Shown here piece by piece: positions 1 to 64,000 of a stretch of 64,000 bases of DNA. Source of the DNA: Buttiauxella noackiae ATCC 51607 (GTDB lineage: Bacteria; Pseudomonadota; Gammaproteobacteria; Enterobacterales; Enterobacteriaceae); the NCBI RefSeq assembly GCF_001654865.1, contig NZ_LXEO01000008.1, positions 62,001-126,000 on the forward strand, written 5' to 3'. Under the pieces are notes generated by a model that saw only the letters and a list, made by a program, of their open reading frames with translations, searched no databases and had not been told where the DNA came from. Made by a program: the position numbers and the translations under genes. Numbering within the stretch: the first letter of the stretch is position 1; each line of letters begins with the position of its first letter.

Positions 1-627
1 TCGCGTATTGACGAATTGCTTGCTTTGCTCGGTCTGGAAGCTGAGCAATTTCGTGACCGTTACCCACATCAACTTTCAGGCGGACAACAACAACGTGTGG
101 GTGTCGCGCGGGCGCTGGCGGCCGACCCGGAAGTGCTACTGATGGATGAGCCGTTTGGGGCGTTAGACCCGGTAACACGCGGCGCGCTTCAGCAAGAGAT
201 TATTCGCATCCACCAACTGCTTGGACGCACCATTGTGCTGGTTACGCATGATATCGACGAAGCGCTGACGCTTGCTGACCGCATTGTGTTAATGGATGGG
301 GGAAAGGTGATTCAGCAAGGTACGCCGCTGGAGTTGTTAACTCACCCGGCGACAGATTTTGTACGTGACTTCTTTGGTCGCAGCGAGTCAGGTGTGCGCT
401 TGTTATCGTTGCGCCAGGTTGCAGATCGCGTACGAACACAGGAACGTTTAGAGGGCGAACCGATCAGTGAAACGATCACTCTGCGTGAGGCACTATCGCT
501 GTTTGTTGACCGCCAGTGCCAACAGTTGCCGGTAGTAAATCAGCAAGGCGAACCCTGTGGCGTACTGCATTTTAGTGATTTAGTGCGCGGTGAAGAGCTA
601 CGAGGTGAAAATGCGCCTGTTACGTGA
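1..627 (+). CDS. yehX: Osmoprotectant ABC transporter ATPase YehX (5' end missing)
   Basis: The reading frame is open from the first base, so the N-terminus and Walker A lie outside the window. Visible ABC ATPase parts are the signature LSGGQQQR, the Walker B stretch LLMDEP with the D-loop FGALDP, and the H-loop histidine in LVTHD. The last 80 or so residues form a CBS-like tail, as in the glycine betaine/carnitine/choline ATPase family (OpuCA/ProV-like). The gene overlaps yehW by 17 nt. In E. coli the YehZYXW (OsmU-type) system imports compatible solutes and is induced by osmotic and stationary-phase stress. Identity rests on similarity and on yehW, yohO and mlrA following in the E. coli order. 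Confidence 0.9.
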
Positions 628-1342
628 TCCGTTACTGTGGTTGATTGCTCTCTTTATCGCACTGCTGGTGGTGATGCCATACAGTAGCTCATTGTTCAGT
701 TGGCTGTTTCCAGAACTGGAAAGGCCGCTTTATCAACAAGATAGTTTTATTGCGCTGGCGTTAAAGCACTTCATGCTGGTTGGGGTTTCAAGCGTAGTGG
801 CGATTGTTATTGGTATGGGGCTTGGCATTGCAGTGACGCGGCCTGCGGGGCTGGAATTTCGATCTCTGGTTGAAACCATCGCTGCCGCCGGGCAAACATT
901 CCCGCCCGTAGCGGTGTTGGCGATAGCCGTGCCGGTGATGGGGTTTGGCCAGCAGCCTGCGATTATCGCCCTGGTGCTATACGGCTTGCTGCCTATTTTA
1001 CAGGGAACACTGGCTGGAATTGGCTCAGTGCCGGAAGCAACCAAAGAGATTGCGTTGGGCGCCGGTATGAGCCGCTGGCAGATGTTGAGAAAAGTTGAGT
1101 TGCCACTGGCAGCACCGGTGATTCTGGCAGGGATTCGCACTTCGGTGATTATTAATATCGGGACTGCGGCGATTGCATCAACCGTTGGTGCCAGCACTTT
1201 AGGCTCGCCGATAATCATTGGCTTGAGCGGTTTTAACACCGCCTATGTTATTCAGGGGGCTGTGCTGGTCGCGATGGCGGCAATTGTTATTGACCGCCTG
1301 TTTGAACGTCTTTTGCGCTACATCACGCGTTATGAAGGATGA
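611..1342 (+). CDS. yehW: Osmoprotectant ABC transporter permease YehW
   Basis: Inner-membrane permease of the YehZYXW osmoprotectant importer. From the ATG at 611 it is 243 residues, the E. coli length, and begins [22 protein letters not shown] ribosome-binding site lies just upstream, which favours this start over the upstream in-frame one at 590. About six hydrophobic segments are visible. The permease signature with EAA-like loop is near residues 135-165 ([22 protein letters not shown]). It is translationally coupled to yehX. Its 3' end overlaps the convergent small gene yohO by 20 nt. Confidence 0.93.
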
Positions 1343-1430
1343 CGATATAACCCATCAGCATCACGCCGCCAATTCCGCCGATAGCCATTACCAGCATGCC
1401 GCCCACCAAGGCTATTTTACTTAGTTTCAT
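1323..1430 (-). CDS. yohO: Small membrane protein YohO
   Basis: A 35-codon gene on the minus strand, ATG at 1430 and TGA at 1323-1325. The product starts [11 protein letters not shown], has a glycine-rich hydrophobic core [11 protein letters not shown] (residues 15-25), and ends LHNA. E. coli YohO is also 35 residues, shares the [11 protein letters not shown] core and lies between mlrA and yehW, exactly as here. The protein would be a single-span inner-membrane peptide of unknown function. The 3' end runs 20 nt into the end of yehW on the opposite strand, which is unusual for so short a gene. Confidence comes from conserved length, core motif and position. Confidence 0.85.
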
Positions 1431-1505
1431 CTTTATGTCCGCTCCATACGTTACGCAGGCGATTATAAGATGAAGCGGGCTTGTTAATGAACTATTAACT
1501 TTGCC

Positions 1506-2261
1506 TTATGCGCGTTCGGTCGACTGCCCGTTGCTCATCAGTGGGAAAATTTGCAGTCCTGCACAGCGCCAAAGCTCCAGTTGGTCGAGCTGATGGGTGG
1601 TCGGTGTATCGCCACACCACACCAGCAATGTCTGATGAGCAAAAAGCTCAGGTCGCAGTTGATGGAGCGGATGGGCCAGAACATCAATACGCCAACCTTG
1701 CTGGATTGCCATCCATGCAGCCATCCACAAGCGCGTGGTATCCGGCGTGTCCCAACCCACCAATAACGCATCTTTTCCGCTGCGTTTACGCGCCGACGCG
1801 AGGCATAGCGCAATGTAGTTGATCAGTGCGCCGTCCAGTAGGCTAAGCAGGGTGTTCAATGTGACTTGATGGCATTGCAGGCGGCGGCGAAGGGGAGTGT
1901 AAAGCTGGTGAACGAGGGTTTCTGCGGGATAATCACGGCCAATGTCAGCCATCCAGGTACGTAATCGGTTCGGGCTGCCGCTTTGCAAATGGTGGAGCAG
2001 CAGTTCCTGGCGCTCACGCCAGCCGCTTTCCAGATCCTGAAGCTCGCAGCCCAATAAGGCTTTCACCTTGCCGACCTGAACGCCGTTTTCAATCCAGCGT
2101 TTGATTTCACGGATACGTTCGATGTCGTCATCGTCAAACAAGCGATGCCCGCCATCCGTGCGCTGAGGTTTTAATAACCCATAACGTCGTTGCCAGGCAC
2201 GCAACGTCACGGGGTTAATATCGCAAAGCACAGCCACTTCACCGATGGTATAAAGCGCCAT
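1506..2261 (-). CDS. mlrA: MerR-family transcriptional regulator MlrA
   Basis: DNA-binding activator of 251 residues. The N-terminal winged helix-turn-helix of the MerR family spans residues 1-70 (start MALYTIGEVAVLCDINPVTL, then RRYGLLKPQRTDGGHR). The C-terminal half resembles the B12-binding-like domain typical of MlrA. In E. coli, MlrA activates csgD and so curli and biofilm formation, and is itself under RpoS control. It is convergent with yehXW and yohO, as in E. coli. The ERIC array begins about 70 bp upstream of its start codon, so its promoter region is short or lies partly within repeats. Confidence 0.92.
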   Translation of the reverse strand: MALYTIGEVAVLCDINPVTLRAWQRRYGLLKPQRTDGGHRLFDDDDIERIREIKRWIENGVQVGKVKALLGCELQDLESGWRERQELLLHHLQSGSPNRLRTWMADIGRDYPAETLVHQLYTPLRRRLQCHQVTLNTLLSLLDGALINYIALCLASARKRSGKDALLVGWDTPDTTRLWMAAWMAIQQGWRIDVLAHPLHQLRPELFAHQTLLVWCGDTPTTHQLDQLELWRCAGLQIFPLMSNGQSTERA

Positions 2262-2332
2262 GTTATCCCCACAATCTGCTCGGGAAGCCCCCGTATAAAT
2301 GTAGTCAGTGGCGATAATTTTGGTGAACTATT

Positions 2333-2834
2333 TATACCCTTCATACTTCAAGACGCATCTTTGCTGACTGCGTTCACTCGCCCGAATCACTTACTGATGT
2401 AAGCTCATCGGGACTCGTTTTCTTGCCGCCGCGATGCAACTCGAATTATTTTGGGTATATACCCTTCATACTTCAAGACGCATCTTTGTTGGCTGCGTTC
2501 ACTCGCCCGAATCACTTACTGATGTAAGCTCATCGGGACTCGTTTTCTTGCCGCCGCGATGCAACTCGAATTGTTTTGGGTATATACCCTTCATACTTCA
2601 AACCGCATCTTTGCTGACAGCGTTCACTCGCCCGAATCACTTACTGATGTAAGTTCATCGGGACTCGTTTTCTTGCCGCCGCGATGCAACTCGAATTATT
2701 TTGGGCATATACCCTTCATACTTCAAGCCGCATCTTTGCTAACTGCGTTCACTCGCCCGAATCACTTACTGATGTAAGCTCATCGGGACTCACTATCTTA
2801 CTGCCTTGATTCAACTCGAATTATCTAAGGTATA
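2333..2834. repeat. Tandem array of four ERIC (IRU) elements, 125-bp period
   Basis: Four consecutive copies begin TATACCC at 2333, 2458, 2583 and 2708, an exact 125-bp period. Adjacent copies share the TATA at their junctions. Each copy has the ERIC end CATACTTCAA, the central palindrome ATCACTTACTGATGTAAG flanked by CCCGA and TCGGG arms, and the other end CAACTCGAATTATTTTGGG. The first three are nearly identical. The fourth differs more at its roxA-proximal end (CACTATCTTACTGCC). ERIC elements are imperfect palindromes of about 127 bp found between enterobacterial genes and not known to encode protein. The array fills almost the whole gap between mlrA and roxA. Confidence 0.93.
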
Positions 2835-2862
2835 GATCTGTCGTTAAGTCATTGGATCAGAT

Positions 2863-3984
2863 TTAGTCGTCGAAATACCAGTAGCCCTGATTAACCAGCT
2901 CAGTCAGTACGTTAACAAATTCCGGATTCTCTAACGCGTCGCCGAGTTCTGTTTGACCAAGGGTGGTGTAACGGCACAATGCATCCGCTGCTGCCGGGAC
3001 AGGCGCTTCCATTGCTTCGCTATTGACGAAGAACTCACCGTCAACATTCAGCACGCGTAAACCGCTCAGACGTGTCAGGTTTTCGCCACCCATTAACGCA
3101 TCAAGGATTTCATCTTGCTGATATGGCGGCTCTGCGGGGGCAACATCCAGTTCGTGGCGCGGTGTGGTAACAAAGCGGCCGAACCACTGCTTGAAATCTT
3201 CCGGCTGGCTGATGACTTCCATCATCATGTCACGCAGGCGATTAAGTTCGTAGCCTTCAACTTTGCCAGGATGTTCGCGAACGGTTAAGTCAGGATCGCT
3301 GTAGTGCTCACCACCCAGATCGTTTTCCAACGCGTAATCAGCAAAACTACTGATCAAATCACGGCCATTTGGCCCACGGAAACCGACGGAATAGTTGAGT
3401 GCAGTTTCGTGAGTGAAACCATCATGTGGGAAGCCCGGTGGAATATACAGAATATCGCCACGTTCCAGGTCTTGATCAATGATTGGCTCGAACGGATCAA
3501 CATGCAACAACGCAGGATGTGGGCAGAACTGGCGCATTGGCAGTTTGTCACCCACGCGCCAGCGACGGCTACCCATTCCCTGAATAATAAACACATCGTA
3601 TTGATCGATATGGGGTCCAACACCGCCGCCAGGTACGGAGAAAGAGATCATCAGATCGTCTAAACGCCAGTCTGGCAATACGCGGAACGGGCGCACCAGT
3701 TCAGCAGATGGTGCATGCCAGTGGTTAACGGCTTGCGCCAGCAATGACCAACCAGTATCACCGAGGTTGTCAAAATGCTCGAAAGGACCGTTGGCGGCCT
3801 GCCATTGACCATTAGTATGGCTGACCAGTCGGCTATCCACCTCTGCTTCCATGGCAAGACCGGCTAATTCATCCGGAGTAATCGGATCGACAAAATCAGG
3901 AAACGCATTTTTTAAGATGACCGGCTTTTTTTGCCAGTATTTTTCTAAGAATTCAGGCCAGTCTAAATTAAGTTGATAATCCAT
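2863..3984 (-). CDS. roxA: Ribosomal protein uL16 arginine 3-hydroxylase RoxA (YcfD)
   Basis: JmjC-type Fe(II)/2-oxoglutarate oxygenase that hydroxylates an arginine of ribosomal protein L16 (uL16). It is 373 residues, the E. coli length. The iron triad is visible: H125 and D127 in GPHIDQYDVF and H187 in PPGFPHDG. These match the positions known for YcfD. The C-terminal third holds the dimerisation and winged-helix regions. In E. coli the gene sits near phoPQ. Here it lies between the ERIC array and dinG, so it has moved. It is divergent from dinG. Confidence 0.96.
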   Translation of the reverse strand: MDYQLNLDWPEFLEKYWQKKPVILKNAFPDFVDPITPDELAGLAMEAEVDSRLVSHTNGQWQAANGPFEHFDNLGDTGWSLLAQAVNHWHAPSAELVRPFRVLPDWRLDDLMISFSVPGGGVGPHIDQYDVFIIQGMGSRRWRVGDKLPMRQFCPHPALLHVDPFEPIIDQDLERGDILYIPPGFPHDGFTHETALNYSVGFRGPNGRDLISSFADYALENDLGGEHYSDPDLTVREHPGKVEGYELNRLRDMMMEVISQPEDFKQWFGRFVTTPRHELDVAPAEPPYQQDEILDALMGGENLTRLSGLRVLNVDGEFFVNSEAMEAPVPAAADALCRYTTLGQTELGDALENPEFVNVLTELVNQGYWYFDD

Positions 3985-4016
3985 TTTTTGATACCAGTGG
4001 AGGATAAACGGGCTCG

Positions 4017-4022
4017 ATTATA
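4017..4022 (-). promoter_or_regulatory. Putative roxA -10 element
   Basis: A perfect TATAAT on the minus strand about 33 bp upstream of the roxA ATG, in the 165-bp divergent roxA-dinG gap. No good -35 hexamer stands at 17 bp, so this is only a candidate. Confidence 0.4.
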
Positions 4023-4117
4023 GAGAAGGTACGCCGCAGACCGCCTTGTCATGAGTCAAGGCTTGCTCACAGTGGTTGCGAAAAAACAATACAGCCTGGC
4101 TTTAAAAAGTGGGACAA

Positions 4118-4137
4118 TAGTGGCTGTTTATACAGTA
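4118..4137 (+). promoter_or_regulatory. LexA (SOS) box of dinG
   Basis: The 20-bp stretch TAGTGGCTGTTTATACAGTA lies 12 bp before the dinG ATG. As I recall it, the E. coli dinG box reads TATTGGCTGTTTATACAGTA, one base different. The change turns the left half-site from TTG to GTG, so the left half is weaker and the right CAG is intact. It should place dinG-ybiB under SOS control. Confidence 0.85.
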
Positions 4138-4149
4138 AAAGTGGTTTTT

Positions 4150-6309
4150 ATGGCCTTGTCCTCCGCTCAAAAAGAGCAAATCGCCGCCTGGTATAAGGCG
4201 CTACAGCAGCAGATCCCAGACTTTATTCCGCGCTCTCCGCAACGGCAAATGATTGCCGAAGTGGCGAAAACGCTCGCGGGTGAAGCAGGGCGTCATCTGG
4301 CGATTGAGGCTCCAACTGGCGTGGGAAAAACGCTTTCATACCTGATCCCCGGTATCGCTATTGCACGCGGCGAGCAAAAAACGCTGGTAGTCAGCACCGC
4401 GAACGTTGCTCTTCAGGATCAAATCTTCAGCAAAGATTTGCCGCTGTTGCGCAAAATTATTCCCGACCTGAAATTTACCGCAGCATTTGGTCGTGGGCGT
4501 TACGTTTGCCCGCGCAACCTTGCAGCCCTTGCGACGGACAATGCCTCACAGGGCGATCTGCTGGCATTTCTCGAAGATGAAATGGCGCCAACCAGCAAAG
4601 ATGAACAGCAGCGTTGCGTAAAACTGAAGACCGATCTAGATGCCTACAAATGGGATGGGTTACGTGACCACACTTCGCAAAATATTGATGATGATCTCTG
4701 GCGGCGCCTGAGCACTGATAAAGCAAGTTGCCTGGGGCGTAATTGCCACTGGTATCGTGAATGTCCGTTCTTTGTGGCGCGACGTGAAATAGACGATGCT
4801 GAAGTGGTGGTCGCCAACCACGCGCTGGTCATGGCCGCGATGGAAAGTGACGCGGTTCTACCGGAAGCAAAAAACCTGTTGCTGATTTTAGATGAAGGCC
4901 ACCATCTGCCGGATGTGGCTCGCGATGCGCTGGAAATGAGCGCCGAGGTCACCCCCGGTTACAGCCGCTTGCAGTTTGATCTGTTCACCAAACTGGTCGA
5001 AACCTGCATGGCTCAGTTCCGCCCGAAAAGCCCGCCACCACTGACGAATCCTGAACGCCTGACCAATCATTGCGATGAAATTCATGAACTGCTGAGTTCG
5101 TTTAGCAACATCGTTTCGTTGTGGTTACCCGGCGAGCATGAAGCTGAACATCGCTTTGAAATGGGCATTCTGCCCGAAGAAATCATGGTGATTTGCAAGC
5201 GACTGGCGAAGCTGATGGAAGGATTGCGCAGTCTGTCTGAGGCCTTGCTGAACGATCTCGGTGAAAAAACCGGAACACACGATATTGTACGTTTGCACCG
5301 CTCACTTTTGCACATGAACCGTGCGTTAGGCTATTTCGAAACGCAGAGCAAACTGTGGCGGCTTTCAGCAATGGAGCAGGCATCGGGAGCGCCTGTGTCG
5401 AAATGGGTGACGCGTGAAATCCGCGAAGGGCAGCCGCATCTGTATTTCCATTGTGTGGGAATTCGTGTGTGTGATCAGTTAGAAAAACTGGTCTGGCGCA
5501 ACGTTCCGCATGTGATTGTGACTTCCGCAACGTTGCGCTCGCTGAATAAATTCGACCGTCTGCAAGAGATGAGTGGGTTGGATGAAGATGCGGGTGACAG
5601 ATTTATTGCGCTGGACTCGCCATTCAACCATGTCGAGCAAGGGAAACTGGTGATTCCGCAGTTAACGGTTGAGCCGACCATGGAAAACGAAGCTCAACAT
5701 TTGGCTGAAATGGCGGCATTTTTCCGTGCTGAACTGGCAAAAGGTGAGCATAAAGGCATGCTGGTGCTATTTGCCAGCAACCGTGCAATGCAGGTATTCC
5801 TGACGCATGTCACCGATTTGCGCCTGACATTACTGGTGCAAGGGGATATGCCACGTTACAGGCTGGTGGAGCTGCACCGTAAACGCGTCGAGCAGGGCGA
5901 AACCAGCGTGCTGGTTGGTTTACAATCTTTTGCTGAAGGGCTTGATTTAAAGGGTGATTTACTCAGTCAGGTACATATCCATAAAATCGCTTTCCCGCCT
6001 ATCGACAGCCCAGTGGTGCTCACTGAGGGTGAATGGTTAAAAACCCTGAAACGCTATCCTTTTGAAGTGCAGAGCTTACCAAGTGCATCATTTAATCTTA
6101 TTCAACAAGTTGGGCGTTTAATTCGTAGTCATGGCTGTTATGGTGAGGTAGTGATTTATGACCGCCGCCTGTTGACCAAAAATTATGGTCAACGTTTACT
6201 GGGTGCGTTACCGGTGTTTCCAATCAGCCAACCCGAGGCGTCAGCAGCTAAACTGATTGATACCACGCCGAAAAAGACGGTACGGCGCAAACGTGTGAGC
6301 AAGAAATAG
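4150..6309 (+). CDS. dinG: ATP-dependent 5'-3' DNA helicase DinG
   Basis: SOS-induced iron-sulfur superfamily 2 helicase that unwinds D-loops, R-loops and forked DNA. From the ATG at 4150 it is 719 residues and begins MALSSAQKEQIAAWY like E. coli DinG (716 aa). The upstream in-frame start at 4051 would read through the LexA box and is rejected. Walker A is APTGVGKT (54-61), and the Walker B DEGH is at 248-251. The four [4Fe-4S] cysteines are C120, C194, C199 and C205, the positions known in E. coli. Motif VI is QQVGRLIRS near the C-terminus. ybiB follows after 14 bp. Confidence 0.97.
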   Translation: MALSSAQKEQIAAWYKALQQQIPDFIPRSPQRQMIAEVAKTLAGEAGRHLAIEAPTGVGKTLSYLIPGIAIARGEQKTLVVSTANVALQDQIFSKDLPLLRKIIPDLKFTAAFGRGRYVCPRNLAALATDNASQGDLLAFLEDEMAPTSKDEQQRCVKLKTDLDAYKWDGLRDHTSQNIDDDLWRRLSTDKASCLGRNCHWYRECPFFVARREIDDAEVVVANHALVMAAMESDAVLPEAKNLLLILDEGHHLPDVARDALEMSAEVTPGYSRLQFDLFTKLVETCMAQFRPKSPPPLTNPERLTNHCDEIHELLSSFSNIVSLWLPGEHEAEHRFEMGILPEEIMVICKRLAKLMEGLRSLSEALLNDLGEKTGTHDIVRLHRSLLHMNRALGYFETQSKLWRLSAMEQASGAPVSKWVTREIREGQPHLYFHCVGIRVCDQLEKLVWRNVPHVIVTSATLRSLNKFDRLQEMSGLDEDAGDRFIALDSPFNHVEQGKLVIPQLTVEPTMENEAQHLAEMAAFFRAELAKGEHKGMLVLFASNRAMQVFLTHVTDLRLTLLVQGDMPRYRLVELHRKRVEQGETSVLVGLQSFAEGLDLKGDLLSQVHIHKIAFPPIDSPVVLTEGEWLKTLKRYPFEVQSLPSASFNLIQQVGRLIRSHGCYGEVVIYDRRLLTKNYGQRLLGALPVFPISQPEASAAKLIDTTPKKTVRRKRVSKK

Positions 6310-6323
6310 AAAGGAGAATCTGA

Positions 6324-7292
6324 GTGGATTACCGTAAGATCATTAAAGAAGTCGGGCGCGGTAAGAACCATGCTCGCGATCTGGATTTTGACACCGCTCG
6401 TGGCTTATATGCCCACATGCTCAGAGGTGAAGTACCAGAACTGGAGTTGGGTGGGGTACTGATTGCATTGCGAATCAAAGGGGAAGGCGAGGCGGAAATG
6501 CTCGGTTTCTATGACGCGATGAAGCACCACATGATTTCTCTTACGCCTCCAGCCAACAAACCGATGCCAATTGTTATCCCCTCTTACAATGGTGCTCGCA
6601 AACAAGCGAACCTCACGCCATTGCTAGCTATCTTGCTTAATCGCCTTGGATTTCCGGTGGTTGTGCATGGGGTTAGTCACGATCCAACGCGTGTATTAAC
6701 GGAAACCATTTTTACACTGATGGGCATTGAACCAACGTTACATGCGGGTCAGGCGCAAGCCAAACTGGAATCCCATCACCCGGTTTATATTCCTGTCAGT
6801 GCGCTTTGCCCTCCGATGGAAGATCAGCTCGCAATGCGCTGGCGTATGGGGGTTCGTAACAGCGCGCACACACTTGCCAAACTGGCGACCCCATTTGAAG
6901 AAGATGCCGCATTGCGTCTTGCCAGTGTTTCCCATCCTGAATATGTCCCGAAAGTCGCAAAATTCTTTGCCGATATTGGCGGCCGTGGCTTGCTGATGCA
7001 TGGAACCGAAGGGGAAGTGTACGCGAATCCGCAACGCTGCCCACAGATTACACTTATCGACAGCTTCGGCTCGCGTGTAGTGAGTGAGCGCCAGACGGAA
7101 GTCAGCGACAAGGAAGTGGTTCTGCCTGTTGGAAAAGATCCGGAAGTGACCGCCCGCTGGATTGAGCGTTGCGTTGCAGGTGTTGAACCCGTACCGCAGT
7201 CATTAAAAACACAGATGGCATGTTGTCTTGTCGCAACGGGGGAAGCTTTGACATATGAGGAAGGTTTAGCCCGCGTTAATCAGGTCTTCTGA
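6324..7292 (+). CDS. ybiB: YbiB, TrpD2-type DNA-binding protein
   Basis: A 322-residue protein with the anthranilate phosphoribosyltransferase fold. Family members (TrpD2) bind nucleic acid rather than catalyse phosphoribosyl transfer. The start is GTG at 6324, preceded by AAGGAGA, and gives MDYRKIIKEVGRGKNHARD as in E. coli. The phosphoribosyltransferase-like core follows (PIVIPSYNGARKQANLTPLL). It is the second gene of the LexA-controlled dinG operon, consistent with a role in DNA damage. No terminator with a T-tract on the plus strand is evident after the stop. Confidence 0.92.
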   Translation: MDYRKIIKEVGRGKNHARDLDFDTARGLYAHMLRGEVPELELGGVLIALRIKGEGEAEMLGFYDAMKHHMISLTPPANKPMPIVIPSYNGARKQANLTPLLAILLNRLGFPVVVHGVSHDPTRVLTETIFTLMGIEPTLHAGQAQAKLESHHPVYIPVSALCPPMEDQLAMRWRMGVRNSAHTLAKLATPFEEDAALRLASVSHPEYVPKVAKFFADIGGRGLLMHGTEGEVYANPQRCPQITLIDSFGSRVVSERQTEVSDKEVVLPVGKDPEVTARWIERCVAGVEPVPQSLKTQMACCLVATGEALTYEEGLARVNQVF

Positions 7293-7319
7293 TTAACGGC
7301 AGTTTGACGGAAAAATGAC

Positions 7320-7349
7320 AAAAAAAGCCCGCGATAAATGGTCGCGGGC
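7320..7349 (-). terminator. Rho-independent terminator facing ybiJ
   Basis: Stem GCCCGCGA (7327-7334) and TCGCGGGC (7342-7349) with a 7-nt loop. The A-run at 7320-7326 becomes a U-tract on the minus strand. It probably ends the ybiJ transcript, about 130 bp after its stop, and the hairpin may also slow dinG-ybiB transcription from the other side. Confidence 0.65.
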
Positions 7350-7423
7350 AACAAGGGTTATAACAGAGTCAAACAGGGTGGAGCAGAGCTCCAAAATGAG
7401 GGTGTATCAGGTATTGCTCGGGC

Positions 7424-7480
7424 TACACAAAATAATTCCAGTTGCAATCAACGCGTCTGCAACTTGAAGTATGACGTGTA
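7424..7480. repeat. Internally deleted ERIC remnant (57 bp)
   Basis: The left end TACACAAAATAATTCCAGTT matches one ERIC terminus, and the right end AACTTGAAGTATGACGTGTA matches the other. The central palindrome and about 70 bp are gone. ERIC elements with internal deletions are known. It lies between ybiB and ybiJ, ending one base before the ybiJ stop codon. Confidence 0.75.
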
Positions 7481-7481
7481 A

Positions 7482-7742
7482 CTACTTGTAGATAACCGCA
7501 GTGCCGCTCATCTTGCCGTTAGTGTTAGCTGAAGTGATGGAATACGCACTTGCACCAGCTTCTTGTGCTTTTGCAGCCAGTTTGGCTTCCAGTCCATCCA
7601 GAGTTGTTGCACCAACCGCTGAAACCACACCCACTTTATTTAAGTTCTGAGCTTCAGATGGGTTGATGGATTGTGCAGCGAAAGCACCGAAAGAAAGAGT
7701 AGAAAGGGCGATGGCTGCTACAGCATATTTGATGGTTTTCAT
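7482..7742 (-). CDS. ybiJ: YbiJ, periplasmic DUF1471 (YhcN family) protein
   Basis: An 86-residue secreted protein. It has a Sec signal MKTIKYAVAAIALSTLSFG with likely cleavage after AFA (about residue 22). A DUF1471 domain follows, ending with the family's hallmark GTAVIYK. The ATG at 7742 gives the E. coli length of 86 and a proper signal peptide, while the longer in-frame start does not. DUF1471 proteins (BhsA, McbA, YhcN) are linked to stress and biofilm responses. YbiJ itself has no firm function. A paralogue, mcbA, lies on the far side of the TRAP operon. Confidence 0.9.
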   Translation of the reverse strand: MKTIKYAVAAIALSTLSFGAFAAQSINPSEAQNLNKVGVVSAVGATTLDGLEAKLAAKAQEAGASAYSITSANTNGKMSGTAVIYK

Positions 7743-8030
7743 AATTAATTCTCGCAGGTTATTCTGTTTAAGGTGACGTTGTTCCGTCGATGTGATTATG
7801 GTCACACTTTTAAGCAGAATAATAAATCGAATAGAATTGACCACCTTATTCAAAATTTTTGAAGCTAATGTAACTCATTGAAATGAGTAATGATTAGCAC
7901 GCGAATTATCATCCGTATTTTTGTGACACAGATCCCGCTTCGCTTTTCGCATCTTTTGCTACTTTTTTTCATAAGATAGAACAGGTCTGGCCTGCAATCG
8001 CTTGCGCGTTCTTTTTACGAATGAAGAAAT
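7743..8030. other. ybiJ upstream region, no gene seen
   Basis: AT-rich stretch between ybiJ and the TRAP operon terminator. It should hold the ybiJ promoter on the minus strand. I see no convincing ORF, operator or repeat in it. Confidence 0.4.
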
Positions 8031-8056
8031 AAAAAACGGCCCGAAAGCCGTTTTTT
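8031..8056 (-). terminator. Terminator of the TRAP operon (bidirectional)
   Basis: Stem AAAAAACGGC (8031-8040) and GCCGTTTTTT (8047-8056) with loop CCGAAA. It sits 9 bp after the dctM stop and carries T-runs on both strands. Confidence 0.85.
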
Positions 8057-8065
8057 ATTTAGGGT

Positions 8066-9367
8066 TTACATCAATCCCAGAAGTTTAGGAATAAACAGGG
8101 AAATTTCCGGGATGTAGGTAATCATCATTAATGAGACGAATAGGGCTGCGTAGAAGGGTAACAGTGGTTTGATAAGGTTCTGAATTTTAACTCCAGTGAT
8201 GGAGCAGCCAACAAACAGCGCACTACCCACCGGCGGCGTCAACAGGCCGACACAAAGGTTTGCCACCATCATGATGCCGAAATGAACCGGGTCCATACCC
8301 AACTCCTGGGCAATCGGCAGGAAGATTGGTGTGAAAATCAATACCGCGGGAGTCATGTCCATAAAGATGCCGACAATCAGCAGGACGATGTTGATAAGCA
8401 GCAGAATAATCAGTGGATTATCTGAAATGCCCATTAACGTGTCGCTAATCATGTACGGAATATCGGCGTTGGTCATTGCCCAGGACATGCCAACGGAAAA
8501 GCCAATTAGTAACAGTACAATTGATGTCGTGACGACGGAATCAAGGATGAGTTTTGGTAAATCGCGCCATTTCACTTCACGGTAAATAAGAACCGAAAGC
8601 ACAAAGGTGTAAACCACAGCGATTGCCGATGCTTCTGTTGCAGTAAATACCCCGCCCAGAATCCCACCCATGACGATAATCACCAGCAATAAACTTGGCA
8701 GCGCATCAAGAAACGCTTTTGCCGCCATCGCGCAGGTAGGGCGTGCTGATACAGGGTAACCGCGTCGTTTGGAAATAATCCAGCAGACCAGCATGATCGA
8801 CAGGCCCATTAATATGCCAGGCAAATAACCGGCCATAAACAGCGAAGCGACCGATACGCCACCCGCAGTGAGTGAAAAGACAATCAGAACGTTAGACGGT
8901 GGGATCAGTAGCCCGGTAATGCAGGATGACACGTTAACCGCAGTCGAGAATGCCGGATCGTAACCCTCTTTGTTTTGAATTGGCGAAAGCGTGCCGCCAA
9001 CGGCAGCAGCAGCTGCAACAGCTGAACCGGAAATAGAACCAAACATCATGTTTGCCAGTACGTTAACGTGGCCCAATGAACCCGGAATACGACCAACCAT
9101 AATCTGCGCCAGATTAATTAAGCGTATAGCTATTCCCCCGCTGTTCATCAGGGTTCCGGCAAAGATAAAGAATGGAATGGCCAGCAACGCGAAGTTATCC
9201 AGCCCGTTCGCCAGACGCTGGGAAACGGTGATGATAGCGACATCCCATGGGAACATGATTAGCATTGAGCTGACGGTGGCGATCCCAATTGCAAATGAGA
9301 TAGGAACCCCGATAAACACCAGAACGAAGAAGGCGCCAAATAAGGTGAGGGCGATATACGTTTCCAT
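8066..9367 (-). CDS. TRAP transporter large permease (DctM type)
   Basis: The 433-residue large membrane subunit of a tripartite ATP-independent periplasmic transporter, a sodium-driven importer of organic acids. A dozen hydrophobic segments are visible, with the conserved DctM features IPFFIFAGTLMNSGGIA near residue 65, SGSAVAAAAAVGG near 112 and IPPSN near 155. It overlaps dctQ by one base (its ATG shares a base with the dctQ stop). The family is clear, but the substrate cannot be read from this subunit. At this position E. coli has ybiC, ybiI, ybiX and fiu instead. Confidence 0.93.
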   Translation of the reverse strand: METYIALTLFGAFFVLVFIGVPISFAIGIATVSSMLIMFPWDVAIITVSQRLANGLDNFALLAIPFFIFAGTLMNSGGIAIRLINLAQIMVGRIPGSLGHVNVLANMMFGSISGSAVAAAAAVGGTLSPIQNKEGYDPAFSTAVNVSSCITGLLIPPSNVLIVFSLTAGGVSVASLFMAGYLPGILMGLSIMLVCWIISKRRGYPVSARPTCAMAAKAFLDALPSLLLVIIVMGGILGGVFTATEASAIAVVYTFVLSVLIYREVKWRDLPKLILDSVVTTSIVLLLIGFSVGMSWAMTNADIPYMISDTLMGISDNPLIILLLINIVLLIVGIFMDMTPAVLIFTPIFLPIAQELGMDPVHFGIMMVANLCVGLLTPPVGSALFVGCSITGVKIQNLIKPLLPFYAALFVSLMMITYIPEISLFIPKLLGLM

Positions 9368-9864
9368 TATTGACCCTCTTTGCTGATTAATGACTGAGCA
9401 TCAGTCAGGATAAAATAGAGTGAATAAAACATCATGATTGCTCCACTTAACGGCAGCACGATATAGACATATCCCATCGGGATTTGTAGTGCCGCAGAGA
9501 GCTGTGCAGTGGCTAATGTTTTTTCAATAAGCTTCAACCCTCCATTGACGATAACCATCCCTGAAAACAGAAGAATCAATGCATTGATGAGAATGCCAAG
9601 CAGTGGCTTTTTGTTGTCCGGCAACATCATGGCAAGAAAATCAATCGAAAGGTGACGTTGTGCACCTACCGTATATGATGCACCCAATAGACCGACCCAT
9701 ATCATCAGAAAACGCGCCAGTTCATCTGTGAGTGTGCTGGGTTGGTTGAGTACATAGCGGCTGAAAACTTGCCACACCACGCACAGAACCAGAGCGATCA
9801 TCACCAACACCGAAAAAGTGGCAATAGTCCGGTCTACCGCAAGCTTTATGGGCTTAAGTATCAT
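9367..9864 (-). CDS. TRAP transporter small permease (DctQ type)
   Basis: A 165-residue small integral membrane subunit with four hydrophobic helices. The family motif appears around residue 40 (LTDELARFLMIWVGLLGASY), followed by RHLSIDF. It pairs with the large permease directly downstream and with the periplasmic receptor upstream. Gene order receptor, small subunit, large subunit is standard for TRAP operons. Confidence 0.92.
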   Translation of the reverse strand: MILKPIKLAVDRTIATFSVLVMIALVLCVVWQVFSRYVLNQPSTLTDELARFLMIWVGLLGASYTVGAQRHLSIDFLAMMLPDNKKPLLGILINALILLFSGMVIVNGGLKLIEKTLATAQLSAALQIPMGYVYIVLPLSGAIMMFYSLYFILTDAQSLISKEGQ

Positions 9865-9897
9865 TTTTACATACCTGAGAAAATTAACTGTTCCTGA

Positions 9898-9920
9898 GCG
9901 GGTGAAATTGCTTCACCCGC
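9898..9920 (-). promoter_or_regulatory. Intercistronic stem-loop between dctP and dctQ
   Basis: Perfect 9-bp stem GCGGGTGAA (9898-9906) and TTCACCCGC (9912-9920) with loop ATTGC, in the 81-bp gap after the receptor gene. There is no T-run, so it is more likely an mRNA-stabilising or attenuating hairpin than a full terminator. It could raise receptor over membrane-subunit expression. Confidence 0.6.
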
Positions 9921-9945
9921 AGATACCTACTCTACAACGCCAAAA

Positions 9946-10932
9946 TCATTGAGCAGCGTTTTCGAATTTAGCCAGCAAAGCTGCCTGTTTTGGATCTTTA
10001 GCAAAGTCGTCATAAAGCGGTTTTACTGCAGCACGGAATGGAGCTTTATCAACGCTCACGATAGTTGCACCCATTGCTTTTGCCTGGGCACGCGAATCGG
10101 CATCGACTTTTTCCCACAGTTTCTGCTGGTAGGCTTCGGAGTTTTTCGCGGCGCTAATCAAGATTTGTTGCTGCTCGGGCGAGAGTTTGGCCCAGGTTTT
10201 AGTCGAGATAACAAGGAAGTCAGGAATGGAGGTGTGTTCATCTTCAGAGAACACTTTGGCAATTTCAATATGACGAGTCTGAACCCATGACGGTACGTTA
10301 TTTTCTGCGCCATCTACCACGCCTTGCTGCATGGCGGTATAGACTTCACCAAATGAAATAGGTGTTGGCGAGCCGCCCATCAGTTCAACCATTTTGAGTG
10401 TAGTGGGGCTTGCCTGGACACGAATTTTAAGCCCTTTTAAATCTTCAGGTTTGGTAATAGGTTTTTTTGCATAGAAACTACGAGTGCCTGCAACATAAGC
10501 GGAAATAGCAAAGAAACCTTTATCTTTTGTTGAATCCATAATTTCTTTACCTACTTCACCAAATACCACGCGGTTAAAATGGGCCTGGTCTTTAAATAAG
10601 TAAGGTAAATTATAAATAGCGTAAGTATTGTCGAAAGATTCTAAATCACTGGCAGAACCTTTGGTCATATTCAGTGCGCCATTTTGCAAAAGTTCCAGGG
10701 TTTCTCTGGCACTTCCCATCTGGCTGCTCGGATAAATACGAATACGCATATTACCGTCGGAAAGTTGTTGTACCTCTTTGGCAAGTTCTTCAAAAGCCTG
10801 GTGTACCACATGGCTGCGTTCCAGGTTGTGAGCCAGTTTTAAGGTTATCTTATCTGCAGCATTTGCGCCTGTAGCACACAGTGTGATGAGTGAAGCGCAA
10901 AGTAATTGGCGAGGTAGAGTGAAAAGATTCAT
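9946..10932 (-). CDS. TRAP transporter periplasmic substrate-binding protein (DctP family)
   Basis: The 328-residue receptor that captures the substrate in the periplasm. The ATG at 10932 has GGGAG upstream and gives a Sec signal MNLFTLPRQLLCASLITLCA cleaved after ANA. The family core is present: RIYPSSQMGSARETLELLQNG, the arginine-containing LKGLKIRVQAS that contacts the ligand carboxylate, and GVVDGAENN. From memory, the DGAENN pattern is more typical of sugar-acid (uronate-type) receptors than of C4-dicarboxylate ones, so a sugar acid is my guess only. It is the first gene of the operon. Confidence 0.92.
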   Translation of the reverse strand: MNLFTLPRQLLCASLITLCATGANAADKITLKLAHNLERSHVVHQAFEELAKEVQQLSDGNMRIRIYPSSQMGSARETLELLQNGALNMTKGSASDLESFDNTYAIYNLPYLFKDQAHFNRVVFGEVGKEIMDSTKDKGFFAISAYVAGTRSFYAKKPITKPEDLKGLKIRVQASPTTLKMVELMGGSPTPISFGEVYTAMQQGVVDGAENNVPSWVQTRHIEIAKVFSEDEHTSIPDFLVISTKTWAKLSPEQQQILISAAKNSEAYQQKLWEKVDADSRAQAKAMGATIVSVDKAPFRAAVKPLYDDFAKDPKQAALLAKFENAAQ

Positions 10933-11234
10933 GGATTTTGCTCCCTGCAAAATGTTAAGAAACGAGTAGAGTCAAACATTGCTGTATAACAGCTTATGAT
11001 ATTTGTCCGATAACCATAATGTTCCTACCTCACATTTTTTATTTAACCGGGGCGGCTTTATTGTTTTTTGTGTCCTCGCTCACTTTATTTTTTTATTTTA
11101 GAAGTGATTTCAATTTCACAAGCGAATTTACATGATTATTAGAGGTGGAAATGGAAGGAATAATCGATTGAATAGCTCGGAATTACTACGTTTATTAATT
11201 GTGGAAATAATTACAATTTATAAGAAATAATAAA
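10933..11234. promoter_or_regulatory. TRAP operon upstream region with a short palindrome
   Basis: AT-rich 300-bp gap between dctP and the mcbA terminator. It should contain the TRAP promoter on the minus strand. The palindrome GCTGTATAACAGC (10981-10993, five-base arms) lies about 50 bp before the dctP start and could be an operator. I cannot assign a regulator, and no regulator gene adjoins the operon. Confidence 0.4.
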
Positions 11235-11263
11235 ATAACGGTCTCCAAAAAGGAAACCGTTAT
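11235..11263 (-). terminator. mcbA terminator
   Basis: Stem ATAACGGTCTCC (11235-11246) and GGAAACCGTTAT (11252-11263) with one mismatch and an A5 loop. On the minus strand it is followed by TTTATTATT. It sits about 30 bp after the mcbA stop. Confidence 0.7.
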
Positions 11264-11294
11264 CATTGATACCCCGGGAGTCAACCTGTTGGGG

Positions 11295-11555
11295 CTATTT
11301 ATAAATAGTTGCGCTACCAAACATTTTGTTTTGACCGCTAGCTGAGTTAACAACAAAGCCTTTTGCCCCTTCTTCTTTCGCTTTTTCTCCAAGCTTGGTT
11401 TGTAGATCGTCAAGATTGCTTGCACCGGTGACAGTGACTGTTCCTGCGGGGCGGAGTTGACCGGTGTTTCCCGCAGACAATTCCTGGGCTGCCATGGTTG
11501 CGAATGGTAATGCCGCAAGGGTGACAACCGCAGAAAAATACAGAAATTTTTTCAT
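11295..11555 (-). CDS. mcbA: McbA, periplasmic DUF1471 protein
   Basis: An 86-residue secreted protein with signal MKKFLYFSAVVTLAALPFA, cut after TMA, and a DUF1471 domain ending GSATIYK. The segment GQLRPAGTVTVTGASNLDDL matches E. coli McbA (YbiM, 86 aa) almost word for word. The ATG at 11555 is chosen over a GTG six bases upstream by length and homology. In E. coli, McbA influences colanic acid and biofilm and is repressed by McbR. Its paralogue ybiJ lies 3.5 kb away, with the TRAP operon between them. Confidence 0.88.
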   Translation of the reverse strand: MKKFLYFSAVVTLAALPFATMAAQELSAGNTGQLRPAGTVTVTGASNLDDLQTKLGEKAKEEGAKGFVVNSASGQNKMFGSATIYK

Positions 11556-11733
11556 AATCACATCCTCATCGCTTTTGGGGGCCGATTAAAAAACCATCAG
11601 CACTAAAAGTGTAGGTGTTATGTGATAAACAATAGCCGCAAAAAACTGATGGACTTGTGCTTATTTTTTGAACGACAAAACTTGACGAAATACTTACAGA
11701 TCAGTGAGATACAGGCTTATGATTTTGCTGATT

Positions 11734-12357
11734 TTATCGTGCGTCAGGGCGAATCATATCGAAGCGGTAAGTCTCATCTATCGTGTAATAAGCTGATGGC
11801 CCGCCCGCTCGCAGTACCGGTTTTGCCAGCGCCGTCTGGTAAATGCCATCTTTTAGCAGTGATTCATCAATATGAACCGCGACCACTTCACCTAGCACCA
11901 GCCAAGTATCAATCGCCGTACCGTCGGCAGCCGTGAGCTGAATGCACTGCGACAAACGGCATTCAAAGTTGACCGGGCTTTCCGCAACGAGGCTTGCTTT
12001 GACTTTACGCCCTGTAACGGCGGTTAACCCTGCGCGGAGAAACTCATCTTCACCGTGCGGTATTGAGGCTGAAGTTTCATTCATCTGTTCAGCCAGTTCA
12101 CGGGTGGTGAGATTCCAGACGAACTCTTTAGTCTCAACAATGTTGCGTACGCTGTCTTTCCAGCCGCTACTGGCGAAACCGATAATCGGTGGGCGATAAT
12201 TAAAACAGTTAAAGAAACTGTAGGGTGCCAGATTGCGTGCCCCCTGCTGGTTATATGAAGCAATCCAGCCAATAGGGCGTGGGCCGATAATGGCGTTAAG
12301 CGGATCATGTGGCAAACCGTGCCCATCGGCAGGTTCGTAGTAATAGCGTTTAGACAT
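11734..12357 (-). CDS. Flavin reductase-like FMN-binding protein
   Basis: A 207-residue protein of the flavoredoxin/flavin-reductase-like split-barrel family. The N-terminal region carries the FMN-binding pattern IIGPRPIGWIAS (residues 23-34), then NLAPYSFFNCFNYRPPIIGFAS. Members bind FMN and serve as reductases or electron carriers for partner oxygenases, but the partner here is unknown. No obvious oxygenase gene adjoins it. It is divergent from rlmF. I know of no counterpart at this site in E. coli K-12. Confidence 0.85.
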   Translation of the reverse strand: MSKRYYYEPADGHGLPHDPLNAIIGPRPIGWIASYNQQGARNLAPYSFFNCFNYRPPIIGFASSGWKDSVRNIVETKEFVWNLTTRELAEQMNETSASIPHGEDEFLRAGLTAVTGRKVKASLVAESPVNFECRLSQCIQLTAADGTAIDTWLVLGEVVAVHIDESLLKDGIYQTALAKPVLRAGGPSAYYTIDETYRFDMIRPDAR

Positions 12358-12458
12358 AGCGCACCTTATGTTGATTTATCTCAGGCGAAAATCACGCGGC
12401 GTATTTACCCCGCAGGGTTCACAGAGTATCTTACGCGCCCACACAAGGAGAAGCCGCA

Positions 12459-13400
12459 ATGAAAACCCCTGACACCACTAAACCGGGTCTGCACCCTCGC
12501 AACCGCCATCGTAACCGTTATGATTTCCCTGCTCTGACGCAAAGCAGCCCGGAATTGAGCGCATTTTTACGACCTGGCCCGCATGGCGATACCACGGTTG
12601 ATTTTGCCGATCCTATGGCGGTGAAAGCGCTGAATAGGGCGCTGCTTGCGCACTTCTATGGCGTAAAAGAGTGGAGTATTCCAGACGGTTTTCTTTGCCC
12701 ACCGGTACCGGGCCGTGCTGATTACATTCACCATCTGGCCGATTTATTGGCTGAAGGTAACGGCGGTGTGGTGCCATCTCAGGCTTCGGTGTTGGATGTA
12801 GGCGTTGGTGCGAACTGTATTTATCCACTGATTGGCCAGCACGAATACGGCTGGCGCTTTACCGGCACCGATGTGGACCCTGAAGCAATGCGCAGCGCCA
12901 CGGCGATTATCGATGCTAATCCAGGGCTCTCTCGTCTGATTCGGCTGCGTCGTCAGAAAACGCCAACCGCGATTCTGCCTGGTGTGATTCATAAAAATGA
13001 GATGTTTGATGCCACACTTTGCAACCCTCCGTTCCACGACTCTGCACAGGCTGCGCGCAGCGGTAGTGAACGTAAACGCGTAAACCTCGGCCAGGATAAA
13101 AATGGTGCGTTGAACTTTGGTGGTCGTGAACAAGAGTTGTGGTGTGAAGGTGGCGAAGTTGCCTTTGTCACTCAGATGGTTAATGAAAGCAAAGAGTTTG
13201 GCCGTCAGGTGCAATGGTTTACCTCATTAGTTTCTCGTGGTGAGAATTTGCCTCTGATTTACCGCGCATTGCAGGAAGCTGGCGTTGAGAAAGTCGTGAA
13301 GAAAGAGATGGCCCAGGGTCAGAAGCAGAGCCGCTTCATCGCCTGGACCTTTATGAATGACGCACAACTCGCTCGTTGGGCCGCTACGCGTTACAAATAG
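12459..13400 (+). CDS. rlmF: 23S rRNA (adenine1618-N6)-methyltransferase RlmF
   Basis: SAM-dependent methyltransferase of 313 residues that makes m6A1618 in 23S rRNA. The SAM-binding motif is [16 protein letters not shown] (about residues 109-124). The catalytic amino-methyltransferase motif is NPPF within [10 protein letters not shown] (about 188). The start at 12459 follows an AAGGAGAAG ribosome-binding site. The stop codon abuts the convergent ybiO stop with no spacer. Confidence 0.95.
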
Positions 13401-15656
13401 TCAGATAGTGGGATTGGCAGGTGGCAGTGCCCCCGCTGCTGCCTGTGACTCCTGAAGCGCCTGAGTGGTATCGCTGCCGGGCTGCATAACCTGCACGGTT
13501 TGTACCGGCGGGCGAATCCCCGCCGCGTCAAAGTGTTTCTTCACCATCCCATCTAATGCAAATCGCACCGACCACTGTTTTAAAGGTTGGGTGGTGAATG
13601 ATACGCGCACGGTAAAGGCCTGGTTGGTTAGGCCGACAATCCCGGCAAACGACGGCTCACCAATCACTAGCTTGCGAATATCATCCTGTTCCATCAGTTC
13701 ATCTACAGCCTCTCTCAGAATACGATTGGCCTTATCAACATCCTCCTGCCGATCCACGTCGTAATTGGCGACAAACGAACCAATGCCTCGTACAAAGTTG
13801 GCAAAGGTAGTGATCGATGACCACGGAATGATGTGATAAGCACCGGTATCCTGGCGCACGCCTACTGAACGAATGGACATGCGTTCAACGGAACCGGTAA
13901 TTGGTCCGATGGTGACTAAATCACCGGTATTCATTCCATTTTCAAACTGAATAAAGACGCCGGTAATAATATCTTTCACCAGGGTTTGCGCGCCGAAACT
14001 AATGGCTAAACCCAGTGCGCCAGCCCCAGCCAGTAATGGGGCGATATTCACTCCAATTTCTGAAAGCAAAATCATGATAGTGATGGTGCTGATAACTACC
14101 GCCAGAGCGTTGCGGAACAGTGTCAGCAGAGTGCGGGTACGGGCACTGGGCAGCGGGCGACCGTGAATATCTGATGCCAGGCGGTTTTCAATCAGACTTG
14201 CCAGCAAAGTCCAGCCTACGGCTGAGAACAGCAGAATTAACACGATGCGGATAATAATATCGATAGTTTTCTCACCGGCATCGTTGGAAATCCACGCCCA
14301 CATATCAAACAGCCCCCAGGCGTTTAATAGCAGCATTACTGCCACGCATACTGTCATAATTCGCGCCAGTTTCAGAGCGGCGGAGATCCAGCCATTAAGG
14401 CGTTTTTGCAGTTCAGGATAGTTGCGCTGTACCTGCTGTGAAAGGGTGATGGTTTTCGCAAGCCAGCGCGACAGCATGCCCGAGATAAATGCCGCGATGC
14501 CAATAATCGCCAGGCTATGCACAGACGCCGCCATCATCCATTTCAGACTGTTTCCCGGATCGAAGAGCGAAAAGAAAAACAACACTACGAAATAGATGCT
14601 CGCCAGCCAGTGCCAGACCAGTGCAAAAGCACGAATAAACAGGCTGAAAAACGCCATTGAGCGATCGGCTAATTGAATCAGACTTTGTTGAATCTGGCGT
14701 TTGTTATGGAAAATCAGATACAGAGCCCAAAGGGTGATGCAGAGCATAATCACCACATTGACAATCGCGCCCACCTGCACGTTTACCTGATTAGAAATAA
14801 TTGGTACTGCAACCAAAATACCGTAACCAATCAAGCTACTTAGCCCCGCAAGGCGGAGGTTCCAGTAGTGCGCACTTTGATCGGGCACCGGAAATGGGCG
14901 TAGGTCAGGAAATCGAGGGCAGAAAATTAAACGCAGGATGGCTTTGAAGAATTCAATCAGCGCGAAGGCATTCAGAAATAGCCCTTGCTGGCGAGCGATA
15001 GTGCGGTTGCCTGAGTTCATTATGTCGCTAAAGATCTGCCCGACGAAAATGGTTAATGCCAGCAATAACAAATCAATGATAAACGCACCGATAATCATCA
15101 TCGGCAGATGAAACCAACTCGATCGGTCGCGATTCTTTTTACGCCCCCACTTGCCCATACGTGCCCAGATGGGCGTCATGCAGGCGCGGATCACCAGGTA
15201 GAAGGCAAAAACGCTTACGACGAGCATCGTAAAATGCGTCAGTGCATTATAAAAAGTTTGTTGATTGAAGGCCTTGTGTGGAGCACCGGTAATATTGCGG
15301 TGCAGTTGGGCAAAACGCTGGGCCAGCTCACCGCCGTAGTGGCGGCTTACATCGGTCACATTTTCGAGAACCGTTTTGTCTTCACTTAATTGTTCTGGCG
15401 GAACGATAGCAGGCACCGGTTCAGGCGGCGGTGTGGCGGCCACTTTGCGCAATTGCCCAATCAGTTCATCACGCGACTGCGAGTTATCAAGCACATCGGC
15501 CAGGGCACTATAGGCCTTCTTTTTTTCTTCGAGATTGGGTTCTGCGGGCGGAGTGGTCGTATTCTGTTGGGCAGATGCGGCAACTGCCGCAGCCGGTAGA
15601 GTGACGGCCTGCGTTTGAAAGCTAAACATGCACAGCAGTAGCAAGAGTAGCGGCAC
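13401..15656 (-). CDS. ybiO: Mechanosensitive channel YbiO (MscM)
   Basis: Inner-membrane mechanosensitive channel of the MscS family, about 751 residues. The likely start is GTG at 15656, six bases after GGAGG, giving MPLLLLLLCMFSFQTQA as a signal peptide. Upstream in-frame codons run through a repeat and lack signal character. A long periplasmic N-terminal region is followed by many transmembrane helices. The pore helix and MscS domain lie near the end (GAGALGLAISFGAQTLVKDI). E. coli YbiO is 741 aa. The proline-rich tail varies. Known to give a modest MscM-type conductance under osmotic downshock. Confidence 0.93.
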   Translation of the reverse strand: MPLLLLLLCMFSFQTQAVTLPAAAVAASAQQNTTTPPAEPNLEEKKKAYSALADVLDNSQSRDELIGQLRKVAATPPPEPVPAIVPPEQLSEDKTVLENVTDVSRHYGGELAQRFAQLHRNITGAPHKAFNQQTFYNALTHFTMLVVSVFAFYLVIRACMTPIWARMGKWGRKKNRDRSSWFHLPMMIIGAFIIDLLLLALTIFVGQIFSDIMNSGNRTIARQQGLFLNAFALIEFFKAILRLIFCPRFPDLRPFPVPDQSAHYWNLRLAGLSSLIGYGILVAVPIISNQVNVQVGAIVNVVIMLCITLWALYLIFHNKRQIQQSLIQLADRSMAFFSLFIRAFALVWHWLASIYFVVLFFFSLFDPGNSLKWMMAASVHSLAIIGIAAFISGMLSRWLAKTITLSQQVQRNYPELQKRLNGWISAALKLARIMTVCVAVMLLLNAWGLFDMWAWISNDAGEKTIDIIIRIVLILLFSAVGWTLLASLIENRLASDIHGRPLPSARTRTLLTLFRNALAVVISTITIMILLSEIGVNIAPLLAGAGALGLAISFGAQTLVKDIITGVFIQFENGMNTGDLVTIGPITGSVERMSIRSVGVRQDTGAYHIIPWSSITTFANFVRGIGSFVANYDVDRQEDVDKANRILREAVDELMEQDDIRKLVIGEPSFAGIVGLTNQAFTVRVSFTTQPLKQWSVRFALDGMVKKHFDAAGIRPPVQTVQVMQPGSDTTQALQESQAAAGALPPANPTI

Positions 15657-15760
15657 GGCGTTCCTCCGAACTGAAAAGTCAGACAAAGGAATAAGTATAG
15701 AGCGCGGGTGTTTGTGGTTGGGAAAACAGGAATTATCTGGAGGGTTGCCTCTCAGCCCGG

Positions 15761-15780
15761 CCCTCTCCTGAGGGAGAGGG
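15761..15780. repeat. Palindromic GC-rich intergenic repeat
   Basis: CCCTCTCCTGAGGGAGAGGG forms a near-perfect hairpin, followed by GTAGGGTGAG. The CCCTCTCC...GGAGAGGG pattern is a common small palindromic repeat in proteobacterial intergenic DNA. Here it lies between the glnQ stop and the ybiO start and may terminate glnHPQ. Confidence 0.6.
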
Positions 15781-15798
15781 GTAGGGTGAGAGTAATAC

Positions 15799-16521
15799 TC
15801 AGGAAACGTGTTGCAAGAATTCCTGCAAGCGCTGGCTTGGTGGGTTATCAATCAGCTCTTGCGGATTGCCATCCTCAGCGATGCGGCCTTTATCAATGAA
15901 GATCAGGCGCGAGGCAACTTTGGCGGCAAATCCCACTTCGTGAGTCACAATAACCATCGTCATACCTTCTTCAGCCAGATCCTGCATAACCTTCAGCACT
16001 TCATGGCGAAGTTCAGGGTCAAGGGCTGAGGTTGGCTCATCGAACAGCATCATTTTTGGCTTAACCGCCAGCGCGCGAGCAATCGCTACACGTTGCTGCT
16101 GGCCACCGGAAAGCTCTGATGGGTAGTGATGCGCACGCTCAGCAAGGCCCACTTTTGCCAGCAACTCTTTCGCCAGTTTATCGGCGGTATCTTTGCTTAA
16201 GCCACGTACCCGAATCGGGCCAAAGGCGACGTTTTCAAGCGCAGTCAGGTGTGGGAACAGGTAGAACTGTTGAAACACCATTCCCGCTTCCTGACGGATC
16301 AGGCGCTCATCAACTTTCGGATCGTTGACCTTCAGCCCATCAACAAACAGGTCACCGCTGGTAATGTCTTCAAGTTTGTTGATGCAACGCAGCAGTGTAG
16401 ATTTACCGGAGCCAGACGGCCCGATAATGACGACCACTTCACCTTGTTTGATGTTGAGATCGATATTGTGCAGCACCTGGGTTTTACCAAAGTGCTTAGA
16501 GACATTTTTAAATTCAATCAT
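15799..16521 (-). CDS. glnQ: Glutamine ABC transporter ATPase GlnQ
   Basis: The 240-residue ATPase energising the GlnHPQ glutamine importer. Walker [10 protein letters not shown] is at 34-42, the Q-loop is in [12 protein letters not shown], the signature is LSGGQQQR, Walker B is [14 protein letters not shown], and the H-loop is VIVTHE. It overlaps glnP by 4 nt (ATGA coupling) and is the last gene of the NtrC-controlled operon. Confidence 0.97.
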
Positions 16522-17177
16522 AGGATTTTCATCCTTCTTTCAAGGCGACGAAGCACGAAGCTCAGCACCAAAGTAATAATCAGATAGAAGACCGCAACGG
16601 CGCTCCAGATCTCCAGCGCACGGAAGTTCCCTGCAATGATTTCTTGCCCTTGACGGGTCAGCTCAGCCACACCAATAACGATGAACAGCGAGGTATCTTT
16701 AATGCTGATAATCCACTGGTTACCCAATGGCGGCAGCATACGGCGCAGCGCCAGCGGCATAATCACATGGCGAATGGTTTCACGTTTAGACAGGCCGAGG
16801 GCCAAACCCGCTTCCTGAAAACCTTTATGAATCGACAGCACCGCACCACGGGTAATTTCCGCAATATAAGCACCGGAGTTGATCATAATGGTGACGACGG
16901 CGGCGCTGAACGGATCAATGCGCAGGTCAGGGATCGCCATTGGCAAAGCGAAGTAAATAAACATCACCTGTACGACAATCGGCGTACCGCGAATCACTTC
17001 AATAAATACCAATGCGATGTGGTTGGCAATCCAGCCGCCGTAAGTACGGGCGAAACCGGCGACCAGACCAATTATCAGACCGCCAAACAACCCGATGACC
17101 GAAATCAGCAAAGTCATTTTGGCGCCTTCAATCAAAAGCGGGATTGCAGGCCAAATGGCACTCCAGTCGAACTCCAT
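16518..17177 (-). CDS. glnP: Glutamine ABC transporter permease GlnP
   Basis: The 219-residue inner-membrane permease of the polar amino acid HisMQ type. About five helices are visible, with the EAA loop around residues 137-157 ([20 protein letters not shown]). It begins [19 protein letters not shown] like E. coli GlnP (219 aa). It lies 86 bp after glnH, the gap containing a stem-loop, and is coupled to glnQ. Confidence 0.97.
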
Positions 17178-17214
17178 GATTTTATTCCTATTAAGTACCG
17201 TGGTTCAAAAATAG

Positions 17215-17238
17215 CAGGGGCGAAAATGGTCGCCCCTG
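17215..17238 (-). promoter_or_regulatory. Intercistronic stem-loop between glnH and glnP
   Basis: Perfect 9-bp stem CAGGGGCGA (17215-17223) and TCGCCCCTG (17230-17238) with a 6-nt loop and no T-run. Its position right after the binding-protein gene suggests transcript stabilisation or partial attenuation, favouring GlnH over GlnPQ. Confidence 0.6.
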
Positions 17239-17263
17239 AGTCACTCATAAAACTTTAGAATTA

Positions 17264-18172
<909 letters not shown>

Positions 18173-18330
18173 TTATGGTGCGTGGTGTATTGCAAGAGGG
18201 CGAAGTGTAGTTTTACCGCATATTAAGGCGGCAAAACAATCGTCTGTTAACGATTGTGTGAAGTGATTATTACAAATGAGTAACTTATGCGGCAGGGATA
18301 AACAATTTCATGCGCTAAAATAGTGCAACT

Positions 18331-18352
18331 ATCCTCCCTAAAAAGGGAGGAT
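18331..18352 (-). terminator. Hairpin downstream of dps
   Basis: Stem ATCCTCCCT (18331-18339) and AGGGAGGAT (18344-18352) with an A-rich loop. It is 22 bp after the dps stop. No strong U-tract follows, so it may be a stabilising 3' hairpin or weak terminator. Confidence 0.5.
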
Positions 18353-18373
18353 GAAGTAACAAATTGCTAGCAA

Positions 18374-18964
<591 letters not shown>

Positions 18965-19141
18965 CTATCAGATAAATAGCAGGTTCAAGATGGATTTTAG
19001 TAACTAATTGTTAGTAATGGATTTTAAATTTATTATTGTGAGGCATGACGGAAATAAACAAAGCGTGGTTATTGAATGGGAATAATTTCTGTTTGTATCT
19101 AAGAATAAGTCTAAATATAAATACTTGATCGTGGGAGAATA

Positions 19142-19170
19142 TTTACCGTGGTCACAATAACCACGGTAAA
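19142..19170 (-). terminator. Hairpin downstream of rhtA
   Basis: Perfect 11-bp stem TTTACCGTGGT (19142-19152) and ACCACGGTAAA (19160-19170), loop CACAATA, 12 bp after the rhtA stop. Only short T-runs follow. Confidence 0.6.
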
Positions 19171-19182
19171 TAATATGGGGAA

Positions 19183-20070
19183 TTAATTTACGTCAACGCT
19201 GGTAATCTGAGCTTCGCGTTTGATTGTGAGAGTTGAACCGATGGAAGCTGCAATAATTGACAGTAATGCCAGCCATTGCACAAGTGTCAGATGCTCACCG
19301 AGGAACAACATACCCGACAAAGCTGCAAGCCCTGGTTCCATGCTCATTAACGTACCAAAGGTGCGTGTAGGTAAACGAGTCAGGGCGATCATTTCCAGCG
19401 AGTAGGGCAATGCTGTTGATAAAATTGCCACACCCAAGCCCAGTGGTATCAATGACCAATGCCAGAGCGCTTCACCTGCCTGCCATGCCCCAATAGGGAC
19501 AAAAATCACTGCAGCAATTAGCGAGCCGAAAGCTACTGTTGCCGGGCCATGGTCGGCTCCCGCTTTTTGGCCAAATAGAATGTAAATTGCCCAACAGCCA
19601 CCCGCACCCAATGCGAAGGCGGCACCGGCTAAATCGACACTCGAAATCGACTGACCCAGCGGCAATAGGAACCACAAACCGAGTACCGCCAGAATGACCC
19701 AGACAAAATCAACGGCACGGCGCGATGCAAACAACGCTACGGCAAGCGGGCCGGTGAACTCCAGGGCGACGGCGATACCCAAGGGAACAGTCTGAATCGA
19801 CAAATAGAACAGGTAGTTCATTCCACCTAAAGCCAGACCGTACATCAGCAAGGGGAAACGTTGCTCTGCTTTAAATCGCAAACGCCATGGTTTGAAAATC
19901 ACAACCAAAATTAGTGTACCCAACGCCAAACGCAGTGCTGTCACCCCTGGAGCACCCACTAACGGGAACAACGATTTCGCAAGTGAAGCGCCACTTTGAA
20001 TTGAGGTCATAGCAATTAAAAGAACGACAATGGGTAACCAAACTGGGGTTTTACGTGGCGATAGCGGCAT
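19183..20070 (-). CDS. rhtA: Threonine/homoserine exporter RhtA
   Basis: A 295-residue inner-membrane exporter of the EamA (DMT) family, with ten predicted helices in two EamA repeats (about residues 15-140 and 155-285). Length equals E. coli RhtA. The start reads MPLSPRKTPVWLPIVVLLIAM. It confers export of threonine and homoserine. It lies between dps and ompX as in E. coli and is divergent from ompX. Confidence 0.94.
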   Translation of the reverse strand: MPLSPRKTPVWLPIVVLLIAMTSIQSGASLAKSLFPLVGAPGVTALRLALGTLILVVIFKPWRLRFKAEQRFPLLMYGLALGGMNYLFYLSIQTVPLGIAVALEFTGPLAVALFASRRAVDFVWVILAVLGLWFLLPLGQSISSVDLAGAAFALGAGGCWAIYILFGQKAGADHGPATVAFGSLIAAVIFVPIGAWQAGEALWHWSLIPLGLGVAILSTALPYSLEMIALTRLPTRTFGTLMSMEPGLAALSGMLFLGEHLTLVQWLALLSIIAASIGSTLTIKREAQITSVDVN

Positions 20071-20439
20071 CCTGCTTCCTGTCAGTCAGTGTCTAATTCG
20101 GTCAAGAAAATAAAAGTAACCCCAGTGTAAATGAATAAGTTATGGCTGGTTGAGAATTCATTGAAAAAAATAATTTGCTGATGCAGTACCATAACGGCCT
20201 GAATGCATAATTTTTGTTCAGATAAGTTTAAGAATTATCTGGATGACGATGTTGTGATTCATGCCAATAATTAGCGCGCTTTTGGTTAAAAGCGCTGCAA
20301 ATTGAAGGGACTACGATGTAATGGAAATGTTCTGTTACAGGAAAGGAATCGTTAGACAACGTAAATGTCGCAGAGTTTCTTACACAATTTTGATATATTA
20401 AAAACTTAGAAGTTACTTGAAGCACATTTGAGGTGGATT
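20071..20439. promoter_or_regulatory. rhtA-ompX divergent region and ompX leader
   Basis: AT-rich gap of 369 bp holding the rhtA promoter (minus) and the ompX promoter and leader (plus). The leader ends TTTGAGGTGGATT before the ompX ATG, giving a clear ribosome-binding site. In E. coli that segment is the target of the sRNA CyaR. I see no ORF of note. Confidence 0.45.
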
Positions 20440-20946
20440 ATGAAAAAAATTGCATGTCTTTCAGCACTGGCTTGTGTTCTGGCTGTTTCCGTTGGTACCG
20501 CATCTGCAGCAACTAGCACCGTAACTGGTGGCTACGCACAGAGCGATATGCAGGGCGTTGCTAACAAAGCTGGCGGTTTTAACCTGAAATACCGTTATGA
20601 AAACGACACCCCACTGGGTTACATCGGTTCTTTCACTTACACCGAGAAAAACCGCAGTGAAGATGGCGTTTATGACAAAGCACAATACTACGGCATCACT
20701 GCTGGTCCTGCTTTCCGCATCAACGACTGGGCAAGCATCTACGGTGTAGTCGGTGTTGGTTACGGTAAAAACCAGGCAACTGATGTTTCAGATAAAGCAT
20801 CTTCTAGCGACTACGGTTTCTCCTACGGCGCAGGTATGCAGTTTAACCCAATGGAAAACGTTGCTCTGGACGTTTCCTACGAGCAGAGCCGCATCCGTAA
20901 CGTTGATGTTGGCACCTGGATCGCAGGCGTGGGTTACCGCTTCTAA
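20440..20946 (+). CDS. ompX: Outer membrane protein OmpX
   Basis: A 168-residue eight-stranded beta-barrel of the OmpX/Ail family. The signal MKKIACLSALACVLAVSVG is cleaved after ASA. Amphipathic strands alternate through the mature part, and the final strand ends GVGYRF with the C-terminal phenylalanine needed for BAM-dependent insertion. The ATG at 20440 follows GAGGTGG; the in-frame start at 20428 is rejected. E. coli OmpX is 171 aa. Confidence 0.97.
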   Translation: MKKIACLSALACVLAVSVGTASAATSTVTGGYAQSDMQGVANKAGGFNLKYRYENDTPLGYIGSFTYTEKNRSEDGVYDKAQYYGITAGPAFRINDWASIYGVVGVGYGKNQATDVSDKASSSDYGFSYGAGMQFNPMENVALDVSYEQSRIRNVDVGTWIAGVGYRF

Positions 20947-20969
20947 TTTCACTTTAACCAGTGAAAATA

Positions 20970-20999
20970 AAAATCCGCCCATAGTGGCGGATTTTTTTT
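20970..20999 (+). terminator. ompX rho-independent terminator
   Basis: Stem AAATCCGCC and GGCGGATTT with loop CATAGT, then an eight-T run. It is 25 bp after the ompX stop. Confidence 0.9.
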
Positions 21000-21061
21000 G
21001 CTTCAATAATGTGGAATGTCGCTAACGCTAATCCCAATTTTGAAGGCTGAACATTGAGTCA

Positions 21062-22648
21062 TCAGCGAGTCTTAGTTTCAAACACATCCGTCTGCAAATG
21101 AGTATAGTCCACCTTCTTAAGCTTAAAGTTGGTGATGTAGACAGGCCCCGCATTCTGCTCAGAAATGAATTTGTACTTCGGCGTTAGCTCTTTGGTTTTT
21201 ATCCCAGTCCATGCCGAGAAGAAATTCAGGAAATCGTTCGCTGAACGCCGCGCCTTTATCTGGCGATGTTCTTTATCATCACTTGATAGCACCATAAATG
21301 GTACCTGGAAGTTTTGCTGGAACTCATCATCATGCGCCAGATATTGCACCTTGGTGCCGCGTTCTTTAATGGCAAGACCGTGATCGGAGAAGTAAACCAT
21401 CGAGAAACTGTCACCACTATTTTGCAGCTGTTGATAGAGCTGTTTTAGCAAGTCATCGGTTTGCGTCATGCTGTAGATATAACAAGAGGTTTCTTTCGAC
21501 TGAATGAAATCTTTATATTTACCTTGAGTGCGGTCGCAAGCCTGGGGATGAGAACCCATCAAATGCAACACAATCAATTGCGGAGTAGTGCGTGGGGTAG
21601 CAAATACTTGTGCCGTCATTTTAAGCAGTGCTTCGTCACGGGTATTTTTATCCGCTTCAAAATCTCCACTCTTCAGGAACTGTACTTCATCAGCGCGCTT
21701 GGCGATGCTGGCAATGGCCGTATCGTATTCACCAATTTGCCCCTGGTTTGAGAACCACCAGGTCTGGAAACCAGCGCGGTTTGCCAGCGTAATAATGTTG
21801 TCCTGATATTGCGGTTTGCCATCAATGACACGGTTAAGCGTCATGCCCAGCGATTTCTGTGTTGAACCACTGGCCGACACATAATCCATGAAGATATTCC
21901 CCTTCACCTGGCTTGCAAACGGCGTGTTATCCCAATGGCCACCAAATGCACCTAATGCATCGCGGCGCGCGCTTTCACCAATGACCACAACATAAGTGTG
22001 ATACTTCGGTTTTACCGCCAGCACATTCCAGGTGTCCTTCATTTGTGAGAAGGCCTGCATGCGGGTTTGTTCGTCAATGACTTCCTGGTTGTTAACCACC
22101 ACATCTTTAACAAAGCGGAACACTGGATAACCAGAGTCTTTGATTTTAAATACACCACCGTAAGCCAGGTTCTGTACTGGCGCGACAAAGAAGCAGACCA
22201 CGCTTATCACCAGACATAAACTGTCGAAATGGCACCATGCTCTTTTTTTCGGCGTAACTTTGCGACGCACGGCGATAACACCGAGCACCAGAATAAATAA
22301 CGACACCAAATAGCTATACCACGGGAAGATAGTCATCAATTCCGTGGATTCTTCAAAGTTGGTCGAATGCAGGGCAAGCAGAGTATTAAAGTTCGGCGAG
22401 CCGTAGGCCTGGCCAAAAGGGAAATACATTGCAGCAATCAGGCTGCAAATCGCCAGCAAACCTTTTTGTAATTTGGGTGCGCTGCGCCACAGCAGCATTA
22501 ATACGCAACTAAATGCCACGGCATAGAGAATGCTAAATTCATAACCGAGTGCGAAGTTAATCAGTAATGACTGCAGGAAATAAAAGCCAGTCCACGGATT
22601 GAGCGCAATTGCGCGGGTCGTCAGGGTATCTTTAACCGTTAAATTCAT
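21062..22648 (-). CDS. opgE: Phosphoethanolamine transferase OpgE
   Basis: A 528-residue inner-membrane enzyme that adds phosphoethanolamine to osmoregulated periplasmic glucans. N-terminal transmembrane helices occupy about residues 15-165. The periplasmic sulfatase-fold domain follows, with the metal-site opening VVIGESARRDALGAFGG near 223, the putative nucleophile region SASGSTQKSLG, and the metal-binding FSDHGL. E. coli OpgE is 527 aa. It is convergent with ompX across its terminator. Confidence 0.95.
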   Translation of the reverse strand: MNLTVKDTLTTRAIALNPWTGFYFLQSLLINFALGYEFSILYAVAFSCVLMLLWRSAPKLQKGLLAICSLIAAMYFPFGQAYGSPNFNTLLALHSTNFEESTELMTIFPWYSYLVSLFILVLGVIAVRRKVTPKKRAWCHFDSLCLVISVVCFFVAPVQNLAYGGVFKIKDSGYPVFRFVKDVVVNNQEVIDEQTRMQAFSQMKDTWNVLAVKPKYHTYVVVIGESARRDALGAFGGHWDNTPFASQVKGNIFMDYVSASGSTQKSLGMTLNRVIDGKPQYQDNIITLANRAGFQTWWFSNQGQIGEYDTAIASIAKRADEVQFLKSGDFEADKNTRDEALLKMTAQVFATPRTTPQLIVLHLMGSHPQACDRTQGKYKDFIQSKETSCYIYSMTQTDDLLKQLYQQLQNSGDSFSMVYFSDHGLAIKERGTKVQYLAHDDEFQQNFQVPFMVLSSDDKEHRQIKARRSANDFLNFFSAWTGIKTKELTPKYKFISEQNAGPVYITNFKLKKVDYTHLQTDVFETKTR

Positions 22649-22967
22649 GTTTATCGAGATCTACTAAACGCCATGCGAAAACCCTGGCGACGAGGGTAAG
22701 AACCTGCCTGACAGACGGAAAAGAAAGGAAACTGGACCGCATCTACGGGCCGCTTCATGTTCAGGGCTGCAAGAAGATAGAGCGGTACGATAAGAAGATC
22801 AACTGATAAGCGAAATGTGTTTTGCGAAGCAGGTAACAAATCCGACAAATGCCAGGGTTAATGCTCGAAAACGCGAGATTTTCATTGATTCTATTTAAAT
22901 GAAGAATTACAAACAGGCGAAAGAAATTATTCAGAGAGACTGAAGGAGAAGAAGGCAGGGCGACTGC
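22649..22967. other. opgE upstream and mntS downstream region
   Basis: A gap of 319 bp. It holds the opgE promoter on the minus strand and the 3' flank of mntS. A short hairpin GGCAG/CTGCC (22954-22968) overlaps the mntS stop and is followed on the minus strand by a pyrimidine-rich tract. I see no further gene. Confidence 0.4.
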
Positions 22968-23096
22968 CTATGACTTCGGTTTTTCGCCCTGCTGTGGTTT
23001 CCCGGAAACCCAATCACACAACATATTGAGCAGCATCAGCCGCACTTGAAACGGGGAATGTGTAAACACGCTCATACACCTCTTAAATTCGTTCAT
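22968..23096 (-). CDS. mntS: Small manganese-chaperone/exporter-inhibitor protein MntS
   Basis: A 42-residue protein, ATG at 23096 and TAG at 22968-22970, preceded by a strong GAGGAGG. It begins MNEFKRCM and contains HSPF, VRLMLL, MLCD and KPQQ. E. coli MntS (the rybA transcript) is also 42 residues, starts MNEFKRCM and shares those blocks. In E. coli it is repressed by MntR with manganese and raises intracellular manganese, probably by hindering the MntP exporter. It is divergent from mntR with an MntR-like palindrome between them. Confidence 0.93.
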   Translation of the reverse strand: MNEFKRCMSVFTHSPFQVRLMLLNMLCDWVSGKPQQGEKPKS

Positions 23097-23159
23097 TTTT
23101 TCCTCCTCTTAACATCTGCTGCCCTTAGATCCTTTAAAGGCTGACTGCATTACATACAG

Positions 23160-23177
23160 ATATAGCATAGGCTATAT
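23160..23177. promoter_or_regulatory. Candidate MntR operator
   Basis: The palindrome ATATAGCATAGGCTATAT (arms ATATAGC and GCTATAT, 4-bp centre) lies 63 bp upstream of the mntS ATG and 110 bp before mntR. It closely resembles the AACATAGC-N4-GCTATGTT pattern of enterobacterial MntR boxes. Confidence 0.7.
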
Positions 23178-23286
23178 TGTATAGCTATTGCTAATTCGTT
23201 AAATTTTTGTGCTTACGTGATGCTGGTTTACAATGGGGCCAAATGTCGTCATTGGACGATGCCGTGCCACTGTTAGAGGAAGCATC

Positions 23287-23757
23287 ATGAGCCGTACTCC
23301 GGGCCAAAAAAACAAACAGAAAGTGATGCCGTTGGTAAATGTTGAAGAGCATGTAGAAGGCTTCAGGCAGGTGCGGGAAGCGCATCGCCGTGAGTTAATT
23401 GATGATTATGTTGAGCTGATTTCTGATTTGATTCGCGAGGTCGGCGAAGTCCGCCAGGTTGATATGGCCGCGCGTCTTGGTGTCTCCCAACCAACAGTTG
23501 CAAAAATGTTAAAAAGGCTGGCCTCGGTTGGGCTTATTGAACAAATTCCGTGGCGCGGTGTGTTTCTGACTCCGGAAGGGGAGAAACTGGCGCAAATGAG
23601 TCGTGAACGTCATCAGATCGTCGAAAACTTTTTCCTCGCACTGGGTATTAGTGCAGAAACTGCAAGGATTGACGCCGAAGGTGTTGAGCACCACGTTAGT
23701 GAAGAGACGCTGGAAGCATTTCGCCTGTTTAGTGAGAAGCGAGGATTCACGCAGTAA
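23287..23757 (+). CDS. mntR: Manganese-dependent transcriptional regulator MntR
   Basis: A 156-residue DtxR/MntR-family metalloregulator. From the ATG at 23287 it reads [12 protein letters not shown] and then [20 protein letters not shown], as in E. coli (155 aa). The winged helix-turn-helix contains [20 protein letters not shown]. Metal-binding residues lie in the helix [10 protein letters not shown] and in [13 protein letters not shown]. It represses mntS and mntH when manganese is high. The stop codon overlaps the ybiR start by one base (TAATG). Confidence 0.96.
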
Positions 23758-24875
23758 TGTTGCTCAATCTGGTTCGCCCGTTTGCTCGCGATCGTTTTCT
23801 TCATCTATTGCTGCTTGTCGGTCTGGCGTTGAGTTTTGTTGCGCCATTTCAGCCGAAGCGTTGGGTCCATGCTATCGATTGGCACACCATCATTACGCTC
23901 GCAGGTTTAATGATGTTAACCAAAGGCGTGGAACTGAGCGGTTATTTCGATGTGCTGGGCCGTCGCATGGTGAAGCGTTTTGATAACGAACGAACCCTGG
24001 CGATGTTTTTGGTCAGCGCAGCGGCTCTGCTTTCTACGTTTCTGACCAACGATGTCGCGCTGTTTATTATTGTTCCGTTGACCATTACGCTGAAGAAACT
24101 ATGTGCGATACCGATTAGTCGGCTCATCATATTTGAAGCCCTGGCGGTGAATGCCGGGTCGCTGCTCACACCAATTGGAAACCCGCAGAATATTTTGCTG
24201 TGGGGGCGGTCGGGTTTATCGTTTGGCGAATTCACCTGGCAAATGGCTCCGCTGGCGCTGGCGCTAACGGCCAGTTTGCTTGTGTTGTGCTGGTTCTGCT
24301 TCCCCAATAAAAAGCTTATCTATCAGACTCACGATAAACGCCATGAGTGGCAGCCGCGATTAGTGCTGAGCTGCGTGGCACTTTACGTTGTATTTATTGT
24401 TTCATTGGAGTTAAAGCAGGAGGTCTGGGGGCTGGCCCTGGTGGCGGTGGGGTTTTTGTTATTGGCGCACCGGGTGCTGCTGAGTATCGACTGGAGTTTG
24501 CTGCTGGTGTTTATGGTGATGTTTATCGACGTTTACCTGATAACGCAGCTACCGGTGTTACAGCATGCACTGGCGGGGATTAATCAGCTTTCAAACGGCG
24601 GGTTGTTTGCACTGGGCATTGGTTTATCGCAATTCATTAGCAATGTTCCATCGACTATTTTACTGCTCAATTATATTCCAGCCTCGGCGTTGCTCGCTTT
24701 TGCGGTAAACATTGGCGGTTTTGGTCTGCTGCCGGGGTCGCTGGCAAATCTGATAGCTCTGCGCATGGCTAACGATCGACGTATCTGGATACGCTTTCAC
24801 TACTATTCATTGCCGATGCTGTTGTGGGCGGCTGTGGTAGGTTACGGTCTGCTGGTGCTGCTAAAACAACTGTAG
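23757..24875 (+). CDS. ybiR: YbiR, ion-transporter superfamily inner-membrane protein
   Basis: A 372-residue polytopic protein, the same length as E. coli YbiR, with about ten hydrophobic helices. It belongs to the ArsB/NhaD-like permease superfamily. Conserved re-entrant motifs are visible: STFLTNDVALFIIVPLTITL and LLTPIGNPQNILLWG in the first half, and SQFISNVPSTILLLNYI in the second. The substrate is not known. Coupling to mntR hints at a link with metal or anion balance, which is inference only. Confidence 0.88.
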   Translation: MLLNLVRPFARDRFLHLLLLVGLALSFVAPFQPKRWVHAIDWHTIITLAGLMMLTKGVELSGYFDVLGRRMVKRFDNERTLAMFLVSAAALLSTFLTNDVALFIIVPLTITLKKLCAIPISRLIIFEALAVNAGSLLTPIGNPQNILLWGRSGLSFGEFTWQMAPLALALTASLLVLCWFCFPNKKLIYQTHDKRHEWQPRLVLSCVALYVVFIVSLELKQEVWGLALVAVGFLLLAHRVLLSIDWSLLLVFMVMFIDVYLITQLPVLQHALAGINQLSNGGLFALGIGLSQFISNVPSTILLLNYIPASALLAFAVNIGGFGLLPGSLANLIALRMANDRRIWIRFHYYSLPMLLWAAVVGYGLLVLLKQL

Positions 24876-24887
24876 AATGAAAAAGGA

Positions 24888-24907
24888 GAGGGGCTTTACC
24901 GCCCCTC
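24888..24907. terminator. Bidirectional hairpin between ybiR and ybjI
   Basis: Stem GAGGGGC (24888-24894) and GCCCCTC (24901-24907) with loop TTTACC. It lies between the convergent genes ybiR and ybjI. The minus-strand side continues TCCTTTTT, so it best serves ybjI. Confidence 0.7.
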
Positions 24908-24915
24908 GCTTTGTA

Positions 24916-25731
24916 TCACGCGTTAAACGGTGCTTCTTTCTTCAAAACTTTTTCAATCACATCCAGCACACCTTGCTGGTTGCAATGCCCGGCCTGATAA
25001 GACGCGATTTGTTTGATTTTTTCAGGGGCATTTGCCATTGCAAAACCATATTTGGCCTGGCGCAGCATTTCTATATCGTTACCACCATCACCAAAGGTCA
25101 CAACTTCACTGTCATCAATACCCCATTTTTCCTGCAATATCCGCAAACCGTTGGCTTTATGAATGCCAGGAAGAATCAGGTCAATTGAGCCGTGACCGCT
25201 GGTGACCGGGACCATAACACCGTCGAGAATTTCTGACAGGGAAGTCATAGTGTCATCTAACAGGCTGTCTGGCAGATTCAACGCGAACTTGAAGAAAATA
25301 TCGTCCAGATTCGAGAAATTTTCTACCAGCTCCAGGCGGTGATAGTAGCTACGCGCCATAGTGATAAAGGCGTCGTCATAGCTTTTCAGGGTATAGCCGT
25401 TACGCTTGCCACAGGCGATGATATCCACATGTGGCAGTGTCAGCAGGTGATCAATAACCGTGTTGAATTGCTGCTTTGTTAGCTCGCCATTGAAGGTGTC
25501 TTTTTCTTCACTCACTACCCAACCGCCATTATCGGCAACGAACGAGATCTCGTGGGCAATCTCCGGGAAAAATGAAATGAGTTGGAAATATTGGTTACCA
25601 CTGGCGACCACAAAACGAATCCCTTGCTCTTTCATCTGTGCATAAAGTTCTGCAAAGCGTGCACGGTTGTACTCTTTGTTATCGTTAAGGAACGTACCAT
25701 CCATGTCGACGGCAATTAATTTCACACTCAT
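24916..25731 (-). CDS. ybjI: HAD-family sugar-phosphate phosphatase YbjI
   Basis: A 271-residue Cof-type (IIB) HAD hydrolase. Motif I DMDGTF contains the nucleophile D9. Motif II is VVASGNQY, and motif IV is [13 protein letters not shown] with two metal aspartates. The stretch [20 protein letters not shown] and the ybjI-ybjJ-ybjK order make it YbjI rather than its paralogue YbiV. E. coli YbjI acts on FMN and sugar phosphates in vitro. It overlaps ybjJ by 4 nt, so the two are co-transcribed. Confidence 0.92.
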
Positions 25732-26951
25732 CGAACTCTCCCTTCAAGCGAGTCAGTAACAAGGTCTGTAGGTTTTGCGACGGCTTTCGCGATTAGCGCT
25801 GCGACAACCATCAAACTTAATACCACTAACATGGCAAGGCGCAGGCCGTAATGTTCACCGAGGAAGCCAAGCAGAGGTGGCCCTACCAGGAATGCAATAT
25901 AACCCGATGCAGCAACCACACTTACGCGAGTCGCCGGATCTGGGCCAGTATCGCCTGCGGCCGAAATGGTTAATGGGAAACCGAGCGAGGTGCCCAATCC
26001 CCACAAAATGACAGAAATACCCGCCACAAAGGCGTTATCAACAAAGATGATTAGACCAATACCCAAAATGCCCATCAACGCGCAGGCACGCACTACCGTG
26101 ACGCGACTATAACGGTCAATAAACCAGCCGCCTGTAAAGCGCCCAACTGTCATGCCCAGAGTAAAGCCGACATATATCATCGAGCCAGATGTTGGGTTAA
26201 AACCATGGCCATCAACCATCAAAAGCGGCAGCCAGTCATTCGCGGAGCCTTCGGCAAACGCCATCGCCAGCACAATAGTGCCGATTAATATCAACTGGAG
26301 ATCTTTATAAAAGGGTGGGTGAGGCTCGTGTGGGTTTTCTGCATCTGCCCCTTTGTCGCTCTTACCTACTCCATGCGGAATGGCAGTAATAGCAATAACA
26401 ATTGGTGTAATGACGAGGAGGCCAATCACTAATAAGTGCCCATAAGCGCTGAAATTGAAGGCGGTTAAACTCATACCGATACCCGCACCTACAAGGGTGC
26501 CGAGGCTATAGAAACCATGCATCATCGGTAGCACGGTCTTTTTCAGCAACCCTTCAACAATGGCACCTTCGACGTTCATCGCCACTTCCGAAGACCCAAG
26601 CCCGGCACCCAAAATGGCCAGGCCCAGCGCGAATAAAACGGGTGAAGAAAGGAATAGTGCAACGCCCATTACCAACATGCCGGTTACCATTAATGTCATC
26701 CCACTGCGGATGATATTGCGCGTACCAAAACGCTTGACCAGCCAGCCGGAGCATAAAATTCCGCTCATCGAGCCCACCGACAGCCCAAACAGCACAATCC
26801 CCATACCCGCTGTCGAAACACTTAACGTGTCACGAATGGCTGGAGTACGAGTAGCCCAGGAGGCCATAACCAGGCCCGGCAGAAAGAAGAAGGCGAACAG
26901 CGCCCAGGTGCGAAGTTGAGTGGCTTTGCGGTTAGGAATGACGGCTGACAT
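25728..26951 (-). CDS. ybjJ: MFS transporter YbjJ
   Basis: A 407-residue major facilitator protein with about 12 helices. The MFS motif between helices 2 and 3 reads [11 protein letters not shown], and the matching loop in the second half reads [13 protein letters not shown]. The ATG at 26951 gives [20 protein letters not shown]. coli YbjJ is 402 aa. An in-frame start at 26978 would extend into the putative operator. Substrate unknown. It shares a 105-bp divergent region with the TetR-type gene rcdA, which may control it. Confidence 0.87.
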
Positions 26952-26996
26952 GGATATACCGGTTGGCGGTGAATACAAATTACACTAGCAAGTTTG

Positions 26997-27010
26997 TGTA
27001 CATTTGTACA
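26997..27010. promoter_or_regulatory. Candidate operator between ybjJ and rcdA
   Basis: TGTACATTTGTACA consists of two TGTACA palindromes split by TT, in the middle of the ybjJ-rcdA divergent gap. TetR-family regulators often bind such dyads next to their own gene. I infer RcdA as the likely binder. Confidence 0.5.
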
Positions 27011-27056
27011 TATTGCCTGGTAAACTCTTTTAGTCAGTTATAAGTGAGCGAAACAG

Positions 27057-27602
27057 ATGAGCAAAGCCCCAAGGCGCAACGATCCAGACCGGCGAGAGCG
27101 TATTTTGCAAGCCACGCTGGATATGCTGGTAGAACACGGGATTAGCCATATTACCCACCGTAAAATTGCCGATGCGGCGGACGTTTCGTTAGGGTCAATG
27201 ACCTATTATTTCGATGGTATAGAATCGCTACTGAGCGAAGCGTTCACGCAGTTTGCATATCAGATGTCAGACGATTACCGCGCCCGTATGGAAAAAGCGC
27301 GTGATCGTGACGAAGCCTGTGAGGCGATAGTCGAGATGATTTGCGGGGAGAAAATCGCCACATCGTACAATATGCAAGTGATGTATCAGCTTTACGCTTA
27401 CGCCAACCGCAACCCAGCGCTAAAAATCATCATGCAGGACTGGATGTGCCGTAGCCAACAAGTATTGGAAGCCTTCTTTGACCCGATTACCGCGCGCGCG
27501 TTGGATGCTTTTATCGAAGGTATGACGCTACATTATGTGACCGACAGGAATCCGTTAAGTCGTGAAGACCTCAGAAGAATGCTGGCGAAAATTGTAGGCT
27601 AA
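27057..27602 (+). CDS. rcdA: TetR-family regulator RcdA (YbjK)
   Basis: A 181-residue TetR-type DNA-binding protein. The N-terminal helix-turn-helix is in THRKIADAADVSLGSMTYYF (about residues 37-56), followed by a helical ligand and dimerisation domain. E. coli RcdA (178 aa) activates csgD and other stress and biofilm genes. It lies divergent from ybjJ as in E. coli and convergent with the SDR-like gene 18 bp downstream. Confidence 0.93.
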   Translation: MSKAPRRNDPDRRERILQATLDMLVEHGISHITHRKIADAADVSLGSMTYYFDGIESLLSEAFTQFAYQMSDDYRARMEKARDRDEACEAIVEMICGEKIATSYNMQVMYQLYAYANRNPALKIIMQDWMCRSQQVLEAFFDPITARALDAFIEGMTLHYVTDRNPLSREDLRRMLAKIVG

Positions 27603-27620
27603 GGTTTGAATTTAAACCCG

Positions 27621-28418
27621 TTATATCGTTGTTGTACCCGCAGTCATGTTGACCACCGTTGCCGTCATTGCACCTGCATGATCTGACGCCAGAAATGCCA
27701 TAAGTTCGGCTACTTGTGAAAGCGTTGGCAGGCGTTTCAACATGGTGCTTTGCGCCGCACCCCCCACCCACTGCTCCACGGTTAACCCCATTGCTTGCGC
27801 CTTAGAAGCGAACACTTCATTAGTGTAGGAACCGGCCTGAACAGCGCCGACAAGCGCATGTGAACGCACGCAGATAACGCGAATGTTTTTGGGAGCAAGT
27901 TCGCAGGCGAGAGCTTTAACAAATGCTTCAATACCCGCGCAGCCGACAATATGGCCGGAGTGACCCGGAATCGCCATTACGCCTGCAGGAGCGACAACCG
28001 TCAGGATGGTTCCCGCGCGTTCACCGCCCATATATGGAGCGACAGCTTTTGAAATATTGAATTGCGCGGTGAGGAACGGGTCAAATCCCTGCCTGAACTC
28101 TGCCAGGGATAATTCAATAACACTCTTTCCCTGGTCATGCACAAAACCGGTAGTGTTTATCACCACATCAAAGCCACCGGTCTGCTGGGCCAACTGCGCA
28201 GTTCGCTCAATTGTGGACTGTTCATCGAGTACGTCGATATTGAATGTTTCGACGCTTCCTCCCGCTACGCGGATATCATCAGCAACCCGGTCCAGTTTTT
28301 CCTGGTTACGCGCACCAAGAAATATATGCGCACCTTCGCGCGCCATCACATGCGCCACAGCGCCGCCGATGGCACCGCTACCACCGAAGATTACAGCTAC
28401 TTTGTCTTTAAGTAACAT
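27621..28418 (-). CDS. SDR-fold protein lacking the catalytic residues
   Basis: A 265-residue protein of the short-chain dehydrogenase/reductase superfamily. The ATG at 28418 follows GAGGAA. The Rossmann motif FGGSGAIGG (residues 11-19) should bind NAD(P). The usual catalytic YxxxK lines up with H156-IVG-C160 in GHSGHIVGC, and the catalytic serine lines up with A143 in VVAPAG. Typical SDR chemistry is therefore doubtful. It may bind a cofactor, act as a regulator or use other residues. I know of no counterpart between ybjK and rybB in E. coli. Confidence 0.83.
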   Translation of the reverse strand: MLLKDKVAVIFGGSGAIGGAVAHVMAREGAHIFLGARNQEKLDRVADDIRVAGGSVETFNIDVLDEQSTIERTAQLAQQTGGFDVVINTTGFVHDQGKSVIELSLAEFRQGFDPFLTAQFNISKAVAPYMGGERAGTILTVVAPAGVMAIPGHSGHIVGCAGIEAFVKALACELAPKNIRVICVRSHALVGAVQAGSYTNEVFASKAQAMGLTVEQWVGGAAQSTMLKRLPTLSQVAELMAFLASDHAGAMTATVVNMTAGTTTI

Positions 28419-28554
28419 TGGGTATTCCTCTTCACCAAACCGCACTACTCAAAATTATGGACGATGTACAGATATTGGTTCAGGTGATGGCGTGTTGGTT
28501 TTAGGAGGGGTATTTAACTTTCTGATTTAACAGAGAACTCAAATTTCAGGCAAT

Positions 28555-28633
28555 AAAAAACCCATCAACCTTGAACCAAAGAGGCGGGGTTGATGGGCTC
28601 CACAAATTGGGGACATCAAAGAAAAGCAGTGGC
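28555..28633 (-). ncRNA. rybB: RybB, sigma-E-dependent small RNA
   Basis: A 79-nt RNA on the minus strand, the same length as E. coli RybB. The 5' seed GCCACTGCTTTTCTTTGATG is conserved. The 3' part is a terminator with stem CCCATCAACC and GGTTGATGGG followed by six U. The loop differs from E. coli, with a CTCTTT block. RybB works with Hfq and represses many outer-membrane protein mRNAs during envelope stress. It lies between ybjK and ybjL, as in E. coli. Confidence 0.96.
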
Positions 28634-28639
28634 ACTAAT

Positions 28640-28668
28640 TAAGACTTTGCCCCGGGCAAAAAGTTCGC
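28640..28668 (-). promoter_or_regulatory. Sigma-E promoter of rybB
   Basis: On the minus strand the -35 region reads GCGAACTT (28661-28668) and the -10 region TCTTA (28640-28644), 16 bp apart. The RNA start lies 7 bp further on. This fits the sigma-E pattern GGAACTT-N16-TCNNA with small deviations. Confidence 0.8.
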
Positions 28669-28709
28669 ACTGTCATAAAAAAATGTTTTTTCTTTGTCTG
28701 CGGCACCGA

Positions 28710-30392
28710 TCACAAACCGGGCCATATTATTACGATAAGCGTCCCCGCCAGTGTTAACAACACGTTAGCGATAGCGTAAGTCCCGGCGTATCCAAGGGCC
28801 GGAATGTTGCTGCGTGCAGTGTCGCTGATGATTTCCATCGCTGGTGCGCAGGTACGTGCACCCATCATTGCCCCAAATAGCAATGCGCGGTTCATACGTA
28901 AAACATATGCACCAAACAGGAAGCAGATAACGACGGGCACCAGGCTTACGATAAGTCCAGCAATCAACATTTGCCCGCCAACGGCACCTAAGCCGTTGCC
29001 AATGCCGCTACCGGCGCTTAGTCCGACGCCAGCCATAAATACCATCAGGCCGAATTCTTTCACCATATTCAGTGCCCCTTGCGGGATATAGCCGAAAGTA
29101 GGATGGTTGGCTCGCAGGAAGCCCAGCATGATACCGGCGAACAGCAGGCCAGCGGCGTTGCCGACGCCAAAACTGAACGAGCTGAACTGGAAGGTGATCA
29201 TGCCGATCATCAGGCCAATGATGAAGAAGGCGCAGAAGGCGAGCAGGTCGGTAATCTGGCTGTGAATCGAAATAAAGCCGATACGCTCTGCCACCGTTTT
29301 CACGCGGCGGGCATCACCGCTCACCTGCAAAACGTCGCCTTTGTTGAGTACGATGTTGTCATCAATAGGCATTTCGATCTGGCTGCGGATAACACGGTTC
29401 AGGAAGCAGCCGTGGTCGGTCAGCTTTAATTGCCCCAGGCGGCGGCCCACGGCGTTGTGGTTTTTCACCACGATTTCTTCGGTCACGATGCGCATGTCCA
29501 GCAGATCGCGGTCGAACACTTCTTTGCCGTTACGGAAGCTGGGATCAAGACGTGAATGTGCATCCGGGTAGCCCACCAGGGCGATTTCATCACCCTTTTG
29601 CAGCACAGCGTCACCATCCGGGTTTGCCAGAATGCCGTTGCGGCGGATACGTTCGATGTAGCAACCGGTCTGGCGATAAATGCCCAGCTCACGCAGGTTT
29701 TTACCATCAGCCCAGGCGACCAACTCAGAACCTACGCGATAGGCGCGAATGACAGGAAGGTAGACTTTACGTGCGGCATCGGTGTCCAAGCCACGTTCGC
29801 GGGCGATTTGTTGCGCGCTGGTTTGCAAATCCTGGTGCTGAAGTTTTGGCAAATAACGTGCGCCAACAATCAGGCTGACCAGACCAATAAGATAGGTTAG
29901 TGCGTAGCCAAGGCTCAGGTTATCGAGCGAGGTGGCTAATTGGGCGCCGGCGGCTCCCGAATGTCGCAAGGTATCACCTGCACCGACCAACACTGGTGTT
30001 GAGGTCATTGAGCCTGCGAGCATCCCCGCCGTGAGGCCAATATCCCAGCCAAAGAGTTTCCCCAATCCTAAGGCAAGCAACATAGCGCTTCCCACCATCA
30101 CCAGCGCCAGCATCAAATAATTCTTGCCATCGCGGAAGAAAATTGAAAAAAAGTTTGGCCCAGCTTCCACGCCGACACAAAAAATGAACAACATAAAACC
30201 CAGATTTAGGGCATCTGTGTTAATGGAAAAATGTTGTTGGCCGAGCAATAAAGAGACTACTAAAACACCAATGGAATTACCCAGTTGGACTGGTCCGAGG
30301 CGTAATTTACCCAGGCATAAACCTAAGGTCAGAACAACAAATAATAACAGGATGTAATTCCCGCTTAACAAATCTGCGACGTTTATATTCAC
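28710..30392 (-). CDS. ybjL: AspT/YidE-family transporter YbjL
   Basis: A 560-residue inner-membrane protein (E. coli YbjL 561 aa) of the aspartate:alanine exchanger family. It has two halves of about five helices each, separated by two cytoplasmic RCK_C (TrkA-C) domains at roughly residues 200-375 (for example [20 protein letters not shown]). The family motif [10 protein letters not shown] occurs in the second membrane half. E. coli YbjL has been linked to glutamate export, but the physiological substrate is uncertain. Confidence 0.92.
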
Positions 30393-30695
30393 GAAGGATA
30401 ACTTCTTGTTTACTAGTAACTTGTTGAAAGAAATGGTTTTTTGCGTTAGGGTTTCTACTAATTACGACGCAATTTAATGTATTTTTATTGCATTAAAATA
30501 TCCAGTGCGCAGACCTGATAATAGCCGTTAGTTTAATCTTTATGAAGTTTTACGGCTAGTAAGAATATTGTGCTAATTACACTATCTATTTTTTTAGCAG
30601 GGATTGCTGAGACTCTATCTGACTGGGGCAAGGTTCTGCGTGCGGAACTGAAAATTTAAGTTTGATACAAGCGATCGTCAGGAGGATGTGTGTTC
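30393..30695. other. ybjL-ybjM divergent region
   Basis: AT-rich gap of 303 bp that should carry both promoters. It ends GGAGG at 30681-30685 as the ybjM ribosome-binding site. I see no repeat or small gene. Confidence 0.4.
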
Positions 30696-31061
30696 ATGCG
30701 TGGACAACGTTGGTTTGGAGTCATTTGCTGCTTCGTGTTGTTTGTTGGCGTATTTCTCTCGCAGAAACTAAGTGCTGCCAGCAGCTACCCGGGTGACAGG
30801 CATTCGGAGTGGGGGTTGTTATTTTTTATCCTGCCGGGTGTCATCGCTAGCGTGTTTTCACGCCATGGCCGAGTGATCAAACCGCTGATGGGCGCCGTGC
30901 TGGCTTCACCATTTTGTCTGTTAATCATTCATTTTTGGTTGTCGCCAACGCGAACGTTCTGGCAAGAAATGGCGTGGATGTTTAGTGCTGTGTTTTGGTG
31001 TGCTCTTGGAGCATTGTGCTACTTATTTGTACGTAGTGTGCTCCGCCGTCAGCGGCGATAA
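30696..31061 (+). CDS. ybjM: YbjM, small inner-membrane protein
   Basis: A 121-residue protein with four hydrophobic helices, no known domain and no assigned function. It resembles E. coli YbjM (125 aa) at QRWxGxICCFVLF, LLFFILPG and FWCALGALC. The ATG at 30696 lies 10 nt after GGAGG; an in-frame GTG at 30690 is only 4 nt away and less likely. Confidence 0.83.
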   Translation: MRGQRWFGVICCFVLFVGVFLSQKLSAASSYPGDRHSEWGLLFFILPGVIASVFSRHGRVIKPLMGAVLASPFCLLIIHFWLSPTRTFWQEMAWMFSAVFWCALGALCYLFVRSVLRRQRR

Positions 31062-31100
31062 AAAAACCGGCTCGGTTTAAATAACGGAGCCGGTTTTTTT
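31061..31100. terminator. Bidirectional terminator between ybjM and grxA
   Basis: Stem AAAAAACCGGCTC (31061-31073) and GAGCCGGTTTTTT (31087-31099), with T-runs on both strands. It starts at the last base of ybjM and lies 11 bp after the grxA stop. Confidence 0.92.
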
Positions 31101-31110
31101 AGTTTGAGGT

Positions 31111-31383
31111 TTATTCCGCGTTCTGGAATAAGCTCAGATGTTCTTTAGCGTACGCTTCAAAATCAGTGCAACCGCCAATGTGTTTCTGGTCGAGGAAAAT
31201 CTGCGGTACGGTTTCAACTGGTTTACCAACCGTTTTTTCCAGATCGGCTTTGCTGATACCTTCAGCATGAATATCAACATAACGGAAGTTGAAGTCATCA
31301 CGCTCAGCGGTCAATTTCTCAGCCAACTCTTTAGCACGAACACAATATGGGCAGCCTGGGCGACCAAAGATTACTGCAAACAT
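31111..31383 (-). CDS. grxA: Glutaredoxin 1, GrxA
   Basis: A 90-residue thioredoxin-fold oxidoreductase with the active site CPYC at residues 11-14 and the cis-proline motif ETVPQIF. It reduces ribonucleotide reductase, PAPS reductase and OxyR using glutathione. E. coli GrxA is 85 aa and OxyR-induced. This protein has a slightly longer C-terminal tail. It is divergent from ybjC. Confidence 0.97.
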   Translation of the reverse strand: MFAVIFGRPGCPYCVRAKELAEKLTAERDDFNFRYVDIHAEGISKADLEKTVGKPVETVPQIFLDQKHIGGCTDFEAYAKEHLSLFQNAE

Positions 31384-31564
31384 GGAATCTCCTTTATTTT
31401 TTGTGGCCGAACGAGCCGGCGAATGGCAACTATAATGCCGCTAACTGTTGAGAATGGAAAGAAGGTCTTGCCTGTTAGTCTGATATTCCTGGCCTATATT
31501 ACGCGGACAGAACCGCCGATAACCAGGATATACTAAGCCGATAATTACTTCTGGAGACAAGTGG

Positions 31565-31864
31565 ATGCGTTCACTCGGTGCGTTACCGAAACCTGTGTTA
31601 ATCCTCGAAGTTATCGGTATCGCTTTTTTACTGCTCTCATATCTTTCCCTGAACGGCTACGTGACTTTACCCGCACCCTTTGGGAATGCCACTGCAGCTA
31701 TCATCATGGTATTTTTAGGCATTGCGCTGATGCTCCCGGCGGCTGCATTTATGGTTTGGGCGATGGCTCAAAACGTTGCGCCGCTGCTGACCAAAGGCCA
31801 GGCCCCACTCGATAAATCTCATTCAGACAAGCCAAAGGATAAACGCGATGACGCCGACCATTGA
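31565..31864 (+). CDS. ybjC: YbjC, inner-membrane protein
   Basis: A 99-residue protein (E. coli 95 aa) with two transmembrane helices (about residues 10-30 and 43-65) and a charged lysine/aspartate-rich C-terminus. Function unknown. It overlaps nfsA by 17 nt and is the first gene of the ybjC-nfsA-rimK-ybjN operon in E. coli, a redox-stress (SoxS/MarA) regulated unit. Here xapABR interrupts that arrangement after nfsA. Confidence 0.9.
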   Translation: MRSLGALPKPVLILEVIGIAFLLLSYLSLNGYVTLPAPFGNATAAIIMVFLGIALMLPAAAFMVWAMAQNVAPLLTKGQAPLDKSHSDKPKDKRDDADH

Positions 31865-32570
31865 TCTGCTGCGTTCACACCGTTCCATTCGTCGTTTCAC
31901 CGACGAGCCGATTACAGACGAGCAGCGTGCAGCAATTGTTGCCAGCGCCCAGGCGGCCTCGAGTTCTAGCTTTTTACAATGCACGTCGATTATTCGTATT
32001 ACCGATAAGGCTTTGCGTGAGCAGCTGGTTCCGTTGACGGGTGGTCAGCAGCATGTGGCGCAAGCGGCCGAGTTTTGGGTATTTTGCGCTGACTTTAACC
32101 GCCATTTGCAGATTTGCCCTGAAGCACAACTCGGCCTGGCAGAGCAGTTGTTGCTTGGCGTTGTGGATACGGCAATGCTTGCGCAAAATGCGTTTACCGC
32201 GGCCGAGTCATTGGGGTTAGGCGGTGTTTACATTGGTGGTATTCGTAACGGTATTGAAGCGGTAACAGAATTACTGGCTTTGCCAAAACACGTTCTGCCG
32301 TTGTTTGGTTTGTGTCTGGGCTGGCCTGATGAAGATCACGGTATCAAACCGCGTATGCCCGCCGCGATGCTGATGCATGAGAACAGCTATCAACCAGTAA
32401 ATGAAAATGTTCTGGCTCAGTACGATGAGGAGATGGCGCAGTATTATCTCTCGCGTGACAGCAACACGCGCCGCGACACATGGAGCGACCATATTCGTCG
32501 CACCATCATTAAAGAAAACCGTCCTTTCATTCTCGATTATTTGCATAAGCAAGGTTGGGCAGTGAGATAG
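31848..32570 (+). CDS. nfsA: Oxygen-insensitive NADPH nitroreductase NfsA
   Basis: A 240-residue FMN-dependent nitroreductase, the E. coli length. The FMN-phosphate binding motif is RSHRSIRRFTDEPI (about residues 9-22), and GLGGVYIGGIRN and GLCLGWP follow. It reduces nitroaromatics and quinones by two electrons with NADPH. It overlaps ybjC and is soxRS-controlled in E. coli. Confidence 0.96.
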   Translation: MTPTIDLLRSHRSIRRFTDEPITDEQRAAIVASAQAASSSSFLQCTSIIRITDKALREQLVPLTGGQQHVAQAAEFWVFCADFNRHLQICPEAQLGLAEQLLLGVVDTAMLAQNAFTAAESLGLGGVYIGGIRNGIEAVTELLALPKHVLPLFGLCLGWPDEDHGIKPRMPAAMLMHENSYQPVNENVLAQYDEEMAQYYLSRDSNTRRDTWSDHIRRTIIKENRPFILDYLHKQGWAVR

Positions 32571-32653
32571 AACGGCTTGCGGTGATGCTCGTCACCGCCA
32601 ATCAATACATTTTCACTATCAATCACCCGCCTAAACGGTATTGGTTGAAGGTA

Positions 32654-32713
32654 CTTATCAGTCGGTATAACAGTTCCAGGATTTTAACTCTGTTATTTCG
32701 ACCTTCTGATAAG
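32654..32713 (+). promoter_or_regulatory. Long stem-loop in the xapA leader overlapping its ribosome-binding site
   Basis: Outer arms CTTATCAG (32654-32661) and CTGATAAG (32706-32713) pair perfectly. Inner arms 32662-32673 (TCGGTATAACAG) and 32690-32701 (CTGTTATTTCGA) pair at 10 of 12 positions, with a 4-nt bulge CCTT and a 16-nt loop. The right outer arm contains most of the xapA ribosome-binding site AAGGA (32711-32715), so folding could hide it. Function is inference. Confidence 0.6.
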
Positions 32714-32722
32714 GAACTCCCG

Positions 32723-33556
32723 ATGCCGATGACAACACTTGATAATTCCCCGTTTTACGCCGCAGACATTATTCGTTCACGTATTAACGGGCTTGTGCCA
32801 CGCGTGGCTTTTATTCTGGGGTCTGGGCTCGGTGAACTGGCTGAGAAAATCGAACAACCGGTTGTGTTTCCCTATGATGAACTGCCTGGTTTCCCGGTAA
32901 GCACGGTACACGGCCATGCGGGTGAGCTGGTGGTTGGAACGCTTGCGGGCATACCCGTTGCTTGCATGAAGGGTCGCGGTCACTTCTACGAAGGGCGCGG
33001 TATGTCAGTGATGACTAACGCTATTCGTACATTCAAACTACTTGGTTGCGAAATTCTTTTCTCAACTAATGCCGCTGGTTCATTACGCCCTGAAGTCGGC
33101 CCTGGTCAACTGGTGGCGCTGAACGACCATATCAACACCATGCCTGGCACGCCGATGGTTGGCCCGAACGATGACCGTTTTGGTGAGCGCTTTTTCTCGC
33201 TGGCGAATGCTTATGACGCGGATTACCGTGGTGTTTTGCAAAGCGTGGCAAAAGAGCAGGGCTTCCCGCTGACTGAGGGCGTGTTTGTTTCTTACCCTGG
33301 TCCGAACTTTGAAACAGCAGCAGAAATTCGCATGATGCAAATTATCGGTGGTGATGTGGTGGGTATGTCAGTGGTGCCTGAGGTGATCAGTGCGCGCCAT
33401 TGCGGCCTGAAAGTTGTTGCTGTTTCGGCAATTACTAACCTTGCTGAAGGCCTTGGAAGTGTGCAGCTCTCCCACGCGCAAACACTGGCTGCAGCGGCAC
33501 TATCGCGCCAGAACTTTATCAATCTGATTTGCGGTTTCCTGGGCAAGCTTGCCTAA
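32723..33556 (+). CDS. xapA: Xanthosine phosphorylase (purine nucleoside phosphorylase II) XapA
   Basis: A 277-residue trimer-type purine nucleoside phosphorylase, the E. coli XapA length. It cleaves xanthosine, guanosine and inosine with phosphate. Motifs include GSGLGELAE and GRGHFYEG (phosphate and ribose site), the family signature TVHGHAGELVVG, FVSYPGPNFETAAEIRMM and the base-site AITNLAEG. The ATG at 32723 follows AAGGA; the long in-frame extension reads through the leader stem-loop and is rejected. It begins a xapABR locus that in E. coli lies elsewhere, near yfeN. Confidence 0.95.
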   Translation: MPMTTLDNSPFYAADIIRSRINGLVPRVAFILGSGLGELAEKIEQPVVFPYDELPGFPVSTVHGHAGELVVGTLAGIPVACMKGRGHFYEGRGMSVMTNAIRTFKLLGCEILFSTNAAGSLRPEVGPGQLVALNDHINTMPGTPMVGPNDDRFGERFFSLANAYDADYRGVLQSVAKEQGFPLTEGVFVSYPGPNFETAAEIRMMQIIGGDVVGMSVVPEVISARHCGLKVVAVSAITNLAEGLGSVQLSHAQTLAAAALSRQNFINLICGFLGKLA

Positions 33557-33599
33557 GGCACTTCCAACACACCGGGTAAAACACATGGCTATTAACACT

Positions 33600-34856
33600 A
33601 TGGCGATTAAACCTCGCTTGAAAATCATGTTGTTTTTGCAGTACTTCATTTGGGGAGCCTGGCTGGTCACGCTGGGTTCATACATGATTAATACCCTCGG
33701 ATTCCGAGGGGCTGATGTTGGTATGGTGTATAGCACCAAGGGTATTGCTGCGCTATTAATGCCGGGGATTGTCGGCATTATTGCCGATAAATGGCTGCCT
33801 GCGAATCGTGTCTATGCTCTGTGCCACCTGGTGTGTGCGCTAATGCTGGCCTGGGCGGCCAGCATTAATCAGCCAGGATTAATGTTCTGGGTTATGTTGG
33901 GCAACGCGATGGCGTTTATGCCAACAATCGCACTGTCGAATACTATTTCTTATGCCAGCCTCGAAAAAGCAGGGCTGGATACTGTCAGCCATTTCCCACC
34001 GATCCGCGTCTTCGGCACTATTGGTTTTATTGCGGCAATGTGGACAGTGAGCCTGATGCGATTTGAACTTAGCAATACTCAGCTTTATATCGCAGCTGGA
34101 GCGTCATTAGCGCTGGCCCTCTACTCACTAACTTTGCCAACCATTCCCGTGGTGAAAGGTGGGATCTCTCGTACTTGGGTAAGCCGCCTGGGGCTTGATG
34201 CTTTTGTGTTGTTCAAGAATCCGCGCATGGCTGTTTTCTTCTTATTCGCCATGTTGTTAGGTGCGGTATTACAGATAACCAATACCTTTGGTAACCCATT
34301 TTTGCATGATTTTTCCCGCCAACCTGAGTTTGCAAATAGCTTTGTCGTGCAGTATCCATCGATTTTGTTATCTGTTTCTCAGATGTCTGAAGTGGCATTT
34401 ATCCTCACCATTCCGTTCTTCCTGCGCCGCTTTGGTATTAAGCAGGTGATGTTGATGAGTATGGTGGCCTGGGTGCTGCGTTTTGCACTGTTTGCCTGGG
34501 GTGACCCGTCAGCGTTTGGTTTTGTATTACTGCTGCTTTCCATGGTGGTGTACGGCTGTGCATTCGATTTCTTCAATATCTCTGGTTCTGTGTTTGTAGA
34601 ACAAGAAGTGGATTCTCGTATTCGTGCCAGCGCTCAGGGGCTGTTTATGACGATGGTCAACGGAATTGGTGCCTACCTCGGCGCAATTCTCAGCGGATAT
34701 GTCGTGGACTACTTCAGCGTTGATGGCGTTAAAGACTGGACCACAATTTGGTTGGTGTTTGCCGGATATGCGTTAGTGCTGGCGGTTATCTTCCACTTTA
34801 GTTTCCAGTATCGCCACAACCCAACACTCAAGGCTTCGGCACCGGTCGCACATTAA
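33600..34856 (+). CDS. xapB: Xanthosine permease XapB
   Basis: A 418-residue nucleoside:H+ symporter of the NupG/XapB family, with 12 helices. It is equal in length to E. coli XapB if started at the ATG at 33600 (MAIKPRLKIMLFLQYFIWG). An in-frame ATG at 33585 would add five residues and cannot be excluded, since neither has a strong ribosome-binding site. Conserved segments include YFIWGAWLVTLGSYMINTL, FPPIRVFGTIGF and GCAFDFFNISGSVFVEQE. It imports xanthosine and other nucleosides for XapA. Confidence 0.94.
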   Translation: MAIKPRLKIMLFLQYFIWGAWLVTLGSYMINTLGFRGADVGMVYSTKGIAALLMPGIVGIIADKWLPANRVYALCHLVCALMLAWAASINQPGLMFWVMLGNAMAFMPTIALSNTISYASLEKAGLDTVSHFPPIRVFGTIGFIAAMWTVSLMRFELSNTQLYIAAGASLALALYSLTLPTIPVVKGGISRTWVSRLGLDAFVLFKNPRMAVFFLFAMLLGAVLQITNTFGNPFLHDFSRQPEFANSFVVQYPSILLSVSQMSEVAFILTIPFFLRRFGIKQVMLMSMVAWVLRFALFAWGDPSAFGFVLLLLSMVVYGCAFDFFNISGSVFVEQEVDSRIRASAQGLFMTMVNGIGAYLGAILSGYVVDYFSVDGVKDWTTIWLVFAGYALVLAVIFHFSFQYRHNPTLKASAPVAH

Positions 34857-34922
34857 CAGTCGGCTGGATTACAGCGAGCAGCAGGAGTGATAACGTATGG
34901 GGCTGCCAGCAAAGGGAGCCCC

Positions 34923-35840
34923 ATGACTATTTCACAGCGAACTTACCGCACCGATTTAAAACTTCTGCGTTATTTCCAGGCCGTGGCGGAAGAGCTGCAT
35001 TTTGGCAAAGCTGCTGCACGGCTCAATATGTCTCAGCCACCACTGAGTTTTCATATCAAAGAGCTGGAATCACAGCTCGGCACCGTTTTGTTTATACGCC
35101 ATTCTCGCAGCGTGGCCCTGACTCACGCAGGGGAAATCTTGCTTGAGGAGACCCGACGATTGCTCGACAGCGCAAACCTTGCATTGGCCCGGGTAGAACA
35201 AATTGGCCGTGGTGAAGGTGGGCGCATTCATCTGGGCATTGTTGGTACAGCGATTTGGGGTGGATTACGTCTTGGATTACAACAGTTTATCGCTGATTTT
35301 CCTGCCATTGATATCCTGTTTCGCGAGAAGTCGCCGGGCGATCAGATCTCCTTAATTGAGCGTCACGAAATTGACGCAGGTATCTGGCGCATGGAAACCA
35401 ATCCTCCCCCGGGTCTACGAAGTGAAAAACTACATGAGGCTACGTTCCTCGTTGCTTTGCCAGAAAAACATCCGCTGACGAAACAATCTGCTATTGATAT
35501 TGAGCAGTTACGCCACGAAGCCTTTGTCACCATGACAGCCGTGCATTCCGACTGGACCTTTTTGCAAGGCGTTTGCCGTGAAGCGGGATTTTCGCCGCGA
35601 ATAGTCAGAGAAGCGGTTGAGCCGCAAACCGTACTGGCGCTGGTGAGTATCGGTATGGGGCTGACTATCATGGCCGATAGTTATGCGCAGATGAGTTGGC
35701 CGGGTGTCACCTTCCGTCCGCTGACAAAAGCGATCCCGGCAGATCTTTATGTGGTGTACGATCCGCATCATCTGGCATCTACGACGCGTCACTTAATCGA
35801 CGTGTTAAAGCAGTCGCCAGACACATTGCCCGTTCGTTGA
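34923..35840 (+). CDS. xapR: LysR-family activator XapR
   Basis: A 305-residue LysR-type regulator (E. coli 294 aa). The N-terminal helix-turn-helix is in FGKAAARLNMSQPPLSFHIK (about residues 29-48), and a periplasmic-binding-like effector domain follows. The ATG at 34923 comes after AGGGAG. In E. coli XapR activates xapAB when xanthosine is present. It lies in the same direction just after xapB. Confidence 0.94.
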   Translation: MTISQRTYRTDLKLLRYFQAVAEELHFGKAAARLNMSQPPLSFHIKELESQLGTVLFIRHSRSVALTHAGEILLEETRRLLDSANLALARVEQIGRGEGGRIHLGIVGTAIWGGLRLGLQQFIADFPAIDILFREKSPGDQISLIERHEIDAGIWRMETNPPPGLRSEKLHEATFLVALPEKHPLTKQSAIDIEQLRHEAFVTMTAVHSDWTFLQGVCREAGFSPRIVREAVEPQTVLALVSIGMGLTIMADSYAQMSWPGVTFRPLTKAIPADLYVVYDPHHLASTTRHLIDVLKQSPDTLPVR

Positions 35841-35904
35841 AACCAGATGGCAGTGATATGATAGTTGCGCTGTCATTATTGGACTGGAAACGCTGAGGTG
35901 CAGG

Positions 35905-36807
35905 GTGAAAATCGCCATTTTATCCCGGGATGGAACGCTTTATTCTTGTAAACGCCTACGTGAAGCGGCGTCTCGCCGTGGTCATGCAGTCGAAATTATT
36001 GATCCCCTTTCTTGTTACATGAACATCAATCCTTCTGCACCATCAGTGCACTATAAAGGCCGTCAGCTTCCTCATTACGATGCGGTTATTCCACGTATCG
36101 GCTCTGCGATAACGTTCTACGGCACGGCGGTGTTGCGCCAGTTTGAGATGCTTGGTAGTTACCCGCTCAACGAATCTGTTGCCATTACGCGCGCGCGGGA
36201 CAAGTTGCGATCGTTGCAATTAATGGCGCGTCAGGGCATTGACCTGCCAGTTACAGGCTTTGCTCACTCTCCAGATGACACCAGCGATTTAATTGACATG
36301 GTTGGAGGGGCACCACTAGTGGTGAAACTGGTGGAAGGCACTCAGGGAATTGGCGTGGTGTTAGCTGAAACGCGCCAGGCGGCGGAAAGTGTAATAGACG
36401 CATTTCGTGGCCTGAATGCTCATATTCTGGTGCAAGAATATATAAAAGAGGCGCAGGGCAGGGACATACGTTGCCTGGTGGTGGGGAATAAAGTCGTTGC
36501 CGCAATTGAACGCCAGGCGAAACCGGGAGATTTCCGCTCCAACTTGCACCGTGGTGGCGTGGCGAATCAGGTCTCAATTACGGAACGTGAGCGGGAAATT
36601 GCCTTACATGCAGCGGCGACGCTGGGTCTGGACGTGGCTGGGGTGGATATTTTACGTGCTGAACGTGGGCCATTGGTGATGGAAGTTAATGCGTCACCCG
36701 GTCTTGAAGGCATTGAAAAGACAAGTGGAGTCGATATCGCGACATTAATGATCCAATGGATTGAGCAGCAAGCGCAGCCAGGCTATTGCCTGAAAACGGG
36801 TGGCTAA
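35905..36807 (+). CDS. rimK: Ribosomal protein S6 glutamate ligase RimK
   Basis: A 300-residue ATP-grasp ligase that adds glutamates to the C-terminus of ribosomal protein S6 (bS6). The start codon is GTG at 35905 ([20 protein letters not shown]). The ATP-grasp parts are [15 protein letters not shown] (about residues 136-150), [11 protein letters not shown] and the metal site [13 protein letters not shown]. Length equals E. coli RimK. Confidence 0.96.
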
Positions 36808-36911
36808 CCGCTAGCATCATTGCTTATGGGCGCATAATAATAGTATGAAGCGTCATTTTTGCGTAAGCTATGGCGCGACTCATTTACCCCCTTAAAGAGG
36901 CTACGGCATTT

Positions 36912-37394
36912 ATGGATTCACTCGTTGTCCCTACTCTGGACATCTTACGCCGCTGGCTGGACGAAATCGGTGTGACCATCTTCGAGTGCGATACTTGCCA
37001 GGCGCTCCATCTGCCGCATATGCAGAATTTCGATGGTGTCTATGATGCGAAAATCGATCTGGTCGACGATATCGTCTTGTTTTCAGCGTTGGCCGAAGTA
37101 AAGCCATCTGCTTTACTGCCATTGGCATCCGATCTTTCGTCGATTAACGCCAGTTCACTGACGGTGAAAGCGTTTTTGGATATTCAGGATGATAATTTAC
37201 CTAAGCTTGTGGTTTGCCAGTCACTCCAGGCATCGGTAGGCATTACCCGCGAACAGTTCGCCGCTTTTGTTAAACAAAGCGAAGAACAGATCTCCATGGT
37301 TATTCTGGAAGCCTGCGCAAACCAGTTGCTCTACATCTCTGAAGGAGAAGAAGAGCAAGAAGGCACCATTATTCAAACCCACTTTCTGCATTAA
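36912..37394 (+). CDS. ybjN: YbjN, T3SS-chaperone-like regulatory protein
   Basis: A 160-residue acidic cytoplasmic protein (E. coli 158 aa). The start MDSLVVPTLDILRRWLDE and the blocks CQALHLPHMQNFDGV, NASSLTVKAFLD and QSEEQISMVILEA match E. coli YbjN. Its fold resembles type III secretion chaperones. In E. coli it affects motility, biofilm and oxidative stress. The ATG at 36912 is chosen by alignment; the in-frame start at 36870 has no homology support. Confidence 0.92.
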   Translation: MDSLVVPTLDILRRWLDEIGVTIFECDTCQALHLPHMQNFDGVYDAKIDLVDDIVLFSALAEVKPSALLPLASDLSSINASSLTVKAFLDIQDDNLPKLVVCQSLQASVGITREQFAAFVKQSEEQISMVILEACANQLLYISEGEEEQEGTIIQTHFLH

Positions 37395-37410
37395 TCGTTT
37401 CATTCTTAAC

Positions 37411-37450
37411 CGCAGCGGCGACCAAAACCGCTGCGCTTCGCAATTTTTTA
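37411..37450 (+). terminator. ybjN terminator
   Basis: Stem CGCAGCGG (37411-37418) and CCGCTGCG (37428-37435), followed after a few bases by a six-T run (37444-37449). Confidence 0.75.
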
Positions 37451-37607
37451 TTCTGCCTTAATCCTCCCCATCCAGCATGATTCACGCCGATATTGCCCGT
37501 TCCGGGACACAGCATAGCTATTTAATTGTTAAAAAATTGATAAAGCCCACTTTTTTGCCTGGGCTATAGTGGCTAAGTCTGGCTACAGTTATTCTTGCAA
37601 GACGCTT

Positions 37608-37732
37608 AATTCTTCATACTTCGAGCCGCAAGGGTGTTGACTGCACTCACAAACCCCAGTCACTTACTCAAGTAAGCTCCTGGGGATTTGCTCCCTTGTC
37701 GCCTGGCCGCAACTCGAATTATTTTGGATATA
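37608..37732. repeat. ERIC element upstream of potF
   Basis: A 125-bp single ERIC with ends TTCATACTTCGAG and CAACTCGAATTATTTTGG and centre CCCCAGTCACTTACTCAAGT, then AAGCTCCTGGGG. This is the canonical ERIC type and differs in its core from the four tandem copies near 2.5 kb. It sits about 170 bp before the potF ATG. Confidence 0.93.
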
Positions 37733-37899
37733 AAAGCGTGCAACGCCTGCAGGGGAAATTCCTTCCTTTTTACTGCAGTTTGAATAGAGATGCATGATTC
37801 TTGCATGCAACAAATGCGGGAATGAAATGCGTAAAAGTTTGATTGAGTAAATTATGCTCGCGAAAGCGAGATTTACCCTTTATTCAGAAGGAATGAAAT

Positions 37900-39012
37900 A
37901 TGTTCGCCCAACGTAAAAAACTGTTGTCGGGTATGGTGGCGGGTTTGTTGATGGCGGTTTCTGCCACGACGTTTGCCGCCGAACAAAAGACGCTGCACGT
38001 TTATAACTGGTCAGATTATATCGCTCCAGACACGCTGGAAAACTTCACTAAAGAAACCGGCATTAAAGTGGTTTATGACGTTTTCGACTCCAACGAAGTG
38101 TTGGAAGGAAAGTTGATGGCGGGCAGCACGGGCTATGATCTTGTCGTCCCATCTTCCCAATTCCTTGAGCGCCAGGCTCAGGCCGGTATTTTCCAGCCTC
38201 TTGATAAGAGCAAACTGCCGAATTATAAAAACCTCGATCCGGAAATGCTCAAGTTGGTGGCGCATAACGACCACGACAATAAATACGGCATTCCCTACAT
38301 GATGGTGACGACGGGGATTGGCTACAACGTCGATAAAGTCAAAGCGGCACTGGGCAAAGATGCGCCGGTAAATAGCTGGGATCTGATTCTTAAACCAGAA
38401 AACCTTGAGAAGTTGAAAAGCTGCGGTGTGTCCTTCCTTGATGCGCCAAGCGAGGTTTATGCCAGCGTGCTGCATTATCTGGGCAAAGATCCTAACAGCA
38501 CCGATCCGAAAGATTACACCGAGACGGCCAACGATCTTCTGCTAAAACTGCGCCCGTCGATCCGCTATTTCCACTCATCCCAATACATCAACGATCTGGC
38601 TAACGGCGACATCTGCGTAGCGATTGGCTGGTCCGGCGATATTCTCCAGGCGGCTAACCGTGCCAAAGAAGCAAAAAATGGCGTGAATATTGCTTATACC
38701 ATTCCTAAAGAAGGCGCGATGGTTTACTTCGATATGTTCGCGATGACGGCTGATGCGAAAAATAAAGACGAAGCGTATCAGTTCCTGAACTATCTGATGC
38801 GACCAGACGTGGTTGCGAATATCAGTAATCACGTTTATTACGCGAATGCGAATAAAGAGTCGCTTCCGCTGTTGAATGCTGAAATTCGTGATAACCCGGG
38901 AATTTATCCGCCAGCGGATGTGCGTGCCAAATTGTTCACCCAGGGTGTGCAATCGCCAAAAGTTGACCGTGTGATTACCCGCGCCTGGACTAAAGTTAAA
39001 ACTGGGAAATAA
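37900..39012 (+). CDS. potF: Periplasmic putrescine-binding protein PotF
   Basis: The 370-residue receptor of the PotFGHI putrescine importer, equal in length to E. coli PotF. The signal peptide is cut after TFA. The ligand-site regions LHVYNWSDYIAPDT, YDVFDSNEVLEGKLMAGST and GDICVAIGWSGD are conserved, holding the aromatic and acidic residues that grip the diamine. It is the first gene of the operon; an ERIC element overlaps its stop codon. Confidence 0.97.
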   Translation: MFAQRKKLLSGMVAGLLMAVSATTFAAEQKTLHVYNWSDYIAPDTLENFTKETGIKVVYDVFDSNEVLEGKLMAGSTGYDLVVPSSQFLERQAQAGIFQPLDKSKLPNYKNLDPEMLKLVAHNDHDNKYGIPYMMVTTGIGYNVDKVKAALGKDAPVNSWDLILKPENLEKLKSCGVSFLDAPSEVYASVLHYLGKDPNSTDPKDYTETANDLLLKLRPSIRYFHSSQYINDLANGDICVAIGWSGDILQAANRAKEAKNGVNIAYTIPKEGAMVYFDMFAMTADAKNKDEAYQFLNYLMRPDVVANISNHVYYANANKESLPLLNAEIRDNPGIYPPADVRAKLFTQGVQSPKVDRVITRAWTKVKTGK

Positions 39013-39137
39013 TACCCGTCATACTTCAAGCTGCAGATGCGTTGACTGCACCCGTGCGCCCCAGTCACATAGTTATCTATGTTCCTGGGGACTTACGGCC
39101 TGGTCGCCTTCCTGCAACTCGAATTATTTTGGGTATA
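39012..39137. repeat. ERIC element between potF and potG
   Basis: About 126 bp with ends ATACCCGTCATACTTCAAG and CTCGAATTATTTTGGGTATA and centre CCCAGTCACATAGTTATCTA. It begins at the potF stop codon and lies inside the operon, so it is transcribed. Its palindrome would fold as RNA and may limit potGHI relative to potF. Confidence 0.93.
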
Positions 39138-39284
39138 AGTGTTATCTAATTAGATTTGCAACACAGTGGCGCACCGAAATAGTGCATGCGCTCCAACACG
39201 GACAGAAACCTTAAATCTTCTGTCCGTCATTAGTACGGCAACCGGGCCGTACCTCTATTTTGTTTTTGCCGGAGAGCAACATAA

Positions 39285-40418
39285 TTGAACGACGCAACCC
39301 CTCGTCCGCAAGCGAAAACTCGCAAAGCGCTCACGCCGCTGCTTGAAGTTCGCAACCTCACCAAGTCCTTTGACGGCCAGCACGCCGTTGATGATGTTAA
39401 TCTGACGATTTATAAAGGCGAAATTTTTGCGCTGCTAGGGCCATCCGGCTGTGGTAAATCCACTTTGCTGCGCATGCTGGCGGGTTTTGAACAGCCGAGC
39501 GCAGGCCAAATCGTGCTCGATGGCGTGGATTTGTCGCATGTGCCGCCATATCAGCGCCCAATCAACATGATGTTCCAGTCCTATGCTCTTTTCCCGCATA
39601 TGACGGTGGAACAAAACATTGCGTTTGGACTCAAGCAAGATAAATTGCCGAAAAATGAAATAGCCCAGCGTGTGCAAGAAATGCTAACGCTAGTGCATAT
39701 GCAGGAGTACGCCAAACGTAAACCGCACCAGCTTTCGGGCGGGCAGCGCCAGCGCGTCGCTTTGGCGCGTAGCCTGGCGAAACGACCAAAATTATTGCTG
39801 CTTGATGAACCGATGGGCGCGCTGGATAAAAAACTGCGCGACCGTATGCAACTCGAAGTGGTGGACATCCTGGAGCGAGTGGGTGCGACCTGCGTCATGG
39901 TAACGCACGACCAGGAAGAGGCGATGACCATGGCGGGGCGCATCGCGATTATGAATCGCGGCAAGTTTGAACAAATCGGCGAACCAGAAGAAGTTTATGA
40001 ATACCCGGCGACGCGCTACAGCGCTGAATTTATCGGCTCGGTAAACGTCTTTGAAGGTTTGCTAAAAGATCGTCAGGACGATGGTCTGGTGATTGATAGC
40101 CCTGGTCTTGTGCACCCCCTAAAAGTTGATCCTGATATTTCCGTTGTCGACGGTGTTCCGGTGTATGTTGCTTTGCGTCCGGAAAAAGTGATGCTTTGCG
40201 ACGAGCCGCCGGCCGATGGTTACAACTTCGCGGTCGGAGAAGTGGTGCACATTGCTTATCTTGGCGATCTGTCGATTTATCATGTGCGCCTGAAAAGCGG
40301 CCAGATGATCAGCGCGCAATTACAAAACGAGCACCGTAATCGGAAAGGGATGCCGACATGGGGCGATGAAATTCGTCTGTGTTGGGATGCCGAAAGTTGT
40401 GTGGTTCTCACGGTTTAA
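39285..40418 (+). CDS. potG: Putrescine ABC transporter ATPase PotG
   Basis: A 377-residue ATPase, the E. coli length. The start is TTG at 39285 after GGAGAG, giving MNDATPRPQAKTRKALTPLL. Walker A is GPSGCGKST near residue 52, the signature is LSGGQRQR, Walker B is LLLLDEPMGALDK and the H-loop is VMVTHDQEEA. The C-terminal TOBE domain (about 290-377) contains the tail ELWxD-like CWDAESCVVLTV. It is 272 bp from potF, the gap holding the ERIC element. Confidence 0.96.
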   Translation: MNDATPRPQAKTRKALTPLLEVRNLTKSFDGQHAVDDVNLTIYKGEIFALLGPSGCGKSTLLRMLAGFEQPSAGQIVLDGVDLSHVPPYQRPINMMFQSYALFPHMTVEQNIAFGLKQDKLPKNEIAQRVQEMLTLVHMQEYAKRKPHQLSGGQRQRVALARSLAKRPKLLLLDEPMGALDKKLRDRMQLEVVDILERVGATCVMVTHDQEEAMTMAGRIAIMNRGKFEQIGEPEEVYEYPATRYSAEFIGSVNVFEGLLKDRQDDGLVIDSPGLVHPLKVDPDISVVDGVPVYVALRPEKVMLCDEPPADGYNFAVGEVVHIAYLGDLSIYHVRLKSGQMISAQLQNEHRNRKGMPTWGDEIRLCWDAESCVVLTV

Positions 40419-40427
40419 GGGGGCGAA

Positions 40428-41381
40428 ATGAGCACGATAACTGAACGCCCGGCCGAGCCACCGGCAAGCGGTTTTAAATTGTGGCTGGCAAAAATGCAAA
40501 TGCGCCATGGCCGCAAGCTGGTGATCGCTTTGCCCTATGTGTGGCTTATATTGCTGTTTATGCTGCCGTTCTTGATTGTTTTCAAGATAAGTTTTGCAGA
40601 AATGGCACGATCCATTCCGCCTTATACTGACCTGATAACCTGGGCTGATGATCAGATAACGTTTGTGCTTAACCTGGCAAACTATCTCCAGTTAACCGAC
40701 GATCCGCTTTATGCCGAAGCCTATTTGCAATCGTTGCAAGTGGCGGGTATTTCCACTATTTGCTGTTTGTTAATGGGGTATCCATTAGCATGGGCGGTGG
40801 CCCACAGTAAGCCATCAACCCGTAATATTCTGTTGTTACTGGTTATTTTACCTTCATGGACGTCGTTCTTGATCCGCGTTTACGCGTGGATGGGGATTCT
40901 GAAAAATAACGGAGTCCTGAACAATGTACTGATGTGGTTAGGCGTTATCGATCAACCGCTGGTGATTCTGCATACCAATCTGGCAGTTTATATCGGTATC
41001 GTTTATGCCTACCTGCCATTTATGGTGTTGCCGATTTATACCGCGTTGACACGACTCGATTATTCTTTGGTGGAAGCCTCATTGGATTTAGGTGCGCGCC
41101 CTCTGAAAACGTTCTTCAGCGTCATCGTGCCACTGACTAAAGGCGGCATTATTGCGGGTTCGATGCTGGTCTTTATCCCGGCGGTAGGTGAGTTTGTTAT
41201 TCCTGAACTGCTTGGAGGGCCAGATAGCATCATGATTGGTCGCGTATTGTGGCAGGAATTCTTCAATAACCGCGATTGGCCGGTTGCGTCCGCAGTAGCG
41301 ATAACCATGCTGATTCTGCTGATTGTGCCGATTATGTGGTTCCACAAATACCAGAATAGAACGGCGGGGGACCATGCATGA
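40428..41381 (+). CDS. potH: Putrescine ABC transporter permease PotH
   Basis: A 317-residue inner-membrane permease with six helices after a cytoplasmic N-terminal extension. The EAA loop is EASLDLGARPLKTFFSVIVP (about 220-240). It begins 9 bp after potG and overlaps potI by 4 nt. Confidence 0.96.
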   Translation: MSTITERPAEPPASGFKLWLAKMQMRHGRKLVIALPYVWLILLFMLPFLIVFKISFAEMARSIPPYTDLITWADDQITFVLNLANYLQLTDDPLYAEAYLQSLQVAGISTICCLLMGYPLAWAVAHSKPSTRNILLLLVILPSWTSFLIRVYAWMGILKNNGVLNNVLMWLGVIDQPLVILHTNLAVYIGIVYAYLPFMVLPIYTALTRLDYSLVEASLDLGARPLKTFFSVIVPLTKGGIIAGSMLVFIPAVGEFVIPELLGGPDSIMIGRVLWQEFFNNRDWPVASAVAITMLILLIVPIMWFHKYQNRTAGDHA

Positions 41382-42226
41382 ATAATTTACCGGTAGTGCG
41401 TTCACCGTGGCGCATTTTGATTTTGGTGATTGGTTTCACTTTCCTCTATGCACCTATGCTAATGCTGGTGATCTACTCGTTTAACAGCTCAAAACTGGTG
41501 ACGGTATGGGCAGGATGGTCAACGCGTTGGTATGTTGAGTTGTTCCAGGACTCAGCAATGATGAGCGCCGTCGGGTTGAGTTTGACCATAGCGGCGGCAG
41601 CGGCCACGGCGGCAGTGATTCTTGGAACAATTGCGGCAGTGGTGATGGTGCGTTTTGGTAAATTCCGTGGCTCGACGGGCTTTGCCTTTATGCTCACCGC
41701 GCCGCTAGTTATGCCGGATGTGATCACCGGGCTTTCGCTGCTATTGCTGTTTGTGGCGCTAGGGCACGCCATTGGCTGGCCAAGCGATCGCGGCATGTTG
41801 ACTATCTGGCTTGCGCACGTCACGTTTTGTACCGCGTATGTTTCGGTGGTGATCAGCTCGCGTTTAAGAGAACTGGATCACTCCATTGAAGAAGCCGCGA
41901 TGGATTTAGGGGCAACGCCGCTGAAGGTTTTCTTTGTGATAACCGTGCCAATGATTGCTCCGGCGATTATCTCCGGCTGGCTGTTAGCCTTTACGTTATC
42001 GCTCGACGATTTGGTGATTGCCAGTTTTGTCTCAGGGCCTGGTGCGACAACATTGCCGATGCTGGTCTTCTCAAGCGTAAGAATGGGGGTGAATCCTGAA
42101 ATTAACGCTTTGGCGTCTATAATTTTGGGCGTTGTCGGGGTTATCGGTTTAATCGCCTGGTGGTTTATGGCCAGGGCAGAAAAGCAGCGTCTGCGCGATA
42201 TCCAACGGGCAAGGCACACCGCTTAG
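41378..42226 (+). CDS. potI: Putrescine ABC transporter permease PotI
   Basis: A 282-residue second permease (E. coli 281 aa) with six helices and EAA loop EAAMDLGATPLKVFFVITVP. With PotH it forms the membrane channel energised by PotG. It is the last transporter gene of the operon; ybjO follows after a hairpin. Confidence 0.96.
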   Translation: MNNLPVVRSPWRILILVIGFTFLYAPMLMLVIYSFNSSKLVTVWAGWSTRWYVELFQDSAMMSAVGLSLTIAAAAATAAVILGTIAAVVMVRFGKFRGSTGFAFMLTAPLVMPDVITGLSLLLLFVALGHAIGWPSDRGMLTIWLAHVTFCTAYVSVVISSRLRELDHSIEEAAMDLGATPLKVFFVITVPMIAPAIISGWLLAFTLSLDDLVIASFVSGPGATTLPMLVFSSVRMGVNPEINALASIILGVVGVIGLIAWWFMARAEKQRLRDIQRARHTA

Positions 42227-42281
42227 ATAATACGGGTTGCAGCCAGCACCCTTGCAACTTAAAATCTGCAGCGATAATTCC

Positions 42282-42310
42282 CACAGTGCCGCGTCAGACG
42301 CGGCACTGTG
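42282..42310 (+). terminator. Perfect 12-bp hairpin between potI and ybjO
   Basis: CACAGTGCCGCG (42282-42293) and CGCGGCACTGTG (42299-42310) with loop TCAGA. No T-run follows, so it is a partial terminator or mRNA-stabilising stem after the pot operon. Confidence 0.6.
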
Positions 42311-42369
42311 TCGTATGGAACACGAGGTTTGCGGAAATTTTCAGTAAACGAAGTCAAACACAAGCCAAA

Positions 42370-42804
42370 TTGAACGCTCCCACTTTAGTGCTGGTGGCGG
42401 CAATTGCTATTCTTTCAACCCGGATGCTCGATCTTATGTTGCTTTTCAACATGCTCGGGGTTCGGGGCGTTATTGATTTTGTTCATCGTAGTGTGCAAAC
42501 GTGGAACCTGACGCTAATTTTTCTCGGTAGTCTGGTGATGCTGTGTATTGAGTTACGTTGTGCGTTTGTCATTATGAAAGGGCGCAATTGGGGACGCTGG
42601 GTATTTCTTGCCACGCAGGTCATTGCAGTTGCCTATCTGTGGGCGGCGTCGCTTGGTTGGGGCTACCCTGAGCTATTCAGTATCCCTGGTGAATCAAAAC
42701 GTGAAATTTTCCGTTCGTTGATGACGCAAAAACTTCCCGATTTGTTAGTGCTATTTCTGCTGTTTATCCCCTCGCGGAGTCGGCTTTTTTTTAAACTTCA
42801 ATAA
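42370..42804 (+). CDS. ybjO: YbjO, inner-membrane protein (start uncertain)
   Basis: An inner-membrane protein with four hydrophobic helices; function unknown. The body matches E. coli YbjO (162 aa), for example HRSVQTW, KGRNW and ELFSIPGESKREIF. The start is a problem. Homology continues upstream of the TTG at 42370, to about 42334, but no ATG is in frame. The ATG at 42315, placed like the E. coli start, is in another frame and meets TAA at 42345. One extra base between 42315 and 42370 relative to E. coli would explain this. The gene may use TTG 42370 or ATT 42337, or be frameshifted. Confidence 0.7.
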   Translation: MNAPTLVLVAAIAILSTRMLDLMLLFNMLGVRGVIDFVHRSVQTWNLTLIFLGSLVMLCIELRCAFVIMKGRNWGRWVFLATQVIAVAYLWAASLGWGYPELFSIPGESKREIFRSLMTQKLPDLLVLFLLFIPSRSRLFFKLQ

Positions 42805-42849
42805 CCGCGTAGTGCTACAATCTGTGCCCCCGGTTTTCAGGACTTAATT

Positions 42850-43983
42850 ATGCATTGCGCGCTCTATCAGGCTAATCGCTGCCGCTCTTGTCAGTGGATC
42901 GAACAGCCGATTTCCGAACAGCTCACCGCCAAAATGAACGAACTTCAGTACCTGCTGGAGGGCATTGCGGTGCATGACTGGCGTGAGCCGATGAGTGGTC
43001 CTGAACAGGCATTCCGCAATAAAGCCAAAATGGTGGTCAGCGGCAGCGTAGAAAAACCGTTATTGGGAATGTTGCATCGTGACGGTACTCCTGAGGATCT
43101 AACGGAGTGCCCGCTTTATCCTGCCTCATTCCAGAAGGTTTTTGCCGTACTGAAGCCTTTTATCGCTCGTGCGGGTTTGACGCCTTATAGCGTCTCCCGT
43201 AAGCGTGGTGAGTTGAAATACCTGTTGCTGACTGAAAGCCAGAAAGATGGTGGCATGATGCTGCGCTTTGTTTTGCGTTCTGAAGCCAAACTGGAACAAC
43301 TTCGTGCGGCATTGCCGTGGTTAGTGCAACAATTGCCACAGTTAAAAGTGATTTCTGCCAATATTCAGCCAGTACATATGGCGATTATGGAAGGAGAGCA
43401 AGAAATCCCGCTGACCGAACAACAGGCACTGGAAGAACAGTTTAACGGCGTGCCGTTGTATATCCGCCCGCAAAGTTTCTTCCAAACAAACCCAACGGTT
43501 GCCGCCTCGCTGTATGCGACTGCGCGTGAGTGGGTTCGCGAATTGCCCGTCAAACATATGTGGGATTTGTTCTGTGGAGTAGGCGGGTTTGGCCTGCATT
43601 GTGCGACACCCGATATGAAATTGACCGGGATTGAGATTGCCCCTGAAGCCATTGCCTGCGCACGTCAGTCCGCAGCAAAAATAGGGTTAACGGATATTCA
43701 CTTCCAGGCGCTTGATTCCACAAAATTTGCGACTGAGCAACAGGATATCCCTGACCTAGTGTTAGTGAACCCGCCAAGACGCGGTATTGGCCAGGCGCTC
43801 TGTTATTTCCTTAATAACATGGCCCCGAAATACATTATCTATTCAAGTTGTAATGCGCAGACTATGGCGCGGGATATTTCTTCATTGGCGGAATATCGGG
43901 TCGAACGCGTGCAGTTATTCGATATGTTCCCGCATACGGCACATTACGAAGTTTTGGCATTGCTAATCCGTAATAAGGCGTAG
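42850..43983 (+). CDS. rlmC: 23S rRNA (uracil747-C5)-methyltransferase RlmC
   Basis: A 377-residue SAM-dependent RNA methyltransferase (E. coli 375 aa). The N-terminal [4Fe-4S] cysteines are C3, C11 and C14, with a fourth in LTECPLYP. The SAM motif is [13 protein letters not shown]. The catalytic cysteine is in YSSCNAQTM, and the general-base glutamate is in the C-terminal HYEVLALL. It methylates U747 of 23S rRNA. Confidence 0.97.
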
Positions 43984-44050
43984 TTTTGTCAATTTTTATT
44001 AAAAGGTACTGTGAGATAATTTTTTCTCGAATTACCTATAGATAAAAACC

Positions 44051-44476
44051 GTGAAAAAAATAATAGTTTTGCCGTTGGTAGCACTCGGCCTGGTCGGCTG
44101 TACGTCAGTAAAAGTAAGCCCGTTACCTAAAACAGAATTGATTGATCGTATATGTATTCAAAAAAATGATGCTGTAAAAGTAACCGACTTGTTGGCAGTC
44201 GTGCAACAAAGGTTACAATATCATCATATAAATTCTGAAGTATTCTCTACAACCCGCCCTGATAATTGCCGCTATATCATGAATTATGTGGCGTATCGAA
44301 CCTGGGATATTGTGCCTTATTTATCTTCGGCTGATTTTACTATTAATCGTGAAGGCGTGATGATTGCATCCGCAAATTTCCATTTAAGGGCTGGTGGGGG
44401 ATTATCTCTTATGAAGTGGAGAGGGACAGAGTATAAGATCAATCCTGTGATTGATCGTTTGGTGGGTGAGCAGTAA
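44051..44476 (+). CDS. Small lipoprotein, Sbal_3080-like
   Basis: A 141-residue predicted lipoprotein. The start is MKKIIVLPLVALGLVGC with lipobox LVGC, so lipidation is expected at C17. An Asp is not at +2, which favours outer-membrane sorting. The mature domain resembles small enterobacterial lipoproteins called Sbal_3080 family, from memory; no function is known. The gene is visibly more AT-rich than its neighbours and I know of no E. coli K-12 counterpart between rlmC and artJ, so recent gain is possible. Confidence 0.78.
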   Translation: MKKIIVLPLVALGLVGCTSVKVSPLPKTELIDRICIQKNDAVKVTDLLAVVQQRLQYHHINSEVFSTTRPDNCRYIMNYVAYRTWDIVPYLSSADFTINREGVMIASANFHLRAGGGLSLMKWRGTEYKINPVIDRLVGEQ

Positions 44477-44512
44477 TGCTAGTTTGTTAGTAGTTACTTA
44501 CCACATCAGAAG

Positions 44513-44533
44513 GCCCGCAAATAAATTGCGGGC
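44513..44533 (-). terminator. Hairpin after artJ
   Basis: Stem GCCCGCAA (44513-44520) and TTGCGGGC (44526-44533) with loop ATAAA, 9 bp after the artJ stop and shared with the convergent lipoprotein gene. T-tracts are weak on both sides. Confidence 0.6.
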
Positions 44534-44542
44534 TTAAAATTA

Positions 44543-45274
44543 TTACTGCGGGAACCACTGCTCGCTAATCTTTTTATAAGTCCCGTCAGCTTTAATCGCC
44601 GCCAGTGCGGTATTGAGTTTGGTCAACAGAGCCTGGTTGTCAGGACGAACTGCAATACCCAAACCTGTGCCAAAGTATTCTGCATCAGTAACATGCTCGC
44701 CAACTGTGCCTAATTGCGGGTTTGTTTTTAGCCACTCGTTCACTACTGCTGTATCACCAAATACCCCATCAATACGGCCATTTTTCAGATCGATAATCGC
44801 ATTCTGGTAGCTATCGTAAGAGACGGTTTTTATTTCCGGATGTTTGTCCTGGAGATATTTTTGATGCGTGGTCCCATTTTCCATACCAATACGTTTGCCT
44901 TTCAGCTCTTCAAAGGATTTGAATGCGCCTTTTTTGGCAATAACGACTGCTGAGTTAGCGTAATACGGCGTGGTGAAAGAAACTTGTTTACTACGCTCAG
45001 GCGTGATGTCCATACCAGAAATGACTGCGTCGTATTTACGGAATTTCAGCGACGGAATAAGGCTGTCAAATGCATGGTTAGTGAATGTGCACTCTGCCTG
45101 CATTTGTTTGCATAAAGCTTTAGCCAAATCGATATCGAAACCGACAATCTGATTGTTGGCATCAAGTGATTCAAATGGCGGATAAGTGGCCGAAGAACCA
45201 AAGTTGATTTTGTCGGCAGCAACCACGTTAAATGCGGCTGTTGCGAACATGGCGGCCAAAATAAACTTCTTCAT
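44543..45274 (-). CDS. artJ: Arginine-binding periplasmic protein ArtJ
   Basis: A 243-residue family 3 solute-binding protein with high specificity for L-arginine. The signal is cut after VVA. The ligand motif is VGFDIDLAKALCKQM, and GMDITPERSKQVSFT is typical of the ArtI/ArtJ pair. It is a single gene downstream of paired ARG boxes, as expected for the ArgR-repressed receptor that feeds the ArtPQM transporter. It is a paralogue of artI. Confidence 0.96.
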   Translation of the reverse strand: MKKFILAAMFATAAFNVVAADKINFGSSATYPPFESLDANNQIVGFDIDLAKALCKQMQAECTFTNHAFDSLIPSLKFRKYDAVISGMDITPERSKQVSFTTPYYANSAVVIAKKGAFKSFEELKGKRIGMENGTTHQKYLQDKHPEIKTVSYDSYQNAIIDLKNGRIDGVFGDTAVVNEWLKTNPQLGTVGEHVTDAEYFGTGLGIAVRPDNQALLTKLNTALAAIKADGTYKKISEQWFPQ

Positions 45275-45343
45275 GTGTATTGCTCCCGTCTGTCATGTTT
45301 TATTGTATTCACCGTTTCCCGGCGTCAAAAAAGCATGCCATTA

Positions 45344-45361
45344 AGTGAATTTGTATGCAAT
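45344..45361 (-). promoter_or_regulatory. ARG box 1 (ArgR operator) of artJ
   Basis: AGTGAATTTGTATGCAAT is an 18-bp match to the ArgR consensus AATGAATAATTATTCATT-type palindrome. It lies 70 bp upstream of the artJ ATG and exactly 3 bp from box 2, the standard spacing. Confidence 0.75.
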
Positions 45362-45364
45362 AAA

Positions 45365-45382
45365 AATGTATAATTATATTTT
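45365..45382 (-). promoter_or_regulatory. ARG box 2 (ArgR operator) of artJ
   Basis: AATGTATAATTATATTTT is the second 18-bp ARG box, with the central TATAATTATA palindrome. Together with box 1 it should bind the ArgR hexamer and repress artJ when arginine is plentiful. Confidence 0.8.
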
Positions 45383-45390
45383 TCGGGGCG

Positions 45391-45417
45391 TAAAAAAGGC
45401 GGGGAGATCCCCGCCTG
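45391..45417 (-). terminator. Terminator of artPIQM
   Basis: Stem GGCGGGGA (45398-45405) and TCCCCGCC (45408-45415), followed on the minus strand by a six-T run. It lies 22 bp after the artM stop and 9 bp from ARG box 2. Confidence 0.88.
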
Positions 45418-45438
45418 ATTTGACTGACTTATTACAAC

Positions 45439-46107
45439 TTAATTACGGCGTTCAAATGCCAGTGCACGGCGTTCTATCACACGCATCAACAACGTTAATA
45501 GCCCGTTCACCACCAGATAAACCAGGCCTGCAGCACCGAACACCATCACATCGTATGTGCGACCGTACAGAAGTTGCCCGTGGCCCATCACTTCCATCAG
45601 CGTAATGGTGTACGCAAGAGAAGTACTTTTAAACACCAAAACCACTTCATTCGAATAAGAAGAAAGTGCGCGTTTAAATGCATAAGGAAGCAAAATGGCT
45701 AGCGTATCTTTCTTGCTCATCCCTAATGCATCACATGACTGCCACTGGCCTTCAGGAATGGCGCGGATTGCTCCGTAAAATAGCTGCGTAGTGTATGCCG
45801 CACTGTTCAACGACAGCGCAATCAATGCACATAGCCATGGCTCAGAAAGTAGATGCCACAGAACGGGGTAGTTCTGAATGGACGGGAACTGACCTGGGCC
45901 ATAATAAATCAGGAAGATTTGCACCAGCAAAGGCGTGCCGGTAAACAGAGTGATATAGGCGCGCACCACGTAAACCAGTACCGGTGTTTTCAGCGTCAGA
46001 ACGATGGTGAAAAGCAGCGATAAAATCAACGCGACCACAATAGATGCCGCGGTGAGTGTCAGGCTGGTATGCAGGCCTTTAAAAAGCTCTGGTAAATACT
46101 CAAGCAT
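45439..46107 (-). CDS. artM: Arginine ABC transporter permease ArtM
   Basis: A 222-residue HisMQ-type permease, the E. coli length. It has about five helices and EAA-type loop EGQWQSCDALGMSKKDTLAILLP. It shares one base with the end of artQ. With ArtQ it forms the inner-membrane part of the arginine importer. Confidence 0.96.
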   Translation of the reverse strand: MLEYLPELFKGLHTSLTLTAASIVVALILSLLFTIVLTLKTPVLVYVVRAYITLFTGTPLLVQIFLIYYGPGQFPSIQNYPVLWHLLSEPWLCALIALSLNSAAYTTQLFYGAIRAIPEGQWQSCDALGMSKKDTLAILLPYAFKRALSSYSNEVVLVFKSTSLAYTITLMEVMGHGQLLYGRTYDVMVFGAAGLVYLVVNGLLTLLMRVIERRALAFERRN

Positions 46108-46823
46108 CAGCCGGGTCTCCGTTCAAAACGAGTCGCTCTCTGGTCAATACGTTTGAGAACATACTGGCTTATGAGGGTGATCACGAGGTAGATCGCGGCA
46201 GCAACCACATACCAGGTAAACGGCTCCTGAGTACGAGTGGCGATACTCTTAGTCTGTAGCATCAAATCGTTAACGCTAATCAGTGACACCAATGCGGTAT
46301 CTTTGAGCAATACCAGCCACTGATTACCTAAACCCGGCAGCGCATGGCGCCACATTTGCGGCATCACCAGGCGGAAGAAAATGGCTGCTTTCGACATGCC
46401 TAATGCCTGGCCAGATTCCCATTGCCCAACTGGCACGGCTTTAAGTGCGCCACGCAAAGTTTGTGATGCATAAGCCGAGTAGAGCAGGGAAAGGGCAATC
46501 ACACCGCACAGGAACGGGCTGACATCGAAATTCTCAATTTGTAATTGAATGGGGATTTGTACAAAACCGAGGTTGAGTGCAAAACCATCTGAGAGAATCA
46601 GCAGTAATTGCGAGGCGCCGAAGTAAATAAACAGCACCACCAGAATTTCAGGCAGACCGCGTAACACCGTAACCAACGCTGAACCCAGCCAGGCTACTGG
46701 ACGCCATTTCGCAGACTCCCATACGGCAAAAATCATCGCCAGAGCCAGGCCGATGATTAGCGCACAAACGGCAAGGCCGACGGTCATCCCGGCGGCGCTC
46801 GCTAAAGTAAACAATTCGTTCAT
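46107..46823 (-). CDS. artQ: Arginine ABC transporter permease ArtQ
   Basis: A 238-residue permease paired with ArtM, five helices, with EAA loop [24 protein letters not shown]. It lies 5 bp after artI and overlaps artM by one base, so all are one transcript. Confidence 0.96.
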
Positions 46824-46828
46824 TCAGA

Positions 46829-47560
46829 TTACTTCTGGAACCATTTTTCGTAGATGGTTTTGTAGGTACCATCTTGCTTCACTTTTTCCAGCGCAGTGTT
46901 GAACTTCGCTTGCAGGTCAGTGTTGCCCTGACGAACAGCGATGCCCAGACCGGTACCGAAGTAGTCTTTATCCGTCACTTTATCGCCAATTGCGGCCAGT
47001 TTCGGATCGGCTTTCAGCCATTCGGTTACCACAGCAGTGTCACCAAATACCGCGTCAATACGACCGTTTTCCATATCCAGCTTGGCATTCATGTAGCTGT
47101 CGTAAGGAACGGTGGTGATTTCCGGATGTTTATCCATGATGAATTTCTGATGCGTGGAGCCATTCTGCATCCCCACTTTCTTACCTTTCAACGCAGCAAT
47201 ATCAGCAACTTTGCCTTTCTGGCCGACAAACAGCGCAGAGTTTTCATAATACGGGCTGCTGAACAGGACCTGTTTTTCACGCTCTGGGGTGATATCCATA
47301 CCAGAGATCACCGCGTCGATACGACGGAACTTCAGGCTTGGGATCAGGCTATCAAATGCCTGGTTGCTGAAAGTACAGGTCGCGTCGATCTCTTTACACA
47401 GGGCGTTGGCCAAATCGACATCAAAACCAACGATTTTGTTGCTGGCATCCATTGATTCAAACGGAGGATAAGACGCCTCCATAGCAAAACGAATAGTTTG
47501 TGCAGCCGTCGCGGAAAGGCTCAGGCTGGCTAATAATGTGGCAAGCAGAACTTTTTTCAT
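46829..47560 (-). CDS. artI: Periplasmic binding protein ArtI
   Basis: A 243-residue family 3 binding protein. The ATG at 47560 gives the signal MKKVLLATLLASLSLSATA. The body matches ArtJ closely (VGFDVDLANALCKEI, GMDITPEREKQV). In E. coli ArtI did not show clear arginine binding, so its ligand is less certain than that of ArtJ. The long upstream in-frame extension runs into artP and is rejected. Confidence 0.95.
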   Translation of the reverse strand: MKKVLLATLLASLSLSATAAQTIRFAMEASYPPFESMDASNKIVGFDVDLANALCKEIDATCTFSNQAFDSLIPSLKFRRIDAVISGMDITPEREKQVLFSSPYYENSALFVGQKGKVADIAALKGKKVGMQNGSTHQKFIMDKHPEITTVPYDSYMNAKLDMENGRIDAVFGDTAVVTEWLKADPKLAAIGDKVTDKDYFGTGLGIAVRQGNTDLQAKFNTALEKVKQDGTYKTIYEKWFQK

Positions 47561-47579
47561 GGTTATTTTCCCGGATACA

Positions 47580-48308
47580 TCAGTGTGACAGATAGAATTT
47601 AAACGCTTCGGTCTGTGGTTTTGCGAAGCAACTCGCATCACCTTGTTCAACGATGTGGCCATTTTCCATATACACCACACGGCTTGCGGTTTTACGCGCA
47701 ACTTCCACTTCGTGGGTAACAATGACCTGAGTGATGTTGGTTTCAGCCAACTCACGAATAATGCTGACGATTTGCGCGGTGATTTCCGGGTCCAGTGCTG
47801 CAGTGGGTTCATCAAACAGCAGAATCTGTGGTTCCATCATCAATGCTCGTGCAATCGCGACACGCTGCTGCTGACCGCCAGAAAGGTGGAGCGGGAAACG
47901 GTCCTGATAAGGTTTCAGGCGTAAACGCTCAAGCAGTTTGTCGGCACGAATACGTGCTTCATCTTTACTGATACCCAGGACACGACACGGCGCTTCCATC
48001 AGGTTTTGCAGCACGGTGAGATGAGGCCAAAGATTGTATTGCTGGAACACCATGCCAACGTTGCGACGTAATTCACGAATGGCTTTATCGCCAGGCGCTT
48101 TTGCAAAGTCAAAATGGTTGTCTGCAATGGTGAGTTGCCCGGAGCGCGGCATCTCAAGCAGATTGAGTACGCGCAGAAGCGAGCTTTTACCTGCGCCACT
48201 TGGACCAAGCAGCACCAGCGTTTCGCCCTGTGGGCAACTAAGGGTGATATCGAACAGCGCCTGATGAGCGCCATAAAAACAATTAATGCCGTTTAGTTGA
48301 ATACTCAT
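47580..48308 (-). CDS. artP: Arginine ABC transporter ATPase ArtP
   Basis: A 242-residue ATPase, the E. coli length, from the ATG at 48308 ([20 protein letters not shown]). Walker A is GPSGAGKSS, the signature is LSGGQQQR, Walker B is [14 protein letters not shown] and the H-loop is VIVTHE. It is the first gene of artPIQM, 19 bp from artI. Confidence 0.97.
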
Positions 48309-48526
48309 GCGCATAAGTTGAATAGCAATTGAAGCCGCAAAGGGTACCTTTAACAGAATAGTTATGCAATCTTTGTGCGTTAAAACCTAAAAATAACTAC
48401 TCCCATGCATTAAAGTTAGCACAATATAGCGGGGCGGGAGGGAGGTAAGAATAAATGTCGGAGTTATTCAAAAATTCCAGACTATTTACAAGGGTTACCT
48501 TTCCCGCCTGATGGATAATGTAAATA

Positions 48527-49054
48527 TTAGTTTGTTTCTATCGCCTGACGCAGGCTTCCTGAAGGCGCATGGCTGTTCTCGCCTAAGTAACGCACGTCAT
48601 CGACAGCCCAACATTGGCCTTCACGAATCATCAGCACTTCGTCCTGCCAGCTCTGACTACCTTTCGTGAGTTTTACACGCAGCGGAATATTGCGCGCATC
48701 ATTATTAAGAATGGTTGATGCGGAGGCTACTTCTGCACTGTCGGCGCCATCGGCATTGCTGGTAAACATATTGCTTCGCATAAACTCATTCTGCGCGTTC
48801 GGTGACGTGCTGGCTTTTTGCATTTGCTGTGCCAACGCGTCACTCATATAAGGACGTAAGCCGGTAATCGCACTGCTGCCCTGCGTTTTATGGTTTATTT
48901 GGTAATCGTAAAACTGTTGCGCCACGCTATCCGGGCCACCATCAATGCAAGGGCCGCTGCGAGTGCCAATATCTTTAAAAGCGGGAGGGACACTGGTGGT
49001 ACAAGCCGTGAGTAACATCGCGCACGGAAGAAGAACCAAAACTGAGCTGCGCAT
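48527..49054 (-). CDS. ybjP: YbjP, outer-membrane lipoprotein
   Basis: A 175-residue lipoprotein (E. coli 171 aa). The lipobox LTAC places the lipidated cysteine at about residue 18, followed by Thr-Thr, so outer-membrane sorting is expected. The mature domain includes SGPCxxGGPDxVAQQFYDY, the basis for the DUF3828 family, and RNIPLRVKL. Function unknown. In E. coli its expression is affected by stress regulators. Confidence 0.9.
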   Translation of the reverse strand: MRSSVLVLLPCAMLLTACTTSVPPAFKDIGTRSGPCIDGGPDSVAQQFYDYQINHKTQGSSAITGLRPYMSDALAQQMQKASTSPNAQNEFMRSNMFTSNADGADSAEVASASTILNNDARNIPLRVKLTKGSQSWQDEVLMIREGQCWAVDDVRYLGENSHAPSGSLRQAIETN

Positions 49055-49162
49055 TTTTATTTCCTTATCTTCTCAGGAGGACTAACTTAGCATAGCGTAT
49101 CGCTGTCAAAATGCGTGGCGGGTTTGTGCGCTAAGATGTTGATACAAAGAGAGGAGAAGCTT

Positions 49163-49486
49163 ATGCAATTTACAACAACCCCTACCCTTGAAGGGCAGAG
49201 CATCACGGAATATTGTGGCGTGGTGACTGGGGAGGCGATTCTGGGTGCCAATATTTTCCGTGATTTTTTTGCTGGCGTTCGCGATATCGTTGGTGGCCGT
49301 TCTGGTGCCTATGAAAAAGAGCTGCGCAAAGCGCGTGAGATAGCGTTTAGAGAATTGCAGGAGCAGGCGGAAAGCCTGGGTGCTAACGCTGTGGTGGGTA
49401 TTGATATCGACTACGAAACGGTGGGCAAAGATGGCAGCATGTTGATGGTGAGCGTCACCGGCACCGCGGTGAAAACGCGTCGATGA
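49163..49486 (+). CDS. ybjQ: YbjQ, UPF0145 heavy-metal-binding-like protein
   Basis: A 107-residue cytoplasmic protein (UPF0145), identical in length to E. coli YbjQ and nearly so in sequence ([20 protein letters not shown]). The ATG at 49163 follows GAGGAGAAG. Family members form small oligomers, and metal binding has been suggested. No confirmed function. It overlaps amiD by 4 nt. Confidence 0.92.
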
Positions 49487-50328
49487 AAGGTCATCTGGCT
49501 GCATTTTTAATCACGCTTTTGCTTGCTGGGTGTGCCAGCAAGCCTGAAGTTGCTGAAAAAACCGTTGTCGACAAAGGCGATTTTAAAGTCGACACCAGCC
49601 ACACTGCGCGAGCTGCCTGGCCACGTGTGAAAGTGTTGGTTATTCACTACACGGCAGATGACTTTGCCGGTTCGTTATCCACGTTGACTGAACAAAATGT
49701 CAGTTCCCACTACTTGATCCCCGATACACCACCGACTTCCAGCGGTAAACCGGTTATCTGGCAACTGGTGCCTGAGAGTGAGTTAGCCTGGCATGCCGGG
49801 GTGAGCTTCTGGCGTGGCGCGACGCGAATTAACGATACGTCGATTGGTATTGAGCTTGAGAATAAAGGTTTTACGCGGCAGGGCCGCGTAAAGCAGTTTT
49901 ATCCGTTCAACCCGGCGCAGATCTCGGTGCTGGAGAAATTGGCGAAAGTGATCATCGCGCGTTATCAAATCCAGCCGCAAAATGTGGTAGCGCATGCGGA
50001 TATTGCCCCGCAGCGTAAAGTTGATCCTGGCCCACTATTCCCGTGGCAGCAACTGGCGCAACAGGGCGTGGGTGCCTGGCCGGACGCCAACAGAGTGGCC
50101 TTTTATCTGAATGGTCGAGGCCCATACCAGCCTGTAGATAAGCGAGGTCTGCTCGATTTGCTATCTCGTTATGGCTATCAGGTAACACCTGAAATGTCGT
50201 CGGAGCAGCAAAAAAGAGTGATTCAGGCTTTCCAGATGCACTTCCGGCCAAAAGAATATTCGGGCCTGCCGGATGCGCAAACTGAAGCCATCGCAGAAGC
50301 ATTGCTGGAGAAATACGGGCAGGGGTAA
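49483..50328 (+). CDS. amiD: N-acetylmuramoyl-L-alanine amidase AmiD
   Basis: A 281-residue zinc amidase anchored in the outer membrane (E. coli 276 aa). The lipobox LLAGC gives the lipidated cysteine at residue 17. Zinc-site residues are in [10 protein letters not shown] and [18 protein letters not shown]-terminal peptidoglycan-binding-like domain follows from about residue 200. It cleaves amide bonds in muropeptides, including anhydro forms. Confidence 0.95.
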
Positions 50329-50334
50329 ACGTGC

Positions 50335-50377
50335 CATCCTTCAAACTGCAGTTAACACCCCTGCGGTTTGAAGGATG
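50335..50377. terminator. Long inverted repeat between amiD and ybjS
   Basis: CATCCTTCAAACTGCAG (50335-50351) pairs with CTGCGGTTTGAAGGATG (50361-50377) at 16 of 17 positions, with a 9-nt loop. It fills the gap between the two convergent genes. No T-run follows. The arms resemble ERIC ends (CATACTTCAAGCTGCAG), so it may be a relic of one. Confidence 0.65.
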
Positions 50378-50386
50378 CGGGTCTGA

Positions 50387-51394
50387 TTAGCGGTGCAGCG
50401 TTCCGTGGTCACGTAACCAAAGGGCTGTGCGTCGAATGCCTTCATCAAGTGTGACAATCGGCTGGTAACCTAACTCTGTTTCCGCACGAGTTGTATCCAG
50501 CGTTAAATCAAAATTCAGCTTAGACACACCATAGTGAGTCAGCACCGGTTCTTTTGCTGATTTGCTACCCAGGCGTTCCATGCTGCGGGCAATCACATCC
50601 AGCATAGGGTAGGGCACAGAACGAATCCGGCATTTGATCTCTAACTCATCAATCAATTTCTGCACGATAACGCGTAGCGGGCGAGCTTCCATATTAGTGA
50701 TGTTGTATGCCCGGCCTGATGGCTGCGTTTCGCACTGTGTGGCAAGCCACATCGCATGCACCGCATTTTCGATATAAGTCATATCCACCATCGCCTCGCC
50801 ACCGCGTGGCAACAGCACGCTGCCATAGTGGCGCATCATCTGCACCAGGCGTGGGAAAAAGACTTTATCATGTGGGCCAAATAAGCTTTGCGGGCGCAGA
50901 ATCGTGAAACGTGTATGCGGGTTTGACTGCGCTAACAGTTGAATCACTTCTTCGCTGGCGGCTTTGCTTCGAGCAAATTCGTTAGCAAAACGCACCGGAC
51001 GAAACTCTTCACTGATATTGCGATGGTGATGGTAATCAAAATAGAGCGACGGCGAGGAGATATGCACGAAGTTGCGCACGCCCCAGGCAACGGCCCATTC
51101 ACCCAAACGGCGAGTGGCGCGGACGTTAGCGAGATCAAAGGCTTCCTGAGTTCCCCACGGAGAGGTGAAGCTTGAACAGTGCCAGAGCGTATCTACATCG
51201 GCCAGCATCAATTTGGCTTGTGAAGAAACCAGATCTGTCAGGTCTGCATGAACAAACTCTGCACCCATTTTTTCCAGCAGTTTACCCATGGCCTCATTAC
51301 GACCAGTTGCCCGAACGCTGATGCCTTTTGCGCGAAGAAATTCGACCGCGTTTCGGCCTAAACCGCTGGTGGCGCCCGTTACCAGTACCTTCAT
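50387..51394 (-). CDS. ybjS: YbjS, NAD(P)-binding epimerase-like protein
   Basis: A 335-residue extended SDR (E. coli 337 aa). The Rossmann motif [15 protein letters not shown] is at residues 4-18. The catalytic-type motif YFDYHHHR contains the tyrosine region, and RSKAASEEV the lysine. Substrate unknown. The ATG at 51394 is chosen by alignment with E. coli. In E. coli it is transcribed with ybjT, ltaE and poxB. Confidence 0.92.
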
Positions 51395-51486
51395 GTCGAC
51401 CAACTCATGATAATTGAGATTTACGCTGCGCATTTTTCCGTGAAATGGCAGCGCTTGCAATGGGGAAAGCCAAAGATTAGGAGGAG

Positions 51487-52935
51487 TTAACAGACTTTAT
51501 GTGACAAATGTTCGGAAAGTTGGCAAATCCGGCGGGCCATACCCCGAAAAATGAACAGATGCGCGGGGATCATCATCAACCAGTAGAATAAACCTGCGGT
51601 TCCATGGGGGTGCCACCAGGCGCGAACATCCAGGGTTCGATACTCACCGTGGTCACGTAGCGTGAAAGAAAGTCGCCCCAGCCCTGGTGCTTTCATACCA
51701 AATAACAGCGTCAGCTCTTTTTGCGGCTCAACAATAATCACTTTCCAACTATCGACGAGGTCGCCGACTTCGAGCATCTCCCGCTCCGGACGTCCTTTTG
51801 CCAGCCTGTGACCGACCAACAGATCCATATAGCCACGGGTTTTCCACAAAATATTGCCGAAGAAATATCCCTCTTTCCCACCTATCTGATTAACGACCTG
51901 CCACAAATCTGCCAGCTCAGCGCTCGTTTTTAGCGTGCAACCTGCCTGTTTTGGGAAGTAGCCATACTCTGGTCTCCAACGGGCAAATGCCTGGGCGTCA
52001 TAACCCCAGTCCTGTGAATTCGCGAGTTTGTGTTCATCTTCAAGCGTTGCGCGCACAGCATCGTCAAAAGTGAGAAGTTTTTGCGGGATCAACCTGCGAA
52101 GGTCACGATCGTCGGCAAGCAGATCGTGCTTCAACCCCTGGATCAGCGCTTTGGCAATCGTTGGTGGCACCGAAGTGATCATGTTCAGGAACCATACTGA
52201 GATCCAACTGGTCGGCAACGGAATGGGGATAAGAGGGCGACGTTTACCGCTAATTGCCATAAAGCGCTCGAACTGCTGCTGATAGCTCAGTACTTCCGGG
52301 CCCGCGGCTTCGAAAACACGATTTTCCTGTGATGGATGATTGAGCAATTCAGTTAAATAATGCAGCAAATTTTCGAGGGCGATTGGTGTGGTGCGTGAGC
52401 GTACCCAGCGTGGAGGGGTGAGTACTGGTAGGTTATAAACCATATCGCGCATGACTTCGAAAGCGGCAGAACCTGCGCCGACAATAATACCAGCCCGAAC
52501 CTCAGTGACCGGAACCCCGGCATCACGCAGAATATCGGCGGTGAGTTGGCGAGCACGAAGGTGTGCGGAATCACCGTCACCTTCAGCGGCTTGCAGTGAA
52601 CTCAGAAAGATTAGCTGTTTTACAGGATGTTCTCGTAGCGCATCACGTAAATTGAGTGCAGCCTGGCGTTCATGGGCAACGAAATCAGCACCGTCACCCA
52701 TGCTATGTACCAGGTAGTAAAGTGTATCGATGTTTTCCAGCAATGCGGGAAGCGTTCCCGGCCACTGTAAATCAACATGTCGGCAAATGACACCAGGCCA
52801 GGGTTGCTTTTCCAGCCACTCTACACGCCTTGCGGCAGCAGTAACATGATGCCCGGCAGCGGCAAGCTTTGGCACCAGATGTTGGCCTATATAGCCGCTG
52901 GCACCGAGCACCAGAATGTTTTGTGGCTGTGTCAT
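51487..52935 (-). CDS. ybjT: YbjT, NmrA-like NAD(P)-binding membrane protein
   Basis: A 482-residue protein (E. coli 476 aa) with an N-terminal NAD(P)-binding domain ([13 protein letters not shown], residues 8-20) and a DUF2867 C-terminal half ending in a hydrophobic segment. Function unknown. The ATG at 52935 is 16 bp after the ltaE stop, so it is co-transcribed with ltaE. Confidence 0.92.
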
Positions 52936-52951
52936 CGTCCGTGACCTCTGT

Positions 52952-53953
52952 TTAGCGCTGTAAAAAAGTCTGCCAGTGAGAAACCACCTCGGCCAACTGT
53001 TCACGGTTCACATCAAGGTGAATCACCAGGCGAGTTACCGGGCCTGCACTCATCAAAACACCACGTTCTTTCATGAATTTACCGAGGCTTTCCGCTTGTT
53101 CAACCGGCACGCGTACAAACACCATATTGGTGTCCTGACGAGAGACATCAACACCGATTTCACGCAATTCACCAGCCAGCCAATGGGCGTTGTCGTGGTC
53201 TTCTTTGAGACGCTGGACGTTATTCTGAAGTGCGTATAAACCTGCTGCTGCCAGAATACCGGCCTGGCGCATACCGCCGCCGACCATTTTACGCCAGCGT
53301 GTCGCACGTTTGATGTACTCGTGGCTGCCGACTAACAGTGAACCGACAGGCGTCCCCAGTCCTTTAGAGAGGCAAATCGTGAAGGTATCGCAGTAACGCA
53401 CGACTTCTTCAAGTGTGCAGCCATACTCCACGACGGCGTTAAAAATACGCGCGCCGTCAACATGCAAAGCCAGGTTGTGATTGCGGCTAAATTCCCAGGC
53501 CTGCTTCAAATACTCACGCGGTAAAACTTTGCCGTTATGAGTGTTTTCAAGGCTAAGTAATTTGGTGCGCGCAAAGTGGATATCGTCAGGTTTGATTTTC
53601 GCGGCCACTTTATCGAGCGGGAGCGAACCGTCTGGGTTTGCATCAATTGGCTGCGGCTGAATACTGCCTAAAACCGCGGCACCGCCTGCTTCGTAGAGAT
53701 AGTTGTGGGCAAGTTGCCCGACAATATACTCTTCGCCGCGCTCGCAATGACTCAGCAGCGCCACCAGGTTTGCCTGGGTGCCGGTTGGCAGAAACAGCGC
53801 TGCTTCTTTGCCGCTGATTTTAGCGGCGTAATCCTGGAGTTCGTTGACCGTTGGGTCATCACCGTAAACGTCGTCGCCGGTTGGTGCGGCCATCATACGT
53901 TTGAGCATTTCATCGCCCGGGCGGGTTACGGTGTCGCTGCGCAAATCAATCAC
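52952..53953 (-). CDS. ltaE: Low-specificity L-threonine aldolase LtaE
   Basis: A 333-residue PLP enzyme that cleaves threonine and allo-threonine to glycine and acetaldehyde. Length equals E. coli LtaE. The PLP lysine is in [13 protein letters not shown] (about residue 200), the N-terminus reads [16 protein letters not shown], and [11 protein letters not shown] carries the PLP aspartate. It lies between poxB and ybjT in one run. Confidence 0.97.
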
Positions 53954-53990
53954 GGTGAATCCTTGTTTTTATCCATAATAAACCTCTGTT

Positions 53991-55712
53991 TTACCGGAAC
54001 CAGTTGGTTTTCGCCAGTTCGATAACCTCATCGCCACGTCCGCTGATGATGGCGCGCAGCATATACAGGCTGAACCCTTTGGCCTGTTCCAGCTTGATTT
54101 GCGGCGGAATGGCTAACTCATCTTTAGCGACCACAACGTCAACTAACACCGGGCCGTTGATGCTCATCGCGCGTTGCAGAGCGCTATCAAGGTCGGCAGC
54201 TTTTTCCACTCGAATACCCGTGATGCCGCATGCGGTGGCGATATTGGCAAAGTTGGTATCGTGTAATTCTGTGCCGTCTGTCAGGTAGCCACCGGCTTTC
54301 ATTTCCATTGCCACAAAGCCCAGTACGCTGTTGTTAAACACCACAATTTTGATCGGCAGCTTCATCTGAACGACGGAAAGAAAATCCCCCATCAGCATAC
54401 TGAAGCCACCGTCACCGCACATGGCGATAACCTGCCGCTCTGGTGCGGTCGCTTTTGCGCCCAGTGCTTGTGGCATGGCGTTGGCCATAGAACCATGGGT
54501 AAACGAACCAATCAGTCTGCGTTTGCCGTTCATTTTCAGATATCGAGCAGCCCAAACGGTAGGTGTACCGACGTCACAGGTGAAAATGGCATCTTCATCA
54601 GCGTACTGGCTAATTTGCTGCGCGACATATTGCGGATGAATAACGTCGCTATCGCCGGGCTTAGCCAGTTCGTCCAGGCTTTCTCGGGCTTCACGGTAAT
54701 TATCCAGCGCTTTATCGAGGAAACTGCGGTCGGTTTTTTCTTCAAGAAGTGGAATGAGCGCCGCAAGTGTCGCTTTGATATCGCCGACCAGTGCCATATC
54801 CACTTTACTGTGCGCGCCGATGCTGCCGGGGTTGATATCAATCTGAATGATCTTCGCATCGGTCGGGTAGAAGGCGCGATAGGGGAATTGGGTGCCGAGC
54901 AGGATCAGCGTGTCGGCGTTCATCATGGTATGGAAGCCCGACGAAAAACCAATTAGTCCGGTCATGCCAACATCATAAGGATTATCGTATTCAATGTGTT
55001 CTTTACCACGTAACGCGTGAACAATCGGCGCTTTAAGCGTGGCGGCAAACTGCACCAGTTCTTCATGCGCGCCAGCACAACCGCTGCCGCACATGAGCGC
55101 GATATTGTCATTGTAACGTAATAGCTGTGCCAGTTTTTTCAGCTCGTCGTGCGGTGGAATAATCACTGGCTGTGGTGCGGGATACCAGTGCGTGCTGGCG
55201 GTTTCCGGAGCGGGTTTAAGCGCCACGTCACCGGGTAAAACGACGACCGAAACGCCTCTGTTTAATACCGCTTTACGCATTGCAATCGCAAGAACCTGGG
55301 GAATTTGTTCCGGGGATGACACCAGCTCACAATAATGGCTGCATTCGCGGAACAACTCTTCGGGGTGCGTCTCCTGAAAATAACCGCTACCGATTTCGCT
55401 GGAAGGAATATGAGCGGCAATCGCCAGCACCGGCACGCGGTTACGGTGGCAATCGAATAAACCGTTAATTAAATGGAGATTTCCCGGTCCACATGAACCT
55501 GCGCACACCGCCAGTTCACCAGAAAGATGGGCTTCAGCACCCGCGGCAAAAGCGGCTACTTCTTCATGACGTGTCGGCATCCATTGAATGGTGCCCATCC
55601 GGTTGAGGCTGTCACTTAGCCCATTCAGGGAATCGCCAGTGACACCCCAAATTCGTTTTACTCCAGCACTTTCGAGGGTTTTTGCCAGATAAGCGGCTAC
55701 TGTCTGTTTCAT
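53991..55712 (-). CDS. poxB: Pyruvate:quinone oxidoreductase (pyruvate oxidase) PoxB
   Basis: A 573-residue peripheral membrane flavoenzyme (E. coli 572 aa) that converts pyruvate to acetate and CO2 and passes electrons to ubiquinone. The thiamine-PP motif [10 protein letters not shown]...FNN spans about residues 430-460. The catalytic glutamate is in TRHEEVAAF. The C-terminal lipid-binding helix ends NWFR. In E. coli it is RpoS-dependent. Confidence 0.97.
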
Positions 55713-55816
55713 CGATTTTCCTTGTCACGATTCAGTTATCGTAAACAAGCTTAGTCAATGAAATGAGAGGAGGAGGGCAGAAAGTGCCACCCAGGAACTG
55801 GGCGGCATGTTTTAGA

Positions 55817-56785
55817 TCAAGCGAGAACCAAATCCCCTTGCGGGTGGCACGAACAAGCCAGCACATAGCCGTTCGCGATTTCTGCTTCGGTCAGTGTCAT
55901 CGTGCTGCTTACGGTGTAATCCCCGGATTCAATTTTGGTTTTGCAACTACCACATACACCTGCACGGCACGCAGCATTGACCGGAACGCTATTGCTTTCC
56001 ATCGCTGCCAGCAGAGTGCTACCTACCGGGGCATAGAACTCACGCATAGGTTTCAGTGTGGTAAATTTCAAACCGCTATTTACTGGTGCCGCGACAGGAG
56101 TGAAGAATTTTTCGTGATAGAAATCGGTAACACCGAGCGCTTTCACTTCTTTTTCCACCATCTCCATGTACGGAGCCGGGCCGCAAGTCATCACGGTGCG
56201 AGAAGCAATATCCGGAACGGCTTCAAGAATCTGGCGACTCAGGCGGCCAGCAATGAAACCGTGCGTTGCATTGTTTTCAGCAACCAGCGTGACCGGGTAG
56301 TCGCGCCACTCTTCGGCAAAGATGACATCTTCCGGTGAGCGCACGTTGAAAATCACCTGAACATCAGCCTGTGGGCGGTGTTTTGCCAGCCAGCGGCGCA
56401 TCGACATAATCGGTGTTACGCCACAACCTGCCGCCATCAACAAATAGCGGTCCGTTGTCAGATTTTCGCAAGTGAATTCCCCCTGGCCTTCAGACAGCCA
56501 CAGGTAATCGCCGACTTTTACTTCATTGGTCAACCAACCAGAACCAACGCCATTCTCGATACGACGGATAGTCAGCGTAACGAACGGGCTGATTCCCGGG
56601 GTGGAAGAAATTGTGTACGCGCGCAGCGTTTCATCACTGTTACGAATACTCACCAGTGCATACTGCCCAGCTTTGTATGGATAGAAGTCGTGATTGATTA
56701 ACGACAGCGTCCAGACATCCGGCGTTTCCTGATGAATATGATGTACCTGCATACGATACGGGCACATTGGCGTTGGCATAGTCAT
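55817..56785 (-). CDS. hcr: NADH oxidoreductase Hcr
   Basis: A 322-residue electron donor to Hcp. It has an FAD domain (LRAYTISSTPG), an NAD domain (LLMAAGCGVTPIMSM) and a C-terminal plant-type [2Fe-2S] ferredoxin domain with cysteines in ACRAGVCGSCKTK and a later CSC. It is 9 bp after hcp in one operon. Hcp-Hcr reduces nitric oxide in anaerobic cells. Confidence 0.96.
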   Translation of the reverse strand: MTMPTPMCPYRMQVHHIHQETPDVWTLSLINHDFYPYKAGQYALVSIRNSDETLRAYTISSTPGISPFVTLTIRRIENGVGSGWLTNEVKVGDYLWLSEGQGEFTCENLTTDRYLLMAAGCGVTPIMSMRRWLAKHRPQADVQVIFNVRSPEDVIFAEEWRDYPVTLVAENNATHGFIAGRLSRQILEAVPDIASRTVMTCGPAPYMEMVEKEVKALGVTDFYHEKFFTPVAAPVNSGLKFTTLKPMREFYAPVGSTLLAAMESNSVPVNAACRAGVCGSCKTKIESGDYTVSSTMTLTEAEIANGYVLACSCHPQGDLVLA

Positions 56786-56794
56786 GGTTTCTCC

Positions 56795-58447
56795 TTATGC
56801 ACCCATCAGCTGTTTGATGTCTTCTTCAACGGTGGTGATGGCGCGCAGGCCAAATTTCTCGTTGAGGATAGCCAGCAGATTTGGTGTCAGGAAACCTGGT
56901 GCAGTTGGGCCTGTCACGATATTGGTCACGCCCAGAGACAGCAGGGTCAGCAGAACAACAATCGCTTTCTGCTCAAACCAGGACAGAACCAGGCTCAGCG
57001 GCAGGTCGTTTACGCCACAACCGAGTTTCTCGGCAAGAGTCACGGCCAAAATGATTGCAGAGTAAGAGTCGTTACATTGACCTGCATCGACCAAACGTGG
57101 CAGACCTTCGATGTTGCCGAAGTCCAGTTTGTTGAAGCGGTATTTACCACAAGCCAGAGTCAGGATCAGGCAATCTTCTGGAACGCTGGTCGCGAAATCA
57201 GTGAAGTAGCTACGCTCACCGCGTTCGCCATCACAGCCGCCAACCAGGAAGATGTGACGCAGTTTTTCACGGCTTACCAGGTCAATCAGGGTGTCAGCTG
57301 CGCCCAGCAGAGTCTGACGACCGAAACCTACGGTGATCAGGTGTTCGATTTCGCTGTACGGGAAGCCTGCCATTTGCTGCGCCTGGGTGATGACTGATGT
57401 GAAATCATCGCCTTCGAGGTGGCTAACGCCCGGCCAGCCAACAATGCTGCGCGTCCAGATACGGTCTGCATAAGAACCCACTTCTGGGTTGATGATGCAG
57501 TTTGAAGTCATCACTATTGGACCAGGGAAACGTGCGAACTCGGTCTGTTGGTTCTGCCAGCCGCTGCCGTAGTTACCGACCAGGTGTTTGAATTTACGCA
57601 GTTCTGGATAGCCGTGTGCTGGCAGCATTTCACCGTGGGTGTAGACATTTACGCCTGTCCCTTCGGTTTGTTCCAGCAGGTGGAACAGATCTTTAAGGTC
57701 GTGACCGGAAATCAATACACATTTGCCCGCAACTGGACGCACGTTAACCTGGGTCGGAGTTGGGTGACCGTATTTCTCGGTTTCGCCGTGATCCAGAATG
57801 CTCATCACTTTGAAGTTCATCTGGCCGATTTCCATGGAGCACTCAAGCAGTGCGCCCATGTCTGCAGGCCAGGTACCCAGCCATGCCATAATTTTGTGGT
57901 ATTGAGCGTAGACGTCGTTGTCGTACTGACCCAGAACGTGTGCGTGTTCCATGTACGCCGCAGCGCCTTTCAGGCCGTACAGGCACAGCAGACGCAGGCC
58001 AAGAATATCTTCACCAATTTCTGCTTTGTCGCGGTTTGGCGCGAATTCACCAGCCTGACGTTGCAGGTCGCCTAAATCATTGCTGACCAATTGCAGATCG
58101 GCCATTGGGTTAGCCACAGTAATGTCGGCGTTAACTGCCAGGGCGCGAGCTTTCAAGCTTTCACGCAGGGCGATTGCTTCCTGCGCGTAACCGACGATGC
58201 GCGGGGAGTCGAAGTTAACGTTGGTCAAAGTAGAGAAGAAAGCGCGTGGCGCAAAGCTATCAACTTCATGGTCGATAATGCCAACTTCACGTGCGGCAAT
58301 GGCCCATGCAGACAGCCCTTGCAGCGAAGCAATCAGCAGATCCTGGAGATCTGAAGTTTCGGCAGTTTTGCCACACATACCCTGCGCGTAAGAGCAGCCG
58401 TTGCCCGCTGGGGTGCGGATTGTTTGTTCACATTGCACACAAAACAT
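56795..58447 (-). CDS. hcp: Hydroxylamine reductase / NO reductase Hcp
   Basis: A 550-residue hybrid-cluster protein, the E. coli length. The N-terminal cysteines C3, C6, C18 and C25 carry the [2Fe-2S] type cluster found in enterobacterial Hcp. Hybrid-cluster ligands are visible in [23 protein letters not shown] and [11 protein letters not shown]. It reduces NO and hydroxylamine and supports protein S-nitrosylation in E. coli. It is under NsrR and FNR control. Confidence 0.97.
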
Positions 58448-58461
58448 GATCGTACCTTTTA

Positions 58462-58484
58462 AAGTTATATTTAATATACATGTT
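58462..58484 (-). promoter_or_regulatory. Candidate NsrR operator of hcp
   Basis: Minus-strand AACATGTATAT and AAATATAACTT form the two halves (1-bp spacer) of an NsrR-like site; the consensus is AAGATGYATTT and its inverse. About 17 of 22 positions agree. It lies 15-37 bp upstream of the hcp ATG. Confidence 0.55.
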
Positions 58485-58543
58485 TAAGGTTATGCTCAGT
58501 GTCGCGCGGGGAAAAGAGATTTTTTATGCAACTTAAATGGATA

Positions 58544-58557
58544 TTGATATAGCGCAA
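58544..58557 (-). promoter_or_regulatory. Candidate FNR site of hcp
   Basis: TTGATATAGCGCAA matches TTGAT-N4-ATCAA except two bases in the second half. It lies about 100 bp upstream of the hcp ATG, a sensible distance for an activator of hcp-hcr. Confidence 0.45.
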
Positions 58558-58559
58558 TT

Positions 58560-58583
58560 TTGGCGGCAGGAGCCTACCGCCAA
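58560..58583 (-). terminator. lysO 3' hairpin
   Basis: Stem TTGGCGG (58560-58566) and CCGCCAA (58577-58583) with a 10-nt loop, 7 bp after the lysO stop. Followed on the minus strand by AATT only, so it is weak. Confidence 0.5.
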
Positions 58584-58590
58584 CGAGGTA

Positions 58591-59490
58591 TCAGGAAGCG
58601 AAAAATGCCATTAGCAGAGGTGTCAGCAAGCTGAGAATGAACCCGTGAACAATCGCCGCCGGAACAATTTCCAGCCCACCGCTGCGTTGCAGCACAGGAA
58701 GGGTAAAGTCCATTGACGTTGCGCCAGACAAGCCGAGAGCGGTTGAGCGGCTACGGCGTACCAATCCGGGAATTAACATGATGGCAATGAGCTCGCGCGC
58801 CAGATCGTTAAAGAATGCCGCACTGCCAATGACTGGCCCGTAGGATTCCGTCATCAAAATACCCGACAGTGAATACCAGCCGAATCCTGATGCCATCGCT
58901 AAACCTGTCTTAATCGGCAGGTCGAGAATAAAGGCATTTATAACACCACCAGCAAGTGAGCTGAGTGCCACGACAACTGCCACGATCATCCCGCGCCGAT
59001 TAAGTACAATCTGCTTTAACGTCATACCGCTATTACGCAGTTGGATACCTACCAGCAGCAACAGGAATATCAGTGTGTATTCGCTGGCGTCGGTCGCGTG
59101 ATGCAGAATTGTCCAGCCAGTCAGGCCAAGCAGAAAACCCGCTACCACCACGAAACATAGTTTTAGTGATTCCAGCGCCATCGCAATTCGTGAAGGGAGT
59201 TTTTCTTGTTCATGATTGTGTCGCCATGGAATGGAACGCTCAAGCCAAAGCAGTGCAGCAGCATTGCAGAGCAATAACACCACAACGGTGACCGCGGCGT
59301 AATGAAGGATTGCTAGCAGGTTACTTGCCAGGTTATCGAGAAATGCGAGGCTGATGCCCATGAAAAATAAAATGACATACACAATCCAGCTCAATAGGCG
59401 ATTAATGAGCTTTAACAGACTGGTTTGTTTCAGAGGAATCAGATAACCGATAATCAGCGGCACTAAGATAATTAACAATCCCGAAAACAT
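58591..59490 (-). CDS. lysO: L-lysine exporter LysO (YbjE)
   Basis: A 299-residue inner-membrane protein, equal to E. coli LysO, with about eight helices. It exports lysine and its toxic analogue thialysine, and in E. coli is regulated by ArgP. Conserved acidic residues thought to matter in transport lie in AFLDNLASN and the helix LMAFF region. The ATG at 59490 is selected by alignment. Confidence 0.94.
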   Translation of the reverse strand: MFSGLLIILVPLIIGYLIPLKQTSLLKLINRLLSWIVYVILFFMGISLAFLDNLASNLLAILHYAAVTVVVLLLCNAAALLWLERSIPWRHNHEQEKLPSRIAMALESLKLCFVVVAGFLLGLTGWTILHHATDASEYTLIFLLLLVGIQLRNSGMTLKQIVLNRRGMIVAVVVALSSLAGGVINAFILDLPIKTGLAMASGFGWYSLSGILMTESYGPVIGSAAFFNDLARELIAIMLIPGLVRRSRSTALGLSGATSMDFTLPVLQRSGGLEIVPAAIVHGFILSLLTPLLMAFFAS

Positions 59491-59660
59491 GGTGCGGAAA
59501 ATCCTTGCGATAGAAGTAACGACGTATGTCACACTACCCAAAGAAAGAGAATGAGTAAAGCTACGAAAAAAAAGGATTTTTATGCAGGTTTAGGATTTGG
59601 GGCAGGGCAGGTAAATACAGCGCCACCAGCCAAATTGCAGCCGGTGACCCTGGAATCAAA

Positions 59661-60356
59661 TCAGTTACGTTTTTCCAGCAATGTCCGGTAGATAACGCCA
59701 CCCAGGATACCGCCAATGATTGGCATCACCCAGAACAGCCACAATTGTTGTAATGCCCAACCGCCCTGGAAGATAGCAACGGCAGTACTACGTGCCGGGT
59801 TCACAGAGGTATTGGTGACTGGAATACTAATCAGGTGAATCAAAGTTAACGCAAGGCCAATAGCGATAGGTGCAAAGCCCGCTGGTGCAAACTTATCAGT
59901 TGCGCCATGAATCACAATCAAGAAGCCACAAGTCAAAACAATTTCAATAATGATTGCTGACAGCATGGAATAATGGTCTGGTGAATGTTCGCCATAGCCA
60001 TTGGAGGCAAAACCGCTTGCCGCTGCATCAAAGCCACTTTTACCGCTGGCAACCAAATAAAGAATACCGGCTGCAACAATACCGCCAATGACTTGCGCCA
60101 CAATATAGCCAATAACATCTTTAGCCGGGAAACGACCGCCAGCCCACAAGCCCAAAGTGACTGCTGGGTTAAAGTGGCCGCCAGAAATATGACCTACTGC
60201 ATAAGCCATAGTTAATACGGTTAAACCAAATGCTAATGCCACACCGACAAAACCAATCCCCAATTCAGGATATGCCGCAGCCAGTACCGCACTCCCACAA
60301 CCACCGAATACCAACCAGAATGTGCCAAAGAATTCTGCCGCTAATTTCCTGAACAT
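59661..60356 (-). CDS. aqpZ: Aquaporin Z
   Basis: A 231-residue water channel, the E. coli length. Both NPA boxes are present, GHFNPAVT and SVNPARS, and the selectivity-filter arginine follows the second. Six transmembrane helices are evident. The ATG at 60356 gives [16 protein letters not shown]; the longer in-frame start at 60410 lacks support. Confidence 0.97.
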
Positions 60357-60831
60357 AACCACCTCTGCAATTTCATAAAGATGAATCACGGGCGAGGCAA
60401 ATAACCGCACCTACCCGATTATTGTTTGTTACAACCAGTAGTGATGTAACGTTAATAATAAAAGAGCAGTGATATTAATGAGTTCTGTAATTCAGAACTA
60501 CCCTATTAAATCCTAAAAATTTGATGTAGGGCAATGAGATGGCATTCCTTTCAAAGGTAACACGGTGGAAGTATAGAAGAGTTTTTCAAGAAATAAGAGT
60601 TGTCTTAGATTAAAAGCACTTTATGACATTGCTGTGAAACAACAGAGAATTAAGCGAAGAATTAATCCTTTTAGTATTAAATAAAAGAAATATGGAAAAG
60701 GTCATCGCCGCCTGCTACACGATAAATAACGCACGAAGCTAACCTGCCGCCTCGAGTATGAAGAGTATATACTCGAGCTATACAGTCAGATGCGGAAGCT
60801 AAAGGAAAGCATTAACCAATCTGGAGGGATT
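60357..60831. other. aqpZ-ybjD divergent region
   Basis: AT-rich gap of 475 bp carrying the aqpZ promoter (minus) and the ybjD promoter (plus). Apart from the dyad at 60751-60777 I see no gene, repeat or other clear element. Confidence 0.4.
60751..60777. promoter_or_regulatory. Dyad upstream of ybjD
   Basis: CTCGAGTAT (60751-60759) and ATACTCGAG (60769-60777) form a perfect 9-bp inverted repeat with a 9-bp spacer that itself contains GAGTAT. It is 54 bp before the ybjD start codon and could be an operator or a leader hairpin. Confidence 0.5.
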
Positions 60832-62487
60832 ATGTTTCTCGAGCGTGTAGAGATTGTCGGATTCAGGGGTATTAACCGTCTATCGTTAATGCTTGAGCAA
60901 AATAACGTGTTGATTGGCGAAAACGCATGGGGTAAATCCAGCCTGCTGGATGCGCTCACTTTGTTGTTGTCACCGCATGAAACTCTCTATCACTTCAGTC
61001 GTGATGATTTCTATTTTCCTCCGGGAGACCTTCAAGGCCGGGAACACCATTTACACATTGTGCTGACCTTTCGGGAAACAGCACCTGGCCACCATCTCGG
61101 GCGGCGTTACCGCTCACTGGAGCCTGTTTGGGCCGAAGGGAATGATGGTTTCCATCGCATCATGTATCGTCTGGTCGGTGAGCTTGCAGCAGATGGTTCG
61201 ATTCTGACGCTACGCAGCTTCCTTGATAACAACGGCCACTCCGTTGAGCTTGATGATATTGATACGCTTGCCAGGCAAATTATCCGTCTCAACCCCGTGT
61301 TACGCTTGCGTGACGCGCGATTTATGCGCCGCCTACGCAACGACAGCATCCCGGTAATGCCAGAAACTGAAATGACGGCCCGCCAGCTTGATTTCCTTGC
61401 TCGTGAACTGGTGTCTCGTCCGCAAAATCTCACCGATGCACAGTTGCGCCAGGGGCTTTCGGCTATGGTGCAATTGCTTGAACACTATTTTTCAGAGCAA
61501 GGTGCTACGGCCCATCAGCGTTTGTTACGACGCCGTTCGCATGATGAGCAACGTAGCTGGCGTTATCTGGATGTCATCAACCGTATGATAGATAAACCCA
61601 ATAGTCGTGCTCATCGCATGATCTTATTGGGAATGTTTTCAACACTTCTGCAAGCAAAAGGAAGCGTGGCGCTTGATAAAGATGCCCGCCCGCTGTTGCT
61701 GGTGGAAGATCCTGAAACACGTCTGCATCCCATTATGCTGTCAGTGGCCTGGCATTTATTAAATCTGCTGCCGCTACAAAAAATCACCACCACCAATTCT
61801 GGTGAACTGTTATCACTCACGCCCGTTGAGAATGTCTGTCGTCTGGTGCGTGAATCCTCAAAAGTTGCCGCCTGGCGGCTCGGCCCTGGCGGGATGAATG
61901 CCGAAGACAGTCGTCGTATCGCATTTCATATCCGTTTCAATCGGGCCTCATCGCTGTTTGCTCGCTGCTGGTTGTTAGTCGAGGGGGAAACGGAGGTGTG
62001 GGTGATGAACGAACTGGCGCGCCAGTGCGGGCACCATTTCGATGCCGAAGGGGTGAAAGTCATCGAGTTTGCGCAGTCCGGCCTGCGGCCACTAATTAAG
62101 TTTGCGCGGCGTATGGGCATTGAATGGCATGTATTGGTTGATGGTGATGAAGCCGGTAAAAAATATGCCTCCGTGGTGCGTGGCATTCTGGAAAATGATC
62201 GTGACCAGGAGCGCGATCATCTGACGACGCTACCTGCGATGGACATGGAGCATTTCATGTATCGCCAGGGGTTTGCTGATGTTTTCCATCGCGTGGCGCA
62301 ACTTCCCGAAAATGTGCCGATGAATATGCGGCGCGTGATTGTAAAAGCTATTCATCGTTCTTCTAAACCCGACCTGGCAATTGAAGTTGCGATGGAGGCG
62401 GGTAGGCGTGGTGTTGAGTCAGTGCCGTCATTGCTACGTAAAATGTTCTCACGGGTGCTTTGGCTTGCGCGTGGCCGGGCTGATTAG
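60832..62487 (+). CDS. ybjD: YbjD, OLD-family ATPase/Toprim nuclease
   Basis: A 551-residue protein (E. coli 552 aa) with an N-terminal ABC-type ATPase and a C-terminal Toprim nuclease domain, the OLD (overcoming lysogenization defect) layout. Walker A GENAWGKS is at 29-36, and the Walker B region is LLLVEDPETRLHP near 300. The Toprim residues are in WLLVEGETEVW (about 383) and HVLVDGDEAGKKY (about 440). The ATG at 60832 follows GGAGGG. Related proteins act in DNA repair or phage defence; YbjD itself is uncharacterised. No helicase partner gene adjoins it. Confidence 0.93.
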   Translation: MFLERVEIVGFRGINRLSLMLEQNNVLIGENAWGKSSLLDALTLLLSPHETLYHFSRDDFYFPPGDLQGREHHLHIVLTFRETAPGHHLGRRYRSLEPVWAEGNDGFHRIMYRLVGELAADGSILTLRSFLDNNGHSVELDDIDTLARQIIRLNPVLRLRDARFMRRLRNDSIPVMPETEMTARQLDFLARELVSRPQNLTDAQLRQGLSAMVQLLEHYFSEQGATAHQRLLRRRSHDEQRSWRYLDVINRMIDKPNSRAHRMILLGMFSTLLQAKGSVALDKDARPLLLVEDPETRLHPIMLSVAWHLLNLLPLQKITTTNSGELLSLTPVENVCRLVRESSKVAAWRLGPGGMNAEDSRRIAFHIRFNRASSLFARCWLLVEGETEVWVMNELARQCGHHFDAEGVKVIEFAQSGLRPLIKFARRMGIEWHVLVDGDEAGKKYASVVRGILENDRDQERDHLTTLPAMDMEHFMYRQGFADVFHRVAQLPENVPMNMRRVIVKAIHRSSKPDLAIEVAMEAGRRGVESVPSLLRKMFSRVLWLARGRAD

Positions 62488-62499
62488 CCCGGCAGTTGC

Positions 62500-63447
62500 T
62501 TAAAACTGCTGCTCAATTTGCGCCATCATCTCGTCGAGTAAACTGTAGCGGCGGCGATACTCAGCGCGTTTTTTGCTGGCGATATCCTCAAGGGGTTTGC
62601 GAGCCACGCTCAAAGGCATATTAAAGAAACCTTCTGGTAATAACTCACCACTCATCGATTGCCAGAAGCTATCGTAATCGGCATGGATTTTATCTTTCTT
62701 CTTTTTCGCGTAACGCCACGAGCGATAGATATGCGAGCTATTGCTGACCGCAAGGATTCTTTTCGCTTCCAAATGGCGTGCCAGTTGGCAGGCAGCTTCA
62801 AGAACCAGGCGTTTTGGGAACAATCCGTGACAGGCTTTCGTGGCGACCTGGATATATTCATGGGGCACGTCGCTTTGGGCTCCCTGCAATCCGCCGATAA
62901 AAAGTGTCTTTTGGCCCTGATACTGGCACAAAGTGAAGGTTAATCCAGCAAGCGCAATCCCGTCCTGACGGGTGAACGTCAATGTCGCTTCACCTTCTTT
63001 GTCGAGATTGGCGATGGCGCAAAAATTCAGGTAGTAGAAGCATTCATCTTTACCCGTTATGGTTGCCAGGAGCGCCCCTTTTTCTGAAAAGTGCTGCTGT
63101 AGTAGGGTTACAGGCAGAGCATGGGTCAGCTCGTTGTAGTGGAAAGACAATGCATTCACCACCGCCTTGCGGTTAAAATTCGTTGTTAAATAAGGGCGAT
63201 GGATGCGACAGGGTAAACCAGGCTGCACGCTAAGTAGCTTTTCAAGCCAGGGCTGATGGGATAAATCGCTTAGTAAGTGCGCCGTAGCCAACGGGTTAAC
63301 GAGCGATCGCAGGACAAACTTGCGCCGGTAAGACGGGTTTTTCCACGCGCTGCCAGGCGTCCATTGTCCCTTTGCCAGACAAAGAAACAGCTGCCAGCCA
63401 CTGAGTTGCGGTGCTGAAATAAGTTCGTCTACGGTAATTGGCGACAT
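62500..63447 (-). CDS. ybjX: YbjX, VirK/DUF535 family protein
   Basis: A cytoplasmic protein of the VirK family (DUF535), about 315 residues from the ATG at 63447. An upstream in-frame ATG at 63492 would give 330 and cannot be ruled out; neither has a strong ribosome-binding site. Family blocks include TFTLCQYQGQKTLFIGGLQG, ACHGLFPKRLVLEA and IASKKRAEYRRRY. In Salmonella ybjX (somA) is PhoP-controlled and linked to envelope stress and antimicrobial peptides. It is convergent with ybjD and divergent from macA. Confidence 0.9.
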   Translation of the reverse strand: MSPITVDELISAPQLSGWQLFLCLAKGQWTPGSAWKNPSYRRKFVLRSLVNPLATAHLLSDLSHQPWLEKLLSVQPGLPCRIHRPYLTTNFNRKAVVNALSFHYNELTHALPVTLLQQHFSEKGALLATITGKDECFYYLNFCAIANLDKEGEATLTFTRQDGIALAGLTFTLCQYQGQKTLFIGGLQGAQSDVPHEYIQVATKACHGLFPKRLVLEAACQLARHLEAKRILAVSNSSHIYRSWRYAKKKKDKIHADYDSFWQSMSGELLPEGFFNMPLSVARKPLEDIASKKRAEYRRRYSLLDEMMAQIEQQF

Positions 63448-63588
63448 GATTGAAACCTGATTGATAAAGAATGATGTAATTTCACCACCCATAAGTTCAA
63501 TGAATGTTCAATCAGCGGCCGGAGAACCGAAGGCTCGCTATTTTTGTTGAGACTTTATTTAATTAGCCAGTTTGTTTGCAGGATACCT

Positions 63589-64000
63589 ATGAGACTCAAG
63601 GGAAAAATAAAAAAACGTTATTGGCTTCTGGGCCTGTTGATTCTGCTGTTGGGCGTCTGGCTTTGGCAATTTCTCAACGCGCCAGCGCCGGTTTATCAGA
63701 CCATGATTGTGCGCAAAGGCGAGCTGCAACAAAGCGTGCTGGCGACCGGCAAGCTGGATGCGTTGCGTAAAGTTGACGTGGGTGCGCAGGTCAGCGGGCA
63801 GCTAAAAACGCTGTCGGTGAATATTGGCGATAAAGTGAAAAAAGATCAGCTGTTGGGGGTTATCGATCCCGAACAGGCGCAAAACCAGATCAAAGAAGTT
63901 GAGGCTACGCTGATGGAGTTGCGAGCGCAGCGACGCCAGGCTGTAGCGCAGGCAAAACTTGCGCAGGTGACGTTAAATCGCCAACGGGCGCTGGCAAAAA
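63589..64000 (+). CDS. macA: Macrolide efflux periplasmic adaptor MacA (3' end missing)
   Basis: The N-terminal 137 residues of the membrane-fusion protein of MacAB-TolC. It starts [20 protein letters not shown], a single membrane anchor, then the lipoyl half-domain region [20 protein letters not shown] and the start of the alpha-helical hairpin ([15 protein letters not shown]). It runs off the window at 64000. MacAB exports macrolides and other compounds and should be followed by macB. Confidence 0.94.

Follow-up and report, generated by a model that had tools for sequence, protein, structure and literature searches.

The closest described system is the ERIC element, also called IRU or RU-1 (MITEEc1). 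The repeats analyzed here share with it a 127-bp unit, TATACCC...GGGTATA ends, a central CACTTACT-GTAAG palindrome, TA at the edges and an intergenic position. They differ from the usual ERIC in that four units are fused instead of one standing alone, with one TA for each adjacent pair. In Yersinia, ERICs are reported to have orientation-dependent RNase E effects (PMC2229807, PMC10969869). The mechanism by which ERIC-type elements move is described as not worked out in the available part of PMC2759123. MITEPlu5 of Photorhabdus luminescens is described as a relative of ERIC that uses a TA target and whose ends resemble those of CCC-type IS630 elements. It resembles the present unit in its typical length of 123 bp, its TA target, its CCC near the terminus and its strong predicted fold (PMC6267812). 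It differs in that 552 complete copies were reported there, with 47 elements corresponding to indels between two genomes, and the accessible portion of that source does not mention tandem MITEPlu5. The REP/BIME and REPIN clusters are likewise made of small palindromic repeats. In BIMEs, however, the REPs alternate in orientation (PMC2817692, as far as available), whereas the present array is head-to-tail and made of ERIC sequence. In Porphyromonas gingivalis, the MITE BrickBuilt also combines a miniature element with a tandem repeat; its minisatellite lies inside one element (PMC4596501, excerpted text), whereas the repeat unit of the present array is an entire element. A description of a tandem ERIC array was not found in the part of the open-access literature covered, and papers outside it may hold one.

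The window is the whole stretch of DNA that was analyzed, 64,000 nucleotides from Buttiauxella noackiae ATCC 51607. The first-pass annotation had proposed four complete head-to-tail ERIC copies with an exact 125-bp period at positions 2333-2834, and the unit coordinates and Tandem Repeats Finder both bear this out. As read directly from the sequence, four complete ERIC elements stand head-to-tail with a period of exactly 125 bp and no indels between units. The units start at 2333, 2458, 2583 and 2708, and the array ends at 2834, giving 502 bp (4 x 125 + 2). At the default score, Tandem Repeats Finder reported it as the sole array of the 64-kb window (period 125, 3.9 copies, 93% matches, 0% indels). 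The units are as follows.

2333..2459, plus strand: ERIC unit 1, 127 bp when the TA at each end is counted, one TA also belonging to unit 2.
2458..2584, plus strand: ERIC unit 2, with 3 differences from unit 1 and the genome-typical T32 and G35.
2583..2709, plus strand: ERIC unit 3, with 5 differences from unit 1 and its GGGTA end now GGGCA.
2708..2834, plus strand: ERIC unit 4, with 2 differences from unit 1 in the first 84 bp and 11 in the diverged last 41 bp.

Compared with the 127-nt E. coli RU-1/ERIC sequence given in PMC2759123, units 1-4 were identical at 103, 104, 100 and 101 of 127 positions, respectively (79-82%). The TATACCC...GGGTATA termini are exact in units 1 and 2, while unit 3 ends in GGGCATA and unit 4 in AGGTATA. 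The ERIC core pattern, with up to 3 mismatches allowed, matched five times in the window, four of them inside the array, against a mean of 0 over 100 shuffles. The sole match outside the array is a lone, separate ERIC at 37612-37732. Rfam at the gathering threshold gave no match at the array. Elsewhere in the window, the RybB small RNA (Rfam RF00110, 103 bits) was located at 28552-28630 on the minus strand. The array is confirmed as a real four-unit array of a known miniature element, with ordinary parts in an unusual arrangement.

Junctions 1 and 2 read GGGTATATACCC, and junction 3 reads GGGCATATACCC. Because an ERIC starts with TATACCC and ends with GGGTATA, neighboring 127-bp elements overlap by TA alone, and the period becomes 127 - 2 = 125. 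The earlier statement that the junctions share TATA is therefore corrected, since sharing TATA would mean a 123-bp period. The TA-type target duplication proposed with it fits the period of 125 and the available parts of the literature (PMC2759123, PMC2229807), but not with TATA as the shared bases.

A further ERIC-like trait is that the sequence recurs at many places in its own genome. At least 43 ERIC matches, four of them the array units, were found there, with the best 40 of 130 candidates scored. Among the own-genome matches listed, the best near-full-length ones to unit 1 outside the array were 87% (query 1-128) and 89% (query 6-119) identical, and a partial match covered 75 bp at 91%. 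From the 39 listed matches outside the array, 26 other own-genome ERICs were taken as the comparison set. Units 1-3 are 93.5-97.6% identical to one another, whereas the 325 pairs among the 26 ERICs average 70.6% with a maximum of 88.6%. This directly observed similarity places units 1-3 nearer one another than to any of the 26. In a tree with the same 26 ERICs, the four array units form one clade with a local support of 0.95. ERICs of other species in the genus reach 92-93% identity to unit 2, above any near-full-length own-genome match listed. Given these matches, a donor ERIC that has since been lost from the own genome is possible.

Other collections were also compared. Megablast of window 2000-3300 against E. 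coli complete genomes gave no match. In the plasmid collection, 252 records matched, and 7 of these fell in the 80-90% identity band. The 20 rows listed were at 76-79%, each about one ERIC length and reached by all four query copies. The DDE_3 family (PF13358, IS630-type), the sole transposase family searched, gave no match in the 104-contig draft of the own genome, and the controls were positive in 3 of 14. An IS630-type transposase of the PF13358 family that could move the element was thus not found in this draft.

The array lies between two genes, both on the minus strand, and therefore sits in the roxA-to-mlrA intergenic region.

1506..2261, minus strand: mlrA, MerR-family regulator, the downstream neighbor (NCBIfam NF011617 at 405.3 bits, slightly short of its curated cut-off, 417).
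2262..2332, no strand assigned: mlrA-side flank; congeners share roughly the 50 bp adjoining mlrA, and the remainder is variable.
2835..2862, no strand assigned: 28-bp stretch from the array to the roxA stop codon, without a counterpart in the congeners' intergenic sequences by eye.
2863..3984, minus strand: roxA, JmjC oxygenase with a ROXA-like winged helix, the upstream neighbor (PF08007, PF20514); no NCBIfam match at 1e-5.

The locus was compared across related genomes, a check that the first-pass annotation had proposed. The array was present in 1 of 12 genus genomes (one per species). All 11 congeneric genomes contain both halves of the mlrA-roxA interval, and inspection of the sequences between the halves by eye revealed no ERIC. 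The array leaves the conserved 50 bp or so next to mlrA undisturbed, and the flank 2262-2332 probably carries the mlrA 5' region. ERIC-free congener sites read GGTGAATTATTTAGTCG in G011 and GGTGAACTATATTAGTCG in G006, and the window reads GGTGAACTATTTA to the left and CAGATTTAGTCG to the right of the array. TA is found at both array edges, and ERIC-free congener sites such as AATTATTTAGTCG can be set beside it; the right edge is blurred by the 28 extra bp on the roxA side. An exact pattern for 2835-2862 matched 14 of 172 loci, every one from the window's own site. This stretch has imperfect inverted ends, AGATCTG/CAGATTT.

Since the best near-full-length own-genome ERICs listed are only 87-89% identical to unit 1 and the site is ERIC-free in all 11 congeners, the array most likely grew locally. 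Together with the identities among units 1-3 given above, this supports tandem duplication, as had been suggested, as the most likely origin, rather than four separate insertions.

The alignment of the four units was also carried out as proposed earlier. Differences per 125 positions were 3 for units 1-2, 5 for units 1-3, 8 for units 2-3, 13 for units 1-4, and 16 for both units 2-4 and units 3-4. Units 1 and 2 are the most alike, the near identity noted for the first three units holds, and unit 4 is the most distant. The differences of unit 4 from the others lie mostly at positions 85-121. Against unit 1, 2 of 84 positions differ in the first part and 11 of 41 in the last (Fisher p = 7.6e-5). 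By direct observation, unit 4 is a mosaic, with divergence confined largely to its final 40 bp or so. The own-genome ERIC closest to this 3' part is at C38, with 80.5% identity over the aligned 41 bp and 89% over about 55 bp by BLAST. The 3' part carries bases rare or absent elsewhere, such as A121 in 0 of the 26 other ERICs, and therefore looks like an older, decayed ERIC end.

Derived bases were then compared among the units. A21, absent from the 26 other own-genome ERICs, is common to units 1 and 2. C32 and A35, each present in 1 of the 26, are both common to units 1, 3 and 4. T88, again in 0 of the 26, is common to units 1, 2 and 3. The groupings given by A21, by C32/A35 and by T88 disagree, and exchange of sequence among units is expected to give such conflict. 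The conflicting bases are therefore best described as pointing to exchange among the array units, although the conflict at sites 21, 32 and 35 could instead reflect recurrent mutation or conversion by an ERIC elsewhere.

We consider it probable that an ERIC inserted into the roxA-mlrA interval and that homology-driven events at the site subsequently multiplied it to four head-to-tail copies, the array most likely being a by-product. The arriving element would be an ERIC specific to the lineage, of the non-autonomous miniature type that duplicates a TA target. The first dimer, with a junction of the form TA-element-TA-element-TA, may have arisen by a second insertion at the flanking TA or by slippage. 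If slippage took place between terminal TATA copies, with their 4 bp of homology, a 123-bp period would be favored; for this first dimer, a TA-flanked insertion accounts for the period of 125 no less well. Amplification to four copies may then have proceeded by replication slippage, unequal crossing-over and conversion between the 125-bp repeats. Unit 4 would retain the diverged 3' end of the older ERIC at the site, and units 1-3 with the 5' part of unit 4 would derive from younger, repeatedly copied sequence. We infer both this order of events and the recombination mechanism.

A second array was found in G005, a congener, at another locus and independent of the first.

L054 1505-1920 (G005:C2, from about 3062603): ERIC array with three full units plus a short piece, about 39 bp long.

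Its spacings are 125, 125 and 125, and the full units differ from one another by 2, 10 and 10 per 123. For the short piece, 42 bp were compared, the last three lying outside it. The piece runs straight into other repeat-like sequence, GTAGGTCGGTTAAGCGCAGCGCC, and sequence similar to GTAGGTCGGTTAAGCGCAGCGCC is also present in the mlrA-roxA interval of G005 itself. This second array bears on whether the window array is an assembly artefact, that is, a repeat wrongly expanded in a draft assembly. The own genome is in 104 contigs, and 125-bp repeats are difficult for short reads. However, units 2, 3 and 4 carry distinguishing substitutions that artificial expansion does not create, and the like array of G005 stands in an assembly of 2 contigs. 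An artefact is therefore regarded as hardly credible.

Abutting ERIC pairs were searched in 392 sampled family genomes, the own genome included and many of them small symbiont genomes, with exact head-to-tail junction patterns of 0-6 spacer bases. Head-to-tail pairs were found in 12 of the 392, with 20 junctions whose spacers were 0 bp (6), 2 bp (13) and 4 bp (1). These counts are minimum values, since patterns with exact ends overlook even the array of G005. The matches with 1-2 mismatches that were inspected were the window's own and those of G005. In named genomes, 15 stretches were found, including Pluralibacter, Klebsiella sp. BIGb0407, Intestinirhabdus, Cedecea, Serratia, Sodalis, Kosakonia and Buttiauxella; the set is not an independent sample, because in 14 of the 15 a 100-bp segment is identical to one in the loci of the 392-genome sample. 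Two candidates were rejected: the pair of Buttiauxella sp. A111 (L119), in which the right element is reduced to about 20 bp, and G011:C88:5808, an exact pattern match consisting of one ERIC after a GGG with no ERIC end preceding. The notion that ERICs normally occur singly thus stands in part. A row of four is unusual, but tandem ERICs recur, as in the G005 array and these abutting pairs.

After the window's own two junctions were removed, 18 remained. Near-identical pairs (at least 94%) make up 7 of them, three having just a 35-55-bp piece of the right element. The other 11 are at 90% identity or less, two of them (L092 and L109) with a short right element. In L090, L095, L106 and L054 the right element is cut after 35-55 bp and is identical or nearly identical to the left one. 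Such short right elements suggest partial duplications ending inside the element. Longer ERIC variants of about 130-270 bp, with apparent internal inserts, form abutting pairs in other genera (L097, L094, L104, L103 and L101).

The diverged pairs give some ground to serial separate insertions at the window site, by which successive ERICs from near-identical donors would each have entered the TA bordering the one before, all in one orientation. In G290 the neighbor is 85% identical to the queried unit, and 35 other copies score higher. In G204 the neighbor is absent among the 45 places listed (best 40 of 61 candidates scored), and nine near-full-length places are at 92-97%. From these sequences, some diverged abutting pairs (these two were checked) look like separate insertions. 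The period of 125, as a 123-bp core plus TA, the TA at the edges, and the ERICs of genus relatives at 92-93% identity to unit 2 are also consistent with serial insertion. Against it, the best near-full-length own-genome matches listed for unit 1 reach just 87-89%, derived bases are common to several units, and unit 4 is a mosaic. Serial insertion is accordingly judged improbable for the window array, and in-place amplification is preferred.

All 20 junctions are head-to-tail. With the same kind of patterns in the same 392 genomes, abutting head-to-head pairs numbered 0 and tail-to-tail pairs 0. Because p5 squared + p3 squared is at least 2 p5 p3, random orientation should give inverted pairs at least as often as head-to-tail ones, regardless of what share of the elements has exact ends. 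For 11 diverged head-to-tail junctions against 0 inverted, the chance is about 0.0005 if all 11 are independent insertions. For the 9 diverged junctions with long right elements it is 0.002, independence having been checked in two pairs only. If ERICs abut solely head-to-tail even when diverged and seemingly inserted separately, the ERIC end may be an oriented landing site, or movement may involve intermediates in the form of head-to-tail dimers or circles. On this view, a directional process followed by homogenization would have produced the four-unit array as an extreme case. We hold this proposal to be doubtful. Arm complementarity after inversion would be 0.74-0.85 instead of 0.63-0.67 for the diverged pairs L096, L099, L107 and L108, and 0.98 for the near-identical pairs (the window's own, L098 and L100). 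Loss of long palindromes could explain the orientation bias and is a simpler cause than directional insertion, and assembler breaks at palindromes may add to the lack of inverted pairs. The bias is a lead and not a result about mechanism.

RNA folding was predicted for the intergenic region. Each unit of the minus-strand RNA folds at -38.7 to -50 kcal/mol (z -4.2 to -6.1), so that the long hairpin fold of an ERIC is predicted in all four units. The strands were compared for units 1 and 4. Unit 1 gives -47.5 kcal/mol on the minus strand and -35 on the plus strand (plus-strand z -3.7), and unit 4 gives -38.7 and -22.6 (plus-strand z -2.1). For the whole intergenic RNA, z is -7.85 from 20 shuffles, and the predicted minimum pairs unit 2 with unit 4 around unit 3. 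The row of hairpins expected by the first-pass annotation upon transcription is therefore upheld as to strong predicted folding, but separate hairpins are just one among several structures. If the roxA-mlrA intergenic region is transcribed, the array would add strong RNA hairpins to it. Promoter-like sites in the region are weak, with 1 found against 1.1 expected. Terminator-like sites are weak as well, with 3 on the plus strand against 0.5 expected; each falls within an ERIC unit core and is oriented against roxA and mlrA.

These predictions bear on whether the array could be a selected regulatory device, in which the hairpins would shield mlrA from transcription coming from roxA or control the decay of the mRNA. 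The strand running from roxA to mlrA is the one predicted to fold more strongly in units 1 and 4. G-U pairing in an imperfect palindrome can by itself make one strand fold more strongly. ERICs in Yersinia mRNAs expose an orientation-dependent RNase E site, according to the available parts of PMC2229807 and PMC10969869, which is in favor of a device. However, the array occurs in just 1 of 12 genus genomes, with one genome per species, and a selected role is therefore not supported. We regard a regulatory device as very improbable and a function of the array as unlikely. Local DNA copying probably produced the row of units as a side effect and not as a device.

The window array alone has little weight beyond that of a potential variable-number typing locus for the species. 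Taken together, the arrays and the abutting pairs record ERIC duplication and side-by-side insertion. If the absence of inverted abutting pairs in the 392 sampled genomes is robust to controls for palindrome loss, it would set limits on how transposition can work.
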